NCBI RefSeq assembly: GCF_009184545.1
Contig: NZ_QJOW01000009.1
Coordinates: 1-54,759, forward strand
DNA length: 54,759 nucleotides
From: Halosegnis rubeus
GTDB lineage: Archaea; Halobacteriota; Halobacteria; Halobacteriales; Haloarculaceae
Reading direction: 5' to 3'
A program made the translations under genes and the position numbers. Below are positions 1 to 54,759 of this stretch, piece by piece. The number at the start of each line of letters is the position of its first letter. The stretch's first letter is position 1. The notes below the pieces were generated by a model. That model was not told where the DNA came from, ran no database searches, and saw only the letters and a program-made list of their open reading frames with translations.

Positions 1-1
1 C

Positions 2-112
2 GCCCTAAAGTCTGGAACTGTGACACTGAGTGGCGGATTTACCGCCTACCCTGATGGGTTTGAGGCCGAGTTCACGGACAAGCCCCACCCTCAAAGTGCC
101 GAAGGCGCTTAG
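2..112 (+). pseudogene. 3' end of an open frame cut by the window edge, possible insertion-sequence remnant
   Basis: An open frame runs in from the left edge for 36 codons and stops at TAG 110-112. The last codons lie inside a strong hairpin (83-119). In haloarchaeal IS200/IS605-type (IS1341/TnpB) elements the transposon gene commonly ends in or next to such a hairpin, so this may be the tail of an accessory tnpB-like gene. The visible residues (ending in HPQSAEGA) carry no motif that proves this. It could equally be an unrelated host gene. Type is given as pseudogene only because it is partial and of uncertain status. Confidence 0.3.
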
Positions 113-119
113 GGTGGGG
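83..119. repeat. Long hairpin resembling an IS200/IS605-type right end
   Basis: The outer stem is CCCCACCCT (83-91) with AGGGTGGGG (111-119). An inner stem AAGTGCC (94-100) pairs with GGCGCTT (104-110), with one G-T wobble and a GAA loop. The shape and the GC-rich CCCC/GGGG stem are like the subterminal hairpins recognised by Y1 transposases at the right ends of IS1341-type elements. A second solo hairpin of the same kind is at 27688. A transcription terminator for the frame entering from the left is the main alternative. Confidence 0.45.
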
Positions 120-385
120 TAGTTGACAGAGTATGTACAGAGGCAGAGAGAGGTTCGTCTCGGAAACTGCCCCGAGGCCGGAGCGACCGCGGCGGCGCTC
201 ATCGGGTCGGTACGACTGGAGCCACTCGATAGGGATTGAGAACGAGAGTTCAACGCAGCCCAAGCCATGGAGGTTTCGGCAGGGGTTGGTTTCGAGGTCT
301 CGAACTCGGGGAGCGACCGGGACAGAGCAGAAAGTGAGTAACTCCATTTGGGTGGCCGCATCGAACCGGATGGGTGGTCTGCTCG
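120..385. other. Stretch with no intact gene, possible decayed coding sequence
   Basis: No frame here has a convincing start, length and codon use together. One plus-strand frame gives protein-like sequence (GATAAALIGS, then after an in-frame TGA, FNAAQAMEVSAGVGFEVSN, ending at a TAA near 338). This suggests an old, degraded gene. I do not recognise it. Confidence 0.25.
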
Positions 386-633
386 ATGTCTGACCGACCT
401 GTCCGGGTCCGGCTGACGAAGACGCTCGGACCGAACCAACATCCAGAGTGCGGACTATTCACTGTACCCTCCAGCGAGGCGGAGCAGTTGGTTCGAGGAC
501 TGGTATACAGTTGGCTCAAGAACGATTGGATGATTCTGACGGGAGTGTGCCGAAAGCGGAGGTCGTTGATGAGATGGCTCGGGTTCTCGAAGATGTCGAG
601 GCAGAGTTAGAGCGTCAGTACGGCGAGGAGTAG
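386..633 (+). pseudogene. Small haloarchaeal gene broken by a -1 frameshift
   Basis: From ATG 386 the protein starts MSDRPVRVRLTKTLGPNQHP and reads well to SWLKND. It then runs into Arg-rich nonsense. The frame one base back continues sensibly (LDDSDGSVPKAEVVDEMARV, then an acidic helix ending ERQYGEE) to TAG 631-633. The two halves join at about 523-531 if one base is restored, giving a protein of about 82 residues. The family is not recognised. The C-terminal half looks like an amphipathic helix. A sequencing error cannot be excluded, but the surrounding kilobase contains several other broken genes. Confidence 0.5.
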
Positions 634-654
634 ACTGTCCCCGGCCTCATCGAG

Positions 655-1017
655 TTACTGTACCTCTATTTTGGGTTTCTCTGTCGGTTGGTATCCCTCG
701 TCCCGACATTTCTGCTCAAACCGCTCCACAGCATACGAGGTGCTGTCGGTGTGTACTGTGAGTTGGACGGCAGACTCCTCGCCGGTTTCCACATCAACGA
801 CTTCGCTACTCACGAGGAGTGTCCGGTCACTGTCTGTGGTTGGTGTGCGAGCGTTGTTGTGGGCGATTGCGTACCACATCAGTCCGAAGATGCCGGTGAT
901 GCCGACGAGGACGAACCATTTGAGAAAACTCCCACCATGCTTCCGGGCGTCCCAGCCGACGCCGAGGGCGGTACTCAGCCAAAAAAGGCCAATCACGAAG
1001 ATGATGCCTTCTACCAT
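655..1017 (-). CDS. Small membrane protein with two predicted transmembrane segments
   Basis: The product has 120 residues. Residues 2-18 and about 33-52 are hydrophobic, separated by a short basic loop (DARKHGGSF). A soluble C-terminal part of about 65 residues follows, ending with an EKPKIEVQ tail. The topology predicts a membrane-anchored protein with a small soluble domain. The second segment (ITGIFGLMWYAIA) resembles a short membrane segment common in haloarchaeal phage-holin-like or SHOCT-type proteins, but no family is certain. An AT-rich TATA element about 28 bases upstream suggests a leaderless transcript. No partner gene is obvious, since its neighbours are decayed. Confidence 0.7.
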   Translation of the reverse strand: MVEGIIFVIGLFWLSTALGVGWDARKHGGSFLKWFVLVGITGIFGLMWYAIAHNNARTPTTDSDRTLLVSSEVVDVETGEESAVQLTVHTDSTSYAVERFEQKCRDEGYQPTEKPKIEVQ

Positions 1018-1040
1018 AGCACATACTCTGCGGCATTAGT

Positions 1041-1049
1041 ATTATATTT
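1041..1049 (-). promoter_or_regulatory. TATA element of the small membrane gene
   Basis: On the minus strand this reads AAATATAAT, centred about 28 bases before the start codon at 1017. That is the usual spacing for an archaeal leaderless transcript. It lies in an AT-rich island unlike the GC-rich surroundings. Confidence 0.5.
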
Positions 1050-1150
1050 CATATATGTGGGTTTGGAGGAGTTGAGAGAACCTCATCAATTCATCGTGAA
1101 CTGAGTCGCGACGACGCACTTAGGTACACCCGGCGTGTGCCTTCGACACA

Positions 1151-1429
1151 ATGGAGGCGGTCTTATGATACACACCCGCAGGGACGCGTGGCGGTCCCAA
1201 CCGCATTCGCATCCTGCAGACCCTCGACAACCGCCCCCGGAATCCGAACCAGCTCGCCGACCACCTCGATTTGAACTACGACACGATTCGCCACCATCTC
1301 GACGTGTTAGCGGATGACGACGTTATCGAGGCCAGTGGCGACGACTACGGAGCCGTCTACCTCCCGAGCGAGACGGCCCGCGACAACTGGGACACCGTCG
1401 GAACAATCATAACCCAACTCGACTCATGA
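1151..1429 (+). pseudogene. Winged-helix regulator with an in-frame TGA at codon 6
   Basis: ATG 1151 begins M-E-A-V-L and then meets TGA at 1166-1168. The same frame continues for 86 more codons as a typical haloarchaeal winged-helix protein: GPNRIRILQTLDNRPRNPNQ, then LADHLDLNYDTIRHHLDVLA and a wing, ending at TGA 1427-1429. Relatives I know begin MEAVLWY, so the stop replaces a Trp codon (TGG to TGA). A TATA-like CACTTAGG lies about 30 bases upstream. The downstream partner gene is also broken, so the pair is probably lost. A sequence error is the alternative. Confidence 0.65.
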
Positions 1430-1469
1430 GCACACGACCGACTCACACTCCCTCCCGGAGCCACTCACG

Positions 1470-1774
1470 ATGAACACTTGGATACTCACGGCACAGGCGG
1501 CGACCGCAGTGACGCTCCTCCTGTTGAGCGTGCTCGTCATCGTCTGGGGGAAGAACTACCGACAGATCCGCTCGCGCCAGACGCTCGGGATGCTCGTGTC
1601 GCGGCCATTCTGCTCGTCGAGAACGGCTTCGCCTTCTACGTCTACTCGCTCGACCCGGTCTTGTCCGTCTGGTTCAGCGAGCAGGTCCCCGACGGGCCGT
1701 GGGTCGCGATGGCGGTGTTTCACGTCCTCGAAGCCGTCGCCGTTGCGCTCCTCACCTACGTCACGCTGGGTTGA
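1470..1774 (+). pseudogene. Small membrane protein broken by a one-base deletion
   Basis: ATG 1470 opens with a hydrophobic segment (TAVTLLLLSVLVIVWGKNYR) and reads to GMLV. It then loses sense at about 1600. The -1 frame resumes with AAILLVENGFAFYVYSLDPV and a third hydrophobic segment, ending LTYVTLG at TGA 1772-1774. Restoring one T (GTGTCGCG to GTGTTCGCG) joins the halves as GMLVFAAILL, about 101 residues with three membrane segments. Such proteins commonly follow an ArsR-like winged-helix gene in haloarchaea (the DUF7521 type, named with moderate certainty), as here. Confidence 0.6.
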
Positions 1775-1848
1775 TTTTCCGGCCGATTTCTTCGATCGTG
1801 CAGACAGCCTGAATGGTTATGTTCGACGCGTGTATAGTCCCTCGTGTC

Positions 1849-2583
1849 ATGGAAATCACTTGGTACGGCCACTCCACGTTCGGCGTCGAAGTTGACGAAA
1901 CGAGTCTACTCGTCGACCCGTTCTTCGGCAACCCGAAGACAGACCTCGACCCGTCGGACCTCGACACGCCCGACTACGTCCTGTTCACGCACGGCCACGA
2001 AGACCACATCGCCCACGCCGAGGCCTTTTCCGGCGCGACGCTCATCGCCGTTCCCGAACTCGCGACCTATGCCAGTGAGGAGTTCGGCTACGAGAACCTC
2101 ATCGGCGGGATGGGGATGAACATGGGCGGCACCGTCGAGGCCGGCGACGCCTACGTCACGATGGTCCGTGCAGACCACAGCAACGGCATCATGACCGACT
2201 ACGAGTACAGCGCCGGTCCGCCGGCCGGCTTCGTCATCTCCAACACGAAGCCGACCCAAATCGAGGACGAGGAGAGCGAGACGTTCTATCACGCCGGCGA
2301 CACCTCGTTGATGTCCGAGATGCGCGACGTCATCGGGCCGTTCCTCGAACCCGACGTGGCCGCCGTCCCGGTCGGCGACCACTTCACGATGGGACCGATG
2401 CAGGCGGCCGTCGCCGTCGACTGGCTCGACGTGGACTACGCGCTGCCGATGCACTACGACACGTTCCCGCCCATCGAAATCGATACCGAGGAGTTCGAAA
2501 GCGAGGTCGCCGGCACCGGCTCCGACGCCGAGGTCGTCGTCCTCGATGGCGACGAGACGTTCACGCTCGAAGTGCCGCGATAA
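1849..2583 (+). CDS. Metal-dependent hydrolase, UPF0173 metallo-beta-lactamase family
   Basis: The 244-residue protein starts [10 protein letters not shown] and has the metallo-beta-lactamase fold signature THGHEDH at residues 47-53 (H48, H50, D52, H53). Further metal ligands are plausible at the HAGDTS block in the second half and at the late MHYDTFPP block. UPF0173 members are soluble single-domain hydrolases of about 230 residues with unknown substrate. ATG 1849 was preferred over an in-frame upstream start at 1813 because [10 protein letters not shown] matches the conserved N-terminus. It is transcribed alone, ahead of the OsmC gene. Confidence 0.9.
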
Positions 2584-2607
2584 CAGCCCACACGGCGTCT
2601 GCGTACC

Positions 2608-2614
2608 TTTTTAT
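2608..2614 (+). promoter_or_regulatory. TATA element of the OsmC gene
   Basis: TTTTTAT lies about 30 bases before ATG 2641 and directly after the preceding stop codon. The spacing fits a leaderless transcript. Confidence 0.45.
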
Positions 2615-2640
2615 CTCATCCGGTCGTCCGGTAGGGTGTA

Positions 2641-3033
2641 ATGGCAGACCTCGAATCCCACACCGTCAACGAAGGCGGCTTCGCCGCGACCAGCCGTGTC
2701 GGCAACTACGAACTCTCCATCGACGCGACGAAGGAGGAGGGTCCCTCGCCCAACGAGGTACTCCTCGCCGACTACGCCTCCTGTTACACGTTCGCGTTCC
2801 GCGCCGGCGCGATGCGCGAACACGACATCGAACTCGGCGAAATCGAGACCGAGGCCGAAGCCGACCTCGATGACGACGACGACATCGTCGACGACTCGGT
2901 GAAGTTCACCCTCCACGTCGAGGACGACCTCGACGACGAGCAAATCGAGGCGCTCGTGGAACTCGGCGAGGAAATCTGTCACGTCCACGCCGCCCTCCAC
3001 GAGGGCATGTACGCCGAGATTAACGTCGAGTAA
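2641..3033 (+). CDS. OsmC family protein
   Basis: The product has 130 residues. OsmC/Ohr proteins are small dimeric thiol peroxidases that reduce organic hydroperoxides with two cysteines. Both are present: C48 in the ADYASCYTFAFRAG block and C113 in EEICHVHAAL. The middle section has a run of aspartates (about 77-84) typical of halophilic surface loops. It is monocistronic with its own TATA element. Substrate preference (organic peroxide or other) cannot be set from sequence. Confidence 0.88.
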   Translation: MADLESHTVNEGGFAATSRVGNYELSIDATKEEGPSPNEVLLADYASCYTFAFRAGAMREHDIELGEIETEAEADLDDDDDIVDDSVKFTLHVEDDLDDEQIEALVELGEEICHVHAALHEGMYAEINVE

Positions 3034-3076
3034 CACGCCGCTTCTCAGATTTTTTCGCCGCCGCGCAGCGACGGCT

Positions 3077-3265
3077 GTGAACGACGACCGGTCGCCGTCG
3101 TCGCGGGCGTCGACAGCTCCGACGACGGCGTTGTGGTCGCCCACGCGGCGGGAATGGGAACGGCGCTCCGACGCGACCCCAATCTCGCGGGCAAGGGCAC
3201 ACGCACTCGCCGCCGACTACGGCGACGACACCCTCATGTCGGGTGCGCTCCCACACGGGGTATGA
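3077..3265 (+). pseudogene. Small gene with two compensating frameshifts
   Basis: A GTG at 3077 starts a frame whose last part (RAHALAADYGDDTLMSGALP) is clearly protein-like and whose TGA (3263-3265) overlaps the next gene's ATG. Its middle is nonsense. The frame one base back reads well through the middle (AVVAGVDSSDDGVVVAHAAG). A lost G near 3090 and an extra G near 3183 explain both switches and rebuild a protein of about 63 residues. The family is unknown. The stop/start overlap argues that the ancestor was co-translated with the DUF5799 gene. Confidence 0.45.
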
Positions 3266-3705
3266 GCGATGACGATTCCGGCTGGCAGGACCGTCTCGTC
3301 GGCGCGCGAATGAGCGTCGACACCGAGTTCGATGACCGCGTCGAGGCGAGCAGCTTCTCCCGACAGGAGTGGGGTCTCATCATGACTGCGACGGAGTTCG
3401 ACATCGAGGACGGGGACGAACCGCGGCTGTATGCCAACACCGCGCACCTGGAAGATATCATGCCAGAGGTCCAGAAGATGACCGCGCAGGGACCGATGGG
3501 CGGAACACAACAGGAGTCCAGTAGTGGAATCCTCGGGAAAGTCACTTCGGCGCTCGGGCTGGGCGGCGACGACGGGGAGGACCTCTCCGACCAGCTTGCC
3601 GAGGCAGAACAGCTGACCCAGCAGTACGCCGACGAACTCCAATCACACCTCGAATCCCGGGGCACATGGGCGGATATCGTCGCCGCCTACCGCGAGCAAG
3701 AATGA
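3262..3705 (+). CDS. DUF5799 family protein
   Basis: The 147-residue protein begins MSDDDSGWQDRLVGARMSVD and continues with the block ASSFSRQEWGLIMTATEFDI, which is characteristic of the haloarchaeal DUF5799 family. A Gly/Ser-rich linker at about 80-105 is followed by an acidic helical C-terminus (LSDQLAEAEQLTQQYADELQ). There is no membrane segment or metal motif. Function is unknown. ATG 3262 was chosen because it starts the conserved region and overlaps the upstream remnant's stop. The next gene overlaps its stop by ATGA, so the two are probably co-expressed. Confidence 0.8.
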   Translation: MSDDDSGWQDRLVGARMSVDTEFDDRVEASSFSRQEWGLIMTATEFDIEDGDEPRLYANTAHLEDIMPEVQKMTAQGPMGGTQQESSSGILGKVTSALGLGGDDGEDLSDQLAEAEQLTQQYADELQSHLESRGTWADIVAAYREQE

Positions 3706-3887
3706 GCGACCGGACGCGCGACGTGCTGCTGTTCGCTATCCTCCTTGCTGTCGTCGCGTCAGCGCCGGCGATACCAGACGGGATGGCGCTGTTCGTCGGT
3801 ATCGTCGCCGTTCTGCTCGGCACGGTCGCGTTCCTCGCAACCGTCACGCCGGCGGGATTCGGACGGGTCGTGCCGGAAGAAGAGTAG
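3702..3887 (+). CDS. Small two-helix membrane protein
   Basis: The product has 61 residues with two hydrophobic segments, about residues 8-25 (VLLFAILLAVVASAPAI) and 30-50 (LFVGIVAVLLGTVAFLATV), and an acidic tail. Its ATG overlaps the stop of the DUF5799 gene (ATGA), indicating translational coupling. No catalytic motif is visible and the family is not recognised. A longer in-frame version starting at 3666 was rejected because it would overlap the preceding gene by 39 bases. Confidence 0.7.
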   Translation: MSDRTRDVLLFAILLAVVASAPAIPDGMALFVGIVAVLLGTVAFLATVTPAGFGRVVPEEE

Positions 3888-3888
3888 C

Positions 3889-4854
3889 CTACAGCCGGCC
3901 GAGGATTGCGTCGCCCACGCCGCCGGTCGACGCATCGCCGCCGAGGTCGGGCGTCCGTGGTCCGTCGGCGAGCACCGACTCGACCGCCTCACGGACGCGC
4001 GTTCCGTCCTCGTCGTAGCCGAGATGCTCTAACAACATCGCGGCCGACAACACCGTGGCAGCGGGGTTCGCGATACCCTCGCCGGCGATGTCGGGTGCGG
4101 TGCCGTGAACCGGCTCGAACAGCGCGTTCTCGGGACCGATGTTCGCCGACGGGAGCAGTCCGAGTCCGCCCACGAGCCCGGCAGCGAGGTCGGACAACAC
4201 GTCGCCCGCGAGGTTCGGACAGACGACCACGTCGAACGACGCGGGGTCGAGCGGGAGTCTGGTCGCGAACGCGTCCATCAGCACTTCCTCGGTCGCTACG
4301 TCGTGCGCGTCGGCGACCCGCTGGACCGCGTCGCGGAACCGCCCGTCCGTCTCGCGCATCACGTTCGCCTTGTGTGCGATGTGGAACCCCTCGGGCGCGA
4401 ACTCGACGGCGAACTCCGCGAGCCGCTCGCTCGCGCTCGTCGTCGTGACGCGCGTCAGCGTCGAGAGGTCATCCGAGAGGCGGTCCTCGTGGCCCGAGTA
4501 GACGCCCTCCGTGTTCTCACGCAGGAACACCACGTCAGTCTCCGGGCGGAGCGCGTCCACGCCCGGATACGCGCGGGCGGGCCGGACGTTGACGAAGGAG
4601 CCGACGGCCTCCCGCAGCGGGAGAATCACGTCGGCGGCCGTCTCGCCGGCCGCGCCGAACAGCGTCGCGTCGGCGTCGGCGACCGTCTCGTAAGTCGCCG
4701 ACGGCAGCGGGTCGCCCGTCCGTTCGGCCACCGCGTCGCCGGCCTCGGCGTGGACGAACGAGAACTCCCCGACCGCATCGAGTACGTCCACGGCGACGGG
4801 AACGACCTCTCGACCGACGCCGTCACCCTCGATGACCGCGACGGTCTCCGTCAT
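3889..4854 (-). CDS. leuB: 3-isopropylmalate dehydrogenase
   Basis: The product has 321 residues. It catalyses the NAD-dependent oxidative decarboxylation of 3-isopropylmalate, the third step of leucine synthesis. Visible family features are the N-terminal GDGVGREV block, the substrate-binding [10 protein letters not shown] block near residue 110, the metal-binding [18 protein letters not shown] block, and the NAD-binding [17 protein letters not shown] block near 255. ATG 4854 overlaps the leuD stop (ATGA), which excludes the longer upstream start. It is the last gene of the leuC-leuD-leuB run. Confidence 0.95.
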
Positions 4855-5447
4855 TCTGCGTCGATGTACGGCAGTTCGTTCGCGACCTTCCGGGTCTCGG
4901 GGAGGTTCTGGTACATCAGCGCCGTGGTGTCCCACTTCCCTTCCACGAGGGCTTCCTTCATCGACGGGTCGACACCGGCGCCGACCTCGCTGCCGTCGTA
5001 GACGACACGCTCCTCTTCGATGTCGACCTCGATGCCAGCCTCCGGATTCGACTCGATGAACGACTGGAGTCGGTCGACGGTGTCGGTGTCCGCCGTCACG
5101 GTCGGAATACCCAGCGACTTGCAGTTGTCGCGGAAGATCTCCGCGAAGGACTCACCGACGATAGCCCGGATTCCCCAGCGCATCAGCGCCTGCGGCGCGT
5201 GTTCACGCGAGGAGCCACAGCCGAAGTTGTCGTTCACGACGAGGATGTTCGCGCCGTGGTACTCGTTGAACGGGTGGTCGTTGAGATTCCCCTCGTCGTC
5301 GCGGCGAGCGTCGTAGAAGGCGTACTCGCCCATGTCGTCGAAGGTGATCTCCTTCAGGAACCGCGCCGGGACGATCTGGTCGGTGTCGATGTCGTCGCCG
5401 CGCACGGGGATGCCGGTGCCGGTGACGCGCGTGATGGAACGGACCAT
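4851..5447 (-). CDS. leuD: 3-isopropylmalate dehydratase small subunit
   Basis: The product has 198 residues. With LeuC it isomerises 2-isopropylmalate to 3-isopropylmalate. The aconitase swivel-domain hallmark [15 protein letters not shown] is near residues 73-87, and the N-terminal [15 protein letters not shown] block is present. The start codon shares a base with the leuC stop (TGATG), and the stop overlaps leuB, so all three genes are translationally coupled. Confidence 0.95.
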
Positions 5448-6865
5448 CAGTTCGCACCTCCGAAGCTCCGCACGTCAGCGATTTCGCCCTCGACAGCGGC
5501 GGCGGCCACCATCGCCGGCGACATCAGGACGGTCCGACCCTCTTTGGACCCCTGTCGGCCGATGAAGTTCCGGTTCGACGAGGAGGCACACACCTCATCG
5601 CCCTCCAGCGAGTCGCCGTTCATCGCGAGACACATCGAACAACCGGCCTGTCGCCACTGGAAGCCGGCGTCTTTGAATATCTGGTCGATGCCTTCCTCCT
5701 CACACCGGGTGCGGACGGTCTCGGAGCCGGGGACGGCGAGTGCGCGCACGCCCTCGTCGACGGTGTTGCCCTCCAGAATCTCGGCGGCGCGCCGGAAGTC
5801 GGAGACCCGGCCGTTGGTGCAGGTGCCGAGGAAGGCAACGTCGACCTCGTACCCCTCCATCGTCTCGCCGGGCGTAATCTCCATGTGCTCGACCGCGTCC
5901 TCGGCGTTCTTCCGGTCCTTCCCGTCGAAGTCGTCGGGTGACGGAATCGGCTCCGTGATGCCGGTGACCTGTCCGGGGTTGATACCCCACGTCACCATCG
6001 GGTCCAGGCCGTCGGCGTCGACGGTCACCACGTCGTCGTACTCGGCGTCGGGGTCTGAACTGATGGTCTCCCAGTCGGCGACGAGTCGATTCCACTCATC
6101 GCCCTCGGGCGCGTACTGGCGACCCTCCAAGTAGTCGTAGGTCGTCTGGTCGGGGTTGACATAGCCCGCGCGGGCACCCCCCTCGATGGACATGTTACAG
6201 ACGGAGAGCCGTCCCTCCATGTCCATCGCCTCGATTGCCTCGCCGCCGTACTCGTACACGTGGCCGACGCCGCCGTCGACGCCGAGTTGCCCGATGATGT
6301 GGAGAATGACGTCCTTCGGCGCGACGCCGTCGGAGAGTTCACCCGTCACCTCGACGCGGCGCACGTCCATCTTCTCGGCCGCGATACAGCCCGTCGCCAG
6401 CACGTCGCGAATCTGCGAGGTGCCGATACCCATCGCGACGGCCCCGAACGCGCCGTGCGTCGAGGTGTGCGAGTCGCCACAGACGATGGTCTGGCCCGGC
6501 TGGGTCGCGCCCAACTCCGGCCCGACGACGTGAGCGATCCCCTGCTTGCCGGACTCCAGTCCGTAGAAGTCGATGCCGGCCTCCTCCACGTTGGACTCGA
6601 GCGCCTGCAACATCGTCTCGGCCTGCTCGTCCTCGAACGGACGGTCGCGCTCTGCCGGGTCCGTCGGGATGATGTGGTCGGTCGTCGCGAGCGTTCGCTC
6701 CGGGAACGCCACGTCGATATCGCGCTCGCGCAACATGCCGAACGCCTGCGGACTCGTCACCTCGTGCATCAGGTGGAGTCCGATGAACAGCTGGTCGCGA
6801 CCGTCCGGCAGGTCCGCGACCTTGTGGCGGTCCCACACTTTGTCGTACAGTGTTCCGGAACTCAT
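5447..6865 (-). CDS. leuC: 3-isopropylmalate dehydratase large subunit
   Basis: The product has 472 residues, the usual bacterial/archaeal LeuC length. It carries the 4Fe-4S cluster of the isomerase. The cluster cysteines are visible: one in FLGTCTNGRVSDF near residue 350 and the CSMCLAMN pair near 410. Substrate-loop elements VCGDSHTSTHGAFGA and GIGTSQIRDVLATGC are also present. It starts a three-gene coupled run with leuD and leuB. About 70 bases separate it from the small gene upstream, so it may be part of the long ilv-leu transcript. Confidence 0.96.
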   Translation of the reverse strand: MSSGTLYDKVWDRHKVADLPDGRDQLFIGLHLMHEVTSPQAFGMLRERDIDVAFPERTLATTDHIIPTDPAERDRPFEDEQAETMLQALESNVEEAGIDFYGLESGKQGIAHVVGPELGATQPGQTIVCGDSHTSTHGAFGAVAMGIGTSQIRDVLATGCIAAEKMDVRRVEVTGELSDGVAPKDVILHIIGQLGVDGGVGHVYEYGGEAIEAMDMEGRLSVCNMSIEGGARAGYVNPDQTTYDYLEGRQYAPEGDEWNRLVADWETISSDPDAEYDDVVTVDADGLDPMVTWGINPGQVTGITEPIPSPDDFDGKDRKNAEDAVEHMEITPGETMEGYEVDVAFLGTCTNGRVSDFRRAAEILEGNTVDEGVRALAVPGSETVRTRCEEEGIDQIFKDAGFQWRQAGCSMCLAMNGDSLEGDEVCASSSNRNFIGRQGSKEGRTVLMSPAMVAAAAVEGEIADVRSFGGAN

Positions 6866-6938
6866 GCGAGCACCCCGCGAGCATGAGGCGGTGAGTCACA
6901 GCCCGCGCAGCGACGCGAGCAGGAATGTCTCACGGAAC

Positions 6939-7154
6939 TCATCGGTCTGTGCTGTCGTAGACGCCGTTGGCGCTCGGGGCGTTCCGCGGCGGCGTGTGCG
7001 AAATGTCTCCGAGTGAAGCCTCCGCGTCGTCGCGGTCACTCGCCGGTTCGCCGCCGTCGGCGGCGACGAACCGCCCGCGGCCGTACGTCTGAGTCTCGCC
7101 GAACGACTCCCCGGTGTAGGGGTTCGTGTGCTCGATGTCGCCCAGCTCAGTCAT
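6939..7154 (-). CDS. Small acidic protein conserved between ilvC and leuC
   Basis: The 71-residue protein begins [20 protein letters not shown] and carries two similar motifs, LGDIEHTNP near the start and [11 protein letters not shown] near residue 50. These may be an internal repeat. There are no cysteines, no membrane segment and no known domain. Its start overlaps the ilvC stop by eight bases, indicating co-translation. I recall a small uncharacterised gene at this place in other haloarchaeal ilv-leu clusters. A structural or regulatory role is inference only. Confidence 0.7.
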
Positions 7155-8175
7155 CGGCGGACACCCGTTCTGTCTCCTGTTCGTCCTCGTCGCCGCCCCA
7201 CGCGAACAGCGCGCGCAGCTCCTCGCCCACGTCCTCGATGTCGTGGCTCTTCTCCGCCTGTCGAAGCTGGGTGTAGCTCGGGCGTCCGGCCTGGTTTTCC
7301 GAAATCCACTCACGGGCGAACTCGCCGTTTTGGACCTCTTCGAGCACCTCCTCCATGTTCTCGCGGGCGTGCTCGTCGACGATGCGGTCCCCCCGGGTCA
7401 GCCCGCCGAACTCGGCGGTGTCGGACACGGAGTCCCACATCTCGGCGTGGCCGCCTTCGTACATCAGGTCCACGATGAGCTTGAGCTCGTTCAGACACTC
7501 GAAGTAGGCCATCTCGCGGGAGTAGCCCGCCTCGACCAGCGTCTCGTACCCCTGCTTGACCAGCGAGGTGACGCCGCCACAGAGGACGGCCTGCTCGCCG
7601 AACAGGTCGGTCTCGGTCTCTTCCTGGAACGTCGTCTCGATGACGCCCGCGCGGGTACAGCCGATCGCCTTCGCGTACGCGAGCCCCGTCTCGTGGGCGT
7701 CGCCGGTCGCGTCCTGATACACCGCGAGCAGCCCCGGCGTTCCCTCGTCGTGCTCGTAGTTGCGTCGGACGAGGTGGCCGGGGGATTTCGGTGCGACCAT
7801 CTGGACGTTCACGTCCTCACGCGGGGTAATCTGGTTGTAGTGGATGTTGAACCCGTGGGCAAACTGGAGGGTGTCGCCGGCGTCCAGCTCGTCGGCGATG
7901 GCGTCGTACACGTCCGGCTGGACCGTATCCGGCACGAGCAGATTCACGATATCTGCACGACGGGCGGCCTTCACCGGCGTCGTCACGTCGAGGCCGTCGG
8001 CCTTCGCCGCCTTGCGCGAGGAGGACCCCTTCCGGAGTCCGACGACCACGTCGACGCCGGAGTCGTCGAGGTTCTGGGCGTGGGCGTGGCCCTGACTGCC
8101 GTAGCCGAGGATGGCTACCGTCGTGTCGTTCAGTACCGATTCGTCAGCGTCGTCGTCGTAGTAGATATCTGTCAT
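7147..8175 (-). CDS. ilvC: Ketol-acid reductoisomerase
   Basis: The product has 342 residues, a class I length. It converts acetolactate or acetohydroxybutyrate to the dihydroxy acid using NAD(P)H and Mg. The Rossmann motif [14 protein letters not shown] is near residues 23-36. The cofactor-selecting loop that follows contains [10 protein letters not shown], whose Arg/Ser residues suggest NADPH use. The catalytic [11 protein letters not shown] and [10 protein letters not shown] blocks and the C-terminal [20 protein letters not shown] knot domain are present. Its start overlaps the ilvN stop as TAATG. Confidence 0.97.
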
Positions 8176-8810
8176 TATTTGAGTCGCTCCGGCGCGATGG
8201 ACGTCTTCGTCTCACCACGGGCGAGGGCAGTGCGTCCCGTGCGGGCTATCTCACGAATGCCGAACTGCTCGAGCGCGTCGAGCGCGTCGTCGATCTTCTG
8301 TTCGCGACCGGTCAACTCGACGGTGATGGTTCGGGGACCGGCATCGAGGGTGCGTCCCTCGTACATCTCGGTGATGGCGTGGACCTTGTCCGGCTCGTCG
8401 GCGTCCATCTTCACCAAGACGAGCTCGCGCTTGACGGCCTCGCGTTCGAGTTCGCGCGTGTGGATGACCGGGACGAGCTTGTCCAGTTGCTTTTCGATCT
8501 GGTCGATGTTCGGGTCCGGCTCCTCGACCACGACCGTGATGCGCGACCAGTCGGGGTTCTGCGTCGTGCCGACGGTCAGCGATTCGATGTTGTACTGGCG
8601 GCGGCTGAACAGGCCGGTCACCTTCGAGAGCACGCCCGGCTCGTTCGCGACGAGCGCGGTGATAGTGGTCCGGCGCGGCTCGCGGGCCGCCTCCGTCTCG
8701 GGGTCGATACGAATCCCCTGGCTGTTGCGTCGTCCGACGGGTCGCTCCCGGCTCTCCGGGTCCGGACCGAGCAGTCCGGACTCGGGTGGTTCAGTCTCCT
8801 CGCGGCTCAC
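8175..8810 (-). CDS. ilvN: Acetolactate synthase small (regulatory) subunit
   Basis: The product has 211 residues. An ACT domain starts near residue 47 ([20 protein letters not shown], then [13 protein letters not shown]), the usual valine-binding regulatory unit. A second alpha-beta region follows with LVKMDADEP. The first 45 residues are an acidic and Arg-rich extension that most bacterial IlvN proteins lack. It is coupled to ilvB (ATGA) and ilvC (TAATG). It acts as partner of IlvB and probably carries feedback control. Confidence 0.95.
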
Positions 8811-10543
8811 AGGTGCTCACCTCGCAGGGCGAAGAGACCGTTGTCCCCGCCGCTGGGGACCATCGGGAACACGTCCTCCTCCGGGGCGATGCGAACGTCC
8901 ACGACCGAGGGTCCCTCGTAGTCGAGGGCCGCCTCGATGGTGGCTTCCACGTCGTCGTAGCCGTCGATGGCGAACCCCTCCGCGCCGAACGCCTCGGCGA
9001 CGGCGTCGAACTTCGGCATCCAGTCGTACTCCGAGGCCATCCGGCGGCCCTCGAAGAAGCCGTCCTGCCACTGGCGCACCATCCCGATGAACTGGTTGTT
9101 CAACACGAAGACGGTGATGTCCATCTGTTCGCGGGCCGCGACGGTCAGTTCCTGACATGTCATCAGGAAGGAGCCGTCGCCGTCGAAACAGACGACGGTC
9201 TGGTCGTCGTCGGCCGCGACGCGCGCGCCGATGGCGGCGGGCACGCCGTAGCCCATCGTCCCCAGTCCGTGGCTCGAAATCCACGTTCGCGGCTGGGTGA
9301 AGGTCCAGTACTGACAGGCCCACATCTGGTGTTGCCCGACGCCGGTCGTGACGACGGTGTCGTCGTCGGTCGCGGCGTCGACAGCCTCCACGACGAACTG
9401 TGGTTTGACGGGGTCGTCCTCGTCGATGTGATAATCGAGCGGATACTCTTGCTTCCAGTCGCGACACCGCTCACACCAGTCGGCGGTGTCCGGCGAGCGG
9501 TCCATCGCGGCCGCGAACTGCTCGATGACCGCGCGGGCGTCACCGACCAGCCCGAAGTCCGCCTCGACGTTCTTCGAGATCTCGGCGGGGTCGATGTCGA
9601 TGTGGATGATTTCGGCGTCGGGCGCGAACGTCTCCACGCCGCCGGTCAGTCGATCGTCGAACCGCGTCCCGACGGCGAACATGCAGTCGGTCATCGTCAG
9701 CGCCATGTTGGCGTAGCCGGACCCGTGCATCCCACCCCACTCTAAGGAGAGGTCGTGGTCTTCCGGGAACGCGCCGATACCGGGCATCGTCGTGACGACC
9801 GGAATCTCGTGTTCGATGGCGAACTCGCGCAGCTGCTCGCTCGCCTCCGCGCGGATGACACCGCCGCCCGCGAGGATGACGGGGCGGTCGGCCTGCTGGA
9901 GCGCGTCCGCGGCGCGGCCGACGGCGCGTTCGTCTGCCGTCTCGGCGGGCACGTACGTCGGTGGCGTGCGCGGTGGGCCGGGTTCGCGGTCGGTCTCGCC
10001 GTTCGAGACGTCCTTCGGGAGGTCGACGAGCGTCGGTCCCTGCCGGCCCCGGTTGGCCATCGCGAACGCCTCGCCGACGGTGTCGCCGACTGAATCGGGG
10101 TCGTCCGCGAAGTAGTTCTCCTTCGTAATCGGACGGGTGACGCCGGTCGTGTCCGTCTCCTGGAAGGCGTCGCTGCCGACGAAATCCGTCGGCACCTGTC
10201 CAGTCAACGCGAGCACGGGGTCGGAGTCCATGTCGGCGTCGGCGATGCCGGTGACGAGATTCGTCGCGCCCGGCCCGGACGTGGCCAGACAGATGCCGGG
10301 GTCCCCGTCCACTGCCCCGTAGGCGTCGGCGGCGTGAACCGCTCCCTGTTCGTGGGCCATCGTGAGATGGGTCATCTCGGAGTCGTACAGCGCGTCGTAG
10401 ACGGGCATGATTGCTCCGCCCTGTACGCCGAACAGATGTTCGACGCCGGCGTTCTCTAGCGCGCGGACGACCGACTCGGCCCCTGTCGTCACCGGCGTCG
10501 GCTCGTCGGATTGGTCACTCGCTGTTGTCTGTTCGCTACTCAT
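8807..10543 (-). CDS. ilvB: Acetolactate synthase large (catalytic) subunit
   Basis: The product has 578 residues. It is a thiamine-diphosphate enzyme that joins two pyruvates, or pyruvate and 2-ketobutyrate. The catalytic glutamate lies in the MAHEQGAVHAADAY block near 64, the FAD/central domain follows, and the ThDP/Mg motif CFDGDGSFLMTCQEL with NNQFIG is near 445-475. The N-terminal 20 residues are a low-complexity Ser/Thr/Asp tail. It is the first full gene after a leader of about 164 bases containing a small upstream frame and an inverted repeat, so expression is probably controlled in the leader. Confidence 0.97.
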   Translation of the reverse strand: MSSEQTTASDQSDEPTPVTTGAESVVRALENAGVEHLFGVQGGAIMPVYDALYDSEMTHLTMAHEQGAVHAADAYGAVDGDPGICLATSGPGATNLVTGIADADMDSDPVLALTGQVPTDFVGSDAFQETDTTGVTRPITKENYFADDPDSVGDTVGEAFAMANRGRQGPTLVDLPKDVSNGETDREPGPPRTPPTYVPAETADERAVGRAADALQQADRPVILAGGGVIRAEASEQLREFAIEHEIPVVTTMPGIGAFPEDHDLSLEWGGMHGSGYANMALTMTDCMFAVGTRFDDRLTGGVETFAPDAEIIHIDIDPAEISKNVEADFGLVGDARAVIEQFAAAMDRSPDTADWCERCRDWKQEYPLDYHIDEDDPVKPQFVVEAVDAATDDDTVVTTGVGQHQMWACQYWTFTQPRTWISSHGLGTMGYGVPAAIGARVAADDDQTVVCFDGDGSFLMTCQELTVAAREQMDITVFVLNNQFIGMVRQWQDGFFEGRRMASEYDWMPKFDAVAEAFGAEGFAIDGYDDVEATIEAALDYEGPSVVDVRIAPEEDVFPMVPSGGDNGLFALRGEHL

Positions 10544-10628
10544 TGGTTCGTGGTGTGGTGGTGTCGTGCCATCGATAGGGCTGGCTGGTGGTCGAAAACG
10601 GTGCGAACGGTCGAGAAGAGTGGGTACT

Positions 10629-10648
10629 GTAGGGGGTCAGACCCCTAC
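10629..10648. promoter_or_regulatory. Inverted repeat in the ilvB leader, spanning the leader-peptide stop codon
   Basis: The sequence contains GTAGGGG (10629-10635) and CCCCTAC (10642-10648). A tighter alternative pairing GGGGTC/GACCCC is centred on 10639. On the ilvB strand the TGA of the upstream frame sits in the middle. Position, symmetry and overlap with the end of the leader peptide suggest an RNA hairpin that a terminating ribosome would melt, or a protein-binding operator. The 3' end of leuA is about 165 bases further upstream on the same strand, so a role as leuA terminator is less likely. Confidence 0.55.
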
Positions 10649-10705
10649 AATACGAATCTGGGCGACGCTCACCGTCGGACGACCCGGCGTGTGTGCGTCG
10701 GTCAT
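10637..10705 (-). CDS. Putative 22-residue leader peptide of the ilv operon
   Basis: ATG 10705 lies about 2 bases after the transcription start predicted from the TATA element at 10731-10738, so translation would begin leaderless. The peptide starts MTDAHTPGRP and ends VSVAQIRIVGV before TGA at 10639-10637. Six of its last eleven residues are Val or Ile, the end products made by the operon. Its last four codons and the stop are inside an inverted repeat. This is the layout of a bacterial attenuator leader. No such mechanism is established for haloarchaea as far as I know, so the assignment is a hypothesis. The frame is too short for codon statistics to prove it. Confidence 0.5.
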   Translation of the reverse strand: MTDAHTPGRPTVSVAQIRIVGV

Positions 10706-10730
10706 CTGTACGCGTCTCTCGTCGTGGGTG

Positions 10731-10738
10731 AATAAAAC
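10731..10738 (-). promoter_or_regulatory. TATA element of the ilvB leader
   Basis: On the minus strand it reads GTTTTATT. It is centred 27 bases before the predicted transcription start near 10707, which coincides with the leader-peptide ATG at 10705. The result is a leader of about 164 bases before ilvB, unusual in a group where most transcripts are leaderless. Confidence 0.5.
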
Positions 10739-10813
10739 GGCATACACTCGCGCAAACGTTACCGCGACGGCGGGCGCGACGCTCGCCGCCGGGCGCGGTC
10801 GCGGGTGTCGACC

Positions 10814-12032
<1,219 letters not shown>

Positions 12033-12056
12033 GGTATCTCTATTCAGAGGGGTCAC

Positions 12057-12066
12057 GGTATTTAAT
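12057..12066 (-). promoter_or_regulatory. TATA element of leuA
   Basis: On the minus strand it reads ATTAAATACC, centred about 30 bases before ATG 12032. This supports 12032 as the true translation start of a nearly leaderless transcript. It therefore supports reading the frame break as a frameshift rather than a wrong start call. Confidence 0.55.
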
Positions 12067-12267
12067 CGTTGTGTCGGCACAGTTGTTGCCGACTCGCGCA
12101 AAACATTCGGCCGATTCAGATGCTTATTTGCCACAAAATCTGTGTGGATAGTGATTTGAGCGTCGTATACAATTTAAATGTCCACAAACTGCTCCCACTC
12201 CCGGTCGAGCACGAGTCACCGGCTGCGGGCGCGTGGATTTTTGCCCGCCGGGCGTCCACGGGTAGCT

Positions 12268-12552
12268 ATGAGCGAGTTCGAACTCGACTTACAGTCGGCC
12301 GAGGGGGACATGGACGTGCCCGACGAGGACAGCGTAGTTCTCGGTATCCTGGACGGCGAGACGCCAGACGCCGAGTGGATTGCGCTCGTCGAGGCAGGCA
12401 ACACGCTCGTCCTCGACATCGAAGGCGACCTCTCCGAGCTCGCGGCCGGCTTCGCGACCGAGATTACGGACCGGGGCGGCGAGCTGATGCATTTCCGCGG
12501 CTTCCTCGTCGTCTCGCCGCCTGGCCGCGACATCGACACCGATCGACTCTAA
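12268..12552 (+). CDS. DUF5779 family protein
   Basis: The product has 94 residues, starting MSEFELDLQSAEGDMDVPDE and ending PPGRDIDTDRL. The middle (SVVLGILDGETPD, then LVEAGNTLVLDIEGDLSELA) matches a small haloarchaea-specific family that I know as DUF5779. The ELMHFRGFLVVSPP strand is also conserved. It is soluble, acidic and has no catalytic motif. The 235-base gap before it carries a TTTAAAT element near 12173 and the divergent leuA promoter. The start was set by the conserved MSEF rather than an upstream ATG at 12178. Confidence 0.75.
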   Translation: MSEFELDLQSAEGDMDVPDEDSVVLGILDGETPDAEWIALVEAGNTLVLDIEGDLSELAAGFATEITDRGGELMHFRGFLVVSPPGRDIDTDRL

Positions 12553-13037
12553 CTCTCCGGGCCGGAGCGTAATTCGTCCACGTCCGCGCCACAGCTAGCA
12601 CACTCCAGCACGTAGCTGTCACCCTCGACACGGTAGTCGCGGTCGGTCGCCGCACCGCAAGACGGACACTCCTCCTCGATGACGGCGTCGTCGCTATCCT
12701 TCGGTGCCCCCGCCGCGACGAGCCGACAGCCGTCCGGGCCAGCGACGCCCTTCTGTGGTGCGCCGGCGGGGACGAAGAACACCTCGCCCGCCTCGACGGT
12801 GTGTTCTTCCTCGGGCGTCTCGACCAGAAGGGTCCCGTCGAGCACGTAGAACAGTTCCTCGTGGTCGGGATGGTGATGATAGCCCCACGGGATTCGTTCG
12901 CCGGGGTCGGCGGTAATCACGTTGAAGCCGAACTCGCTCGCGCCGACGGCCTCGTCGATTTCCTTCTTGTGGCGGGTGGGGTTCGGGGCGTCGGACAGCG
13001 CGTCGACGACGACGTGCTCGTACTCGTGGTCGGTCAC
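12549..13037 (-). CDS. Cupin domain protein with a C-terminal zinc ribbon
   Basis: The product is about 162 residues. The cupin core is visible: PWGYHHHPDHEELFYVLDGTL gives the metal-binding His cluster, and the second motif is GEVFFVPAGAPQKG. A zinc ribbon follows at the C-terminus, with CPSCGAATD and CASCGADVDE (two CxxC pairs). GTG 13037 was chosen because the family begins near VTDHEYEHV. An in-frame GTG at 13055 is the alternative. Function is unknown. The fused zinc ribbon suggests a binding or regulatory role rather than a simple enzyme. Confidence 0.8.
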   Translation of the reverse strand: MTDHEYEHVVVDALSDAPNPTRHKKEIDEAVGASEFGFNVITADPGERIPWGYHHHPDHEELFYVLDGTLLVETPEEEHTVEAGEVFFVPAGAPQKGVAGPDGCRLVAAGAPKDSDDAVIEEECPSCGAATDRDYRVEGDSYVLECASCGADVDELRSGPES

Positions 13038-13112
13038 ACCGACACTGTGTCGCACACGACCAAAGCGTGTGCGGCTGTGGGGCTTATTAGCCCGCCGCCC
13101 CTCGTTCCTGAT

Positions 13113-13772
13113 ATGCCAATGAAGGGGGACGGCACGACGGAGCCGCGCAAAATCGACGACGCCGACGACGGGGTCGGCTGGATCGCCTATCCCGACGAAG
13201 GGATGCAGCGCGCCTCACACGCGCTCGCGACCGACGCCGGCACGCTGCTCGTCGACCCGGTCGACGCCGACGGCGTCGAGGAACTCTACGCCGACCGCGG
13301 TGAGGTGGGCGGCATCGCTATCTTGCTCGACAGACACGTCCGTGACGCCGAGGTGTTCGCCGACCGCCACGACGTGCCCGTCTACGCGCCGTCGTGGATG
13401 AACGTCGACAAGAAACTCGACGGGAGCGCCGACCCAATCGAGGAGTTCCTCGCCGACACCGACTACGACTGTATCGACCTCGACGTGTCAGTGTGGGACG
13501 AGGCGATTCTCACGGACGGCGAGACGCTCGTCGTCCCCGAAGCGCTCGGGACGGTCGGCTACTTCTGTGCCGGCGACGAGCCGATCGGTGTTCACCCGAT
13601 GTTGCGGCTGTTTCCGCCGCGGTCGCTCCGCGAGTACGATACGCGGCGAGTGCGCGTCGGCCACGGTGCAGGCGTCGCCGCGGAGACGACGATGCTGATT
13701 CGCGACGCCGTCGACAACGCGCGCCGCCGCCTGCCGAAGGCGTATCTCGGGGCCCTGCGCGACCTCCTCTGA
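13113..13772 (+). CDS. MBL-fold-like protein without the canonical metal motif
   Basis: The product has 219 residues. The pattern of a short N-terminal strand, TLLVDPVDADGVEELYAD, then GGIAILLDRHVRDAEVFADR resembles haloarchaeal metallo-beta-lactamase-fold proteins. The place of the usual HxHxDH motif holds LLDRHVRDAE, so only one His and one Asp remain. It probably lost the binuclear metal site. The C-terminus is basic (RRRLPKAYLGAL). The start ATG 13113 follows a CTTATTAG promoter element by about 27 bases. The substrate is unknown. Confidence 0.7.
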   Translation: MPMKGDGTTEPRKIDDADDGVGWIAYPDEGMQRASHALATDAGTLLVDPVDADGVEELYADRGEVGGIAILLDRHVRDAEVFADRHDVPVYAPSWMNVDKKLDGSADPIEEFLADTDYDCIDLDVSVWDEAILTDGETLVVPEALGTVGYFCAGDEPIGVHPMLRLFPPRSLREYDTRRVRVGHGAGVAAETTMLIRDAVDNARRRLPKAYLGALRDLL

Positions 13773-13808
13773 GTCACCGTTATACCCGCGACGCACCTCT
13801 GTGCTCGT

Positions 13809-14216
13809 GTGCTGTATCTCACCCGTGGACTCGTGACCGTGCTCTTGGAGATGGCGAGCGACCGCGACCCGGAATCGCTGACGGTCGCGCTCGTGACGCA
13901 GCCGGCGGGTGACCTCGACGGCTGTACGCTCGACCCGGCCCAGCCGGTCTTCACCGAGTTCTACCTGCCAGACGCGGCCGGCTCGCTCGATGCCGTCTTC
14001 GGGATGGACATCGGGACCCCCGACTCCGACGGGCGTTTCGTCTCACACCCCGACGGCCCACTGGACGTGACCGTGACCGATGACTTCCACAGCGTCGTCT
14101 TCGTCGCCGTCCCGCCGTACGACCGCGACTCGCTGGCCGCGTTCGACCGCTCCGGGACCGAACTGCCGCTCACCGTGCTCGACGTCGAGCCTGATGAGGT
14201 GCCCTTCGAGGGTTAA
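13809..14216 (+). CDS. Conserved haloarchaeal protein of unknown function
   Basis: The product has 135 residues with a GTG start, beginning MLYLTRGLVTVLLEMASDRD. The block GRFVSHPDGPLDVTVTDDFHSVVFVAVPPYDR looks like a beta-sandwich with a conserved His/Asp pair. I recall the same fold of sequence in other haloarchaea as a conserved uncharacterised protein of similar length. There is no signal peptide or membrane segment. It converges on the next gene, overlapping its 3' end by four bases. Confidence 0.7.
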   Translation: MLYLTRGLVTVLLEMASDRDPESLTVALVTQPAGDLDGCTLDPAQPVFTEFYLPDAAGSLDAVFGMDIGTPDSDGRFVSHPDGPLDVTVTDDFHSVVFVAVPPYDRDSLAAFDRSGTELPLTVLDVEPDEVPFEG

Positions 14217-14422
14217 CGCAGATAGCCGAGGTCGTGCAGCTGGTCGGCGATCTCTTGGAACTCGGCTTCCGTCAACTCGCCGCCCTGCTGGTGTTGGATG
14301 ACGATACTTCGCAGGAGAAAGCGAACGAGATCCGAGGTCGAAGAGAAGCTCGTCCCTTCGATGGTCTCGTCGACGCGCTCGGCGAGATCCTTCGGAATCG
14401 ACACCGTGGTGTAGTCGGTCAT
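14213..14422 (-). CDS. Ribbon-helix-helix DNA-binding protein
   Basis: The product has 69 residues: MTDYTTVSIPKDLAERVDET gives the beta-strand, followed by two helices (SSTSDLVRFLLRSIVIQHQQ) and a short C-terminal helix. The form is that of the CopG/MetJ class of dimeric repressors or antitoxins. It starts five bases after the aglJ-like gene ends, on the same strand, so the two are probably co-transcribed. It could regulate the glycosylation genes or be an orphan regulator. No toxin-like partner is adjacent. Confidence 0.8.
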   Translation of the reverse strand: MTDYTTVSIPKDLAERVDETIEGTSFSSTSDLVRFLLRSIVIQHQQGGELTEAEFQEIADQLHDLGYLR

Positions 14423-14426
14423 ACCG

Positions 14427-15410
14427 CTACTCGTCGCTCCCGGCTGTTTTGCGTTTCGGCGGCGACTCCGGTTCCTCCTCGTCGGCGAGTCGCTCGACCA
14501 ACTGCTCCATCCGTCGAGTCTGTTCGCGGTTCGCCGTGATGATTACGTCCGACAGTACCCCGAAGACGAGCAGTTGGACCCCGAGGATGACGGCCGCCGC
14601 CCCGACGACGGTGAGCGCCTCGTGTGAGACGGGCGGCGTCCGCAGGAACCACTCGACGCCGACGTAGACGGCAATCACCAGCCCAGCGAGCAGCGAGACG
14701 GTGCCGACCGACCCGAAATAAAAGAGCGGATTGCTGGTCTTGGCCAGCCGGTACAGCGTCGCGAAAATGCGTGCGCCGTCGGCAATCGGGTGGAGGTTCG
14801 TCTCCGAACCGGCCGGTCGGGCGCGGTACGTGACGGGGACGACCTCGACGGTCGTGCCGTGTTTGACTGCCTCGACGGAGAGTTCCGTCTCGATGCCGAA
14901 GCCGTCCGCGGAGAGGGCGTATCGCTGGAACGACCGTCGGGTGAACGCGCGATACCCCGAGAGGATGTCGCTGAGTCGCTCCCCATGAATAACTCCGAAG
15001 ACGCGGTTCGCTAAGCGATTTCCAATTTTGTTGAGCCGGGTCATCGCCCCCGGTTCCAGATTCGCGAACCGGTCGCCGATGACGTGGTCGGCCCGGCCGT
15101 GCTGAATCGGGTCGAGCATGCGCTCGGCGTCTGCCGGGTCGTAGGTGCCGTCGGCGTCGGCCATCAACACCACGGGACGGTGAATCTCCTCGTCGATAGC
15201 CTGTCGAATCGCCTGTCCCTTGCCGTGGCCGCACTGTTCGACGACGCGCGCGCCGGCGTCCCGCGCTCGTGCTCGCGTGTCGTCGTCGGAGCCGCCGTCA
15301 ACGACGAGTACCTCGTCGAAGCCAACGTCGCGGAACCCGGCGACCACGGAGCCGACGGTCTCGGCCTCGTTCATCGCCGGCAGGAGGACGCAGACCTCGG
15401 CAGGATTCAT
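14427..15410 (-). CDS. aglJ: Dolichyl-phosphate hexosyltransferase, AglJ type
   Basis: The product has 327 residues. It is an N-terminal GT2 domain with LLPAMNEAETVGSVV, VVDGGSDDDT and the metal-binding ADADGTYDP, followed by two hydrophobic segments near 233-255 and 270-292 and a charged cytoplasmic tail. In Haloferax volcanii AglJ adds the first hexose of the S-layer N-glycan to dolichyl phosphate at the inner face of the membrane. The match in architecture and the location beside aglB support this. A close dolichyl-phosphate glucosyltransferase paralogue is the alternative. Confidence 0.78.
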   Translation of the reverse strand: MNPAEVCVLLPAMNEAETVGSVVAGFRDVGFDEVLVVDGGSDDDTRARARDAGARVVEQCGHGKGQAIRQAIDEEIHRPVVLMADADGTYDPADAERMLDPIQHGRADHVIGDRFANLEPGAMTRLNKIGNRLANRVFGVIHGERLSDILSGYRAFTRRSFQRYALSADGFGIETELSVEAVKHGTTVEVVPVTYRARPAGSETNLHPIADGARIFATLYRLAKTSNPLFYFGSVGTVSLLAGLVIAVYVGVEWFLRTPPVSHEALTVVGAAAVILGVQLLVFGVLSDVIITANREQTRRMEQLVERLADEEEPESPPKRKTAGSDE

Positions 15411-15455
15411 ACGCCGAGGTGGTTTCCCCGCCTGTGAAAAGCTTCCGACAGGCGG

Positions 15456-16547
15456 TTACGGCTCGATTCGCACCCGCTCGCGCGCCTCGGTGACGGCCTC
15501 GCGCATTCCGTCTGTGAAGGCGGCCTCGCCGTACTGTTCTGCTCCCGCGGCAATCGCCGCGGCGTCCCACTCGACGCCCGACTCGCACAGGCGGTCGAGG
15601 GCCGCAGCGAGGTGCTCGCTTCCCCGGTCGTACAGCAGGCCGTTCTCGCCGTCGCGAATCTGATAGCGCGTGTAGCCGTCGCGGACTCCGACGACGGGCG
15701 TCCCACTCGCCAACGCCTCGACGGGGACGATACCGAAGTCCTCGTTGCGAGCCGCGAAGACGAAGCCCTTCGCCCGTGCGAGCAGGTCACGTTTCTCCGA
15801 CTCTGAGAGAAAGCCCCGGAACTCGACGTTGTCCGTCGCCATCGACTCCAGGCGGTCGGCTTCGGGGCCGTCGCCGCCGACGACGAGCCGGTCGTCGCGG
15901 TCGGCGAAGGCGCGCACGATCTCGTCGATGCGCTTCGACTCGTCCAGCCGCGAGAAGGTGAAGAAGAACGCCTCACGCTCGTCGTGCGGGCGCACCTCGT
16001 AGCTGTCGACCGGCACCGGCGGGTAGACGACGCGCACGTCGTCGATACCCCAGTAGCGGCGCACCCGCCGCGCGATGAGTTCGGAGTTGGCGACGTACAC
16101 GTCGGGGTACGCGAGGTTCTGCGCGTAGAGGACGCGCGTCGTGAATGCGTACGCGCGAACGAGGGGGTCACCGCCCTTATCCGGAAACCGGTCGTATGCG
16201 GCCCGCGGTGTCGAGTGGACGTACTTTACCACTGGCTGGTCGTCCGGCGGGACGTACCACCCCGGCTCGTTCCCGCTCTGGACGAGCACGTCGTACTCGT
16301 GCAACTCGGGGACGTGCTGGAACGCCCAGGCGTAGAACGCATCACGCACGAGGGGCGATTCCTTCCAGCGGGCGAGCGGGGAGTCGTCGAACAGGCTCAC
16401 GTGCTCGGTATCGCTGTCCGGGAGGGCGTCGTCGTCGCCGAAGCCGTAGTACAGCGGCGCGTCGAACGTCTCTGCGAGCCGTTCAGCGACCACCTCGCCG
16501 CCACCGTGTGCGAGGTAGTTACCGTGGACGACGGCGATTTCTGTCAT
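15456..16547 (-). CDS. Glycosyltransferase family 4 protein
   Basis: The product has 363 residues of GT-B fold. The N-terminal acceptor part has VVHGNYLAHGGGEVVAERLA. The donor part has FFFTFSRLDESKRIDEIVRA, the GGDGPEADRLE block and the family signature NEDFGIVPVEALASGTPVVG near 270-290. There are no membrane segments. It probably transfers a sugar from a nucleotide donor during glycan assembly for AglB. It is on the same strand as the AglJ-type and GT2 genes. Confidence 0.87.
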   Translation of the reverse strand: MTEIAVVHGNYLAHGGGEVVAERLAETFDAPLYYGFGDDDALPDSDTEHVSLFDDSPLARWKESPLVRDAFYAWAFQHVPELHEYDVLVQSGNEPGWYVPPDDQPVVKYVHSTPRAAYDRFPDKGGDPLVRAYAFTTRVLYAQNLAYPDVYVANSELIARRVRRYWGIDDVRVVYPPVPVDSYEVRPHDEREAFFFTFSRLDESKRIDEIVRAFADRDDRLVVGGDGPEADRLESMATDNVEFRGFLSESEKRDLLARAKGFVFAARNEDFGIVPVEALASGTPVVGVRDGYTRYQIRDGENGLLYDRGSEHLAAALDRLCESGVEWDAAAIAAGAEQYGEAAFTDGMREAVTEARERVRIEP

Positions 16548-16609
16548 ACTCGGCTCTCTCGGCGTCGCCTCTTATTGGTTGTCTCCCGTCGTGTGTCGTC
16601 CGCGACTGT

Positions 16610-17545
16610 TCACCGCCAGTGGTAGTAACCGTACAGATAGCCGAGCCCGGTCGCGAACGTCAAGACGAGTAACATCACGAACTGCTGGAGCTTCGCGCTC
16701 GTCGGCTCCGAGACGAGTCCGCGAACGCGCTCGGGCAGGTACTCGCCTACGAGCCGCCGGAGGAAGGCGGTCTCGTCGCTGCTCGACTCGGGGACGAAGC
16801 GCGCCATCCCCCGCTTCGAGACGCCCTGCCAGAAGGCGCGTTTGAGGAGCCACACGGAGTCCGTCCGGTACTCGTAGATTCTGTGCTCGACGAGCGCGTC
16901 GGGGACGTACCAGACCCCTTCGCCGAACTCGTCTGCGAGCCGGATACACAGCTCCGTCTCGCCGCCCTGCATCTGTTTGTCCCCCTTCCGACCGCCGACG
17001 GTCGGCTCGAAGCCGCCGAGCGCTTCGAACGTCTCGGCGCGGACGGCGAGATTCGACCCCATGCCGTTGCGGATCTCGCCCGCCTGCTCGCGGTCGCCGT
17101 CCGGGCCAAAGCCGCGGTGGGCCGCGCCGATGAGGAAGTAGAACTCCTCGGGGAGAAACGAGGGTTTGTCGGCGACCCACCGGGGAACCATCCGGCCTCC
17201 CGTGGCGTGGCGGTCGTGGCTCTCGTGGGCGGCGACGAGCTTCTCGAGCCAGTCGGGGGCGGCGATGGCGTCGTCGTCGATGAACGCGATGATGTCGCCC
17301 GTCGCGACGGCTCCACCGCGGTTGCGAGCGACGAGCAGTCCTTGATTCTCATCGAGGCTCGCAATTCGCACGTCCGGGTGGCCGCCGTAGTCGCGTTCCA
17401 TCAGCTCAGTCACGCGCGCGGAGCCGTCCGAGACGAGGACGACCTCCACGTCGTCGTACGTGCCCGCGAGCACGGAATCGGCGGCGGCCCGGAGGTCGGT
17501 GTAGCGGTCCGGCTCGTGGGTACAGACCACGACTGACACCTGCAT
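16610..17545 (-). CDS. Membrane-associated GT2 glycosyltransferase, AglG-like
   Basis: The product has 311 residues. A GT2 domain shows VSVVVCTHEPDR, VSDGSARV and the DxD-type FIDDDAIA. A conserved GMGSNLAVRAETFEALGGF block follows, with GGETELCIRLAD near 195. A single hydrophobic segment ends the protein (about 287-307, MLLVLTFATGLGYLYGYY). It resembles the haloarchaeal glucosyl-dolichyl-phosphate glucuronosyltransferase AglG, so it may add the second sugar. The ATG at 17545 (MQVSVVV) was chosen over an upstream in-frame GTG. It is divergent from aglB. Confidence 0.8.
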   Translation of the reverse strand: MQVSVVVCTHEPDRYTDLRAAADSVLAGTYDDVEVVLVSDGSARVTELMERDYGGHPDVRIASLDENQGLLVARNRGGAVATGDIIAFIDDDAIAAPDWLEKLVAAHESHDRHATGGRMVPRWVADKPSFLPEEFYFLIGAAHRGFGPDGDREQAGEIRNGMGSNLAVRAETFEALGGFEPTVGGRKGDKQMQGGETELCIRLADEFGEGVWYVPDALVEHRIYEYRTDSVWLLKRAFWQGVSKRGMARFVPESSSDETAFLRRLVGEYLPERVRGLVSEPTSAKLQQFVMLLVLTFATGLGYLYGYYHWR

Positions 17546-17634
17546 GCAGACCACTCCACGGGCGGGCGATATGGGTCTTGTCTCTCGTCGGGAACATGAG
17601 AAGGCTTATGAGTGTTTTCGAGCACTTCGAACCA

Positions 17635-20532
17635 ATGAGTGACTCCGCCGAATCTCGCGAGCAGTCGGTGTTCGACCGGCTCCGCGAGGTGTATCATATC
17701 CCGCTTTTAGCACTCGCCGTGCTGTTCGCGGCGTGGGTGCGCACGCGCGGGTGGCAACAGTACGCCACCGACGACGGCATCCTGTTTGCCAGCAACGACC
17801 CGTGGTACCATTATCGCGCCGTCCAGTACACCGTCGAACACTGGCCGTTTACCATCGGCTTCGACCCCTGGTCCGGCTATCCGGAAGGCGTCGCAGTCGG
17901 CCAGTTCGGCACGCTGTTCGACCAGCTCATCGCCACGGCCGCACTCGTCATCGGACTCGGTAGCCCGAGTGAACAGACCGTCCAGATGGTCCACCTGTTC
18001 GCGCCGGTCGTCTTCGGTGCCCTCGCACTCCTTCCCATCTACGTCCTCGCGCGTGGTCTTTCCGACCGGACTGGTGGACTCGTCTCCGTGCTCTTCTTGT
18101 CACTCGCGTCGGGCGCGTTCCTCCAGCGCGGTCTCGTCGGCAGTTCCGACCACCACATCGCCGAGGTGCTCTTCTTCGCCGTCGCCGCTGCGACCGTCGC
18201 CGCGACGCTCCGTGTCGCCATGGAAGAGAAACCCATCTTCGAACTCCTCGCCCAGCGTGAGTTCGACGCCCTCCGTCGCCCGCTCGTCTGGGGATGCCTC
18301 TCCGGACTCGCGCTCGCGCTGTACGTCTGGACGTGGCCGCCGGCCGTGTTCTTCGTCGGGCTGCTCGGTATCTTCTTCGCGCTCGCCGCCTCGCTGTATC
18401 AGGTCCGCGGGGTCAGCCCCGACCACGTGCTCTTCGTCGGAGCGATTATGGGTGCCGTCTTCGCGCTGCTCACGCTGGTCACCATCGACGTGTTTACTAT
18501 CGACGCGGTGAAGCTCTCGCTGCTCCAGCCGCTTCTCGGCATCGGGCTCGCTGCCGGCTGTGGCTTCCTCGCCGCGTTCGCTCGCCTGTGGGACGACCGA
18601 GACGTCGACGCGCGACTGTATCCGCTTGGCGTGCTCGGCGTGGGCGTCGTCGGGCTCGGCGCGTTCGCGCTCGTGTTGCCGGAGACGTTCGACTACTTCC
18701 TCGGGCAGGTGTCGCGCATCTTCGGCTACACCGCGACCGAGGAGTCACGGACCGTTCAGGAGGCTCAGCCGATTCCGCTCAGCGAGGTTGGCACGCGATT
18801 CTACCAGAGCTTCGGGCTGGGATTCTACGTCGCGCTCGTGGGCGTGGCCGTGGCGCTCTACCGGCTCGCCACCGACGACGAGCCTCGCAGCGACGTGCTG
18901 TTCGTGCTCGTGTTGTTCGTCGGAATGTTCCTCGCCACCATCACACAACAGCGGTTCGGCTACTACCTCGCGGTGCCGGTCGCGGCGCTCACCGGCTACG
19001 CGGCCGCGTTCTCCTTCGGCATCGTCGACGTGCGCGAGCGAATCGCCGCCATGGAGCAGCCGACGGCCTATCAGGTGATGGCAGTCGTGACCGTCCTGCT
19101 CGTCGTCGCCGCCCCGCTTGCCGTCGGCACGATTTCCCAGCAGACGCAGGCAGGGACGCAACGCTACAACGCGGTCGATATCGCGCAAAGTTCCTCGAAC
19201 CCCGGTGAGGTGACCCGGTGGACGGGGACGCTCGACTGGATGAACGAGAACACGCCGGCAATCGGTGCCTACGGCGACGGGACGGCGAGCGACCTCGAAT
19301 ACTACGGCACGTACGACCGCACCGACGACTTCCAGTACGACGAAGGCGAGTACGGCACCCTCGCGTGGTGGGACTACGGCCACTGGATCACCGTCCTCGG
19401 CGAGCGAATCCCGAACGCGAACCCGTTCCAGCAGAACGCCGGCTACGCGGCCGACGTGCTGCTCGCGCCCGACGAGGAGACCGCGACCGGCCTGCTTGAC
19501 AACGGCAACGGCGAGGAGACTCGCTACGTCATGGTCGATTACCAGCTCGGGATGCCTGGCACGCGTAAGTACAGTGCCCCAACCAGATTCACCGAGTACG
19601 ACGTGAGCGCGACGGAGCTTCAGCAGTACATCTACACGGCCTCCTCCATCGACCAAGTCATCGAACAGCAGGACAACAGCCTCGCACGGACGCTCACGCT
19701 GTTGAGCTCACAGCGCGCCTACGAGAGTCTCCGCGTCCGCCTGTATCAGGGCCACGGGAGTCGCATGTCGCCGATCAACGCCGACGGTAGCGTCACCGTC
19801 TACGACTGGGACCTGAACAGTGGTATCCCAGTCGCCTCACAGGGGAACCTCACCCGGCAGTTCGCCAACATGAGCGCCGCACAGGAGTTCGTCGAGGAGG
19901 ACGGCACCGCACAGATCGGCGGCGTGCCGGGCACCCCGACCGAGACCGTCGAAGCGCTCGAACGGTTCCGGCTCGTCCACGCGAGCAGCGAGTCGTCCGC
20001 ACGTGACCCGCGACGCGCCGCAGTCAAGACCTTCGAACGCGTTCCCGGTGCCGAGGTGACCGTCGAGGGACCCGCCGAGACGACTGTCACCGCACAGGTC
20101 CAGATGAACATGACCGCCCGCGAGCGCCAGCGGCCGACGGTCGTCGACGGGCAGGTCCAGTACGCTAGCACCGGCGAGCCGGAGACGTTCGTCTACGAAC
20201 AGCAGGTGACGACGAACGCCGACGGAGAGGCGACGTTCCGGCTCCCGTACTCGACGACCGGCTACGAGGAGTACGGCGTCGATGCCGGCTACACGAACGT
20301 CAGCGTCCGTGCCGCCGGTCCGTACCAGTTCACGACGCCGACCGAGACTGACGAGGAGACGCTCGTCACCGACCGTTACAACGCGACGGCAGACGTGACC
20401 GAAGGACAGGTCCTCGGCCAGGAGGACGGCTCCACGATTACGCTCGAACAGACGGTCATTGACCGGCCCGAGGGCGCACAGGAGTCGAACACGACCGAGA
20501 TGATAGCCCCAACGCCCGAACTCTCGGGGTAA
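17635..20532 (+). CDS. aglB: Oligosaccharyltransferase AglB
   Basis: The product has 965 residues. A multi-helix N-terminal half of 11-13 segments contains the first catalytic acidic motif in FASNDPWYHYR near 55 and the GSSDHHIAEV loop near 180. A soluble extracellular domain carries the STT3 signature WWDYGHW near 577-583. AglB transfers the lipid-linked glycan to Asn in Asn-X-Ser/Thr sequons on the outer membrane face. The C-terminal third is beta-rich with many acidic residues. ATG 17635 was preferred over 17578 because a TATA-like GGCTTATGAG lies about 27 bases upstream of it. Confidence 0.95.
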   Translation: MSDSAESREQSVFDRLREVYHIPLLALAVLFAAWVRTRGWQQYATDDGILFASNDPWYHYRAVQYTVEHWPFTIGFDPWSGYPEGVAVGQFGTLFDQLIATAALVIGLGSPSEQTVQMVHLFAPVVFGALALLPIYVLARGLSDRTGGLVSVLFLSLASGAFLQRGLVGSSDHHIAEVLFFAVAAATVAATLRVAMEEKPIFELLAQREFDALRRPLVWGCLSGLALALYVWTWPPAVFFVGLLGIFFALAASLYQVRGVSPDHVLFVGAIMGAVFALLTLVTIDVFTIDAVKLSLLQPLLGIGLAAGCGFLAAFARLWDDRDVDARLYPLGVLGVGVVGLGAFALVLPETFDYFLGQVSRIFGYTATEESRTVQEAQPIPLSEVGTRFYQSFGLGFYVALVGVAVALYRLATDDEPRSDVLFVLVLFVGMFLATITQQRFGYYLAVPVAALTGYAAAFSFGIVDVRERIAAMEQPTAYQVMAVVTVLLVVAAPLAVGTISQQTQAGTQRYNAVDIAQSSSNPGEVTRWTGTLDWMNENTPAIGAYGDGTASDLEYYGTYDRTDDFQYDEGEYGTLAWWDYGHWITVLGERIPNANPFQQNAGYAADVLLAPDEETATGLLDNGNGEETRYVMVDYQLGMPGTRKYSAPTRFTEYDVSATELQQYIYTASSIDQVIEQQDNSLARTLTLLSSQRAYESLRVRLYQGHGSRMSPINADGSVTVYDWDLNSGIPVASQGNLTRQFANMSAAQEFVEEDGTAQIGGVPGTPTETVEALERFRLVHASSESSARDPRRAAVKTFERVPGAEVTVEGPAETTVTAQVQMNMTARERQRPTVVDGQVQYASTGEPETFVYEQQVTTNADGEATFRLPYSTTGYEEYGVDAGYTNVSVRAAGPYQFTTPTETDEETLVTDRYNATADVTEGQVLGQEDGSTITLEQTVIDRPEGAQESNTTEMIAPTPELSG

Positions 20533-20539
20533 CACCCAC

Positions 20540-21499
20540 ATGGATGCACGCGCCCGTACGGACGAGGTCGGCGGCTTCCGGTCGCTGCTCGTCGTCTATC
20601 TGAAGGGTATCTGTATGGGCGCGGCCGACGCCGTCCCCGGCGTCTCCGGAGGCACTATCGCCCTCATCGTCGGTATCTACGAACGGCTCATCGGTGCGCT
20701 CACGGCGCTGTCGCCGCGCGTCCTCGCCGACCTGTCGGGACTCCACACCCGCGAGGGGCGCACGCAGTTCGCCCGACGGCTCGTCGCGATGGACGTGCCG
20801 TTTCTCACGGCGCTCGGACTCGGCGTCGTGACCGCCGTCGTCGTCATGTCTGGAATCATGCACACCGCAGTCACTGGCTACCCCATCGTGACCTACGCCT
20901 TCTTCTTCGGTCTCATCGGCGCGAGCGCGGTCGTCCTCCGAGGGGAGCTGTGGCTCACGGACCGCCGGGGCGTCACCGCTGCCGTCGCCGGCTTCTCGCT
21001 CGCGTTCGTCGTCTCCGGCGAGGCGACAGCCCCCGGTGGGAATCCGACGCTACCGTTCGTCTTCCTCGCGGGCGCGCTCGCCGTCTCGGCGATGCTCCTG
21101 CCCGGCGTCTCCGGCTCGTTCATCCTCGTGCTGCTCGGATTGTACGAGTATATGACCGAGATACCGGGGCAGTTCATCGACCAACTGCTCGGCGCGAGCG
21201 TCGCGGGGACGACTCTCCTGGCGACCGGAGTCGTCGTCGCCGTCTTCGTCACCGGCGCGCTGGTCGGGTTGCTCACTATCTCACACGCCGTCAGGTACGC
21301 GCTCGCCACACACCGACGGGCGACGCTCACCTTCCTCGTCGCGCTCATCGTCGGCGCGCTCCGCGTCCCGGCGGTTCGCGTCGCCGGCAACGTCGGACGG
21401 TGGACGCCCGGCGTCGCCGTCGGTGTGCTCGCGGCCGTCGCGGTCGGCGCGCTGCTCGTCGGCGGGCTCAACTACGCCACCGACGACCTCGCGGTCTGA
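20540..21499 (+). CDS. DUF368 polyprenyl-phosphate transporter family protein
   Basis: The product has 319 residues with about eight hydrophobic segments. Two related motifs mark the inverted halves: GAADAVPGVSGGTIALIVGI near 32 and AMLLPGVSGSFILVLLGLYE near 190. Bacterial DUF368 members (PopT) return undecaprenyl phosphate across the membrane after its glycan has been used. Here the gene starts seven bases after aglB and is on the same strand, so recycling of dolichyl phosphate left by AglB is the natural inference. Direct evidence for archaeal members is not known to me. Confidence 0.85.
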   Translation: MDARARTDEVGGFRSLLVVYLKGICMGAADAVPGVSGGTIALIVGIYERLIGALTALSPRVLADLSGLHTREGRTQFARRLVAMDVPFLTALGLGVVTAVVVMSGIMHTAVTGYPIVTYAFFFGLIGASAVVLRGELWLTDRRGVTAAVAGFSLAFVVSGEATAPGGNPTLPFVFLAGALAVSAMLLPGVSGSFILVLLGLYEYMTEIPGQFIDQLLGASVAGTTLLATGVVVAVFVTGALVGLLTISHAVRYALATHRRATLTFLVALIVGALRVPAVRVAGNVGRWTPGVAVGVLAAVAVGALLVGGLNYATDDLAV

Positions 21500-21536
21500 C
21501 CGGGAAATCTTAGTCGCGCGGGCGGCCACGACGGGC

Positions 21537-22046
21537 ATGGTCGTTCGCACCTTCGACGGGACGGAGCCACAGATTCACGAGGAGAGCCACGTCGACGAGA
21601 CGGCAGTCGTCGTCGGCGACGTGACACTCGAAGCCGACGCCTCCGTCTGGCCTAACGCAGTTTTGCGGGGTGACCACGGCGAAATCGTCCTCCGTGAGGG
21701 GGCAAACGTCCAAGACGGTGCGGTGTGTCACGAGGGCGCGACAATCGGTTCCCACGCCACGGTCGGACACAACGCCATCGTCCACGCCGCGACGGTCGAG
21801 GAACGCGCACTCGTCGGCATGGGGTCGACCGTGCTCGACGGGAGCGTCGTCGGCGAAGAGGCGATGGTCGCCGCGAACGCCCTCGTCCAGCAGGGGACCG
21901 ACGTGCCGGCGCGGACGCTGGTCGCCGGCGTCCCCGCGGAGGTGGTCCGCGAGTACGAGGAGTCGCCGTGGGCGGCCGCCGGCGACCGGTATGTCGAACT
22001 CGCCGCGCGCCACGCCGAGACGAGCGAGCGGGTCGATTCCCCATGA
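21537..22046 (+). CDS. Gamma-carbonic anhydrase-like hexapeptide protein
   Basis: The product has 169 residues. It is a left-handed beta-helix built from hexapeptide turns (VGDVTLEADASVWPNAVLRG). The three zinc-ligand histidines fit VCHEGATIG and VGHNAIVHAA near 62-85. The C-terminal helix packs against the trimer. It could hydrate CO2 or bind another metal-dependent substrate, since many family members have no measured activity. A GAAATCTTAG element about 30 bases upstream suggests its own promoter. Confidence 0.85.
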   Translation: MVVRTFDGTEPQIHEESHVDETAVVVGDVTLEADASVWPNAVLRGDHGEIVLREGANVQDGAVCHEGATIGSHATVGHNAIVHAATVEERALVGMGSTVLDGSVVGEEAMVAANALVQQGTDVPARTLVAGVPAEVVREYEESPWAAAGDRYVELAARHAETSERVDSP

Positions 22047-22076
22047 TACTTTAGCCCCCGAGACAGGGATGGAAAT

Positions 22077-22511
22077 ATGACAATTCTTGCAGCCGTCGAC
22101 GGCGATTACGAGGAAGACGAGGCGCTCCGAACCGGGTTCGACCTAGCGAACGCCTACGACGAGGAACTGCTCGCGGTCCACGTCATGCCGAACGCCGAGT
22201 TCGCCGACCGGCAGGACTCGACGCCGGATTATTTCCTCGAGGATGCGGAGGAAGCCGGGCGGAGTCTCGCACGCCGGGTCACCCGCGGGACGCTCGGCGG
22301 TGTCGGTGACACACAGTTCCGTGGAGAGGTCGGCCCGGTCGCCGAGACCATCATCGACGTGGCACACGACGTGGACGCACGGTATCTCGTCATCGGCGGT
22401 CGCAAGCGCTCGCCGGTCGGGAAGGCGCTGTTCGGCTCGAAGACGCAGACGCTACTCATGGACGCGGACCGACCGGTCGTCTCGGTGATGCGGAAAGTCG
22501 ACGAAGACTAA
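22077..22511 (+). CDS. Universal stress protein UspA family
   Basis: The product has 144 residues of one UspA domain: ILAAVDGDYEEDEALRTGFD at the N-terminus, LLAVHVMP as the central strand, and a C-terminal nucleotide-loop YLVIGGRKRSPVGKALFGSK matching the G-2x-G-9x-G(S/T) ATP-binding pattern. It is probably an ATP-binding dimer of unknown signal. A TACTTTAG element about 28 bases upstream suggests it is transcribed separately from the carbonic anhydrase gene. Confidence 0.88.
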   Translation: MTILAAVDGDYEEDEALRTGFDLANAYDEELLAVHVMPNAEFADRQDSTPDYFLEDAEEAGRSLARRVTRGTLGGVGDTQFRGEVGPVAETIIDVAHDVDARYLVIGGRKRSPVGKALFGSKTQTLLMDADRPVVSVMRKVDED

Positions 22512-22678
22512 CGCGTGTACAGTCGGGTCCGGTCGCCGCGGCGTTCGAAATAAACCTCGCGGTCGGTCCGGTTCGCGTACGCCTCGATTCTATCCGGCGA
22601 CAGTCCGGTCACGTCGACGCCGTCTGCGCCGACGAGCCACGCTGCCGGGGGTAACGACGGGCCGCTGGTGCTCGACAT
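22508..22678 (-). CDS. Small conserved-looking protein of 56 residues
   Basis: The frame starts at ATG 22678 (MSSTSGPSLPPAAWLVGADG) and ends RRGDRTRLYTR at the stop that overlaps the UspA stop on the other strand by two bases. Composition and codon use are those of a real haloarchaeal gene: LSPDRIEAYANRTDREVYF looks like a short helix and strand. No domain is recognised and no partner is certain. It is shorter than common gene-calling cut-offs. Confidence 0.55.
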   Translation of the reverse strand: MSSTSGPSLPPAAWLVGADGVDVTGLSPDRIEAYANRTDREVYFERRGDRTRLYTR

Positions 22679-22743
22679 ACAGGCCGTCGGCGCGACAGCG
22701 TAGTTAACCCCAGCCTACCCCGCGGCGAAAGTGAAAGTGAAGC

Positions 22744-22917
22744 TCAGGCGGTCTCGTTGATCGGGTCGTGTGTCCCGTTGATGTCCCACTCGTGGATGCA
22801 TGTGGCCGAACCGGACTTGCCGACGATGACCCAGTTTTCTGTCTCGTTGTCCCACTCGTCGCGGCGGCCACACCGCTCGCACACCCGCTCGGTCGGCGGC
22901 ACGAGTTCGATTCCCAT
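22744..22917 (-). CDS. HEWD family small protein
   Basis: The product has 57 residues and begins MGIELVPPTERVCERCGRRD. It carries CERC, a third Cys near 40, and the eponymous block CIHEWDINGTHDPI near 40-53. The haloarchaeal HEWD family has this size and these conserved residues. A small metal-binding fold using the Cys/His set is likely but not proven. It lies between two plus-strand genes and is transcribed on its own. Confidence 0.8.
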   Translation of the reverse strand: MGIELVPPTERVCERCGRRDEWDNETENWVIVGKSGSATCIHEWDINGTHDPINETA

Positions 22918-22997
22918 ACACTACGCTCTGCTCGCAGTCTGCTTCAACCCTGCGGCGTGTCGAGACCACTATACCTCGTCGGGTCCAAGCGAGGACA

Positions 22998-23555
22998 ATG
23001 CGACGACGACGGCTGCTGGCAACGCTCGGTGCCGGAGTCACTACCGGTCTCGCTGGTTGTGGGACGGACGGTGGCACCTCGACACCGGCCGCGTTCGCGT
23101 ACTCCGTGCCGGCGTTCGACGGTGGGACGATTCCGCCCCGCTACACCTGTGACGGCGACGGTATCTCTCCGGCCGTCGCGGTCGAGCGCGTCCCTCCCGA
23201 AACGACCTCGCTCGCGTTGAAGCTCACCTTCCCGAACGACATCGGCTCGCAGGTGACGCTGTGGACGGCGTGGAACATCCCTCCGGACGTCGGTCGGATT
23301 CCGGCGGCTGTCGCGACCGGTGACCGCCCCGATGAGCTCGGCGGCGGCGTACAGGGGACAAACGAGCGCGGCGACGTCGGTTACCTGCCGGTGTGTCCAC
23401 CGCCCGGTGAGTCGTACGACCAGTGGTTCACGTTGTACGCCTGTCAGCGCGACATCGAACTAGACCCGGGCGCGTCGCGGGACGCGCTCGAAGAGGAGTT
23501 GGAGTCAGCGACGCTCGCCTCGAAGCTGACGATGGCGAGCTACCGGCGGCGGTAG
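22998..23555 (+). CDS. Lipid-anchored YbhB/YbcL (PEBP) family protein
   Basis: The product has 185 residues. The N-terminus MRRRRLLATLGAGVTTGLAGC combines a twin-arginine signal with a lipobox (LAGC), predicting export as a folded protein and lipid anchoring. The mature part is a phosphatidylethanolamine-binding-protein fold with PPRYTCDGDGISPAVAVERV and YDQWFTLYACQRDIEL. Ligand and role in archaea are unknown. A TATA-like ACTATACC about 27 bases upstream gives it its own promoter. Confidence 0.85.
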   Translation: MRRRRLLATLGAGVTTGLAGCGTDGGTSTPAAFAYSVPAFDGGTIPPRYTCDGDGISPAVAVERVPPETTSLALKLTFPNDIGSQVTLWTAWNIPPDVGRIPAAVATGDRPDELGGGVQGTNERGDVGYLPVCPPPGESYDQWFTLYACQRDIELDPGASRDALEEELESATLASKLTMASYRRR

Positions 23556-24014
23556 CTACTCGAAGTCGGGGAGGTCCTCCGGCGGCTCGAAGGAGGACTC
23601 CCAGTCGATGTACTCCGATTTCAACACGTCACAGACGAGCTGACCGAACTCCGTCAGCCCGGCGTTGATACGCGACACGCGCGACCACGACTCCAGTTCC
23701 GGGTGAAGCTCGCGCTCTTTCCAGTCTTCGGGTAGCCCGGGGGCGTGATAGCCGACGCGGTCGGCGAAGTCGTCCCAAAAGAAGTCGAACTGACTCGTCA
23801 AGCCGAGGTCGCGTACAATCTCCCAGTCGGCTTCTTCGACTGGCGTCGTCTCTATCCACTGTTCGAAGGCGTCCTCCCACGCTCCGTCGTAGAGCAGTTC
23901 CTGTAGCTCCTCGCGGCGATACTCGTCGCTTTGCGGGTCGGCGTCGTCGTAGCTGCCGGCGTCCTGTCCGACGGCGAGTTCGGGTACCGGCGGCGCGGGC
24001 ACGTCGAGGGTCAT
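23556..24014 (-). CDS. Conserved haloarchaeal protein of unknown function
   Basis: The product has 152 residues, beginning MTLDVPAPPVPELAVGQDAG. It is acidic and mainly helical, with repeated aromatic/acidic blocks (QFDFFWDDFADRVGYHAPGL) and an ELHPELESWSRVSRINAGLT block. Similar proteins of this length occur in other haloarchaea without assigned function. The start at 24014 was chosen over 24047 because the conserved N-terminus begins there. Its 3' end abuts the PEBP gene's stop. Confidence 0.65.
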   Translation of the reverse strand: MTLDVPAPPVPELAVGQDAGSYDDADPQSDEYRREELQELLYDGAWEDAFEQWIETTPVEEADWEIVRDLGLTSQFDFFWDDFADRVGYHAPGLPEDWKERELHPELESWSRVSRINAGLTEFGQLVCDVLKSEYIDWESSFEPPEDLPDFE

Positions 24015-24084
24015 ACCCGGCGTTGCGCCCCCGCGGCCAAAACCCACCCGGATGTTTTAGCGCCCCGGCCCCGGTAGCTGTGGC

Positions 24085-24525
24085 ATGTCGACCGTACTCG
24101 TGCCCTACGACGAGTCGCCGATGGCCGAGCGGGCCTTCGAGCAGGCGCTCGATGACCACCCGGACGCGACGATACAGCTGTTGTACGTCCTCGATTTCGC
24201 CGCAGCGAGCTACGGTGCACCGATAGAGGGCGGCGCTGGGAGATACTTCCAGACGTGGGAGACCACCCGTCGCGACGGCGCGGAGTCGCGCTTCGAGCAG
24301 GCCCGCGAGCGTGCGGCCGACCACCCAATCTTCACGGGTCGTATCGAAACAGCAGTTGAGAACGGCCCGCCGGCGAAAACTATCGTTAAGCACGCGGCGG
24401 ACATCGACGCCGACGCTATCGTCATTGGGAGCCACGGTCGTACGGGACTCTCTCGTGTCCTCCTCGGCTCGGTCGCCGAGTCGGTCGTCCGCCGCGCCCA
24501 CTGTCCGGTGGTCGTCGTCCGGTGA
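24085..24525 (+). CDS. Universal stress protein UspA family
   Basis: The product has 146 residues of a single domain. TVLVPYDESPMAERAFEQAL starts the fold, LLYVLDFAAASYG follows, and the ATP loop is VIGSHGRTGLSRVLLGSVAE near 112-131, a clean G-2x-G-9x-G(S) motif. It is coupled to the next gene, whose GTG overlaps its TGA, so its signal may modulate the PfkB kinase or they simply share a promoter. A TGTTTTAG element sits about 28 bases upstream. Confidence 0.9.
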   Translation: MSTVLVPYDESPMAERAFEQALDDHPDATIQLLYVLDFAAASYGAPIEGGAGRYFQTWETTRRDGAESRFEQARERAADHPIFTGRIETAVENGPPAKTIVKHAADIDADAIVIGSHGRTGLSRVLLGSVAESVVRRAHCPVVVVR

Positions 24526-25478
24526 CACCACCCCTCGACACCCTCGCCGGGCACGTCGTCGCCTGTCCAGACGGGAGCGTCGACAGCTACACCCACCTGT
24601 ACGACGGCTCCGAGCGGCTCACGAGCCGGGACGAACTCGCGTCCCGGCTTCGATCGGGCGAACGCTCCTTCAGCGTCGAGCCACAGCGGACCGTCCCGGG
24701 CGGCCAGGCGGTGAATGTCGCGCGTCAATCCCACGCGCTCGGGGGCGACGTGACGCTGTTCGGTCACTGTGGCGCCGAAACGCTCTCGTTCCCGTTCAGC
24801 GTCGAGTCACTCGGCGCACCGTCCCGCGTAACGGTCCGCGCGTTCGACGGTGAGGACCTGATGATAGCCGACGACCCCGATGCCTTCGACAGCTGTGACG
24901 CGGCCCGGCTCCGTCAGGTAGGGCTGTACGCCGCGCCAGCCGACGCAGTCTTCGTCGGGAACGCTGTCTCGGTTGTACATATTCCTGACATCCTCCGGGA
25001 GTTCGCCGCCGGCGAGACCCCGGTCGTCTTCGACCCCGGGCCGATTACCGGTATCGCGGCGTCGCGAGCGGAGACGCTGTGTTCGGCGCTCGGTGACCTC
25101 GCCGACCGTCGCCCCGTCGTCGTCAGCCCCAACGCGGCGGAGACGACCGCGTTCGCCGAGGCGCTCGGCCTCGACGCCGGTGGCGATGTCGCCCCGCGGC
25201 TCCGGGACCGACTCGGTATCGACGCGTTCGTCGTCCACGACCACCCGACAACGCGGATCATTACTGACGAGGTGCGACGACTCGACACGCCGAACGTCGA
25301 GCGAACGAGTCGGACGGGCGGCGGTGACGCGTTCGTCGGCGGGCTCGCTACCGGGCTGGCGAGCGACTGGTCGGTCGTCGACGCCGCGAGACTCGGGACG
25401 TGGTGTGCGGCCCACCGAGTCAGTGGGGGACAATTCGGTGGCTGCGAGGCGGTCGCGTCACTCCGCGAGCGTGTCTGA
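24522..25478 (+). CDS. PfkB-family carbohydrate kinase
   Basis: The product has 318 residues with a GTG start overlapping the UspA stop. The ribokinase fold shows the N-terminal VPGGQAVNVARQSHALGGDV sugar-binding block and the catalytic TGGGDAFVGGL anion-hole motif near 266-276. Its aspartate is the expected base. Substrate is unclear: the family covers ribokinase, 1-phosphofructokinase, KDG kinase and nucleoside kinases. The C-terminal HRVSGGQFGGCEAVAS closes the ATP site. Confidence 0.85.
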   Translation: MTPPLDTLAGHVVACPDGSVDSYTHLYDGSERLTSRDELASRLRSGERSFSVEPQRTVPGGQAVNVARQSHALGGDVTLFGHCGAETLSFPFSVESLGAPSRVTVRAFDGEDLMIADDPDAFDSCDAARLRQVGLYAAPADAVFVGNAVSVVHIPDILREFAAGETPVVFDPGPITGIAASRAETLCSALGDLADRRPVVVSPNAAETTAFAEALGLDAGGDVAPRLRDRLGIDAFVVHDHPTTRIITDEVRRLDTPNVERTSRTGGGDAFVGGLATGLASDWSVVDAARLGTWCAAHRVSGGQFGGCEAVASLRERV

Positions 25479-25937
25479 GATGTCCGAGAGCTGCTCGCGG
25501 CGTTGGTTCAGCGCGCGCTCTCGCAGCGCCTCCTCGTTTGCCGTCTCGCAGACGAGGTCCGGAACGGTCGTCGGTGTGCCGTCCTCGTCGAGCGCGACGA
25601 ACGTCAGGAAGGAGGTGGTCGTCGCGCGCGACTCGCCGATACGTGGGTCTTCCGCGCGCACGTCGACGCGCACGTCGATGCTCGTCTCGCCGGCGTTGAA
25701 GACGTACCCCTCGATGACGGCCACTTCGCCGAGGTCGATTGGGGAGAGGAAGTCAACGTGGTCGATAGAGGCGGTGACACACTGATTGCCGGCGAACCGC
25801 ATCGCCGCGACTGCCCCGCAGATATCCATCCAGTGGAGCACTGCACCGCCGAGCGCGCGTCCGAGGTTGTTCGTGTCGTCTGGCAACAGCAGCTCCGTCA
25901 TCTCTGTGAAGGAGTCGGTGAGTCGAGCGTAGTCCAT
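25458..25937 (-). CDS. Acyl-CoA thioesterase, hotdog fold
   Basis: The product has 159 residues. The motif NNLGRALGGAVLHWMDICGAVAA is typical of the YciA/acyl-CoA hydrolase group, with the catalytic Asp in LHWMDICG near 37. The DHVDFLSPIDLGEVAVIEGY strand and a C-terminal charged helix follow. It hydrolyses acyl-CoA thioesters, but chain length cannot be inferred. ATG 25937 was chosen because upstream residues are unrelated to the family. Its 3' end overlaps the PfkB gene's 3' end by 21 bases. Confidence 0.88.
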   Translation of the reverse strand: MDYARLTDSFTEMTELLLPDDTNNLGRALGGAVLHWMDICGAVAAMRFAGNQCVTASIDHVDFLSPIDLGEVAVIEGYVFNAGETSIDVRVDVRAEDPRIGESRATTTSFLTFVALDEDGTPTTVPDLVCETANEEALRERALNQRREQLSDISDTLAE

Positions 25938-26023
25938 AGGGGTCGGTTGCTCCGGTCCCGAAAGGTGGTTGCGGTTCGGCCCGTCCCCCCGATTTGAAGT
26001 GTCGAAGTAGCGTACTGAATACA

Positions 26024-27061
26024 ATGTCAGACACCCCCCATTCTGTCAGCGGTTGCGACGAGAGTGGCGACCGGTTCCGTAACCTCTTCGCGAACCTCCC
26101 CGGTGCGGCACTCGAAGTCGTCTGGCGGCACGGCGAGTACCACATCGTCGACGTGAACGAGGCCTTCGAGTCGGTGTTCGGCTACGACGGCGAGCGCGTC
26201 CTCGACAGCCCGCTGGCCGAATGGCTCCGCTCCGAGAACACCCAAGACTTCGACAGCAACCGCGCACGCGTCCGCGACGGCGAGGTCGTCACCGAGACGG
26301 TCGAACGCGAGACCGCGGACGGTCCCCGAACGTTCCAGGCGTCGGGCATCCCGCTGTTCGACGGCGACCGCGCGCTCATCGTCTACCTCGACGTGACCGA
26401 AGACGAGCGACGCGAACGCTACCAGCGCGTGTTGACCCGCGTGCTCCGTCACACGCTGCGCAACGAGATGAACGCCATCTCCGCACGCGCCGAGACGATT
26501 GCCGCCCGCACCGACGACGACACCATCGCCGAGGCGGCCACCACGATTCACGAGACGGCCCTCGACGTGGCTCGCCTGGACGAGAAGGCCCGCGTCGCCG
26601 AGTCCGAACTGTCGGCCACGCCCGAATCAGAGACCGTCGACGCGGCGCGGCTCCTCCGGGAGGTGTGTCACGAGATGGGTCGGACGCACGGGTTGGCGGT
26701 GCAAAACGGACTGCCGGAGACGCTTCCCGTCGAGAGCGACGGGAAGCTCCAGCGCGTCTTCTCGGACGTGCTCGAAAGCGCCGCTGAGCGCGACGCCGAC
26801 TGCGTCGAAGTGACCCACGACCGGTTGCAAGGTGAGCACGTCGCGGTCCGGATTCACGACGACGGGGAGACGCTGCCCGCACAGGTGAAGCAGGTGCTCT
26901 CCGACGAGACGGAGCTGTCACAACTCACCCACAGCGACGGGCTCGGGCTGTGGATCGCAAAGTGGATCGCTGAGGGACGCGGCGGGACGCTGTACTTCGA
27001 AAACCAACGGGTGTGTATCGAACTCCGCCCGGCGCTTACAGATCGCGAATCGCCGTCGTGA
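26024..27061 (+). CDS. PAS-domain sensor histidine kinase
   Basis: The product has 345 residues. A PAS domain spans about 10-130 (YHIVDVNEAFESVFGYDGER). An H-box-like segment follows near 145 (VLRHTLRNEMNAISARAETI). The ATPase domain is weakly conserved: ESAAERDADCVEVTH stands for the N-box, and the G2 block is HSDGLGLWIAKWIAEGRGGT. There are no membrane segments, so it senses an internal signal. Its 3' end overlaps the convergent HalX regulator gene by 26 bases, which suggests a functional pair. Confidence 0.88.
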   Translation: MSDTPHSVSGCDESGDRFRNLFANLPGAALEVVWRHGEYHIVDVNEAFESVFGYDGERVLDSPLAEWLRSENTQDFDSNRARVRDGEVVTETVERETADGPRTFQASGIPLFDGDRALIVYLDVTEDERRERYQRVLTRVLRHTLRNEMNAISARAETIAARTDDDTIAEAATTIHETALDVARLDEKARVAESELSATPESETVDAARLLREVCHEMGRTHGLAVQNGLPETLPVESDGKLQRVFSDVLESAAERDADCVEVTHDRLQGEHVAVRIHDDGETLPAQVKQVLSDETELSQLTHSDGLGLWIAKWIAEGRGGTLYFENQRVCIELRPALTDRESPS

Positions 27062-27596
27062 ACGTGTCGTGGTCCATCCCGTCGACCGCGTCTTCGCTCT
27101 CGGCTTCGAGTTCCTCGAGCTTCGTTTTGAGCTGTTGATACTTCTCGCTGTCCTCGAGCTCGCTCTGTAATTTCCGCTTTTCGAGACTCGCCTTCTTTTC
27201 TGCGACGCGGAATCGTTCGTTGACGGTGTCGTCGTGGTCGGCTAGCGCGACGAGCTGGTCGACGGTGTCGAGGAGCGTCTCGCGCTCGACGGGCTTCGTC
27301 AGGTAGGCGTCGAAGGGCATGTCGACGATGTCGAAGTCCGGGTCGACCGCAGTCACCATCGCGACTCGTGGGTCGGTGTCGTCGCGCTCGTCGATTCGAT
27401 CGAGCACCTCATCGCCCGAGAGACCGGGCATCCGCCGGTCGAGGAGGACGGCGTCCACGTCGGCGTCGAGCGCGTCGAGCGCCTCCTCTCCGCCCGTCGT
27501 CACGCGAACCTCGTAGTCGCCGGAGAGCCACAGGCCGTACCCTTCCGCGACGCTCTCCTCGTCGTCCACGGCGAGGACCGTCGGTGTCTCACTCAC
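27036..27596 (-). CDS. HalX-domain response regulator
   Basis: The product has 186 residues with a GTG start. A receiver domain spans 1-120: VDDEESVAEGY, the phosphoacceptor Asp in DAVLLDRRMPGLSG near 54, and the conserved Lys in DAYLTKPVE. A HalX domain follows (residues about 130-186, VAEKKASLEKRKLQSELEDS), a haloarchaeal output module of unknown target. It lies convergent to the PAS kinase, the likely partner. A 12-codon out-of-frame ATG frame (27629 to about 27591) overlaps its start codon. Confidence 0.9.
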   Translation of the reverse strand: MSETPTVLAVDDEESVAEGYGLWLSGDYEVRVTTGGEEALDALDADVDAVLLDRRMPGLSGDEVLDRIDERDDTDPRVAMVTAVDPDFDIVDMPFDAYLTKPVERETLLDTVDQLVALADHDDTVNERFRVAEKKASLEKRKLQSELEDSEKYQQLKTKLEELEAESEDAVDGMDHDTFTTAIRDL

Positions 27597-27676
27597 CGTC
27601 CGACACCCCGGTCGGCTTGTGCATCATACTACCCCTACGGCAGAATGCGGCTTCAAACTGTGGGGTTACGGAGAAT

Positions 27677-27708
<32 letters not shown>

Positions 27709-27713
27709 GGATG

Positions 27714-27821
27714 TCAATCGAATCGGAACTCGAAGCGCGTGCCGTCGGGTTCGCTGTCGGTGACGGCGAGCCGCAAGCCGGGGGTTTCGGCGACACTCCG
27801 GACGATGCTCAGTCGCCCGTG
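27714..27821 (-). pseudogene. C-terminal fragment of a histidine kinase ATPase domain
   Basis: A 35-codon frame reads GRLSIVRSVAETPG then RLAVTDSEPDGTRFEFRF and stops at TGA 27716-27714. It matches the last part of a histidine-kinase ATPase domain (the GLGLSIVRSIAE block and final strand). It has no start and its 5' end runs into the metal-permease gene, overlapping its last 13 bases. Its stop is part of the insertion-sequence-like tail AGGATGTCA. A deletion beside the mobile-element remnant probably removed the rest. Confidence 0.55.
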
Positions 27822-28804
27822 GAGCCGTCGTCGGTCGTCGTGATTGCCCCCATCTCCGGGCTCGTGTCGTCGCCGTAGCTGTCCTGTATTCGGCCGAGCG
27901 CGACCGCGGCGGCGTAGATGGCGACCGCACAGAGGACGACCACTCCGCCGGCGGTCGCGCCGGCGTAGTAGGCAACGGCAATACCGAGCACGACCGACAG
28001 TTCAGCGAGCAGCACCGAGACGACCAGCGATTCGGTGAAGCTGCCCGACACCTGCGTCGCCCCGGCGACCGGGACGACCAACATCGCGGCCACGAGGATG
28101 ACGCCCATGATCTGCATCGCACCGACGACGACGAGTGCCGTCACCATCACCATTAGCCGATTGTACCAGACCACGGGAAGCCCGGACACCGCGGCGGCCG
28201 TCTCGTCGAAGGTGACGTACAGCAGTTGGTTCCGGGTGAGCCCGACGACGCCGACGACGGCGGCGAACAACACGAGCAGGATAGCCGCACTCTGTTGGGT
28301 CACCGTCGAGAGGTTGCCGAACAGATACTGGTCGACGCTGACGGTCAGCCCGCCGGCGTTGATACTAATCAGCGTCGTTCCGAGCGCGAATCCGGTCGAG
28401 AGCACGATGGCCATCGACACGTCGTTGTAGGCGTCGGTCGCCTCGGAGATGAGTTCGATGAACAGCGCGGCGACGACGGCGACGACGACGGCCGTCAGAT
28501 ACGGCGTCACTCCCAAGTCGATGACGGCGTTGAGAAACAGGCCGACGGCGACCCCGGCGAAGGCGGTGTGTGCGAGCGCGTCACCGATAAGTGCCAACTG
28601 CCGGTGGACGAGGAACGTCCCGATGAGGGGAGCCATCACGCCGATACAGAGACCGACGAGCAGCGCCCGATGCATGAACGCGTACTCGAAGATGCCGAGT
28701 CCGGTGATTCGAAACAGGACGTTCATGAACTCAGACCAGAGCGACAACAGCCAGTAGAGAGGGGAAAGCACCGTATCGAGCGCCGTCTGGAGAAGGAAGC
28801 TCAC
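27809..28804 (-). CDS. Metal ABC transporter permease (ZnuB/TroC family)
   Basis: The product has 331 residues with about eight to nine hydrophobic segments. The family block DALAHTAFAGVAVGLF follows the LIGTFLVHRQLALIG loop near 65. Homologues pass Zn, Mn or Fe. The last residues (EMGAITTTDDGSTGD) are hydrophilic and run directly into a kinase remnant, so the C-terminal tail may have been altered by that rearrangement. The start overlaps the stop of the ATPase gene (ATGA). Confidence 0.9.
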   Translation of the reverse strand: MSFLLQTALDTVLSPLYWLLSLWSEFMNVLFRITGLGIFEYAFMHRALLVGLCIGVMAPLIGTFLVHRQLALIGDALAHTAFAGVAVGLFLNAVIDLGVTPYLTAVVVAVVAALFIELISEATDAYNDVSMAIVLSTGFALGTTLISINAGGLTVSVDQYLFGNLSTVTQQSAAILLVLFAAVVGVVGLTRNQLLYVTFDETAAAVSGLPVVWYNRLMVMVTALVVVGAMQIMGVILVAAMLVVPVAGATQVSGSFTESLVVSVLLAELSVVLGIAVAYYAGATAGGVVVLCAVAIYAAAVALGRIQDSYGDDTSPEMGAITTTDDGSTGD

Positions 28805-29547
28805 TGTGACCTCCCGACGACGGCGGTACCGAACGCCCGCGCCAGCGCGTCACTCTCGACGAATTCGTCAGTCGGCCCGTCGAAGTAGACGCGGCGGTTG
28901 AGACAGACGACCCGCTGTGCGTGGTCCGTGACCGCCCCGAAGTCGTGTTCGATGAGCAGGACGGTGATACCGCGGGCGTTCAGCGACGCCAGGAGTCGGT
29001 AAAACGCCTCGACTGACTCGGCGTCGACCCCGACGGTCGGCTCATCGAGCACGAGCAGCTCTGCCTCGCCGGCGAGCGCCCGCGCGATGAACGCCCGCTG
29101 GCGCTGGCCTCCCGACAGCTGCGTGATGCGGCGGCCGGCGAAGTCTGACATCCCGACGGTGTCGAGCGCCCGGTCGACGATATCCCAGTCCGAGACCGAG
29201 AGCGTGCCGAAGCCGACGTGCGGGAACCGACCCATCTTCACCACCTCGCGGACAGTAATCGGCATCTCCTTCGCGGCGCTCGCGTGTTGGGCGACGTAGC
29301 CGAGTCGCGACCCGTCGTCGAAGGCGTGGGCCGGGTCGCCGAACAGGCGTGTGGTCCCGCGGTCGGGTTCCAACAGCCCGAGCAGCAGCTTCATCAGCGT
29401 CGACTTGCCCGACCCGTTCGGCCCGACGACGGCGAGATACTCGCCGGCGTCGACCGTGAGGTCGATATCCTCGACGACCGGCGTCGCGGTGTAGCCGAAC
29501 GCGACGTTCGAGAGGTCGATGACGCGGCCGGGGACTCGCTCGCTCAT
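28801..29547 (-). CDS. Metal ABC transporter ATP-binding protein (ZnuC/TroB family)
   Basis: The product has 248 residues. Walker A is GPNGSGKSTL near 40, the Q-loop VAQHASAAKEMP follows, the ABC signature is LSGGQRQRAFIARAL near 140, Walker B is ELLVLDEPTVGVD, and the switch His lies in LLIEHDFG. The start MSERVPGRVIDL at 29547 was chosen since earlier codons are unrelated and overlap the binding-protein gene. It couples to both neighbours by ATGA overlaps. Confidence 0.93.
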   Translation of the reverse strand: MSERVPGRVIDLSNVAFGYTATPVVEDIDLTVDAGEYLAVVGPNGSGKSTLMKLLLGLLEPDRGTTRLFGDPAHAFDDGSRLGYVAQHASAAKEMPITVREVVKMGRFPHVGFGTLSVSDWDIVDRALDTVGMSDFAGRRITQLSGGQRQRAFIARALAGEAELLVLDEPTVGVDAESVEAFYRLLASLNARGITVLLIEHDFGAVTDHAQRVVCLNRRVYFDGPTDEFVESDALARAFGTAVVGRSQ

Positions 29548-30605
29548 TCGAAGCTCCGCCACGCTGTGGCCCAGCCGTCGGGACCGGCCGCCTCGGGCGG
29601 TTTGTTTCCGAGCACGACCTCGAAGGTCGGCATGTTGATGTTGTAGGCAATCTCGGCGTAGCCCCACCTGTTTTCCACCCAATCCTCGCGAACGCCCGCG
29701 TACGGGGTGACCGGGAAGTACGCCTCGGCCCGCGTCTCCTCGATGAGTTGGACGGCGGGCCGGCGCGCCTCGAAGACGCCGTTGGCGATGTACCGGATGT
29801 CGTTCTCGGCGATGACCTCCTGTGCCCGGCGGATGTCCTCGGGAGCCACGTCGCCGCTGGCCGCGAGATTCGCCACGAGCGGGCGCATCTCGACGCCGTA
29901 GCGCACACCGAGATACTGGAAGGCGTTGTGGGCGGCGAGCTGTACGACCCCGCGGGACGCTGTGTCGAAAATCGCCTGATAGTCGGCGTCGATTGCGTCC
30001 AGCGTCTCGGTCTTGTACGTCTCGCCGTTCGACCGAAGCTGCGACTCGTGGTCGGGCGCGAGTTCGACCAACCCCTCGGTGATATTGTCGACCGAGGTTT
30101 TGGCCCGCAGTGGGTCGAGCCAGAAGTGGGGGTCAAGCCCCTGCCGGTCGCCGACCCCCTCCTCCTCGCGGTCGAGGCTCGCAGCGAGGTCGACCAGCTC
30201 GACGCCGGTTCGGGAGTTGATGAGTTGGGTGTCGATGTCGTCGTCTTCGAGCGTCTGGATGGCGCGATCGGCCCACGGCTGGAACCCCGGCCCGACGTGG
30301 ACGAAGGCGTCCGCCTCGATGATGTCCCGTGTGACGCTGGCGTTCGGCTGCCAGCCGTGGCCGTGAAGCCCGGTGGGCACGAGATTCTCGATTCGGACGG
30401 GCGTTCCCTCAGCGATGGTGCGCGCGAAGTCGTAGAAGCTGAAGAAGGAAGCGACGGCGACCGGGCCGTCGCCGTCGTCCGTCAAGGAGCCGAGACAGCC
30501 CGCGAGCCCCGTCGCGAGCGCTCCCGCACTAGCAGTGAGCGCCCGGCGTCTCGACAGCCGGTCCCCGCCGTCTATACCGTGGTCTGTACCGTGGGTCGTC
30601 CTCAT
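29544..30605 (-). CDS. Metal ABC transporter substrate-binding lipoprotein (ZnuA/TroA family)
   Basis: The product has 353 residues. A twin-arginine signal RRRALTASAGAL is followed by lipobox LAGC near 38, predicting a lipid-anchored extracytoplasmic protein. Metal-binding histidines fit TGLHGHGWQPN near 80, LDPHFWLDPL near 158 and the AAHNAFQYLG block near 222. It is first of the three-gene operon. A DtxR-like inverted repeat abuts its TATA element, suggesting control by Mn or Fe rather than only Zn. Confidence 0.88.
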   Translation of the reverse strand: MRTTHGTDHGIDGGDRLSRRRALTASAGALATGLAGCLGSLTDDGDGPVAVASFFSFYDFARTIAEGTPVRIENLVPTGLHGHGWQPNASVTRDIIEADAFVHVGPGFQPWADRAIQTLEDDDIDTQLINSRTGVELVDLAASLDREEEGVGDRQGLDPHFWLDPLRAKTSVDNITEGLVELAPDHESQLRSNGETYKTETLDAIDADYQAIFDTASRGVVQLAAHNAFQYLGVRYGVEMRPLVANLAASGDVAPEDIRRAQEVIAENDIRYIANGVFEARRPAVQLIEETRAEAYFPVTPYAGVREDWVENRWGYAEIAYNINMPTFEVVLGNKPPEAAGPDGWATAWRSFE

Positions 30606-30650
30606 GCGTATCTGAGAAACAGACGCCACAACCTATAGTTCTATCTATCA

Positions 30651-30660
30651 AATTAATATA
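30651..30660 (-). promoter_or_regulatory. TATA element of the metal ABC operon
   Basis: On the minus strand TATATTAATT is centred about 50 bases before ATG 30605, which gives a transcription start near 30628 and a leader of about 20-25 bases. The DtxR-like repeat lies immediately upstream and overlaps the BRE position. Confidence 0.5.
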
Positions 30661-30678
30661 TTAGATTGGCCTAATCTT
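30661..30678. promoter_or_regulatory. DtxR/SirR-like operator
   Basis: TTAGATTGGCCTAATCTT is a near-palindrome (AGATT and AATCT arms around GGCCT). It resembles the DtxR/IdeR consensus TTAGGTTAGCCTAACCTAA at most positions. Haloarchaea carry DtxR-family metal sensors (SirR, TroR, Idr). The site abuts the upstream edge of the operon's TATA element, where a bound protein would block TFB/TBP or help recruit them. The divergent katG start is about 160 bases away, so joint control is possible but not shown. Confidence 0.6.
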
Positions 30679-30696
30679 GTCGGAGCGCGAGCGTGA

Positions 30697-32979
<2,283 letters not shown>

Positions 32980-33102
32980 CCCCCGCGGCTGCGACCGATT
33001 TTTCCTCGTCGTCCCGCACATGTGAGAGCAGCGAGCGTCGGGTCGGTTGAAACTGCGACGGGCGACCGAACCTGCTTTTTCTCAGGACAGAGACGGGCAC
33101 GT

Positions 33103-34215
33103 ATGAATCGACAGCAACGCGTCGACGCCTGTCGTCGGGAACTCGCGAACGCGGACGCTGCGGCGGCACTCCTGTTTCCCAGCGTCGACATGGCGTATCT
33201 CTCCGGCTTCACCGACGAGCCGATGGAGCGGGTGTTGTTTCTCATCGTTCCCCGGGAGGGCGAGCCGATTTTCGTCGCCCCGGAGATGTACGACGAACAG
33301 ATACGCGACGCCTCGTGGGTCGAGGACATCCGGACGTGGGGCGACGGCGACGACCCGTACGCGCTCGTCGAGACGGTCGCAGCGGAGTGCGGGTTCACGG
33401 GCGAGCGCCTGCTCGTCGACGACCGGATGTGGGCGCTGTTCACGACGGAGCTGCGCGACCGATTCCCCGACGCGACGTTCGGTCTCGCGAGCGAGGCCGT
33501 CGGCCCGCTGCGGCTCCGAAAGGACGACGCCGAACTCGCGGCGTTGCGGTCGGCCGGGGCGGTCGCCGACGCGGCGAGCGCGGCGATTCGGTCGCTCGGA
33601 CGCGACGCGGTCGGACTAACCGAGCGCGAACTCGCGGGGCGCATCGAGACGGAACTCGACAGCCACGGCGGGGACGGCGTCTCCTTCGAGCCGATCGTCG
33701 CGTCGGGACCCAACGGCGCGAAGCCGCACCACCGCCACGGGGACAGAGAAATCCAAGCCGGCGACCCCGTCGTCCTCGACTTCGGGACGCGCGTCGACGG
33801 CTATCCGAGCGACCAGACGCGGACCGTCGTCTTCGACGGGACGCCGCCCGAGGCGTTCGAGCGTGTCCACCAGATTGTCCGCGAGGCACTAGAGGCCGGC
33901 GTCGACGCCGTCGAACCGGGAGTCAGTGCACACGAGGTCGACGCCGCGGCCCGGCAGGTCATCGAGGCTGCCGGCTACGGCGAGCAGTTCATCCACCGGA
34001 CGGGCCACGGTCTCGGCTTGGAGGTGCACGAGCCACCGTACATCGTCGAAGGGAACGACCAGCCGCTCGAACCGGGGATGGTGTTTTCCGTCGAACCGGG
34101 CGTCTATCTCGACGGCGAGTTCGGCGTCCGCATCGAGGATATCGTCGCCGTCACCGACGACGGCAGTGAACGACTGAACGACTCGCCGCACGGTTGGCGA
34201 ACAGAAAGCCAGTAG
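33103..34215 (+). CDS. M24 family Xaa-Pro aminopeptidase
   Basis: The product has 370 residues. An N-terminal creatinase-like domain (about 1-130) precedes a pita-bread catalytic domain. Metal ligands are visible: LDFGTRVDGYPSDQTRT (two Asp), HRTGHGLGLEVHEPP (His), and the Glu pair in VFSVEPGVYLDGEFGVRIED. The substrate is probably dipeptides or peptides with proline at position 2. ATG 33103 was chosen since residues before it are not conserved. It is a single gene followed by a promoter for decayed genes. Confidence 0.92.
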   Translation: MNRQQRVDACRRELANADAAAALLFPSVDMAYLSGFTDEPMERVLFLIVPREGEPIFVAPEMYDEQIRDASWVEDIRTWGDGDDPYALVETVAAECGFTGERLLVDDRMWALFTTELRDRFPDATFGLASEAVGPLRLRKDDAELAALRSAGAVADAASAAIRSLGRDAVGLTERELAGRIETELDSHGGDGVSFEPIVASGPNGAKPHHRHGDREIQAGDPVVLDFGTRVDGYPSDQTRTVVFDGTPPEAFERVHQIVREALEAGVDAVEPGVSAHEVDAAARQVIEAAGYGEQFIHRTGHGLGLEVHEPPYIVEGNDQPLEPGMVFSVEPGVYLDGEFGVRIEDIVAVTDDGSERLNDSPHGWRTESQ

Positions 34216-34230
34216 CTTGGTTTTGGCTGT

Positions 34231-34262
34231 CCTAAAAATCGGAACGACTTTACCGTTTTAGG
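34231..34262. repeat. Inverted repeat CCTAAAA / TTTTAGG
   Basis: CCTAAAA (34231-34237) and TTTTAGG (34256-34262) form a perfect 7-base inverted repeat with an 18-base spacer. The right arm sits at the TATA position of the following pseudogene (start 34277), and the left arm could serve as the end signal of the peptidase gene. Operator, terminator and coincidence of two AT-rich signals are all possible. Confidence 0.3.
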
Positions 34263-34276
34263 CCGACCTGACTCGC

Positions 34277-34623
34277 ATGGAACGGAGCGACCGAGCCGCC
34301 GGGGACGACCGGTCGGAGGGGCGGATGAGTGAATCACCGCTGCACGCGCTGCGTGACCGAATCGAGACGCTAGCGAGTGAGTCGGGGAGCTACTATCTGG
34401 TCTGTGCACGCTGTGGCGACCGACCGGTTCCCGCCGCGCGGCTCAGGTTCGACAGCCGTGCCGTCGCGCGCGCGTCGCCGCAGACGTGACGGCGCGGTAC
34501 CGAAAGCGGCTCCGGGAGTACGACCCCGCCTTGCCCCGCTACGAGATAATCGTCTGTGAGACCGGCCCGGAGACGGAGTCGCGACCGTTCGACGCCGGAA
34601 TCGCCACCCACTCGGAGGCGTAG
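34277..34623 (+). pseudogene. Haloarchaeal small protein (DUF7552-like) broken by a -1 frameshift
   Basis: The first frame reads HALRDRIETLASESGSYYLV, CARCGDRPVPAARLRFDSRA, then hits TGA after ASPQT. The -1 frame continues AADVTARYRKRLREYDPALP and YEIIVCETGPETESRPFDAG to TAG 34621. One lost base near 34475 joins them. The rebuilt protein is about 115 residues, and its RPVPAAxLRF and YDPxLPRYE blocks recall the haloarchaeal DUF7552/DUF7551 type (moderate certainty). The next broken gene begins at once after it, so both were probably one operon. Confidence 0.55.
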
Positions 34624-34624
34624 G

Positions 34625-35408
34625 ATGGCTGTCGAGACCCACGTTGGCGACGCCATCGAGCGAGCGAGCGACGAGCGCGCTGTCATCGCAAAAAACGGGA
34701 CGCCATCGCGCAGTTCACGGAACGCGTCGCCGAGCTTTCGCCGGCATCGAAGGCACGGGCGACACCCACCATCGCGACGACCGGCGGGCTGGTCGAGGGG
34801 AACGACGCGGGCGACAGCCGGTGTCGCACGGTCCGGCAGGCGTTCGCCGAGACGGTGTATCCACACGCGCTCGATGAAATCGATGGGACGGAGTCGGTCC
34901 ACGCCGCTATCGGCAACGAACTGTCCGAGGAGTTGGCCGTCGCGCTCGCACCGACGACCGACGCGACCTTCTCCGCGACGCTGAAGCAGGCACTCGTCGG
35001 CGAGGCGGAGTCGCGCCGGGCGGAGACGGCGGTGTTGGTTCGCGCGCTCGGACGCGAGGTCGACCAGCTACGGCGGGCCGAGTCGCTCGTCGAGGAGGTG
35101 ACGGGTTGGATCGCCCGAGCAGAGGAGACGCCGCTGACCGACCTCGGCTTCGACGCGCTCCACGAGCGCCACGAGCGACTGGCCGGCTACCGCGACCGGT
35201 GGAGACCGTCGTCCGCGAGCGGCAGGCGTTCCTCGATGGGACGACCAACGCCGGCACAGCGGTCGGCGTGAGCCACCGGCTGTTCCCGTCGTATCTGTAC
35301 CAGTCGTTCCCGGACGAACACCCCGCGCTGGCGACCGTCACCCGGCTGTCTGTCGCCTGTTAGTCCTGCCAGCGGGCGGTCCGTGCGCATCTCAGCCGGC
35401 GAGCGTAG
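34625..35408 (+). pseudogene. DUF7260-like gene with two frameshifts and a premature stop
   Basis: ATG 34625 gives MAVETHVGDAIERASDERAV. An A6 run near 34690 then breaks the frame (A7 would restore RDAIAQFTERVAELSPA). The next frame carries SRCRTVRQAFAETVYPHALD and TPLTDLGFDALHERHERLAG until another lost base near 35203 (GG for GGG), after which METVVRERQAFLDGTTN-type sequence continues. TAG 35361 interrupts before SCQRAVRAHLSRRA and the final TAG 35406-35408. The rebuilt gene of about 260 codons matches what I know as haloarchaeal DUF7260. Three independent lesions show real decay. Confidence 0.65.
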
Positions 35409-35783
35409 CTACCCCTCGCGTTGAATCAGTACGGCGAGCACCGCAATCAGGGCGACCTGAATCGCCTTGTCGACGTAGCCGAGCGTGGAGAAGCTCCCCG
35501 CGTTGATGACGTACCACGCGACGATCTGCCCGAGCGTCCACAGCGCACCGAGCGCGTAGAGTGGCCGTCTTGGTACGTCAACGTCGAGCGCGAGCACGGC
35601 GGCCCCCCCGAGGAAGCCGACGCCCGCGACGGCGAAACTGATACCGTACGTCGAGAGTCCGTACAACGCGACCAGATACAGATGCAGGAGTCCGGTCGCG
35701 ACCGCGAGTGCGATGCCGGCCCAGTGTATCGAGGTTAGCGACCCCGTCTGGACGCCCCCACCTGTTGCTTCTCGGGTCCCCAT
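35409..35783 (-). CDS. Four-helix membrane protein, DUF7475-like
   Basis: The product has 124 residues with four hydrophobic segments (about 19-40, 43-65, 73-92 and 102-121). The second contains GISFAVAGVGFLGGAAVLAL, and YALGALWTLGQIVAWYVIN follows. Small haloarchaeal membrane proteins of this layout are grouped as DUF7475, which I assign with moderate certainty. Function is unknown. Its 3' end abuts the decayed DUF7260-like gene on the other strand. Confidence 0.7.
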   Translation of the reverse strand: MGTREATGGGVQTGSLTSIHWAGIALAVATGLLHLYLVALYGLSTYGISFAVAGVGFLGGAAVLALDVDVPRRPLYALGALWTLGQIVAWYVINAGSFSTLGYVDKAIQVALIAVLAVLIQREG

Positions 35784-35810
35784 ACATCGTGTGAGGGCGT
35801 GACACGACTT

Positions 35811-36917
35811 TTATTTGAGGGTCGCGGAGACGTGGTTCCGAATCTCGGTCGCGAACCGGTCGCTGGCGAATCGGTCCCGGGCGAGGAACGGCCGGAGGTC
35901 AGCATCGAGCGCCGTCGCGACCGTCTCCACCGCCCCCTCGATGCCGTGAAACAGCAGTCGGTCGTCGCCGTCGAGCACGTCGACCTGCCCGCCTTCGCGG
36001 GGAGCGAAGGGAACCATTCCCGCGGCGGCGTACTCGGCGACGGCCATCCCGAAGTGCTCGCTCGGCTTCATGTTGAGTCCGTACCGGTAGCGACCGAGCA
36101 GCGTCTCGACGCGGTCGCGAGACACGTCGGTCTCGACGCGGACGCCCTCGCTGCGGGCGGCCGCCGACTCGACCCGGCGGACGTACTCCCGGTAGGCGGT
36201 CGGCGCGGAGCCGACGACGTGACAGGTGAGGTCGTACCCGCGCGCACGCAGTCGCTCGACCACCTCGATGGCGTCGAGCACGCGCTTGTCCGGCGCGACG
36301 CGACCGAGCACGAGCACGCCGGCGTCGCGTGCTACCCACGGCCGCCCCTCGATTGGGTCGACCGGCGGGTGACAGACGGTCGGACGAACCCCGTAGATGT
36401 CGGCGGTCACGTCGGCGGTCCACGCCGAGTTCGCCAGCAGCCGGGTCGAGTCGTCGAGCTGTCGGCGGTCGGGCGCGGCGAGCCGGGACCACACGCCGTC
36501 GAGTCGACCGGTCTCGCCGGCGTCGATGCGGTCGCCGTGGAACTGCGGGAAGTGAACGTACTGCACTGACGGTCCCGAAGTCGAGAGTTCGTTCGCCGTG
36601 CTGACGACGATGTCGAACTCGCTCCGTCGGCGGTGGAGATACGCTCGCAAGAGCACCGACCGGGCGGGGAGCTGTGGACCGAGGTACGGCGCGGCGAGGT
36701 TCAAGCCGGTCGCGAGCGGGCGATTTCCCGGCGGGGTCGCGACCGTCACGTCGAACGGTACGTCGAACTTCACGGCCACACGCTCGGGGGCCGTCGCCGA
36801 CAGCGTGAACAGCGTCACGTTGTGGGCGGCATCGAGGGCGGCACAGACGTGGAGACACACCATGTCCGCACCCCCCTCGAAATCGAGCGTGTTGTGGAAC
36901 ACCGCGACCTTCGCCAT
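35811..36917 (-). CDS. Glycosyltransferase family 4 protein
   Basis: The product has 368 residues. The N-terminal GT-B domain has VAVFHNTLDFEGGADMVCLH. The donor domain has GVLVLGRVAPDKRVLDAIEV and the signature KPSEHFGMAVAEYAAAGMVP. No membrane segments are seen. It is divergent from the long overlapping pterin-lipid-like gene set, separated by 82 bases, so the two may share regulation. The ATG at 36917 (MAKVAVFH) was chosen over 37055, which would overlap the divergent gene. Confidence 0.87.
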   Translation of the reverse strand: MAKVAVFHNTLDFEGGADMVCLHVCAALDAAHNVTLFTLSATAPERVAVKFDVPFDVTVATPPGNRPLATGLNLAAPYLGPQLPARSVLLRAYLHRRRSEFDIVVSTANELSTSGPSVQYVHFPQFHGDRIDAGETGRLDGVWSRLAAPDRRQLDDSTRLLANSAWTADVTADIYGVRPTVCHPPVDPIEGRPWVARDAGVLVLGRVAPDKRVLDAIEVVERLRARGYDLTCHVVGSAPTAYREYVRRVESAAARSEGVRVETDVSRDRVETLLGRYRYGLNMKPSEHFGMAVAEYAAAGMVPFAPREGGQVDVLDGDDRLLFHGIEGAVETVATALDADLRPFLARDRFASDRFATEIRNHVSATLK

Positions 36918-36999
36918 ACGCGTCGTGTGGGCGCTGTCGGCTTGAACCCTGTCGCCGCCGGCGACAATGTATTGGTGGACGCACCCGCAGTTTGCGGTA

Positions 37000-38934
37000 G
37001 TGAACTGCTTGGTAGTGGGGGCAGGCAGCGTGGCACGCGAGTACGTCGACGGCATCGCGGACGCGAATCTCCAGCCCGTCGGCGTCTGTGACCTCGACCG
37101 CGACCGCGCGACCGCGCTCGCGGGGCAAATCGACGCGACCGCCTACACCGACCTCGATGCGATGCTCGCCGCCGAATCCGCGCCGCTCGTCGTGAACCTC
37201 ACGAGCCACGGGGCACACGCGCCGGTGACGCGTACCTGTCTCGATGCGGGCCGACACGTCTTCTCGGAGAAGCCGCTGGCGGTGGACGCGGCGACCGCAG
37301 CCGACCTCGTTGCGCTCGCTCGCGACCGAGGTCTCGCGCTCGGCTGCGCGCCGGCGAACCCTACCGGCGACGTGCAGCGACACGCCCGGACGCTGCTCGC
37401 CGACGGGCGACTCGGCGAGGTGCAGTTCGTCACCGCGACCGCGAACGTCGGGCGCGTCGGGGCGTGGCACGACCGTCCAGACTCGTTTCTCCGCGTCGGC
37501 CCGCTGTACGACGGTGGCGTCTACCCCCTCACCCTGCTCGTCGCGTGGTTCGGGCGCGTCGAGTGCGTCCGACGGGCCGACGCCCTCCCGCTGTGGCCCG
37601 GTGGCGCCGACCCGGACGAGAGCTACACCGACGCGCCACACGTCGAGGCGACGCTCGAATTCGCCGACGGCCCGACCGTCGCGCTCCGGGCCAGCTTCTA
37701 CGTCGACCACCGGAGCCGGGAGTTCTACGGCCTGGAGTGTCACGGCGACGACGGTACCCTGTATCTGGACGACACCGGCGCGCTCGCCGCCGAGGCGTCG
37801 GCCGTCACCGTCCGCGGCGGCGACCGCGAGCCGACGACCGCACCCCACCCGGCCCCGCGTCGTGAGCAGTCACGGCTCGAAGCGGTCGAGCGGCTGGCCG
37901 ACTCGGTCCGGCGCGACGCCCCGGACCGGACGACCGCGCGGCGTGGTGCACACGTCGCCGCGGTGTGTAACGCCATCGAGGCCGCCGCGGACGGGGGTGG
38001 TGCGGTGACCGTCGGGAGCGATGCTCCCGCGGGGGCGCGGCCGAAGCGCGTCTGGGAACCCGAATCCAGCACCGCCGACAGGGCGCTGCATCTCCCGCCG
38101 GTCGGCTTCGGCTGTTCGCGCTACCGACACGGCGACTACGTGACGCCGGCACTCGGTGCGGCTGTCGACGCCGGCTACCGGCTGTTCGACACGGCGGAAC
38201 TGTACGGCAACGAGTGGCGACTCGGCGATTTACTCGCCGACGGTCCCGACCGCGACAGCCTCTTGTTACTCGGGAAGCCGTGGCGCACGAACCACGGTCC
38301 CGGCCACCTCGAACGCGCTTGTCGCGGGTCGCTCGCGGAACTCGGTGCCGACGCCTTCGACTGCTACGCGCTCCACTGGCCCGGGGCGTGGGAATACACC
38401 GCCCCGCTGTCGGAGCTTTCGAAGCAGCCAGTCGCCCAACAGGAGCGACTGACCTTCCCGACCGACGCGAACGGCGAGCCGGCCCGCGCGAGCCACACCC
38501 TCCTCGAAACGTGGCAGCGAATGGAGCGGCTCGTCGACGAGCGGCTGGCCCGGACGCTCGGCATCTGTAACGTGACGCTGCCGCAACTCGCCGCGGTCGT
38601 GGACGAGGCGCGAATCCCGCCTGCACTTGTCCAGGTGGAGTCGAATCCGTACGCGCCACGCCACGCCCTGGTCCGGTGGTGTCACCGCCACGGCATTCGG
38701 GTAATCGCCCACTCCCCCCTCTCGGCCGAGCTTCGCGAGGACCCGGTCGTCAGGTCCGTCGCCGACAGACACGAGATCACGCCGACGACCGCGCTGTTGG
38801 CGTGGCAGGTCCAGCGGGGCGTCGTCCCGATCCCGACGACGACCGACCCCGAGCACGCGACGGCGAATCTCGCGGCCGCGCGCCGCCGACTCGACGAGCG
38901 AGCGATGACGCAGTTGGACGGGCTAGTCCGATGA
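37000..38934 (+). CDS. Gfo/Idh/MocA oxidoreductase fused to an aldo-keto reductase
   Basis: The product has about 644 residues. The N-terminal half (1-350) has the Rossmann block LVVGAGSVAREYVDGI and the catalytic-loop FSEKPLAVDA typical of Gfo/Idh/MocA enzymes. The C-terminal half (about 355-644) is an aldo-keto reductase with LPPVGFGCSRYR, a tetrad fitting Asp/Tyr in DTAELYGNE, Lys in LLGKPW and His in YALHWPG, and the NAD(P) block VIAHSPLS. Both halves keep key residues, so both may be active on linked sugar or alcohol intermediates. GTG 37000 (MNCLVVGAG) was preferred. ATG 36967 is the alternative. Confidence 0.88.
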   Translation: MNCLVVGAGSVAREYVDGIADANLQPVGVCDLDRDRATALAGQIDATAYTDLDAMLAAESAPLVVNLTSHGAHAPVTRTCLDAGRHVFSEKPLAVDAATAADLVALARDRGLALGCAPANPTGDVQRHARTLLADGRLGEVQFVTATANVGRVGAWHDRPDSFLRVGPLYDGGVYPLTLLVAWFGRVECVRRADALPLWPGGADPDESYTDAPHVEATLEFADGPTVALRASFYVDHRSREFYGLECHGDDGTLYLDDTGALAAEASAVTVRGGDREPTTAPHPAPRREQSRLEAVERLADSVRRDAPDRTTARRGAHVAAVCNAIEAAADGGGAVTVGSDAPAGARPKRVWEPESSTADRALHLPPVGFGCSRYRHGDYVTPALGAAVDAGYRLFDTAELYGNEWRLGDLLADGPDRDSLLLLGKPWRTNHGPGHLERACRGSLAELGADAFDCYALHWPGAWEYTAPLSELSKQPVAQQERLTFPTDANGEPARASHTLLETWQRMERLVDERLARTLGICNVTLPQLAAVVDEARIPPALVQVESNPYAPRHALVRWCHRHGIRVIAHSPLSAELREDPVVRSVADRHEITPTTALLAWQVQRGVVPIPTTTDPEHATANLAAARRRLDERAMTQLDGLVR

Positions 38935-39737
38935 GCCTGAACTCGTTGCGCCGACGCTGGTGGGGCGTCCTCGTCGCGAGTACCCTCGCGACCGGAACAG
39001 TCGGTGCGCTCGTCGCGCGCCAGCTCTCGCCGGCTGCGGGCGGACGGTGGTTCGCCGGTGCGCTCGCTCCGGTCGTGTTTCTCGCGTGGTTCCTCCGACG
39101 CACGCTCCCCGAGAATCGCCCACCCGATGACGCCCCCGGCTCGGGCGTGTATCAGACGCTCGGGCTGGCGAACGGTATCACGGTCGCGCGCGGCTGGCTC
39201 TACGCGTGTCTGGGCGGGTTCGTGCTCGTCGTCCCGCCGGCCGGGACGCCGTGGCGGTGGCTGCCGGCCGTCGCGTACAGCGCCGGTATCGGGCTCGACT
39301 GGGTTGACGGCGCGACGGCCCGCACCGTGAGCCGGCGGACGCGACTGGGCGAGCGGCTCGACCTCGCGTTCGACACCATGGGATTCCTGCTCGCGCCGGT
39401 CGTCGGCGTGGTCTGGGGTGCGCTCCCGGTGTGGTATCTGTCGGTGTCGGCCGCCCGATATCTGTTCAAACTCGGCTGCTGGCTCCGCGAGCGCCGCGGG
39501 CTTCCCGTCGGGGAGCTGCCGGAGAGCCGCGTCCGGCGACCGCTCGCCGCCCTCCAGATGCTCACTATCGCCGTCGCGCTCGTGCCACCTGTCCCGGCGA
39601 GCGTCTCCTGGCCACTCGCAACCGCGGCCATGATTCCAACGCTCGTGGTGTTCCTCCGGGATTATCTGTCGGTTACCGGACGACGGAACGAAGCAAACGC
39701 TAAAGAACGTACACCCGTAACCCGAGTAGATGACTGA
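38931..39737 (+). CDS. CDP-alcohol phosphatidyltransferase family membrane protein
   Basis: The product has 268 residues with about six to eight hydrophobic segments. The complete family signature is present near 120: DWVDGATARTVSRRTRLGER continuing LDLAFD fits D-x2-D-G-x2-A-R-x8-G-x3-D-x3-D. These enzymes move a phospho-alcohol from a CDP donor to an alcohol in the membrane. Its ATG overlaps the fusion oxidoreductase stop (ATGA). Acceptor and product are unknown. The setting suggests a non-standard head group. Confidence 0.9.
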   Translation: MSLNSLRRRWWGVLVASTLATGTVGALVARQLSPAAGGRWFAGALAPVVFLAWFLRRTLPENRPPDDAPGSGVYQTLGLANGITVARGWLYACLGGFVLVVPPAGTPWRWLPAVAYSAGIGLDWVDGATARTVSRRTRLGERLDLAFDTMGFLLAPVVGVVWGALPVWYLSVSAARYLFKLGCWLRERRGLPVGELPESRVRRPLAALQMLTIAVALVPPVPASVSWPLATAAMIPTLVVFLRDYLSVTGRRNEANAKERTPVTRVDD

Positions 39738-40515
39738 CGTGTCACACGATGGCACCCGGATGGTCGCCCTACAGATCGACGACTACGGTCCGTGGACGAC
39801 CACGCCGGAGCCACGACGGGAGACGGACTTACAGGCGCTCCAATCGCGGCTGTTCGCGACCGTCGCCGACTTCTTCGCCCGGTTCGACGGGTACGCCTTC
39901 GCAGACCGCTACGACAACATGATCGGCGTCGCGAACGGGGCCGGCCCGGCGATTTTCGAACGGCTCCAGACGCAGGTCGCGAATCAGTACCCAGTAACCG
40001 TGAGCGTCGGCGTCGGCACGGCCGGAACGCCTCGCACGGCCCTCGAAGCCGCCAACGGCGTCCTCCAGCAGGCCGGCAGCGCACAGGACGCAGACCGGAC
40101 CGAGGTCCACGACCACCGGGTCGTCGACGACGCGACCGCGGGAACCGTGACGATCGCCCACTTCGACGTGGTGGACGCGACTGGCACACTGACCGACCGC
40201 GTCTCCTCTGCCGAGGCGAGCCACACCATCCGCCGGGCGGTACTCGAACTCCGCGAACAGATGTGGGAGCGTCACGGGGCGGTCACCCAGTTCGTCGGCG
40301 GCGACAACGCCATCGCCGTCTGTCCGTCGCTGACGCCGTCGACGCTCGACTCCGTCAACGACCACGTCCGGGAGACGACGGGGGTGGAGCTACAGGTCGG
40401 TGTCGGACGCGGGCCGACCGCCCACGCGGCCGGCGACGGCGCGAAACACGCACTCGAACACTGCCGCGAGACGGGCGAGCGCATTCACGCCGCGTTCAGC
40501 CTCGTCGAACGATGA
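39730..40515 (+). CDS. GTP cyclohydrolase III (ArfA type)
   Basis: The product has 261 residues. Two GGDEF-like halves are visible: FDGYAFADRYDNMIGVANG near 55 and GAVTQFVGGDNAIAVCPS near 180, with a basic/acidic linker. The archaeal enzyme opens GTP to a formylamino-pyrimidinone ribotide, the first step towards riboflavin and F420/deazaflavin. The start overlaps the preceding stop by eight bases. Here it sits in a lipid/glyco cluster rather than with ribH or other riboflavin genes, so it may feed a different pathway. Confidence 0.88.
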   Translation: MTDVSHDGTRMVALQIDDYGPWTTTPEPRRETDLQALQSRLFATVADFFARFDGYAFADRYDNMIGVANGAGPAIFERLQTQVANQYPVTVSVGVGTAGTPRTALEAANGVLQQAGSAQDADRTEVHDHRVVDDATAGTVTIAHFDVVDATGTLTDRVSSAEASHTIRRAVLELREQMWERHGAVTQFVGGDNAIAVCPSLTPSTLDSVNDHVRETTGVELQVGVGRGPTAHAAGDGAKHALEHCRETGERIHAAFSLVER

Positions 40516-41513
40516 TCGACGCGCGCCGACTCTACTTCACGGACCCCTGCGAGGTCGAGGTCAGATCCGTCACGCTGGACGCCCCCGAGGAGGGCGAAGT
40601 CGTCGTCGAGACGGCCGAGTCGGGCATTAGTCCCGGCTCCGAGCTGCTCGTTTACCGCGGCGAGTTCCCCGAAGAGACCGCCGTCGACGAGACCATTGAG
40701 GCGCTCGCCGGCACCTTCGAGTACCCGCTGCCGTACGGCTACGCTGCCGTGGGTACCGTCACCGACTGTGGCGCGGGCGTCGACGAGTCGTGGCGCGGTC
40801 GGACCGTCTTCGCGTTCGAGCCACACGCAGACCGGTTCGTCGCGTCCACAGACACGCTCGTCCCCTTGCGCGAGGGAATCACACCGACGGAAGCGACTCT
40901 GCTCCCGTCGGTAGAGACCGCCACGAATCTCGTCCTCGACGGGAACCCCCGCGTCGGGGAGGAGGTCGTCGTCTTCGGCGCGGGACTGGTCGGACTGTGT
41001 ACCGTCCACGTCCTCTCGCAGTTTCCGCTCTCGAATCTCACCGTCGTCGAGCCTGTTGCCACCCGCCGGCGACTGGCAGCGCAGTTCGGCGCGGACCGAG
41101 CTATCGCGCCCGCGGCCGTCGGCAGCGACGCCGCACCCTCGGCCGTCGACATGGTGTACGAGCTGTCCGGGCAACCGGCGACGCTCGACGACGCAATCGA
41201 GACGGTCGGCTACGACGGGCGCGTCGTCGTCGGCTCGTGGTACGGCAAGAAGCGCGCTCCGATTAATCTCGGCGGGTCGTTCCACCGCGAGCGCATCAGC
41301 CTCGAATCCAGTCAGGTAAGCACCATCGACCCCGACCTCCGGGGTCGGTGGGACCGCGAACGCCGGTTCGACGTGGCGTTTGACCACCTCCAGACGCTCG
41401 ACACCGAGCGGCTGTGCGGTGAGGCGTTCGCCTTCGACGCCGCAGCCGACGCCTACCGGACACTCGCGGACGGCACCGTCAAGCGACCACACGTCACCTT
41501 CACCTATCGATGA
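40512..41513 (+). CDS. MDR-superfamily dehydrogenase without zinc-site motif
   Basis: The product has 333 residues. The N-terminal GroES-like part has VVETAESGISPGSELLVYRG, similar to BchC-like members. The Rossmann domain has VVFGAGLVGLCTVHVLSQF near 158. The classical catalytic GHE zinc signature and the four-cysteine structural lobe are absent, so it is probably a zinc-free NAD(P) oxidoreductase. It is coupled by ATGA overlaps to both neighbours, the GTP cyclohydrolase and the PTPS homologue. Confidence 0.85.
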   Translation: MIDARRLYFTDPCEVEVRSVTLDAPEEGEVVVETAESGISPGSELLVYRGEFPEETAVDETIEALAGTFEYPLPYGYAAVGTVTDCGAGVDESWRGRTVFAFEPHADRFVASTDTLVPLREGITPTEATLLPSVETATNLVLDGNPRVGEEVVVFGAGLVGLCTVHVLSQFPLSNLTVVEPVATRRRLAAQFGADRAIAPAAVGSDAAPSAVDMVYELSGQPATLDDAIETVGYDGRVVVGSWYGKKRAPINLGGSFHRERISLESSQVSTIDPDLRGRWDRERRFDVAFDHLQTLDTERLCGEAFAFDAAADAYRTLADGTVKRPHVTFTYR

Positions 41514-41920
41514 CAGACACCACACCCCAGCCAGCCGAGTCGTACACGCTCACCGTCCGCCGTGAGTTCGTCGCCCAACACTACCTCACCGTCCCCGATC
41601 CCGGTCCCGTCGAGGGGGAGCCACACAGCCACGTCTTCACGGCCGAGGTGGAGTTCGCCGGGGCGACGCTGGACGAGTTCGGCTATCTCGTCGACATCGA
41701 CGCCGTCGAGGAGCGACTCGACGCGCTTGAAAACCGCTACCGGGACACCCTGCTCAACGACCTCCCCGAGTTCGACGGGGCGAATCCGAGCGTCGAGCGG
41801 TTCGCGAAAGCGTTCGGCGACCGACTGGTCGAGCATCTCGCCGACCCGAACCCGACCGCGCTCACGGTTCGACTCTGGGAGGACGACCTCGCGTGGGCGA
41901 GCCACGAGCGTCGACTGTGA
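41510..41920 (+). CDS. 6-pyruvoyl-tetrahydropterin synthase homologue lacking cysteine
   Basis: The product has 136 residues of the PTPS/QueD fold. The zinc-binding histidines fit H24 (FVAQHYLTV) and H39/H41 (EPHSHVFTAEV). The protein has no cysteine at all, so the usual catalytic Cys of PTPS and QueD is missing. The normal active-site His after the first helix is also replaced (ALENRYRDTLLND). It therefore probably does not make 6-carboxytetrahydropterin in the standard way. Its ATG overlaps the dehydrogenase stop. Confidence 0.85.
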   Translation: MTDTTPQPAESYTLTVRREFVAQHYLTVPDPGPVEGEPHSHVFTAEVEFAGATLDEFGYLVDIDAVEERLDALENRYRDTLLNDLPEFDGANPSVERFAKAFGDRLVEHLADPNPTALTVRLWEDDLAWASHERRL

Positions 41921-42717
41921 CCGCCGACGGCCACGACCACGGACAGCGGCGCTATCTGACGGCCAAACACAGCGTCGACGAGCGCGCGCGCAACGACCGC
42001 GTTCGCCGCCGACTGCTCGCGGAGCTACCGGCGACCCCGCGTGTCGTCGAGTGGGGTCCCGGCGTCGGGCTGTCGGTTCCGACGCTGACCGAGTGGACGA
42101 GTCTCGACTCCTACCACGGCGTCGAGACCGACCCGAGGCTGGCGGCGTTCGCCCGGTCGCTCGTCTCGCGGCTGTTCGCTCGACGCGAGGCGGAGCTCTC
42201 CGAGATGCAGTTCACCGTCGGCGACGCACTCGCGACCGAGACGGAGCCGTGTGACCTGCTGTACGCGCAGTCCTTCTTCGACCTCGTGTCGACGGCTGGA
42301 GCGCTCGACGCCGTGGAGGAGCGCGTCGCAGCCGGCGGCGTCGCGTACGCGCCGCTCACGTTCGACGGGAAGACGACGTTTCTCCCCCGCCACCCCGACG
42401 ACGAGACGGTGCTCGGGGCGTTTCACGACACCATCGACGCGACGGACGGACAGAGCCGCGCGGCGACCACGCTCCTCAACGCGCTCGGCGAGCGCGACGC
42501 GACGGTGCTTGCGGTCGGCAGCTCCGACTGGATGGTCCGACCACACGCGGGCGAGTATCCGGCCGACGAGCGCTACTTCCTGTCGTCGATTCTCGACATC
42601 ATCGAGGATGCGCTCGGCGAGCACGCCGCGGAGTGGCTCGCGGCGCGACGGGCACAGCTCGCCGAAGACCGGCTCACCTACGTGGCGAACAACCACGACG
42701 TGGTGTGGCGGCCCTGA
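41917..42717 (+). CDS. SAM-dependent methyltransferase-like protein
   Basis: The product has 266 residues. Motif I is PRVVEWGPGVGLSVPTLTEW near 44, motif II is SYHGVETDPRLAAF, and the later DLLYAQSFFDLVSTAGALDA block fits a class I methyltransferase core. A C-terminal helical part (about 170-266) may bind the substrate. GTG 41917 overlaps the PTPS stop (GTGA) and was chosen over GTG 41893. Target unknown, though its position suggests a small-molecule or lipid substrate of the same pathway. Confidence 0.82.
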   Translation: MTADGHDHGQRRYLTAKHSVDERARNDRVRRRLLAELPATPRVVEWGPGVGLSVPTLTEWTSLDSYHGVETDPRLAAFARSLVSRLFARREAELSEMQFTVGDALATETEPCDLLYAQSFFDLVSTAGALDAVEERVAAGGVAYAPLTFDGKTTFLPRHPDDETVLGAFHDTIDATDGQSRAATTLLNALGERDATVLAVGSSDWMVRPHAGEYPADERYFLSSILDIIEDALGEHAAEWLAARRAQLAEDRLTYVANNHDVVWRP

Positions 42718-43257
42718 TTATCGGCCGGTGAGCGGCGACCACCGGGCGAGCACGACCCCGGCGAGCGCGACGGCTCCCGCCCCGATTGCGACCCCGGCGA
42801 CCGTATCCGTCAGGTAGTGCGTGCCGAGATAGACGCGAGAGACGGCCACGAACAGCGCCAGCGGCGCGACGACCGCGACGGGAAGCTTCTCGGAACGCCG
42901 CGCCGTGAGCGCGAACACCGTGCCCGCGGCGGCGTGTCCCGAGGGGAACGAGGACGCGACGGCCTCACCCGTGGTCTGACACACGGGCATGGGTGGAAAC
43001 GGGCGCGCGACGACCGTCATCAGGGTCGCGACGACGAGGCCGGTGACTGCGAGTGCGATACCGGCGCGTTCGGTCTCCTCGCGCCAGCCGGCGGCGAAGA
43101 ACAGTCCGAGAAAGACCAGCGCCGCAGTCGCGGAGCCGAGTCCAGTGACCGAGGTGAGCAGTTTCGTCGCCAGCGGCGCCCGAAGCTCCGCGAGCAGCAG
43201 TGCGGTCTGGGTGTCGAGCGCGAACAGCCAGTCGAGCAGCCTCCCGGGCACGTCCAT
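42718..43257 (-). CDS. PAP2 family phosphatase
   Basis: The product has 179 residues with five to six hydrophobic segments. The three phosphatase motifs are visible: VVARPFPPMP near 82, SSFPSGHAAAG near 102, and SRVYLGTHYLTD near 138. It removes phosphate from a lipid phosphate or similar molecule at the membrane. It converges on the methyltransferase gene with no gap, so co-regulation is not clear, but the activity would suit a pathway ending with a lipid phosphate. Confidence 0.92.
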   Translation of the reverse strand: MDVPGRLLDWLFALDTQTALLLAELRAPLATKLLTSVTGLGSATAALVFLGLFFAAGWREETERAGIALAVTGLVVATLMTVVARPFPPMPVCQTTGEAVASSFPSGHAAAGTVFALTARRSEKLPVAVVAPLALFVAVSRVYLGTHYLTDTVAGVAIGAGAVALAGVVLARWSPLTGR

Positions 43258-43288
43258 CGCCGTACGTATCGAGAGGACGCCGATAGGC

Positions 43289-43753
43289 CTACCGGTGGTC
43301 GCTCGCCCGCGTGCGAAGCGCCCGGCTCACGACCCACGCCGCGACCAGCCAGATGCCCACCTCGATGAAGAAGGAGCGACTCCACAGGTAGTACCAGACG
43401 AACTCGCCCGGGGGAATCGCGAGGGGCGTCGGCGGCTCGACGAGGGGCCACCCGAGGAAGAACGCGTCCGTCGGCCGGCCGTTGACGACGATGTGGAGCG
43501 CGTCGGCAGCGAGATGTGAGACCCACCCGACCGCGAGCGCGAGCCACCGCCCTCCGCGGAGCGCGAGCAGGAGAAACAGCGGCGCGAGGAGCGCGGTGTG
43601 GCCGACGGTGTGAAACAGGTCCACCACGCCCGCCGAGGCGAGCGGCTTGTCCACGAGATCGGGAAGCGCGGCTCCGAGGACGGCGGCGACGACGGACAGC
43701 CCGCGCGCTCGTGCGAGCAACCACGCAATCACGAGATGGGTAGCGAACAGCAC
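43289..43753 (-). CDS. YdjM/DUF457-type membrane metal-dependent hydrolase
   Basis: The product has 154 residues with three to four hydrophobic segments. Candidate metal ligands are LPDLVDK near 30, FHTVGHT near 47, and SHLAADALHI near 80, the pattern of the LexA-binding/YdjM membrane hydrolase family. Substrate unknown. It is followed on the same strand by the PAP2 gene 31 bases downstream. It is preceded by the DRTGG protein gene, which ends eight bases before it begins. Confidence 0.8.
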   Translation of the reverse strand: MLFATHLVIAWLLARARGLSVVAAVLGAALPDLVDKPLASAGVVDLFHTVGHTALLAPLFLLLALRGGRWLALAVGWVSHLAADALHIVVNGRPTDAFFLGWPLVEPPTPLAIPPGEFVWYYLWSRSFFIEVGIWLVAAWVVSRALRTRASDHR

Positions 43754-43761
43754 GGCCGCTC

Positions 43762-44832
43762 TCAGTCCTCGCTGCCCGCGCCGAGGAGCGCGTCCACGTC
43801 GGCGTGTGTCTCCAGCAGGTCACGCACGACCGCGACGGTCTCCTCGTCCTGCGTTCGGCCGCCGCTGATGATGGCCTCGGCTCGGTCGATAGTCGTGAGC
43901 GTGTCACCGGGGACCGAGAGCACGGGCGTGTCCGACTCCTCGGCCTTGCCGAGCACCGACCCCGAGGGCTGGTGGCCGCCGGTGAGGACGAGACACCGGA
44001 CGCTGTTGGCCTCGATAGCCGCGGTCGCGATATCCGAGCGGTCGCCACCGGTGATGACGGCGGTGTCGCGCGAGCGCCGGAAGTGACGAAGCGCGGCCTC
44101 TGCACCCATCGCACCGACGGCGAACCGCTGGACGAGCACGTCCTGATTCCCCTCGACGAGCGTGTCGGCGCCGAGTTCACTCGCCAGCTCTGTGACGGTG
44201 ACGCCAGTCAGTTCGGGGGCGACGGGGAGGATACCGAGCACCGGTACGTCGCGGGTGGAGAGATACGGTACCACGTCTGCCTCGACTGCGTCGTAGGTGG
44301 CGTCGTCGACGCGGTTGAACACGACCCCGGCGAGTCGGTCGCCGACATCCTCGATCGCGGCGATCACGTCGTCGATATCGCCCGGTTCGGTGTACTCGGC
44401 GACGAGCACCACGTCGGCGTCGAGGAGTTCGGCCACCTCGGGGTCGGTTAACCCGACGACGCCGCCCGTGTGCACGTTCCCCCCGCCTTCGATGAACATC
44501 CGGTCCGTTCCGTCGGCGAGACCGTCGTACGCCTCACGAATGCGGTCACGAAGCTCCGTGCTGTCCTCGCGGCCGCGGATTGCTCCCTCGATGAACGTCG
44601 GGGAGTAGACGACCGGTTCCATCTCGTGCATCTCCGCGTCCGTCCCGAGGACGGCCCGCGCGAGCATGGGGTCCTCATCGAGCGTCTTGCCGACGACGCT
44701 CTGGAGGCGTGTCCCCTTCGGTTTCATATACCCGACCGACCGGCCTCGGTCGGCGGCGATGCGAGCAAGCGCGACGGTAATCGCGGTCTTGCCGGTGCGT
44801 TCGGCGGTTGCTGTGACGAGTAACGGGTTCAT
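43762..44832 (-). CDS. Phosphotransacetylase-related P-loop/DRTGG protein
   Basis: The product has 356 residues. An N-terminal dethiobiotin-synthetase-like P-loop domain begins VTATAERTGKTAITVALARI and contains FIEGGGNVHTGG. A C-terminal DRTGG domain (about 220-330) follows with AVITGGDRSDIATAAIEANS. The same arrangement forms the N-terminal part of some phosphotransacetylases but here there is no catalytic acetyltransferase domain. It is coupled to acd (ATGA), so a regulatory or partner role in acetyl-CoA metabolism is likely. Confidence 0.88.
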   Translation of the reverse strand: MNPLLVTATAERTGKTAITVALARIAADRGRSVGYMKPKGTRLQSVVGKTLDEDPMLARAVLGTDAEMHEMEPVVYSPTFIEGAIRGREDSTELRDRIREAYDGLADGTDRMFIEGGGNVHTGGVVGLTDPEVAELLDADVVLVAEYTEPGDIDDVIAAIEDVGDRLAGVVFNRVDDATYDAVEADVVPYLSTRDVPVLGILPVAPELTGVTVTELASELGADTLVEGNQDVLVQRFAVGAMGAEAALRHFRRSRDTAVITGGDRSDIATAAIEANSVRCLVLTGGHQPSGSVLGKAEESDTPVLSVPGDTLTTIDRAEAIISGGRTQDEETVAVVRDLLETHADVDALLGAGSED

Positions 44833-46940
44833 TGGAGTTGGTCGGGGTCGACGGTGAGTCGCAGGTCGACGGCCCGGACCCCGTCGGGCGTCGCGACCAG
44901 TGGGTTCACGTCCAGTTCGACGATGCTCGGGAAGTCGGCCACGAGCTGGGAGACGCGCCGTATCGCGTCGACGGTCGCCGCCAAGTCGACGGGCGTGCGA
45001 CCGCGCGCGCCGCGCAACAGCGGCGCGGCGTCGATGTCGGCGGTCATCTGTTCTGCTTCCCCCGCGGCGACCGGCGCGAGCCGGAAGGTGGTGTCTTCGA
45101 GCACCTCCACGAAGACGCCGCCCAGCCCGAACATGACAAGCGGGCCGAACTGCGGGTCGCGGTGGCTCCCAACGATGGTCTCGACCCCTTCGTCGAGGTC
45201 GAGCATCTCCTGTACCTGGACGCCGAGAATCCGGGCGTCCGGTTGGTAGCTCTTCGCGCGGCTCACCAGGTCCTCGTAGGTGTCCGCAACGTCGTCGGCC
45301 GAGACGCCGACCCTGACGCCACCGATGTCGGACTTGTGGAGGATACCCGGGGAGACGATTTTCATCACCACGTCGCCGTCGATGCGGGCGGCGACCTCGG
45401 CGGCGGCGGTCGGGTCGTCCACGACCTCGCCCTCGGGCGTCGGAATCCCGTAGGCGTCGAACAGCTCCATCGCCTCGACGCCGAGGCGGTTGTCCCCGCG
45501 CTGTTCAACCTGTGCGAGTATCTCGCGCACGCGCTCGCGGTCGGCGTCGATCGGTTTGGGTTCCTCGTAGCGCCGGCCGCGGATGTCGCGGTACTCGGCG
45601 AGCGCCTCCAGCCCACCGACCGCGCGGGCGGGGTCGAAGTAGGAGGGTATCGACCGGTCGCGGAACGTCTCACGGGCGGGCGCGAGCGTCTCGCCGCCCA
45701 TCAGACAGACGGCGACCGGCACGTCGTGCTCGGCCGCGGTGTCGGCGACTGCGCCACCGAGCGCGGCGAAATCGAGCGTCGCGGTCGGGGCGGTGATGAC
45801 GACCGCTGACCCCACGTCACCGTCGGCGAGCGTGGTGTCGAGGGCGGATTGGAGCCGATCGACGTCAGCGTCGCCGATTACGTCGACCGGATTGTACACG
45901 TTCGCCTCGGCGGGCATCGTCTCCTGCAGGTCGGTGACGGTCGTCTCCGAGAAGGACGCGAGCCGGAGGCGGTCGGCGTCGCCGACGGCGTCGGTCGCCA
46001 TCACACCCGGGCCGCCGGCGTTGGTCACGACGGCCACGCCGTCGGTGTCTGGAATGAGACCGCCGGCGAGCGCGCGGGCGCTGTCGAACAGCTCCTGGAC
46101 CGACGTGGCGCGAAGTACGCCCGCGGCGTCTAAGCCGGCCTCGTAGGCGCTGTCCGCGCCGGCAATCGCACCTGTGTGGGAGGAGGCGGCCTGCGCGCCG
46201 GCGTCGGTACGCCCCGACTTCACTACGACGACCGGAGTGTCCGGCGTCGTCTCGCGGGCCGCTTGCACGAAACCGCGCCCGTCGACGACGCTCTCCAGGT
46301 AGCCGACGATAACGTCCGTGTCGGGGTCACCGCCCCACGCCCGGACGAAATCAGTCTCATCGAGCACGCTCTTGTTGCCAAGCGAGACGATGTCGTTGAA
46401 TCCAAGCCCCGCTTCGAGCGCCCAGTCGACGACGGCGGTGACGAACGCGCCCGACTGGCTCATGAACGAGACGTTCCCCGAAGGCGGGAGCGCCGGGCCG
46501 AACGTCGCGTTCATCGACAGCGAAGTCGCCATCACGCCGAGGCTGTTGGGACCGACGAGCGCCATGTCGTACGCCTCGGCCGTCTCGCGGAGCGCGCGTT
46601 CGCGGGCGGCCCCGTCGGCTCCCGTCTCCCCGAAGCCGGCCGTCAGGACGACGACGTTGGCGACGCCCGCCTCGCCACACTCGTCGATGACGTCGACGAC
46701 GGAGTCGGGCGGGACGGCGATGACCGCCACGTCGGCGTCGGCCTCGGCGACGGCATCGAGACACGGTTCCCCGAGCACCGTCTCGCGGCGCGGATTCACC
46801 GGGACCGTCGTGCCGGCGTAGCCGTCGAGCAGATTCTCGGTCACGGCCCTCCCGACAGACCCCTCCCGTTCTGTCGCGCCGACGACGGCGACGCGGTCGG
46901 GAGCGAACAGTCCGGCGACATCGGGTGTCCCCTCGGTCAT
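44829..46940 (-). CDS. acd: Acetate-CoA ligase (ADP-forming)
   Basis: The product has 703 residues, a fusion of alpha and beta subunits. The alpha part starts with the CoA-binding VAVVGATEREGSVGRAVTEN block near 16 and carries the phospho-histidine in SSHTGAIAGADSAYE near 257. The beta ATP-grasp part begins near 480 (GVEAMELFDAYGIPTPEGEV) and includes MKIVSPGILHKSDIGGVRVG. Haloarchaea use it to make acetate and ATP from acetyl-CoA during overflow growth. It is the upstream partner of the DRTGG protein. Confidence 0.95.
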   Translation of the reverse strand: MTEGTPDVAGLFAPDRVAVVGATEREGSVGRAVTENLLDGYAGTTVPVNPRRETVLGEPCLDAVAEADADVAVIAVPPDSVVDVIDECGEAGVANVVVLTAGFGETGADGAARERALRETAEAYDMALVGPNSLGVMATSLSMNATFGPALPPSGNVSFMSQSGAFVTAVVDWALEAGLGFNDIVSLGNKSVLDETDFVRAWGGDPDTDVIVGYLESVVDGRGFVQAARETTPDTPVVVVKSGRTDAGAQAASSHTGAIAGADSAYEAGLDAAGVLRATSVQELFDSARALAGGLIPDTDGVAVVTNAGGPGVMATDAVGDADRLRLASFSETTVTDLQETMPAEANVYNPVDVIGDADVDRLQSALDTTLADGDVGSAVVITAPTATLDFAALGGAVADTAAEHDVPVAVCLMGGETLAPARETFRDRSIPSYFDPARAVGGLEALAEYRDIRGRRYEEPKPIDADRERVREILAQVEQRGDNRLGVEAMELFDAYGIPTPEGEVVDDPTAAAEVAARIDGDVVMKIVSPGILHKSDIGGVRVGVSADDVADTYEDLVSRAKSYQPDARILGVQVQEMLDLDEGVETIVGSHRDPQFGPLVMFGLGGVFVEVLEDTTFRLAPVAAGEAEQMTADIDAAPLLRGARGRTPVDLAATVDAIRRVSQLVADFPSIVELDVNPLVATPDGVRAVDLRLTVDPDQLQ

Positions 46941-47070
46941 CGCTCACCTCGGCGGCCGCGACGCTCGCTAGAGGTCGTCGGATACTGCATCGTGTGTGTC
47001 ATCCTCGATGGAGGTTGGCACGCACGACACAAGAAGCTACACCCGGTGACGCTGGGTCAGGGCCGACGGC

Positions 47071-48339
47071 TCACGGGAACAGACCGCGCATCTCGTGGGC
47101 GCTGCCGACGCGTTCGAGCGCGACGATGTACGCTGCGGTCCGGAGGTCCGGGGCGTCACGAGCCGTGTAGGCGTCGAGGGTCTCGTCGAAGGCGCGCGCC
47201 AGCCGGGTTTCGAGGTCGTCGTTCACCTGTTCGAGGTCCCACGAATACTGCTGGGAGTTTTGTACCCACTCCAGATACGAGACGATGACGCCGCCTGCGT
47301 TCGCGAGGATGTCGGGGACGACGGGGATGTCGCGCTCGCGGAGAATCATGTCGGCGTCGAACGTCGTCGGACCGTTCGCGGCCTCGATGACGGCGTCGGC
47401 GCGGATGTCTTCGGCCACGTCGGGGGTGATGACGTTCTCGATGGCGGCGGGGATGAGCGCGTCCACGTCGAGCCGGAGCAGGTCGCCGTTCGTGATCTGG
47501 TCGGCGTCGTCGTACCCGTTGTCGGTGTCCTCGTAGCCGGCCATCACGCCGTTCTCGGAGATGTACTGCTCGATAGCCATCACGTCGAGTCCGTCGGGGT
47601 CGTGGAGCGCGCCGGACACGTCCGAGACGGCGACGATGTTCGCGCCCATCGAGGAGAGCAGTCGGCCGGTGACGGAGCCGACGTTGCCGAACCCCTGCAC
47701 GGCGATGGTGGCGTCTTCGAGTCGGCGGTCGAAGAAGTCGAACGCGCGGCGGGTGGTGACGGCGACGCCCCGGCCGGTCGCCTCGACGCGGCCCGCGGTG
47801 CCGCCGACCTCGATCGGTTTGCCCGTCACCACGTCGGGGATGACGTAGCCGCCGTACATCGAGTAGGTGTCCATCATCCACGCCATCTCCTGGCCGCCGG
47901 TGTTGATGTCGGGGGCCGGCACGTCCATGTCCGGGCCGATCATCCGACGGATACCCTCGGTGTAGCGGCGAGTGAGACTCTCGACTTCGCGGTCGGACAT
48001 GTCGTTCGGGTCGACGACGACGCCGCCCTTCGCGCCGCCGTACGGGAGGTCGACGAGCGCGGTCTTCCACGTCATCCAGCCGGCGAGGGCCGTCACCTCG
48101 TCTTGCGTGACGCTCGGGTGATAGCGGACGCCGCCCTTGAACGGACCGCGCGCGGAGTCGAACTGACACCGGTACCCCTCGTACACGTCGACGCTCCCGT
48201 CGTCGCGCTCGATGGGGAGTGTCACCTTCAGCGTGCGCTCGGGGTGTTTGAGTCGCTCGAACACGTCGGCGTCGATGTCGGCGTACGGCTCGGCGTTGTC
48301 CATCTGAGCGAGCATGTTGCCCAGTGCGTCCTCTGCCAT
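47071..48339 (-). CDS. gdhB: Glutamate dehydrogenase
   Basis: The product has 422 residues. The catalytic Lys lies in LPYGGAKGGVVVDPN near 107. The substrate block FKGGVRYHPSV and the hinge PDINTGGQEMAW follow. The Rossmann domain has VQGFGNVGSVTGRLL near 219 and the NAANGPTTFDAD-like block EAANGPTTFDADM near 326. It interconverts glutamate and 2-oxoglutarate; NAD or NADP preference is not decided by eye. It is a single gene with its own leaderless-type promoter. The symbol follows the haloarchaeal gdhB naming and is provisional. Confidence 0.93.
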   Translation of the reverse strand: MAEDALGNMLAQMDNAEPYADIDADVFERLKHPERTLKVTLPIERDDGSVDVYEGYRCQFDSARGPFKGGVRYHPSVTQDEVTALAGWMTWKTALVDLPYGGAKGGVVVDPNDMSDREVESLTRRYTEGIRRMIGPDMDVPAPDINTGGQEMAWMMDTYSMYGGYVIPDVVTGKPIEVGGTAGRVEATGRGVAVTTRRAFDFFDRRLEDATIAVQGFGNVGSVTGRLLSSMGANIVAVSDVSGALHDPDGLDVMAIEQYISENGVMAGYEDTDNGYDDADQITNGDLLRLDVDALIPAAIENVITPDVAEDIRADAVIEAANGPTTFDADMILRERDIPVVPDILANAGGVIVSYLEWVQNSQQYSWDLEQVNDDLETRLARAFDETLDAYTARDAPDLRTAAYIVALERVGSAHEMRGLFP

Positions 48340-48357
48340 ACACCTCCGTGACGGTCG

Positions 48358-48368
48358 TCGTATTTAAG
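48358..48368 (-). promoter_or_regulatory. TATA element of gdhB
   Basis: On the minus strand it reads GCTTAAATACG, centred 24-25 bases before ATG 48339. The spacing predicts a leaderless transcript. Confidence 0.55.
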
Positions 48369-48407
48369 CCATGTTACTTCGCCCGAGTCGCGACAAAAAT
48401 TGCGAGG

Positions 48408-49838
48408 CTACTCGCCCTCGAAGGCGCGGGGCAACGCGTCGACGAGGTCACTCGCCGTGAGTCCCGCACCCAGCGACTCGTGGACGAGGTCACCCGCCCG
48501 GCCGTTGGCGTACGCGCCGACGGCCGCCGCGTCGCGAGGGCAGAGCAGGCAGGCGAGCGCCCCGACCGTGCCGGCGAGTACGTCACCGGTCCCGCCGACG
48601 GTCATGCCGGGGTTGCCGGTCCGGTTGCGGCGGGTATATTCGCCGTCTGAAATCACGTCTTCGGCTCCCTTCACGAGGAGCGTGTGGCCGACCTCGGTCG
48701 CGAACGACTCGACCAGCGATGCTCGGCGCTCGGGGTCGTCGGCCGTCTCGCCGCCCATCGCGCGCAGTTCGCCCTGGTGTGGCGTACAGACGAGCGTGGC
48801 GTCGGTCTCGACCTCGGGGACGACCTGCAGGGCGTCGGCGTCCACGACCGCGGTACCGTCGTACCGCTCAAGGAAGGAGGCGACGGCATCGAGGGTGGCA
48901 TCGTGGTCGCCAAGGCCCGGTCCGAAGACGACGGTGTCGTGCTCTTGGGCACGAGCGAGGACCTCGTCGACGTGGTCGGACGCGAGTCGCCGGCCCTCGT
49001 AGCCGTGGACAATGAGGTCCTCGGCGTACCCCTGTACGTCACTCGCAATCGCGTCCGGGCAGGCGACGCGCACGAGGTCGGCCCCGGCACGGAGGGCGGC
49101 CTGTGCGGCGAGCGCCGGTGCACCGGTGTACGGGCCGCCGCCGACGACGAGCACCTCCCCGTGGTCGCCCTTGTGTGAGTCCGGCAGTCGCGAGAGCCGG
49201 AGGAGGTCGCCACTGGCGACGAAGGTCTCCGCAGCGGTGGGAATTCCGATGTCTGCGACGGTCACCTCGGCGTCGACCTCCGAAAGCCCGGGTTTGGTGT
49301 CGTGGAAGGTGACGACCGCGTCGGCGTCGACGGCGACCCCCGCGGCGGTGCCAGTATCGGCATCGACACCGGAGGGCGTATCGACCGCGAGCACGGGGAC
49401 ATCCGCGTCGTTGAGCGCGTATGCGACCGTGGCCTCCGGTTCGCGAAGCGCACCCGTCACGCCCGTCCCGAGCATCGCGTCGACGGCGAGTGCCGGCGAG
49501 TCGAGGTCGAAGTCGCGCGAGTCGGTGACGACGCGGGCGTCGATATCGGTCTGTCCGAGGGCGTCCCAGTTCTCGCGGGCGATATCTGTCGTAATCGTCT
49601 CGGGGCGACCGAGCAGGTGGACGGTCACGTCGCGCGTGCGGAGAAAGCGCGCGGCGACGAGAGCGTCGCCGCCGTTGTTGCCGCGGCCACAGACGAGTGC
49701 GACAGCGTCACCCGCTTCGGTTCGCGCACGCACCTCGCGTGCGACCGCGTTCCCGGACGACTCCATCAGCTGTTTGCGCGGGACGCCGAGCGCCTCGCTG
49801 TTCGCGTCCACTACGGCCATCTCGTCGCTCGTAATCAT
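48408..49838 (-). CDS. nnr: Bifunctional NAD(P)HX epimerase/dehydratase
   Basis: The product has 476 residues. The N-terminal epimerase domain (1-215) has the VCGRGNNGGDALVAARFLR block. The C-terminal dehydratase domain (about 220-476) has VVGGGPYTGAPALAAQAALR and the ATP-binding GNPGMTVGGTGDVLAGTVGA near 405. Together they repair hydrated NADH and NADPH. The start MITSDEMAVVDAN at 49838 was chosen, since a much longer frame upstream has no matching sequence and overlaps other genes. Acylphosphatase lies upstream on the same strand. Confidence 0.93.
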   Translation of the reverse strand: MITSDEMAVVDANSEALGVPRKQLMESSGNAVAREVRARTEAGDAVALVCGRGNNGGDALVAARFLRTRDVTVHLLGRPETITTDIARENWDALGQTDIDARVVTDSRDFDLDSPALAVDAMLGTGVTGALREPEATVAYALNDADVPVLAVDTPSGVDADTGTAAGVAVDADAVVTFHDTKPGLSEVDAEVTVADIGIPTAAETFVASGDLLRLSRLPDSHKGDHGEVLVVGGGPYTGAPALAAQAALRAGADLVRVACPDAIASDVQGYAEDLIVHGYEGRRLASDHVDEVLARAQEHDTVVFGPGLGDHDATLDAVASFLERYDGTAVVDADALQVVPEVETDATLVCTPHQGELRAMGGETADDPERRASLVESFATEVGHTLLVKGAEDVISDGEYTRRNRTGNPGMTVGGTGDVLAGTVGALACLLCPRDAAAVGAYANGRAGDLVHESLGAGLTASDLVDALPRAFEGE

Positions 49839-49876
49839 ACCGGCGACTTCGACGGCCGAGGAGTAAAAGCCAGCCG

Positions 49877-50158
49877 TCAGCGCCGAATCACGAAGCCGTC
49901 CTCGCCCTCGGGGTCGCCGTACTCGACGGTCACGTCCTCGACCCGGGCTTGCGGACTCCCCTCGTGACACCACTCGACCGTGGAGTCGACCGCCTCGCGT
50001 GGCCCCTCGAAGACGGCCTCGACGCGCCCGTCGTCCAAGTTCGTGACCCAACCATCGACACCGTGTTCGCGGGCGGTGTCGCGGGTGTTCGCGCGGTAGA
50101 AGACGCCCTGTACGCGACCGGAGACGAAGACGTGTGCGCGGGTTCGCTCCTCGCTCAT
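49877..50158 (-). CDS. acyP: Acylphosphatase
   Basis: The product has 93 residues. The phosphate-cradle VSGRVQGVFYRANTRDTARE (catalytic Arg at about 23) and GWVTNLDDGRVEAVFEG (catalytic Asn at about 41) are both complete. It hydrolyses acylphosphates. The family is normally 90-100 residues. It is transcribed ahead of the NAD(P)HX repair gene, 38 bases away. Confidence 0.95.
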   Translation of the reverse strand: MSEERTRAHVFVSGRVQGVFYRANTRDTAREHGVDGWVTNLDDGRVEAVFEGPREAVDSTVEWCHEGSPQARVEDVTVEYGDPEGEDGFVIRR

Positions 50159-50196
50159 CGGCGAGAATACACGGGGGCGAAAGGAAAGTCTCGGGG

Positions 50197-50595
50197 CTAG
50201 TCGAGGGAGTCGAACAGTCTGGTGACCCGGCGTTCGATTTCGTCGCGGATGGCCGCGACTTCCTCGGGGGATTCCCCGTCGGGGTCGTCAAGCGCCCAGT
50301 CGTGGCTCTCGACGCCGTCGGGGAGCGTGAGCGTCGAACAGCCCATCGTCGCCACGGCGTCGGCGCGGGCCAGTTCCTCGTCGGTGACGGCGCGGGGCGT
50401 CCGGTCAGCGAGGTCGATACCGACCTCCCGCATCGCGTCGACGACTTCCTCGTGGACTGAATCGGCCGGGTGGGTGCCGCCGGTCAGGATGTCGTACTCG
50501 AGGTCACGGCGGTCGCGCTCGCGCTCGGCGAAGGCGGTGGCCATCTGCGAGCGGCCGGCGTTTTGTACACAGACGAATGCGAGTGTCGTGGTCAT
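50197..50595 (-). CDS. arsC: Low-molecular-weight phosphatase/arsenate reductase
   Basis: The product has 132 residues. The N-terminal phosphate loop FVCVQNAGRSQMATAF (C-V-Q-N-A-G-R-S) is near 8-20, and the catalytic Asp is in HDWALDDPDGES near 100. Its ATG overlaps the stop of the Acr3 gene (ATGA). The location makes arsenate reduction to arsenite the likely role. A protein tyrosine phosphatase is the general alternative. Cys residues for thioredoxin-type recycling are few, with one at GCSTLTLPD near 87. Confidence 0.88.
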   Translation of the reverse strand: MTTTLAFVCVQNAGRSQMATAFAERERDRRDLEYDILTGGTHPADSVHEEVVDAMREVGIDLADRTPRAVTDEELARADAVATMGCSTLTLPDGVESHDWALDDPDGESPEEVAAIRDEIERRVTRLFDSLD

Positions 50596-51719
50596 GATTG
50601 TGAGAGGTTCGACGTGTTCCGCCAGTCGAGACGGCGCTGGAAGGCGAGCGCGACGTTGACGAGCGCGAGCAGCACGGGCACCTCGATGAGCGGACCGACG
50701 ACGGTCGCGAAGGCGACGCCGGAGCCGACGCCGAACACCGCGACCGCGACCGCGATGGCCAACTCGAAGTTGTTGGAGGCGGCGGTGAAGCCGATGGCCG
50801 TCGTCGTCTCGTAGTCCGCGCCGGCGGATTTCCCCATCGCGAAGCTCACGAGGAACATCACGACAAAGTAGACGGTGAGCGGGACCGCGAGCAGGAGCAC
50901 GTCCCCCGGCGTCGCGAGGATGCGTCCGCCCTGCGTGGCGAACATCACGACGACGGTAAACAGCAGGGCGACCAGCGTGAGCGGGTCGATACGCGGGACG
51001 ACGGTCTGTTCGTACCACTCCTTGCTCTTGGCGCGCGTGCCGACGTAGCGACTGAGAAAGCCCGCGGCGAAGGGAATCCCGAGGAAGACGGCGATGGCCT
51101 CGATGACCTGTCGCGGCGAGACGGCGAAGGTGTCGATCTGAGTCGCGAGCGCGTCGAGTCCGAGCAGCGAGGGCGCGACGAGCGCGAACAGCCAGACGTA
51201 GACGCCGTAGGTGAGAATCTGAAAGAGGCTGTTGAACGCGACGAGTCCGGTGACGTACTCGGTGGAGCCGTCGGCGAGTTCGTTCCAGACGAGCACCATC
51301 GCGATACACCGGGCCATCCCGATGAACACCAAGCCGAGGAAATACTCCGGGCGGGCGGGCAGGCCGGGTACGACGCCGCCGAAGAAGACGACCGCCAGCC
51401 CGAACATCAGCGTCGGCCCGATGAGCCAGTTTTGCACGAGACTCAAGCTGAGGACGCGCCAGTTCGAGAACACCGCACGGAGCTTCCCGTACTCGGCTTT
51501 CGCGAGCGGCGGATACATCATCAGGATGAGCCCAATCTCGACCAGCCGGAACCGTTCGATTGGTGCCGTCACGTCGGGTGCGAGCGCGCCGATACCGACG
51601 CCGACGGCCATCGCACCCAGAATCCAGACGGAGAGATACTTGTCGAGGAAGTCCATCGACCGCGGGTCGCCACAGGCCTCACAGCCGCAGTTCGGCCCGT
51701 GCTCGTGGACCTCACTCAT
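50592..51719 (-). CDS. acr3: Acr3-type arsenite efflux permease
   Basis: The product has 375 residues and ten predicted hydrophobic segments. The conserved catalytic Cys lies in FIGMARCIAMVLVWNELADG near 130, and AIGFTAASNNFELAIAVAV near 310 matches the family. A short N-terminal Cys-rich tail (HGPNCGCEACGDPRS) precedes the membrane core and is not in typical Acr3 proteins, so it may bind arsenite. The gene starts eight bases before the arsR stop. Confidence 0.93.
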   Translation of the reverse strand: MSEVHEHGPNCGCEACGDPRSMDFLDKYLSVWILGAMAVGVGIGALAPDVTAPIERFRLVEIGLILMMYPPLAKAEYGKLRAVFSNWRVLSLSLVQNWLIGPTLMFGLAVVFFGGVVPGLPARPEYFLGLVFIGMARCIAMVLVWNELADGSTEYVTGLVAFNSLFQILTYGVYVWLFALVAPSLLGLDALATQIDTFAVSPRQVIEAIAVFLGIPFAAGFLSRYVGTRAKSKEWYEQTVVPRIDPLTLVALLFTVVVMFATQGGRILATPGDVLLLAVPLTVYFVVMFLVSFAMGKSAGADYETTTAIGFTAASNNFELAIAVAVAVFGVGSGVAFATVVGPLIEVPVLLALVNVALAFQRRLDWRNTSNLSQS

Positions 51720-52089
51720 CGAAGGTCCCGTCGAGAACGGTCACGAGCGCGACCGCCCGGGTCGTCGCCCGGTAGTGTTTCCACCGTCCCTCGGTCCGGC
51801 TCGCGACGAGACCGGCGTCGGCCAGCTTCGAGAGGGCGTGACTCAACCCGCTTTCAGATACGTCTGAAAGCGCGTTCAACTCACAGACGCAGAGTTCACC
51901 GTCGGTAGCGACGAGAGCACGCACCAGTCGGTAGCGCGTCTCGTTGGCCAACGCGGAGAGCACGTCGAGTCCATGTAACCCCTCGCCGAGAGATTCCAGC
52001 TCCGTAAGGCGTTGCTGTACGTCTTCGTCGCAACACGAACCGAGTTCGTCTTCGAGATACCGGCCGAGCCGGTCTGCTGACTGTGCCAT
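51712..52089 (-). CDS. arsR: ArsR family arsenic-responsive repressor
   Basis: The product has 125 residues. A winged helix runs LSALANETRYRLVRALVATD, then the metal-sensing ELCVCELNAL near 67 (CxC), then the recognition helix SESGLSHALSKLADAGLV and a wing (TEGRWKHYRA). A second pair of cysteines (SCCDED near 20) could add to metal binding. It heads the arsR-acr3-arsC operon. A perfect inverted repeat four bases before its start codon should be its operator. ATG 52089 was chosen because 52113 would put the operator inside the gene. Confidence 0.92.
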   Translation of the reverse strand: MAQSADRLGRYLEDELGSCCDEDVQQRLTELESLGEGLHGLDVLSALANETRYRLVRALVATDGELCVCELNALSDVSESGLSHALSKLADAGLVASRTEGRWKHYRATTRAVALVTVLDGTFDE

Positions 52090-52093
52090 CAGT

Positions 52094-52117
52094 ACAGTTG
52101 AATACTCGCTCAACTGT
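52094..52117. promoter_or_regulatory. ArsR operator
   Basis: ACAGTTGA (52094-52101) and TCAACTGT (52110-52117) form a perfect 8-base inverted repeat with an 8-base spacer. The right arm overlaps the weak TATA-like GCTTACAG region at 52117-52124, and the left arm is next to the start codon. A bound ArsR dimer would block the promoter until arsenite or antimonite is present. Confidence 0.75.
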
Positions 52118-52188
52118 AAGCGTTGTGCGTGCGGGGTGATTAGGGAGTCGTACAGCGTCGCGCGGAGCCGAACGGGACGGTGGGGAGC

Positions 52189-53106
52189 TTACTCGCCGCC
52201 GGTGCGCAGATAGAAGAAGACGTAGGTCTGTGCGTAGCCGGCGTAGCGGTCGCCGAACTGCCGGCGAATCTTCCGTGAGGTGTCGGCGTAGTTGTCACCG
52301 TCACAGTCGGGGTAGTACTCCTCAATGGCCGTCTGAATCCACGTGTCGAGGGGGACCGCCTCGAGGAAGTCGAGCGAGAAAAGGAGGACGCAGTCAGCCA
52401 CCTTGTCTCCGACGCCGACGAACTGGGTGAGATACTCGCGTGCGGCCTCGTAGTCGAGGTCACGCGCGTGTGCGGGGTCCGCCTCTCGGGTAGCGACCAT
52501 CTCGGCCGTTCGCTGGACGTAGGGCGCACGGTAGCCGAGCGAGAGGTCGCGGAGGTCGGTCTCCGTGGCGTCCGCGAGCTGGGCGGGCGTCGGGAACGCG
52601 AAGTAGGTGTCACCGCCGAATGAGACCGCGTCGCCGTACTGCTGTGCGAGTCGGGTACACATTCCGTGGATGCGTTCGACGCGCATCTGCGCCGAGCAGA
52701 TGAACGAGACGAGACACGGAAACGGCGGGTCACGGACGAGTCGCATCCCGCGATACTCGGCGAAGGCACGCTCCAACAGCGGGAGGTCGGGACAGTCGTC
52801 GACGATGGCGTCGAGGTTGTCGTCCAGCCGGAGCAGGTGAGTGAGATACGCAGGAGCCTCGGGCGTGGAGGCGTTCCACTCGACGTGGCCGTCGCGTTGT
52901 CGGGCGCGAATCACCTGCGGCTCGTCGATGTCAATTAAAGTTGCTGGTAGTACGGTGTGGTACCACGCGTCGCTCCCCCACGCGTGGTCGTCTTCGAACA
53001 TGCCTCCGTCGGCGCGGTCCCAGAGATACGTCTGGCCGGACTCGACGGTCGCCTGCATGTCGAAGCCGCCCGGAAGCTCGGCGACAGGAATCGTCCCCTC
53101 GTGCAT
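52189..53106 (-). CDS. ogg: 8-oxoguanine DNA glycosylase/AP lyase
   Basis: The product has 305 residues. The helix-hairpin-helix with the catalytic pair is clear: FVGVGDKVADCVLLFSLDFL (Lys) and EAVPLDTWI (Asp) near 230-262. The N-terminal OGG-type beta domain has SGQTYLWDR, and SFICSAQMRVERIHGMCTRL belongs to the central helices. It excises oxidised guanine. It lies upstream of arsR on the same strand with a separate promoter between them. Confidence 0.93.
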   Translation of the reverse strand: MHEGTIPVAELPGGFDMQATVESGQTYLWDRADGGMFEDDHAWGSDAWYHTVLPATLIDIDEPQVIRARQRDGHVEWNASTPEAPAYLTHLLRLDDNLDAIVDDCPDLPLLERAFAEYRGMRLVRDPPFPCLVSFICSAQMRVERIHGMCTRLAQQYGDAVSFGGDTYFAFPTPAQLADATETDLRDLSLGYRAPYVQRTAEMVATREADPAHARDLDYEAAREYLTQFVGVGDKVADCVLLFSLDFLEAVPLDTWIQTAIEEYYPDCDGDNYADTSRKIRRQFGDRYAGYAQTYVFFYLRTGGE

Positions 53107-53193
53107 ACCCGTGGTGGGTGGCGCGCGCGCTTTGTGGTTGCGATAGCGGTCGCTGTCGGGTGTGGTAGTCTGTGGACCCGCGTGTCCGAGGAG

Positions 53194-53433
53194 TTAGTCG
53201 GCGGCTGCCGGCGTCGGCTGCTGGGTCTGTTCGTCTTCCATCCCGTCGGTGAGCTCGTCTGCGAGTGCAAACACCGCCTGCTTGTGGTCGGTCTTCGATT
53301 TGTGGATAGATGTCGGCCGCACGCCGAGAGAAGCGTAGTCGTCGTGTTCGATGGTGGTGTTCGAAAGCTCTTCGTAGTGGGTTCGTACCTCCGCGAGAAG
53401 CCCGTGAAGGTGAATCAGCTCCTGCTTTTTCAT
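53194..53433 (-). CDS. UPF0058 family protein
   Basis: The product has 79 residues. MKKQELIHLHGLLAEVRTHY and SLGVRPTSIHKSKTDHKQAV are diagnostic of the UPF0058 family, whose members occur in several copies in haloarchaea. The conserved His residues suggest metal or nucleic acid binding. The tail is Gln/Thr/Pro-rich. ATG 53433 was chosen over an upstream TTG at 53439, since the conserved region starts there. A TATA element lies 30 bases upstream. Confidence 0.85.
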   Translation of the reverse strand: MKKQELIHLHGLLAEVRTHYEELSNTTIEHDDYASLGVRPTSIHKSKTDHKQAVFALADELTDGMEDEQTQQPTPAAAD

Positions 53434-53460
53434 AGACAACCACCGCTTACGCTTGGAGGG

Positions 53461-53471
53461 TTATATTATTA
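53461..53471 (-). promoter_or_regulatory. TATA element of the UPF0058 gene
   Basis: The minus strand reads ATAATATAACC, centred about 33 bases before ATG 53433 and in an AT-rich patch. It predicts a transcript with a very short leader. Confidence 0.5.
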
Positions 53472-53585
53472 TCCTGAGAACAGTTACCACACATTCGTGT
53501 ATATCGCCAGCTACCGGCAACAACAGCCGTCTTCCATGGACGAGGATGACGAACGGCTTTTGCGCGGTGGGCCACACCCTCAAAT

Positions 53586-53984
53586 ATGAGCTACGACGAC
53601 CATCTCGACCGCGCGCTGGAAGAGACGGACGCGAGCAGCAGTGCGAGCCGCTTCTCGCTGCCCGATCCGTCGCTGCGTGCCGACGGCAACTTCACGCTCT
53701 TGGAGAATCTCGACGACATCGTGACGCGGCTGAACCGTGATACCGACCACGTCGTGAAGTATCTCCAGTCGGAGCTCGGTACCGCGGCGAGTCTCGACGA
53801 CGGTCGGGTCCGGCTGACCGGTTCGTTCAAGCAGTCGCGCGTGCGCGAGGCGCTGGAGGCGTACGCCGACGACTTCGTCATCTGTCCGGAGTGTACCCTC
53901 CCGGATACGAAGCTCGTCGAGGAGAACGGAACGACCTACAGACAGTGTGAAGCCTGCGGTGAGCGGACGCGCGCCGGAAGCTAA
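53586..53984 (+). CDS. eif2b: Translation initiation factor aIF2 beta subunit
   Basis: The product has 132 residues. The first part (TDASSSASRFSLPDPSLRAD) is an unstructured tail. The core domain has NFTLLENLDDIVTRLNRDTD and HVVKYLQSELGTAASLDDGR. The C-terminal zinc ribbon has CPECTLPDTKLV and CEACGERT (two CxxC pairs) near 100-128. It belongs to the heterotrimer that delivers initiator tRNA to the ribosome. The stop overlaps the neighbouring zinc-ribbon gene by three bases on the other strand. Confidence 0.92.
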   Translation: MSYDDHLDRALEETDASSSASRFSLPDPSLRADGNFTLLENLDDIVTRLNRDTDHVVKYLQSELGTAASLDDGRVRLTGSFKQSRVREALEAYADDFVICPECTLPDTKLVEENGTTYRQCEACGERTRAGS

Positions 53985-54157
53985 AGCGTCTGCATCGTCT
54001 CGAGGTCGCGTTCGGTACGGGCGAACTCTGACAGACGGTTCTCGGCGTTGCAGTCGGGACAGTAGAACGTCGCGGACGGCTCCGGCAGGTCGTTCGGCGA
54101 CTCCTCCCAGCTCTTCTCGCAGTCGGGACACAGCAGCCGGACGTAGGTTTCGACCAT
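53981..54157 (-). CDS. Small zinc-ribbon protein
   Basis: The product has 58 residues, beginning MVETYVRLLCPDCEKSWEES. Two CPDC motifs (near 10 and 33) form a complete four-cysteine zinc ribbon. The last 17 residues are an acidic/basic helix (LSEFARTERDLETMQTL). It resembles a haloarchaeal zinc-binding protein listed as DUF7836, named with moderate certainty. Function is unknown. It lies between the aIF2-beta and TFB genes and is transcribed in the TFB direction. Confidence 0.75.
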   Translation of the reverse strand: MVETYVRLLCPDCEKSWEESPNDLPEPSATFYCPDCNAENRLSEFARTERDLETMQTL

Positions 54158-54199
54158 ACCCGGGTCACGACGGCCGCCGGTGAAAAACTTTGGACCTAC

Positions 54200-54759
54200 T
54201 TACGCGGCGGCGACGCCTTCGGCCTCCAGCAGTTCCTTGTAGCGGTTCCGGATGGTGACCTCGGAGATGTTGGCGACCTCCGACACCTCCGACTGGGTCA
54301 CCTTCTCGTTGGTGAGCAGCGCGGCCGCGTACACTGCGGCGGCGGCGAGACCCACGGGCGACTTGCCCGAGAGCATGCCGTCCTCGCGGGCCGCGTCGAT
54401 GAGCTCGCGCGCGCGAATCTCGGCCTCGTCCGAGAGGTCAAGGTCGGAGGCGAACCGAGGGACGTAGCTCTCCGGGTTCGCCGGCGCGACCTCGAGTTCC
54501 AGTTCACGCACGACGTAGCGGTAGGTTCGCGTGAGTTCCATCTTGTCGATACGCGACACCGAGTGGACCTCATCGAGGCTCCGGGGGACGCCGACCTGCC
54601 GCGCGGCGGCGTAGACGGCAGCGGTCGCGACTCCCTCGATGGAGCGACCGGGCAGGAGGTCCTCGTTGAGCGCGCGGCGATAGATGACGGAGGCGGTCTC
54701 GCGGACGTTCTCCGGCAGCCCGAGAGCGCTTGCCATGCGGTCGATTTCGCCGAGCGCCT
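54200..54759 (-). CDS. tfb: Transcription initiation factor IIB (TFB), N-terminus outside the window
   Basis: About 185 residues are visible. Two cyclin-like repeats appear: the first has YRRALNEDLLPGRSIEGVAT with AAVYAAARQVGVPRSLDEV, the second has ARELIDAAREDGMLSGKSPV with GLAAAAVYAAALLTNEK. The C-terminal helix EVSEVANISEVTIRNRYKEL contacts the BRE. The zinc ribbon and B-finger lie beyond 54759. Haloarchaea have several TFB paralogues, so which one this is cannot be told. The frame is open to the edge. Confidence 0.93.
   Translation of the reverse strand, partial: ALGEIDRMASALGLPENVRETASVIYRRALNEDLLPGRSIEGVATAAVYAAARQVGVPRSLDEVHSVSRIDKMELTRTYRYVVRELELEVAPANPESYVPRFASDLDLSDEAEIRARELIDAAREDGMLSGKSPVGLAAAAVYAAALLTNEKVTQSEVSEVANISEVTIRNRYKELLEAEGVAAA

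Follow-up and report, generated by a model that had tools for sequence, protein, structure and literature searches.

A recurring haloarchaeal gene set joining GTP cyclohydrolase III to a PTPS-fold protein, a candidate dedicated biosynthetic pathway with bacterial counterparts

A set of genes on a 54,759-nucleotide contig of Halosegnis rubeus (NZ_QJOW01000009.1; the whole stretch is referred to as the window) is a real unit that recurs across Halobacteria. It probably encodes a dedicated pathway in which GTP would be converted through a 2-amino-pyrimidinone ribosyl or ribityl phosphate to a product that carries a sugar and a methyl group and is often linked to lipid. The opening of GTP by the ArfA of the cluster is a strongly supported prediction from its sequence, and we infer the identity of the product and its link to lipid.

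The locus and its recurrence in Halobacteria

A previous sequence-only reading described six plus-strand genes from 37000 to 42717 overlapping in series next to a divergent glycosyltransferase, and the gene calls and junctions agreed with this arrangement (Table 1). The Gfo-AKR/CDP-alcohol phosphotransferase, ArfA/MDR and MDR/PTPS junctions are ATGA overlaps, the PTPS homologue and methyltransferase genes overlap by GTGA, and the CDP-alcohol phosphotransferase/ArfA overlap is 8 bases. The GTG start of the Gfo-AKR gene was picked via a profile match; the longest open reading frame begins at 36967.

Table 1. Genes of the set and accessory genes in the window
Gene product	Coordinates	Strand	Evidence or remark
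DUF7475 small membrane protein	35409..35783	-	PF24287, 39.4 bits
GT4 glycosyltransferase, GT4w type, divergent	35811..36917	-	PF13439/PF00534
Gfo/Idh/MocA-aldo/keto reductase (AKR) fusion	37000..38934	+	PF01408 + PF00248
CDP-alcohol phosphotransferase	38931..39737	+	PF01066 (CDP-OH_P_transf), 55.5 bits, complete catalytic motif
ArfA/GTP cyclohydrolase III	39730..40515	+	PF05165, 298.9 bits (cut-off 21.3)
MDR dehydrogenase	40512..41513	+	PF00107 only
PTPS-fold protein, SCO6650-like group	41510..41920	+	PF01242, 85.5 bits
Class I SAM methyltransferase	41917..42717	+	No Pfam match; AlphaFold fold match
PAP2 phosphatase, accessory	42718..43257	-	PF01569
Small membrane protein, "metal-dependent hydrolase" type, accessory	43289..43753	-	Relatives near PTPS genes

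The PTPS-fold gene was present in 71 of 116 Halobacteria genomes, and neighbors were counted within 8 kb of it. MDR-PTPS was the most constant pair (64/71), followed by GT4 (57/71), the methyltransferase (51/71) and the CDP-alcohol phosphotransferase (42/71, absent near the other 29). DUF7475 relatives were found near 43 of the 71 PTPS genes, and in 41 of these cases a CDP-alcohol phosphotransferase was present as well, making the DUF7475 gene an additional member of the recurring set. All six core families, ArfA not counted, occurred together at 35 of the 71 loci. ArfA was near PTPS in 29 and not near it in 42; for its proximity (about 4 kb) a rough binomial calculation gave p of about 1e−48, which together with the co-occurrence counts rules out a chance neighborhood. 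The families proposed to travel together thus co-occur widely, and the possibility that they do not do so in other genomes falls away.

Membership differed in part from the seven genes first listed. The MDR, PTPS, GT4, methyltransferase and CDP-alcohol phosphotransferase families recur, but two others fall outside the core, the Gfo-AKR fusion (20/71) and PAP2 (6/71). Similarly, a glycosyltransferase does belong to the set, although the window has one that is no orthologue of the usual type: GT4w was found at 7 loci and the usual GT4 (F3) at 50, never both at one of the 71 loci. Relatives of the small "metal-dependent hydrolase"-type membrane protein lay near 14 of the 71 PTPS genes. On two Haloarcula plasmids the Gfo-AKR fusion occupies the same place, and PAP2 lies just past the cassette with the small hydrolase-type membrane gene adjoining it. 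Creatininase was not borne out as a regular member of the haloarchaeal set, being found at 2/71 loci only, as was a flippase.

ArfA copies and the relation to riboflavin synthesis

The cluster ArfA scored 322.3 bits against the NCBIfam GTP cyclohydrolase IIa model (cut-off, 306) and is a homologue of Methanocaldococcus jannaschii 2qv6 (8e−48), with which it shares the retained motifs QxDxYGPWT, RxDN, HxD and FxGGDN. It belongs to the same enzyme family that opens the archaeal riboflavin pathway (ArfA, ArfB, ArfC, RibB, RibH), and FAPy (the formamidopyrimidine ribosyl phosphate) and the diaminopyrimidine phosphate are probably shared by the two routes. By comparison with that pathway, the set is without RibB, RibH and ArfC, and cluster ArfA can persist alongside RibBA.

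Whether the genome has another ArfA was a question raised by the sequence-only reading, and a separate second copy, 49 to 51% identical to the cluster ArfA, was found at C9. Among 14 two-copy genomes, one copy was inside the cluster in 12. The ArfA of the window falls within a clade of eight copies, all in-cluster (SH-aLRT, 100), and in-cluster ArfA appears to have arisen repeatedly, with nine label changes on the tree, at least four of them forced. A natural experiment was provided by genus g6, which carries a bacterial ribE-ribBA-ribH operon instead of archaeal riboflavin synthesis. Two of its members (G079 and G089) have neither ArfA nor the cluster; a third (G050) has the cluster and a single ArfA, located inside it, alongside the bacterial operon. 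Retention of the in-cluster ArfA despite this operon indicates that it is separable from flavin synthesis.

These observations bear on a riboflavin or flavin-modifying operon, in which ArfA would serve riboflavin and the remaining genes would modify flavin or a flavin intermediate. The cluster copy is the sole ArfA in 17 genomes, where it presumably also feeds flavin, and deletion of arfA in Haloferax volcanii leads to riboflavin auxotrophy (PMC8305020); cluster position alone therefore does not separate the enzyme from flavin synthesis. The dedicated clade itself can probably serve flavin too, since in one genome (G014) a copy from this clade is the only ArfA, in a genome that also has ordinary archaeal RibB/RibH. 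However, with the extra copies placed in the cluster in 12 genomes, with the G050 arrangement and with no RibB, RibH or ArfC gene identified in the set of the window, this alternative is improbable and a flavin-supply role is largely refuted. Cluster ArfA was not found to be needed for flavin supply, and the proposal that it might be the sole copy and always flavin-required fails on the second copies and on G050. The second ArfA, the clade made up of in-cluster copies and the case of genus g6 together rule out a plain riboflavin operon. No CofC/D/E/G/H domains were identified among the cluster genes using Pfam and NCBIfam, which excludes an F420 operon, and a queuosine/archaeosine operon is ruled out by a separate canonical QueD in the genome (C6). 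The original view that the set matches none of these three operons was correct.

The PTPS-fold protein, its partners and their bacterial counterparts

The cluster PTPS shares with QueD/PTPS-I the tunnel-fold PTPS domain, His ligands and substrate-type glutamates. In an alignment of 27 cluster members (A1), the zinc-ligand residues H24, H39 and H41 were invariant, whereas the catalytic Cys and the Asp-His of the acid-base machinery, both present in the QueD of the same genome, were absent from all 27. The AlphaFold model (pLDDT, 90) had its best PDB match in 3d7j, the Streptomyces protein SCO6650 (TM, 0.81), also the best match in sequence. SCO6650 matched the protein better than QueD did in both sequence (62.9 versus 40.6 bits) and fold (Foldseek E value, 3.9e−10 versus 2.1e−8; TMq, 0.81 versus 0.73). 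The HxH pair of the zinc site has been lost in bacterial SCO6650-type members and is retained in haloarchaeal ones.

The MDR dehydrogenase shares the MDR fold of BchC-type and other zinc MDR dehydrogenases, but no ADH_N domain was matched and the catalytic-zinc Cys is missing from its conserved SxISxGTE motif; its best NCBIfam match, BchC, scored 72.6 bits, below the cut-off of 291. The methyltransferase model (pLDDT, 93.2) matched SAM methyltransferase folds. The CDP-alcohol phosphotransferase motif, D-x2-DG-x2-AR-x8-G-x3-D-x3-D, is complete in the window (DWVDGATARTVSRRTRLGERLDLAFD), and its positions are kept across 21 members. PDB sequence searches with the CDP-alcohol phosphotransferase, the MDR and the GT4 of the window returned nothing close.

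The closest known system is the SCO6650-type Streptomyces cluster (SCO6650 PTPS, 3d7j; SCO6655, a GTP cyclohydrolase II homologue), two proteins of which have been studied biochemically or structurally. To our knowledge, this cluster likewise has no assigned function. Both versions have MDR-PTPS-GT4-MT with a GTP-opening enzyme and a CDP-alcohol phosphotransferase, although the GT4 of the window is of another subtype and divergent. The haloarchaeal version differs in having GTP cyclohydrolase III rather than II, in keeping the three zinc His residues and in adding DUF7475 and often Gfo-AKR. On the Streptomyces fungicidicus plasmid, where the PTPS and the SCO6650 query share 92% identity, MDR-PTPS-GT4-MT is accompanied by a CDP-alcohol phosphotransferase, a GTP cyclohydrolase and a creatininase.

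Versions in Streptomyces, Proteobacteria, Microbacterium, KSB1 and Salinibacter-like genomes keep MDR-PTPS-MT, mostly with GT4, and in these GTP cyclohydrolase II and/or a reductase-only RibD replaces ArfA. Of 10 annotated clusters on bacterial plasmids, 9 had one or both. In the KSB1 and Salinibacter-like genomes, RibA-RibD_C fusions adjoin MDR-PTPS, and another RibA is mostly found elsewhere in the genome. The absence of a deaminase domain from the cluster RibD places the intermediate off the bacterial flavin route. The Streptomyces cluster RibA, adjoined by a creatininase, has Met at what we take to be the position for which a product switch to FAPy is reported; clusters with Tyr-type RibA are without creatininase. 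The bacterial methyltransferases match the profile of the window enzyme at 45 to 77 bits. Bacterial CDP-alcohol phosphotransferases occur with a flippase-like domain, fused or elsewhere in the same cluster, and that of KSB1 is fused to an LPG-synthase-type membrane domain. Cytochrome b561 genes were also seen in the proteobacterial and KSB1 versions. Weaker PTPS matches (70 to 80 bits) from KSB1-phylum genomes, in which MDR-PTPS-MT neighbors were absent, were set aside.

Its bacterial relatives show that the set, first put forward as a candidate undescribed pathway, is not unique to Halobacteria. Literature searches for halopterins, SCO6650, HVO_1282 and the PTPS-GT cluster found no description of the set.

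Proposed route and alternative products

The operon probably specifies a dedicated, horizontally mobile biosynthetic pathway. In the strongly supported first step, ArfA is predicted to open the imidazole ring of GTP to give FAPy. As the bacterial versions suggest, deformylation and reduction by the creatininase-type and RibD_C enzymes of the genome might follow, yielding 2,5-diamino-6-ribosyl/ribitylamino-4(3H)-pyrimidinone phosphate, in which the 2-amino group that is removed in bacterial flavin synthesis would be retained. The PTPS-fold protein and the zinc-less MDR may act on this pyrimidinone phosphate or on a pteridine made from it; the conserved glutamates and His site of the former would suit a 2-amino-4-oxo-pyrimidine, and the QueD/PTPS acid-base machinery is missing. 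Judging from their families, GT4 would add a sugar and the SAM enzyme a methyl group. Where a CDP-alcohol phosphotransferase is present, as at about 60% of haloarchaeal loci, it could then form a phosphodiester between a lipid and the polyol or phosphate, and the end product would be a glycoconjugate of a pyrimidine or pteridine anchored in the membrane. The loci lacking this gene suggest that lipid attachment is perhaps dispensable or else encoded elsewhere. The GTP-derived pterin or pyrimidine first proposed is still the most economical substrate, and the lipid or sugar head group proposed with it we continue to infer.

Halopterins were reported from halophiles in the 1980s, one of them from Haloarcula, a genus in which the gene set occurs. 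If the product were a soluble charged or glycosylated pterin of this kind, a neopterin-type pterin would be decorated by the PTPS-fold protein, glycosyltransferase and methyltransferase, and it, not a lipid, would receive the phospho-alcohol from the CDP-alcohol enzyme. The sharing of one operon by the first three enzymes is consistent with this, as are the 29 PTPS genes without a CDP-alcohol phosphotransferase nearby. It is nevertheless unlikely: dihydroneopterin is not the product of the entry enzyme, which instead forms ring-opened pyrimidines; neither MptA nor a FolE-type gene was identified among the genes of the set in the window; and the same set in soil bacteria comes with RibA and RibD_C, pointing to reduction of a ribosyl to a ribityl chain. 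Synthesis of a cell-surface glycolipid or lipid head group, with ArfA and PTPS as bystanders or recruited to a new substrate, appears highly improbable. GT4, the CDP-alcohol phosphotransferase, PAP2 and DUF7475 do travel together, and flippase-like genes occur in bacteria, but MDR-PTPS is the most constant pair, and recurrence of a GTP-opening enzyme or RibD partner in unrelated lineages by nonhomologous replacement is not bystander-like.

Within the favored GTP-derived pathway, a more specific possibility, held tentatively, is that the product is a membrane-anchored ribityl-pyrimidine or pteridine lipid, a new and possibly redox-active cofactor class common to Archaea and Bacteria. If so, such a lipid would have redox partners in the cytochrome b561 proteins and transport partners in the flippase-like domains of the proteobacterial and KSB1 versions, and a novel catalytic function would fall to the PTPS-fold protein.

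The pathway would provide one chemical entry point for an orphan set found in Halobacteria, Streptomyces, rhizobia, methanotrophs, purple sulfur bacteria and KSB1, in which the same MDR-PTPS-MT core appears to be fed by two unrelated enzymes that open GTP, together with a RibD reductase that has no deaminase domain. This makes the precursor of a compound in two domains of life a testable prediction. It also places in a shared context several proteins now labeled "6-carboxytetrahydropterin synthase," "zinc-binding alcohol dehydrogenase" or an extra "GTP cyclohydrolase," names that are probably wrong for the cluster proteins.

Organization and distribution of the cluster

The sequence-only reading had described an overlapping gene set joining GTP opening, a PTPS homologue, a lipid head-group transferase and redox enzymes; its genes and overlaps were confirmed by an ORF map and by Pfam and NCBIfam scans. 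Six genes follow in series with overlaps of 4 or 8 bases. The methyltransferase (MT) had no match in the Pfam scan, and its predicted structure (pLDDT 93) showed a SAM methyltransferase fold.

Features of the cluster and related loci
Feature	Sequence	Position	Strand or context
GT4 gene	window	at 36917	divergent from the six-gene series
Gfo-AKR fusion, CDP-alcohol phosphotransferase (CDP-OH), ArfA, MDR, PTPS homologue, MT (in order)	window	37000-42717	plus
PAP2, then small membrane hydrolase-like gene	window	beyond MT gene	minus
Second ArfA	G000:C9 (L063)	about 9560-10319	3′ of thymidine-kinase-like gene; upstream of branched-chain amino-acid type ABC transporter
ribE-ribBA-ribH operon, bacterial type	L257 (G050)	5186-7584	
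ribE-ribBA-ribH operon, bacterial type	L258 (G079)	4812-7192	
ribE-ribBA-ribH operon, bacterial type	L259 (G089)	5226-7624	
Partial PTPS match, unannotated	Haloarcula marismortui plasmid NC_006395.1	104339-104650	
Partial PTPS match, unannotated	NZ_CP039137.1	232755-233066	
Second cluster-type PTPS match, frame-broken	G038:C1	179642-180003	intact one also in G038

Two samples were used, 60 genome loci encoding relatives of the window PTPS protein and an even set of 116 Halobacteria genomes searched for cluster-type PTPS and ArfA (GTP cyclohydrolase III). In the latter, cluster-type PTPS was found at 131 bits or more in 71 genomes and ArfA in 113. Counting neighbors up to 8 kb away, the 71 PTPS genes were accompanied by MDR (64), GT4 (57), MT (51), DUF7475 (43), CDP-OH (42), ArfA (29) and Gfo-AKR (20). 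The co-occurrence of the families across Halobacteria was thus upheld, with a six-family core (MDR, PTPS, GT4, MT, CDP-OH and DUF7475) complete at 35 of the 71 loci. The window GT4 is of another subtype that substitutes for the usual one, the two never sharing a locus. The window's cassette recurs in identical gene order on two Haloarcula plasmids, so the cluster moves as a block. The H. marismortui plasmid match (NC_006395.1 and NZ_CP039137.1; query residues 28-132, 49.5%) is perhaps a decayed copy.

ArfA copies and flavin synthesis

Deletion of arfA causes riboflavin auxotrophy in H. volcanii (PMC8305020). The window's genome does hold another ArfA, as the sequence-only reading had proposed checking; it stands alone and is 49-51% identical to the cluster copy. 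Two ArfA genes were present in 14 sampled genomes, 12 of which had one inside the cluster; the exceptions, G086 and G110, lack cluster PTPS. Seventeen genomes have no ArfA other than the cluster copy, which in them presumably also feeds flavin synthesis. On a tree of 71 ArfA proteins, the window copy grouped with seven others (SH-aLRT 100), and every member of this clade of eight sits in a cluster; the order within the clade is unsure owing to long branches. On this tree the in-cluster state requires nine changes, of which well-supported branches force at least four.

One haloarchaeal genus of the window's family serves as a natural experiment. At the DNA level, all three of its genomes carry a bacterial-type riboflavin operon with GTP cyclohydrolase II (RibA), and their RibH and RibB score far above the archaeal type, an apparent wholesale replacement of the archaeal route. 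Flavin synthesis there should therefore no longer need ArfA. G079 and G089 have neither ArfA nor cluster, yet the cluster-bearing G050 keeps a single ArfA, inside the cluster and belonging to the dedicated clade. One sampled genome, G044, has the cluster without ArfA; its cluster is cut off by the end of the contig, and ArfA of its congener G073 lies on that side, so the absence probably reflects a gap in the assembly.

Bacterial counterparts

In KSB1 (L052) and Salinibacter-like genomes (L038, L062, L188, L189), a GTP cyclohydrolase II-RibD reductase domain fusion takes ArfA's place directly 5′ of MDR (in most, of PTPS too). Another RibA is also present in the KSB1, GSL and Salinivenus genomes, that of KSB1 near a second RibD_C-bearing gene. 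Salinibacter-like bacteria (L038, L062, L055/L189, L188) carry a haloarchaeal-type PTPS-MDR(-MT) set, with a PTPS about 58-60% identical to that of the window, a pattern that suggests exchange across domains among halophiles. Three KSB1-phylum loci (L184, L186, L187) encode PTPS homologues (70-76 bits) without MDR-PTPS-MT neighbors; two have a GT4-like gene several kb away.

Searching with the Streptomyces homologue SCO6650 yielded 12 annotated bacterial plasmid loci, 10 with MDR-PTPS and methyltransferase. Nine of these 10 have GT4, nine RibA and/or RibD, and six CDP-OH. On the remaining two (Streptomyces plasmids; L202, L209) PTPS is solitary, beside MEKHLA-domain and cupin genes, and the rest of the cluster is missing. 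The RibD, in two checked, is a reductase domain only, so the 2-amino group would be kept. At a site occupied by Tyr in the others, RibA of the Streptomyces cluster carries Met; with Met there, S. coelicolor SCO6655 reportedly releases FAPy (formamidopyrimidine ribosyl phosphate), the ArfA product. A creatininase gene adjoins this RibA, and none was found in the Tyr-type RibA clusters on bacterial plasmids; the archaeal FAPy deformylase is a creatininase family member.

Protein features and proposed pathway

Across 27 aligned sequences, the cluster PTPS has invariant H24, H39, H41 and two Glu positions and lacks the catalytic Cys and Asp-His of QueD (the queuosine/archaeosine-type PTPS), which the genome's own QueD keeps. 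The pocket thus looks suited to a 2-amino-4-oxo-pyrimidine ring, and the chemistry must differ from that of QueD/PTPS. Among PDB entries, 3d7j (SCO6650) was the closest relative in both sequence and fold. In bacterial members the HxH pair is gone as well, whereas the window protein retains H39 and H41. The MDR protein had no ADH_N match in the Pfam scan and, by sequence comparison, lacks the usual catalytic-zinc Cys, so the name zinc-binding alcohol dehydrogenase is probably wrong.

A dedicated pathway with GTP ring opening as its predicted entry step is strongly supported. After predicted opening by ArfA, the route would pass via a diamino-ribosyl/ribityl-pyrimidinone phosphate, on which PTPS and MDR would carry out a rearrangement or condensation, followed by putative glycosylation and methylation. 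More tentatively, the CDP-alcohol enzyme may form a phosphodiester link to lipid, given its intact catalytic motif, the KSB1 protein that joins CDP-OH with a membrane domain of LPG-synthase type, and the flippase-like genes of the clusters in Agrobacterium, Rhizobium, Peteryoungia and Microbacterium; CDP-OH was not near PTPS at 29 of the 71 haloarchaeal loci. We rate the set as a variant form of GTP-cyclohydrolase-initiated pterin/flavin-type biosynthesis. No description of it as a set was found in the literature searched, with subscription papers mostly outside its reach; two proteins of the Streptomyces version have reportedly been studied by others without a function being assigned. Cytochrome b561-type genes in proteobacterial clusters might, speculatively, point to a redox role.
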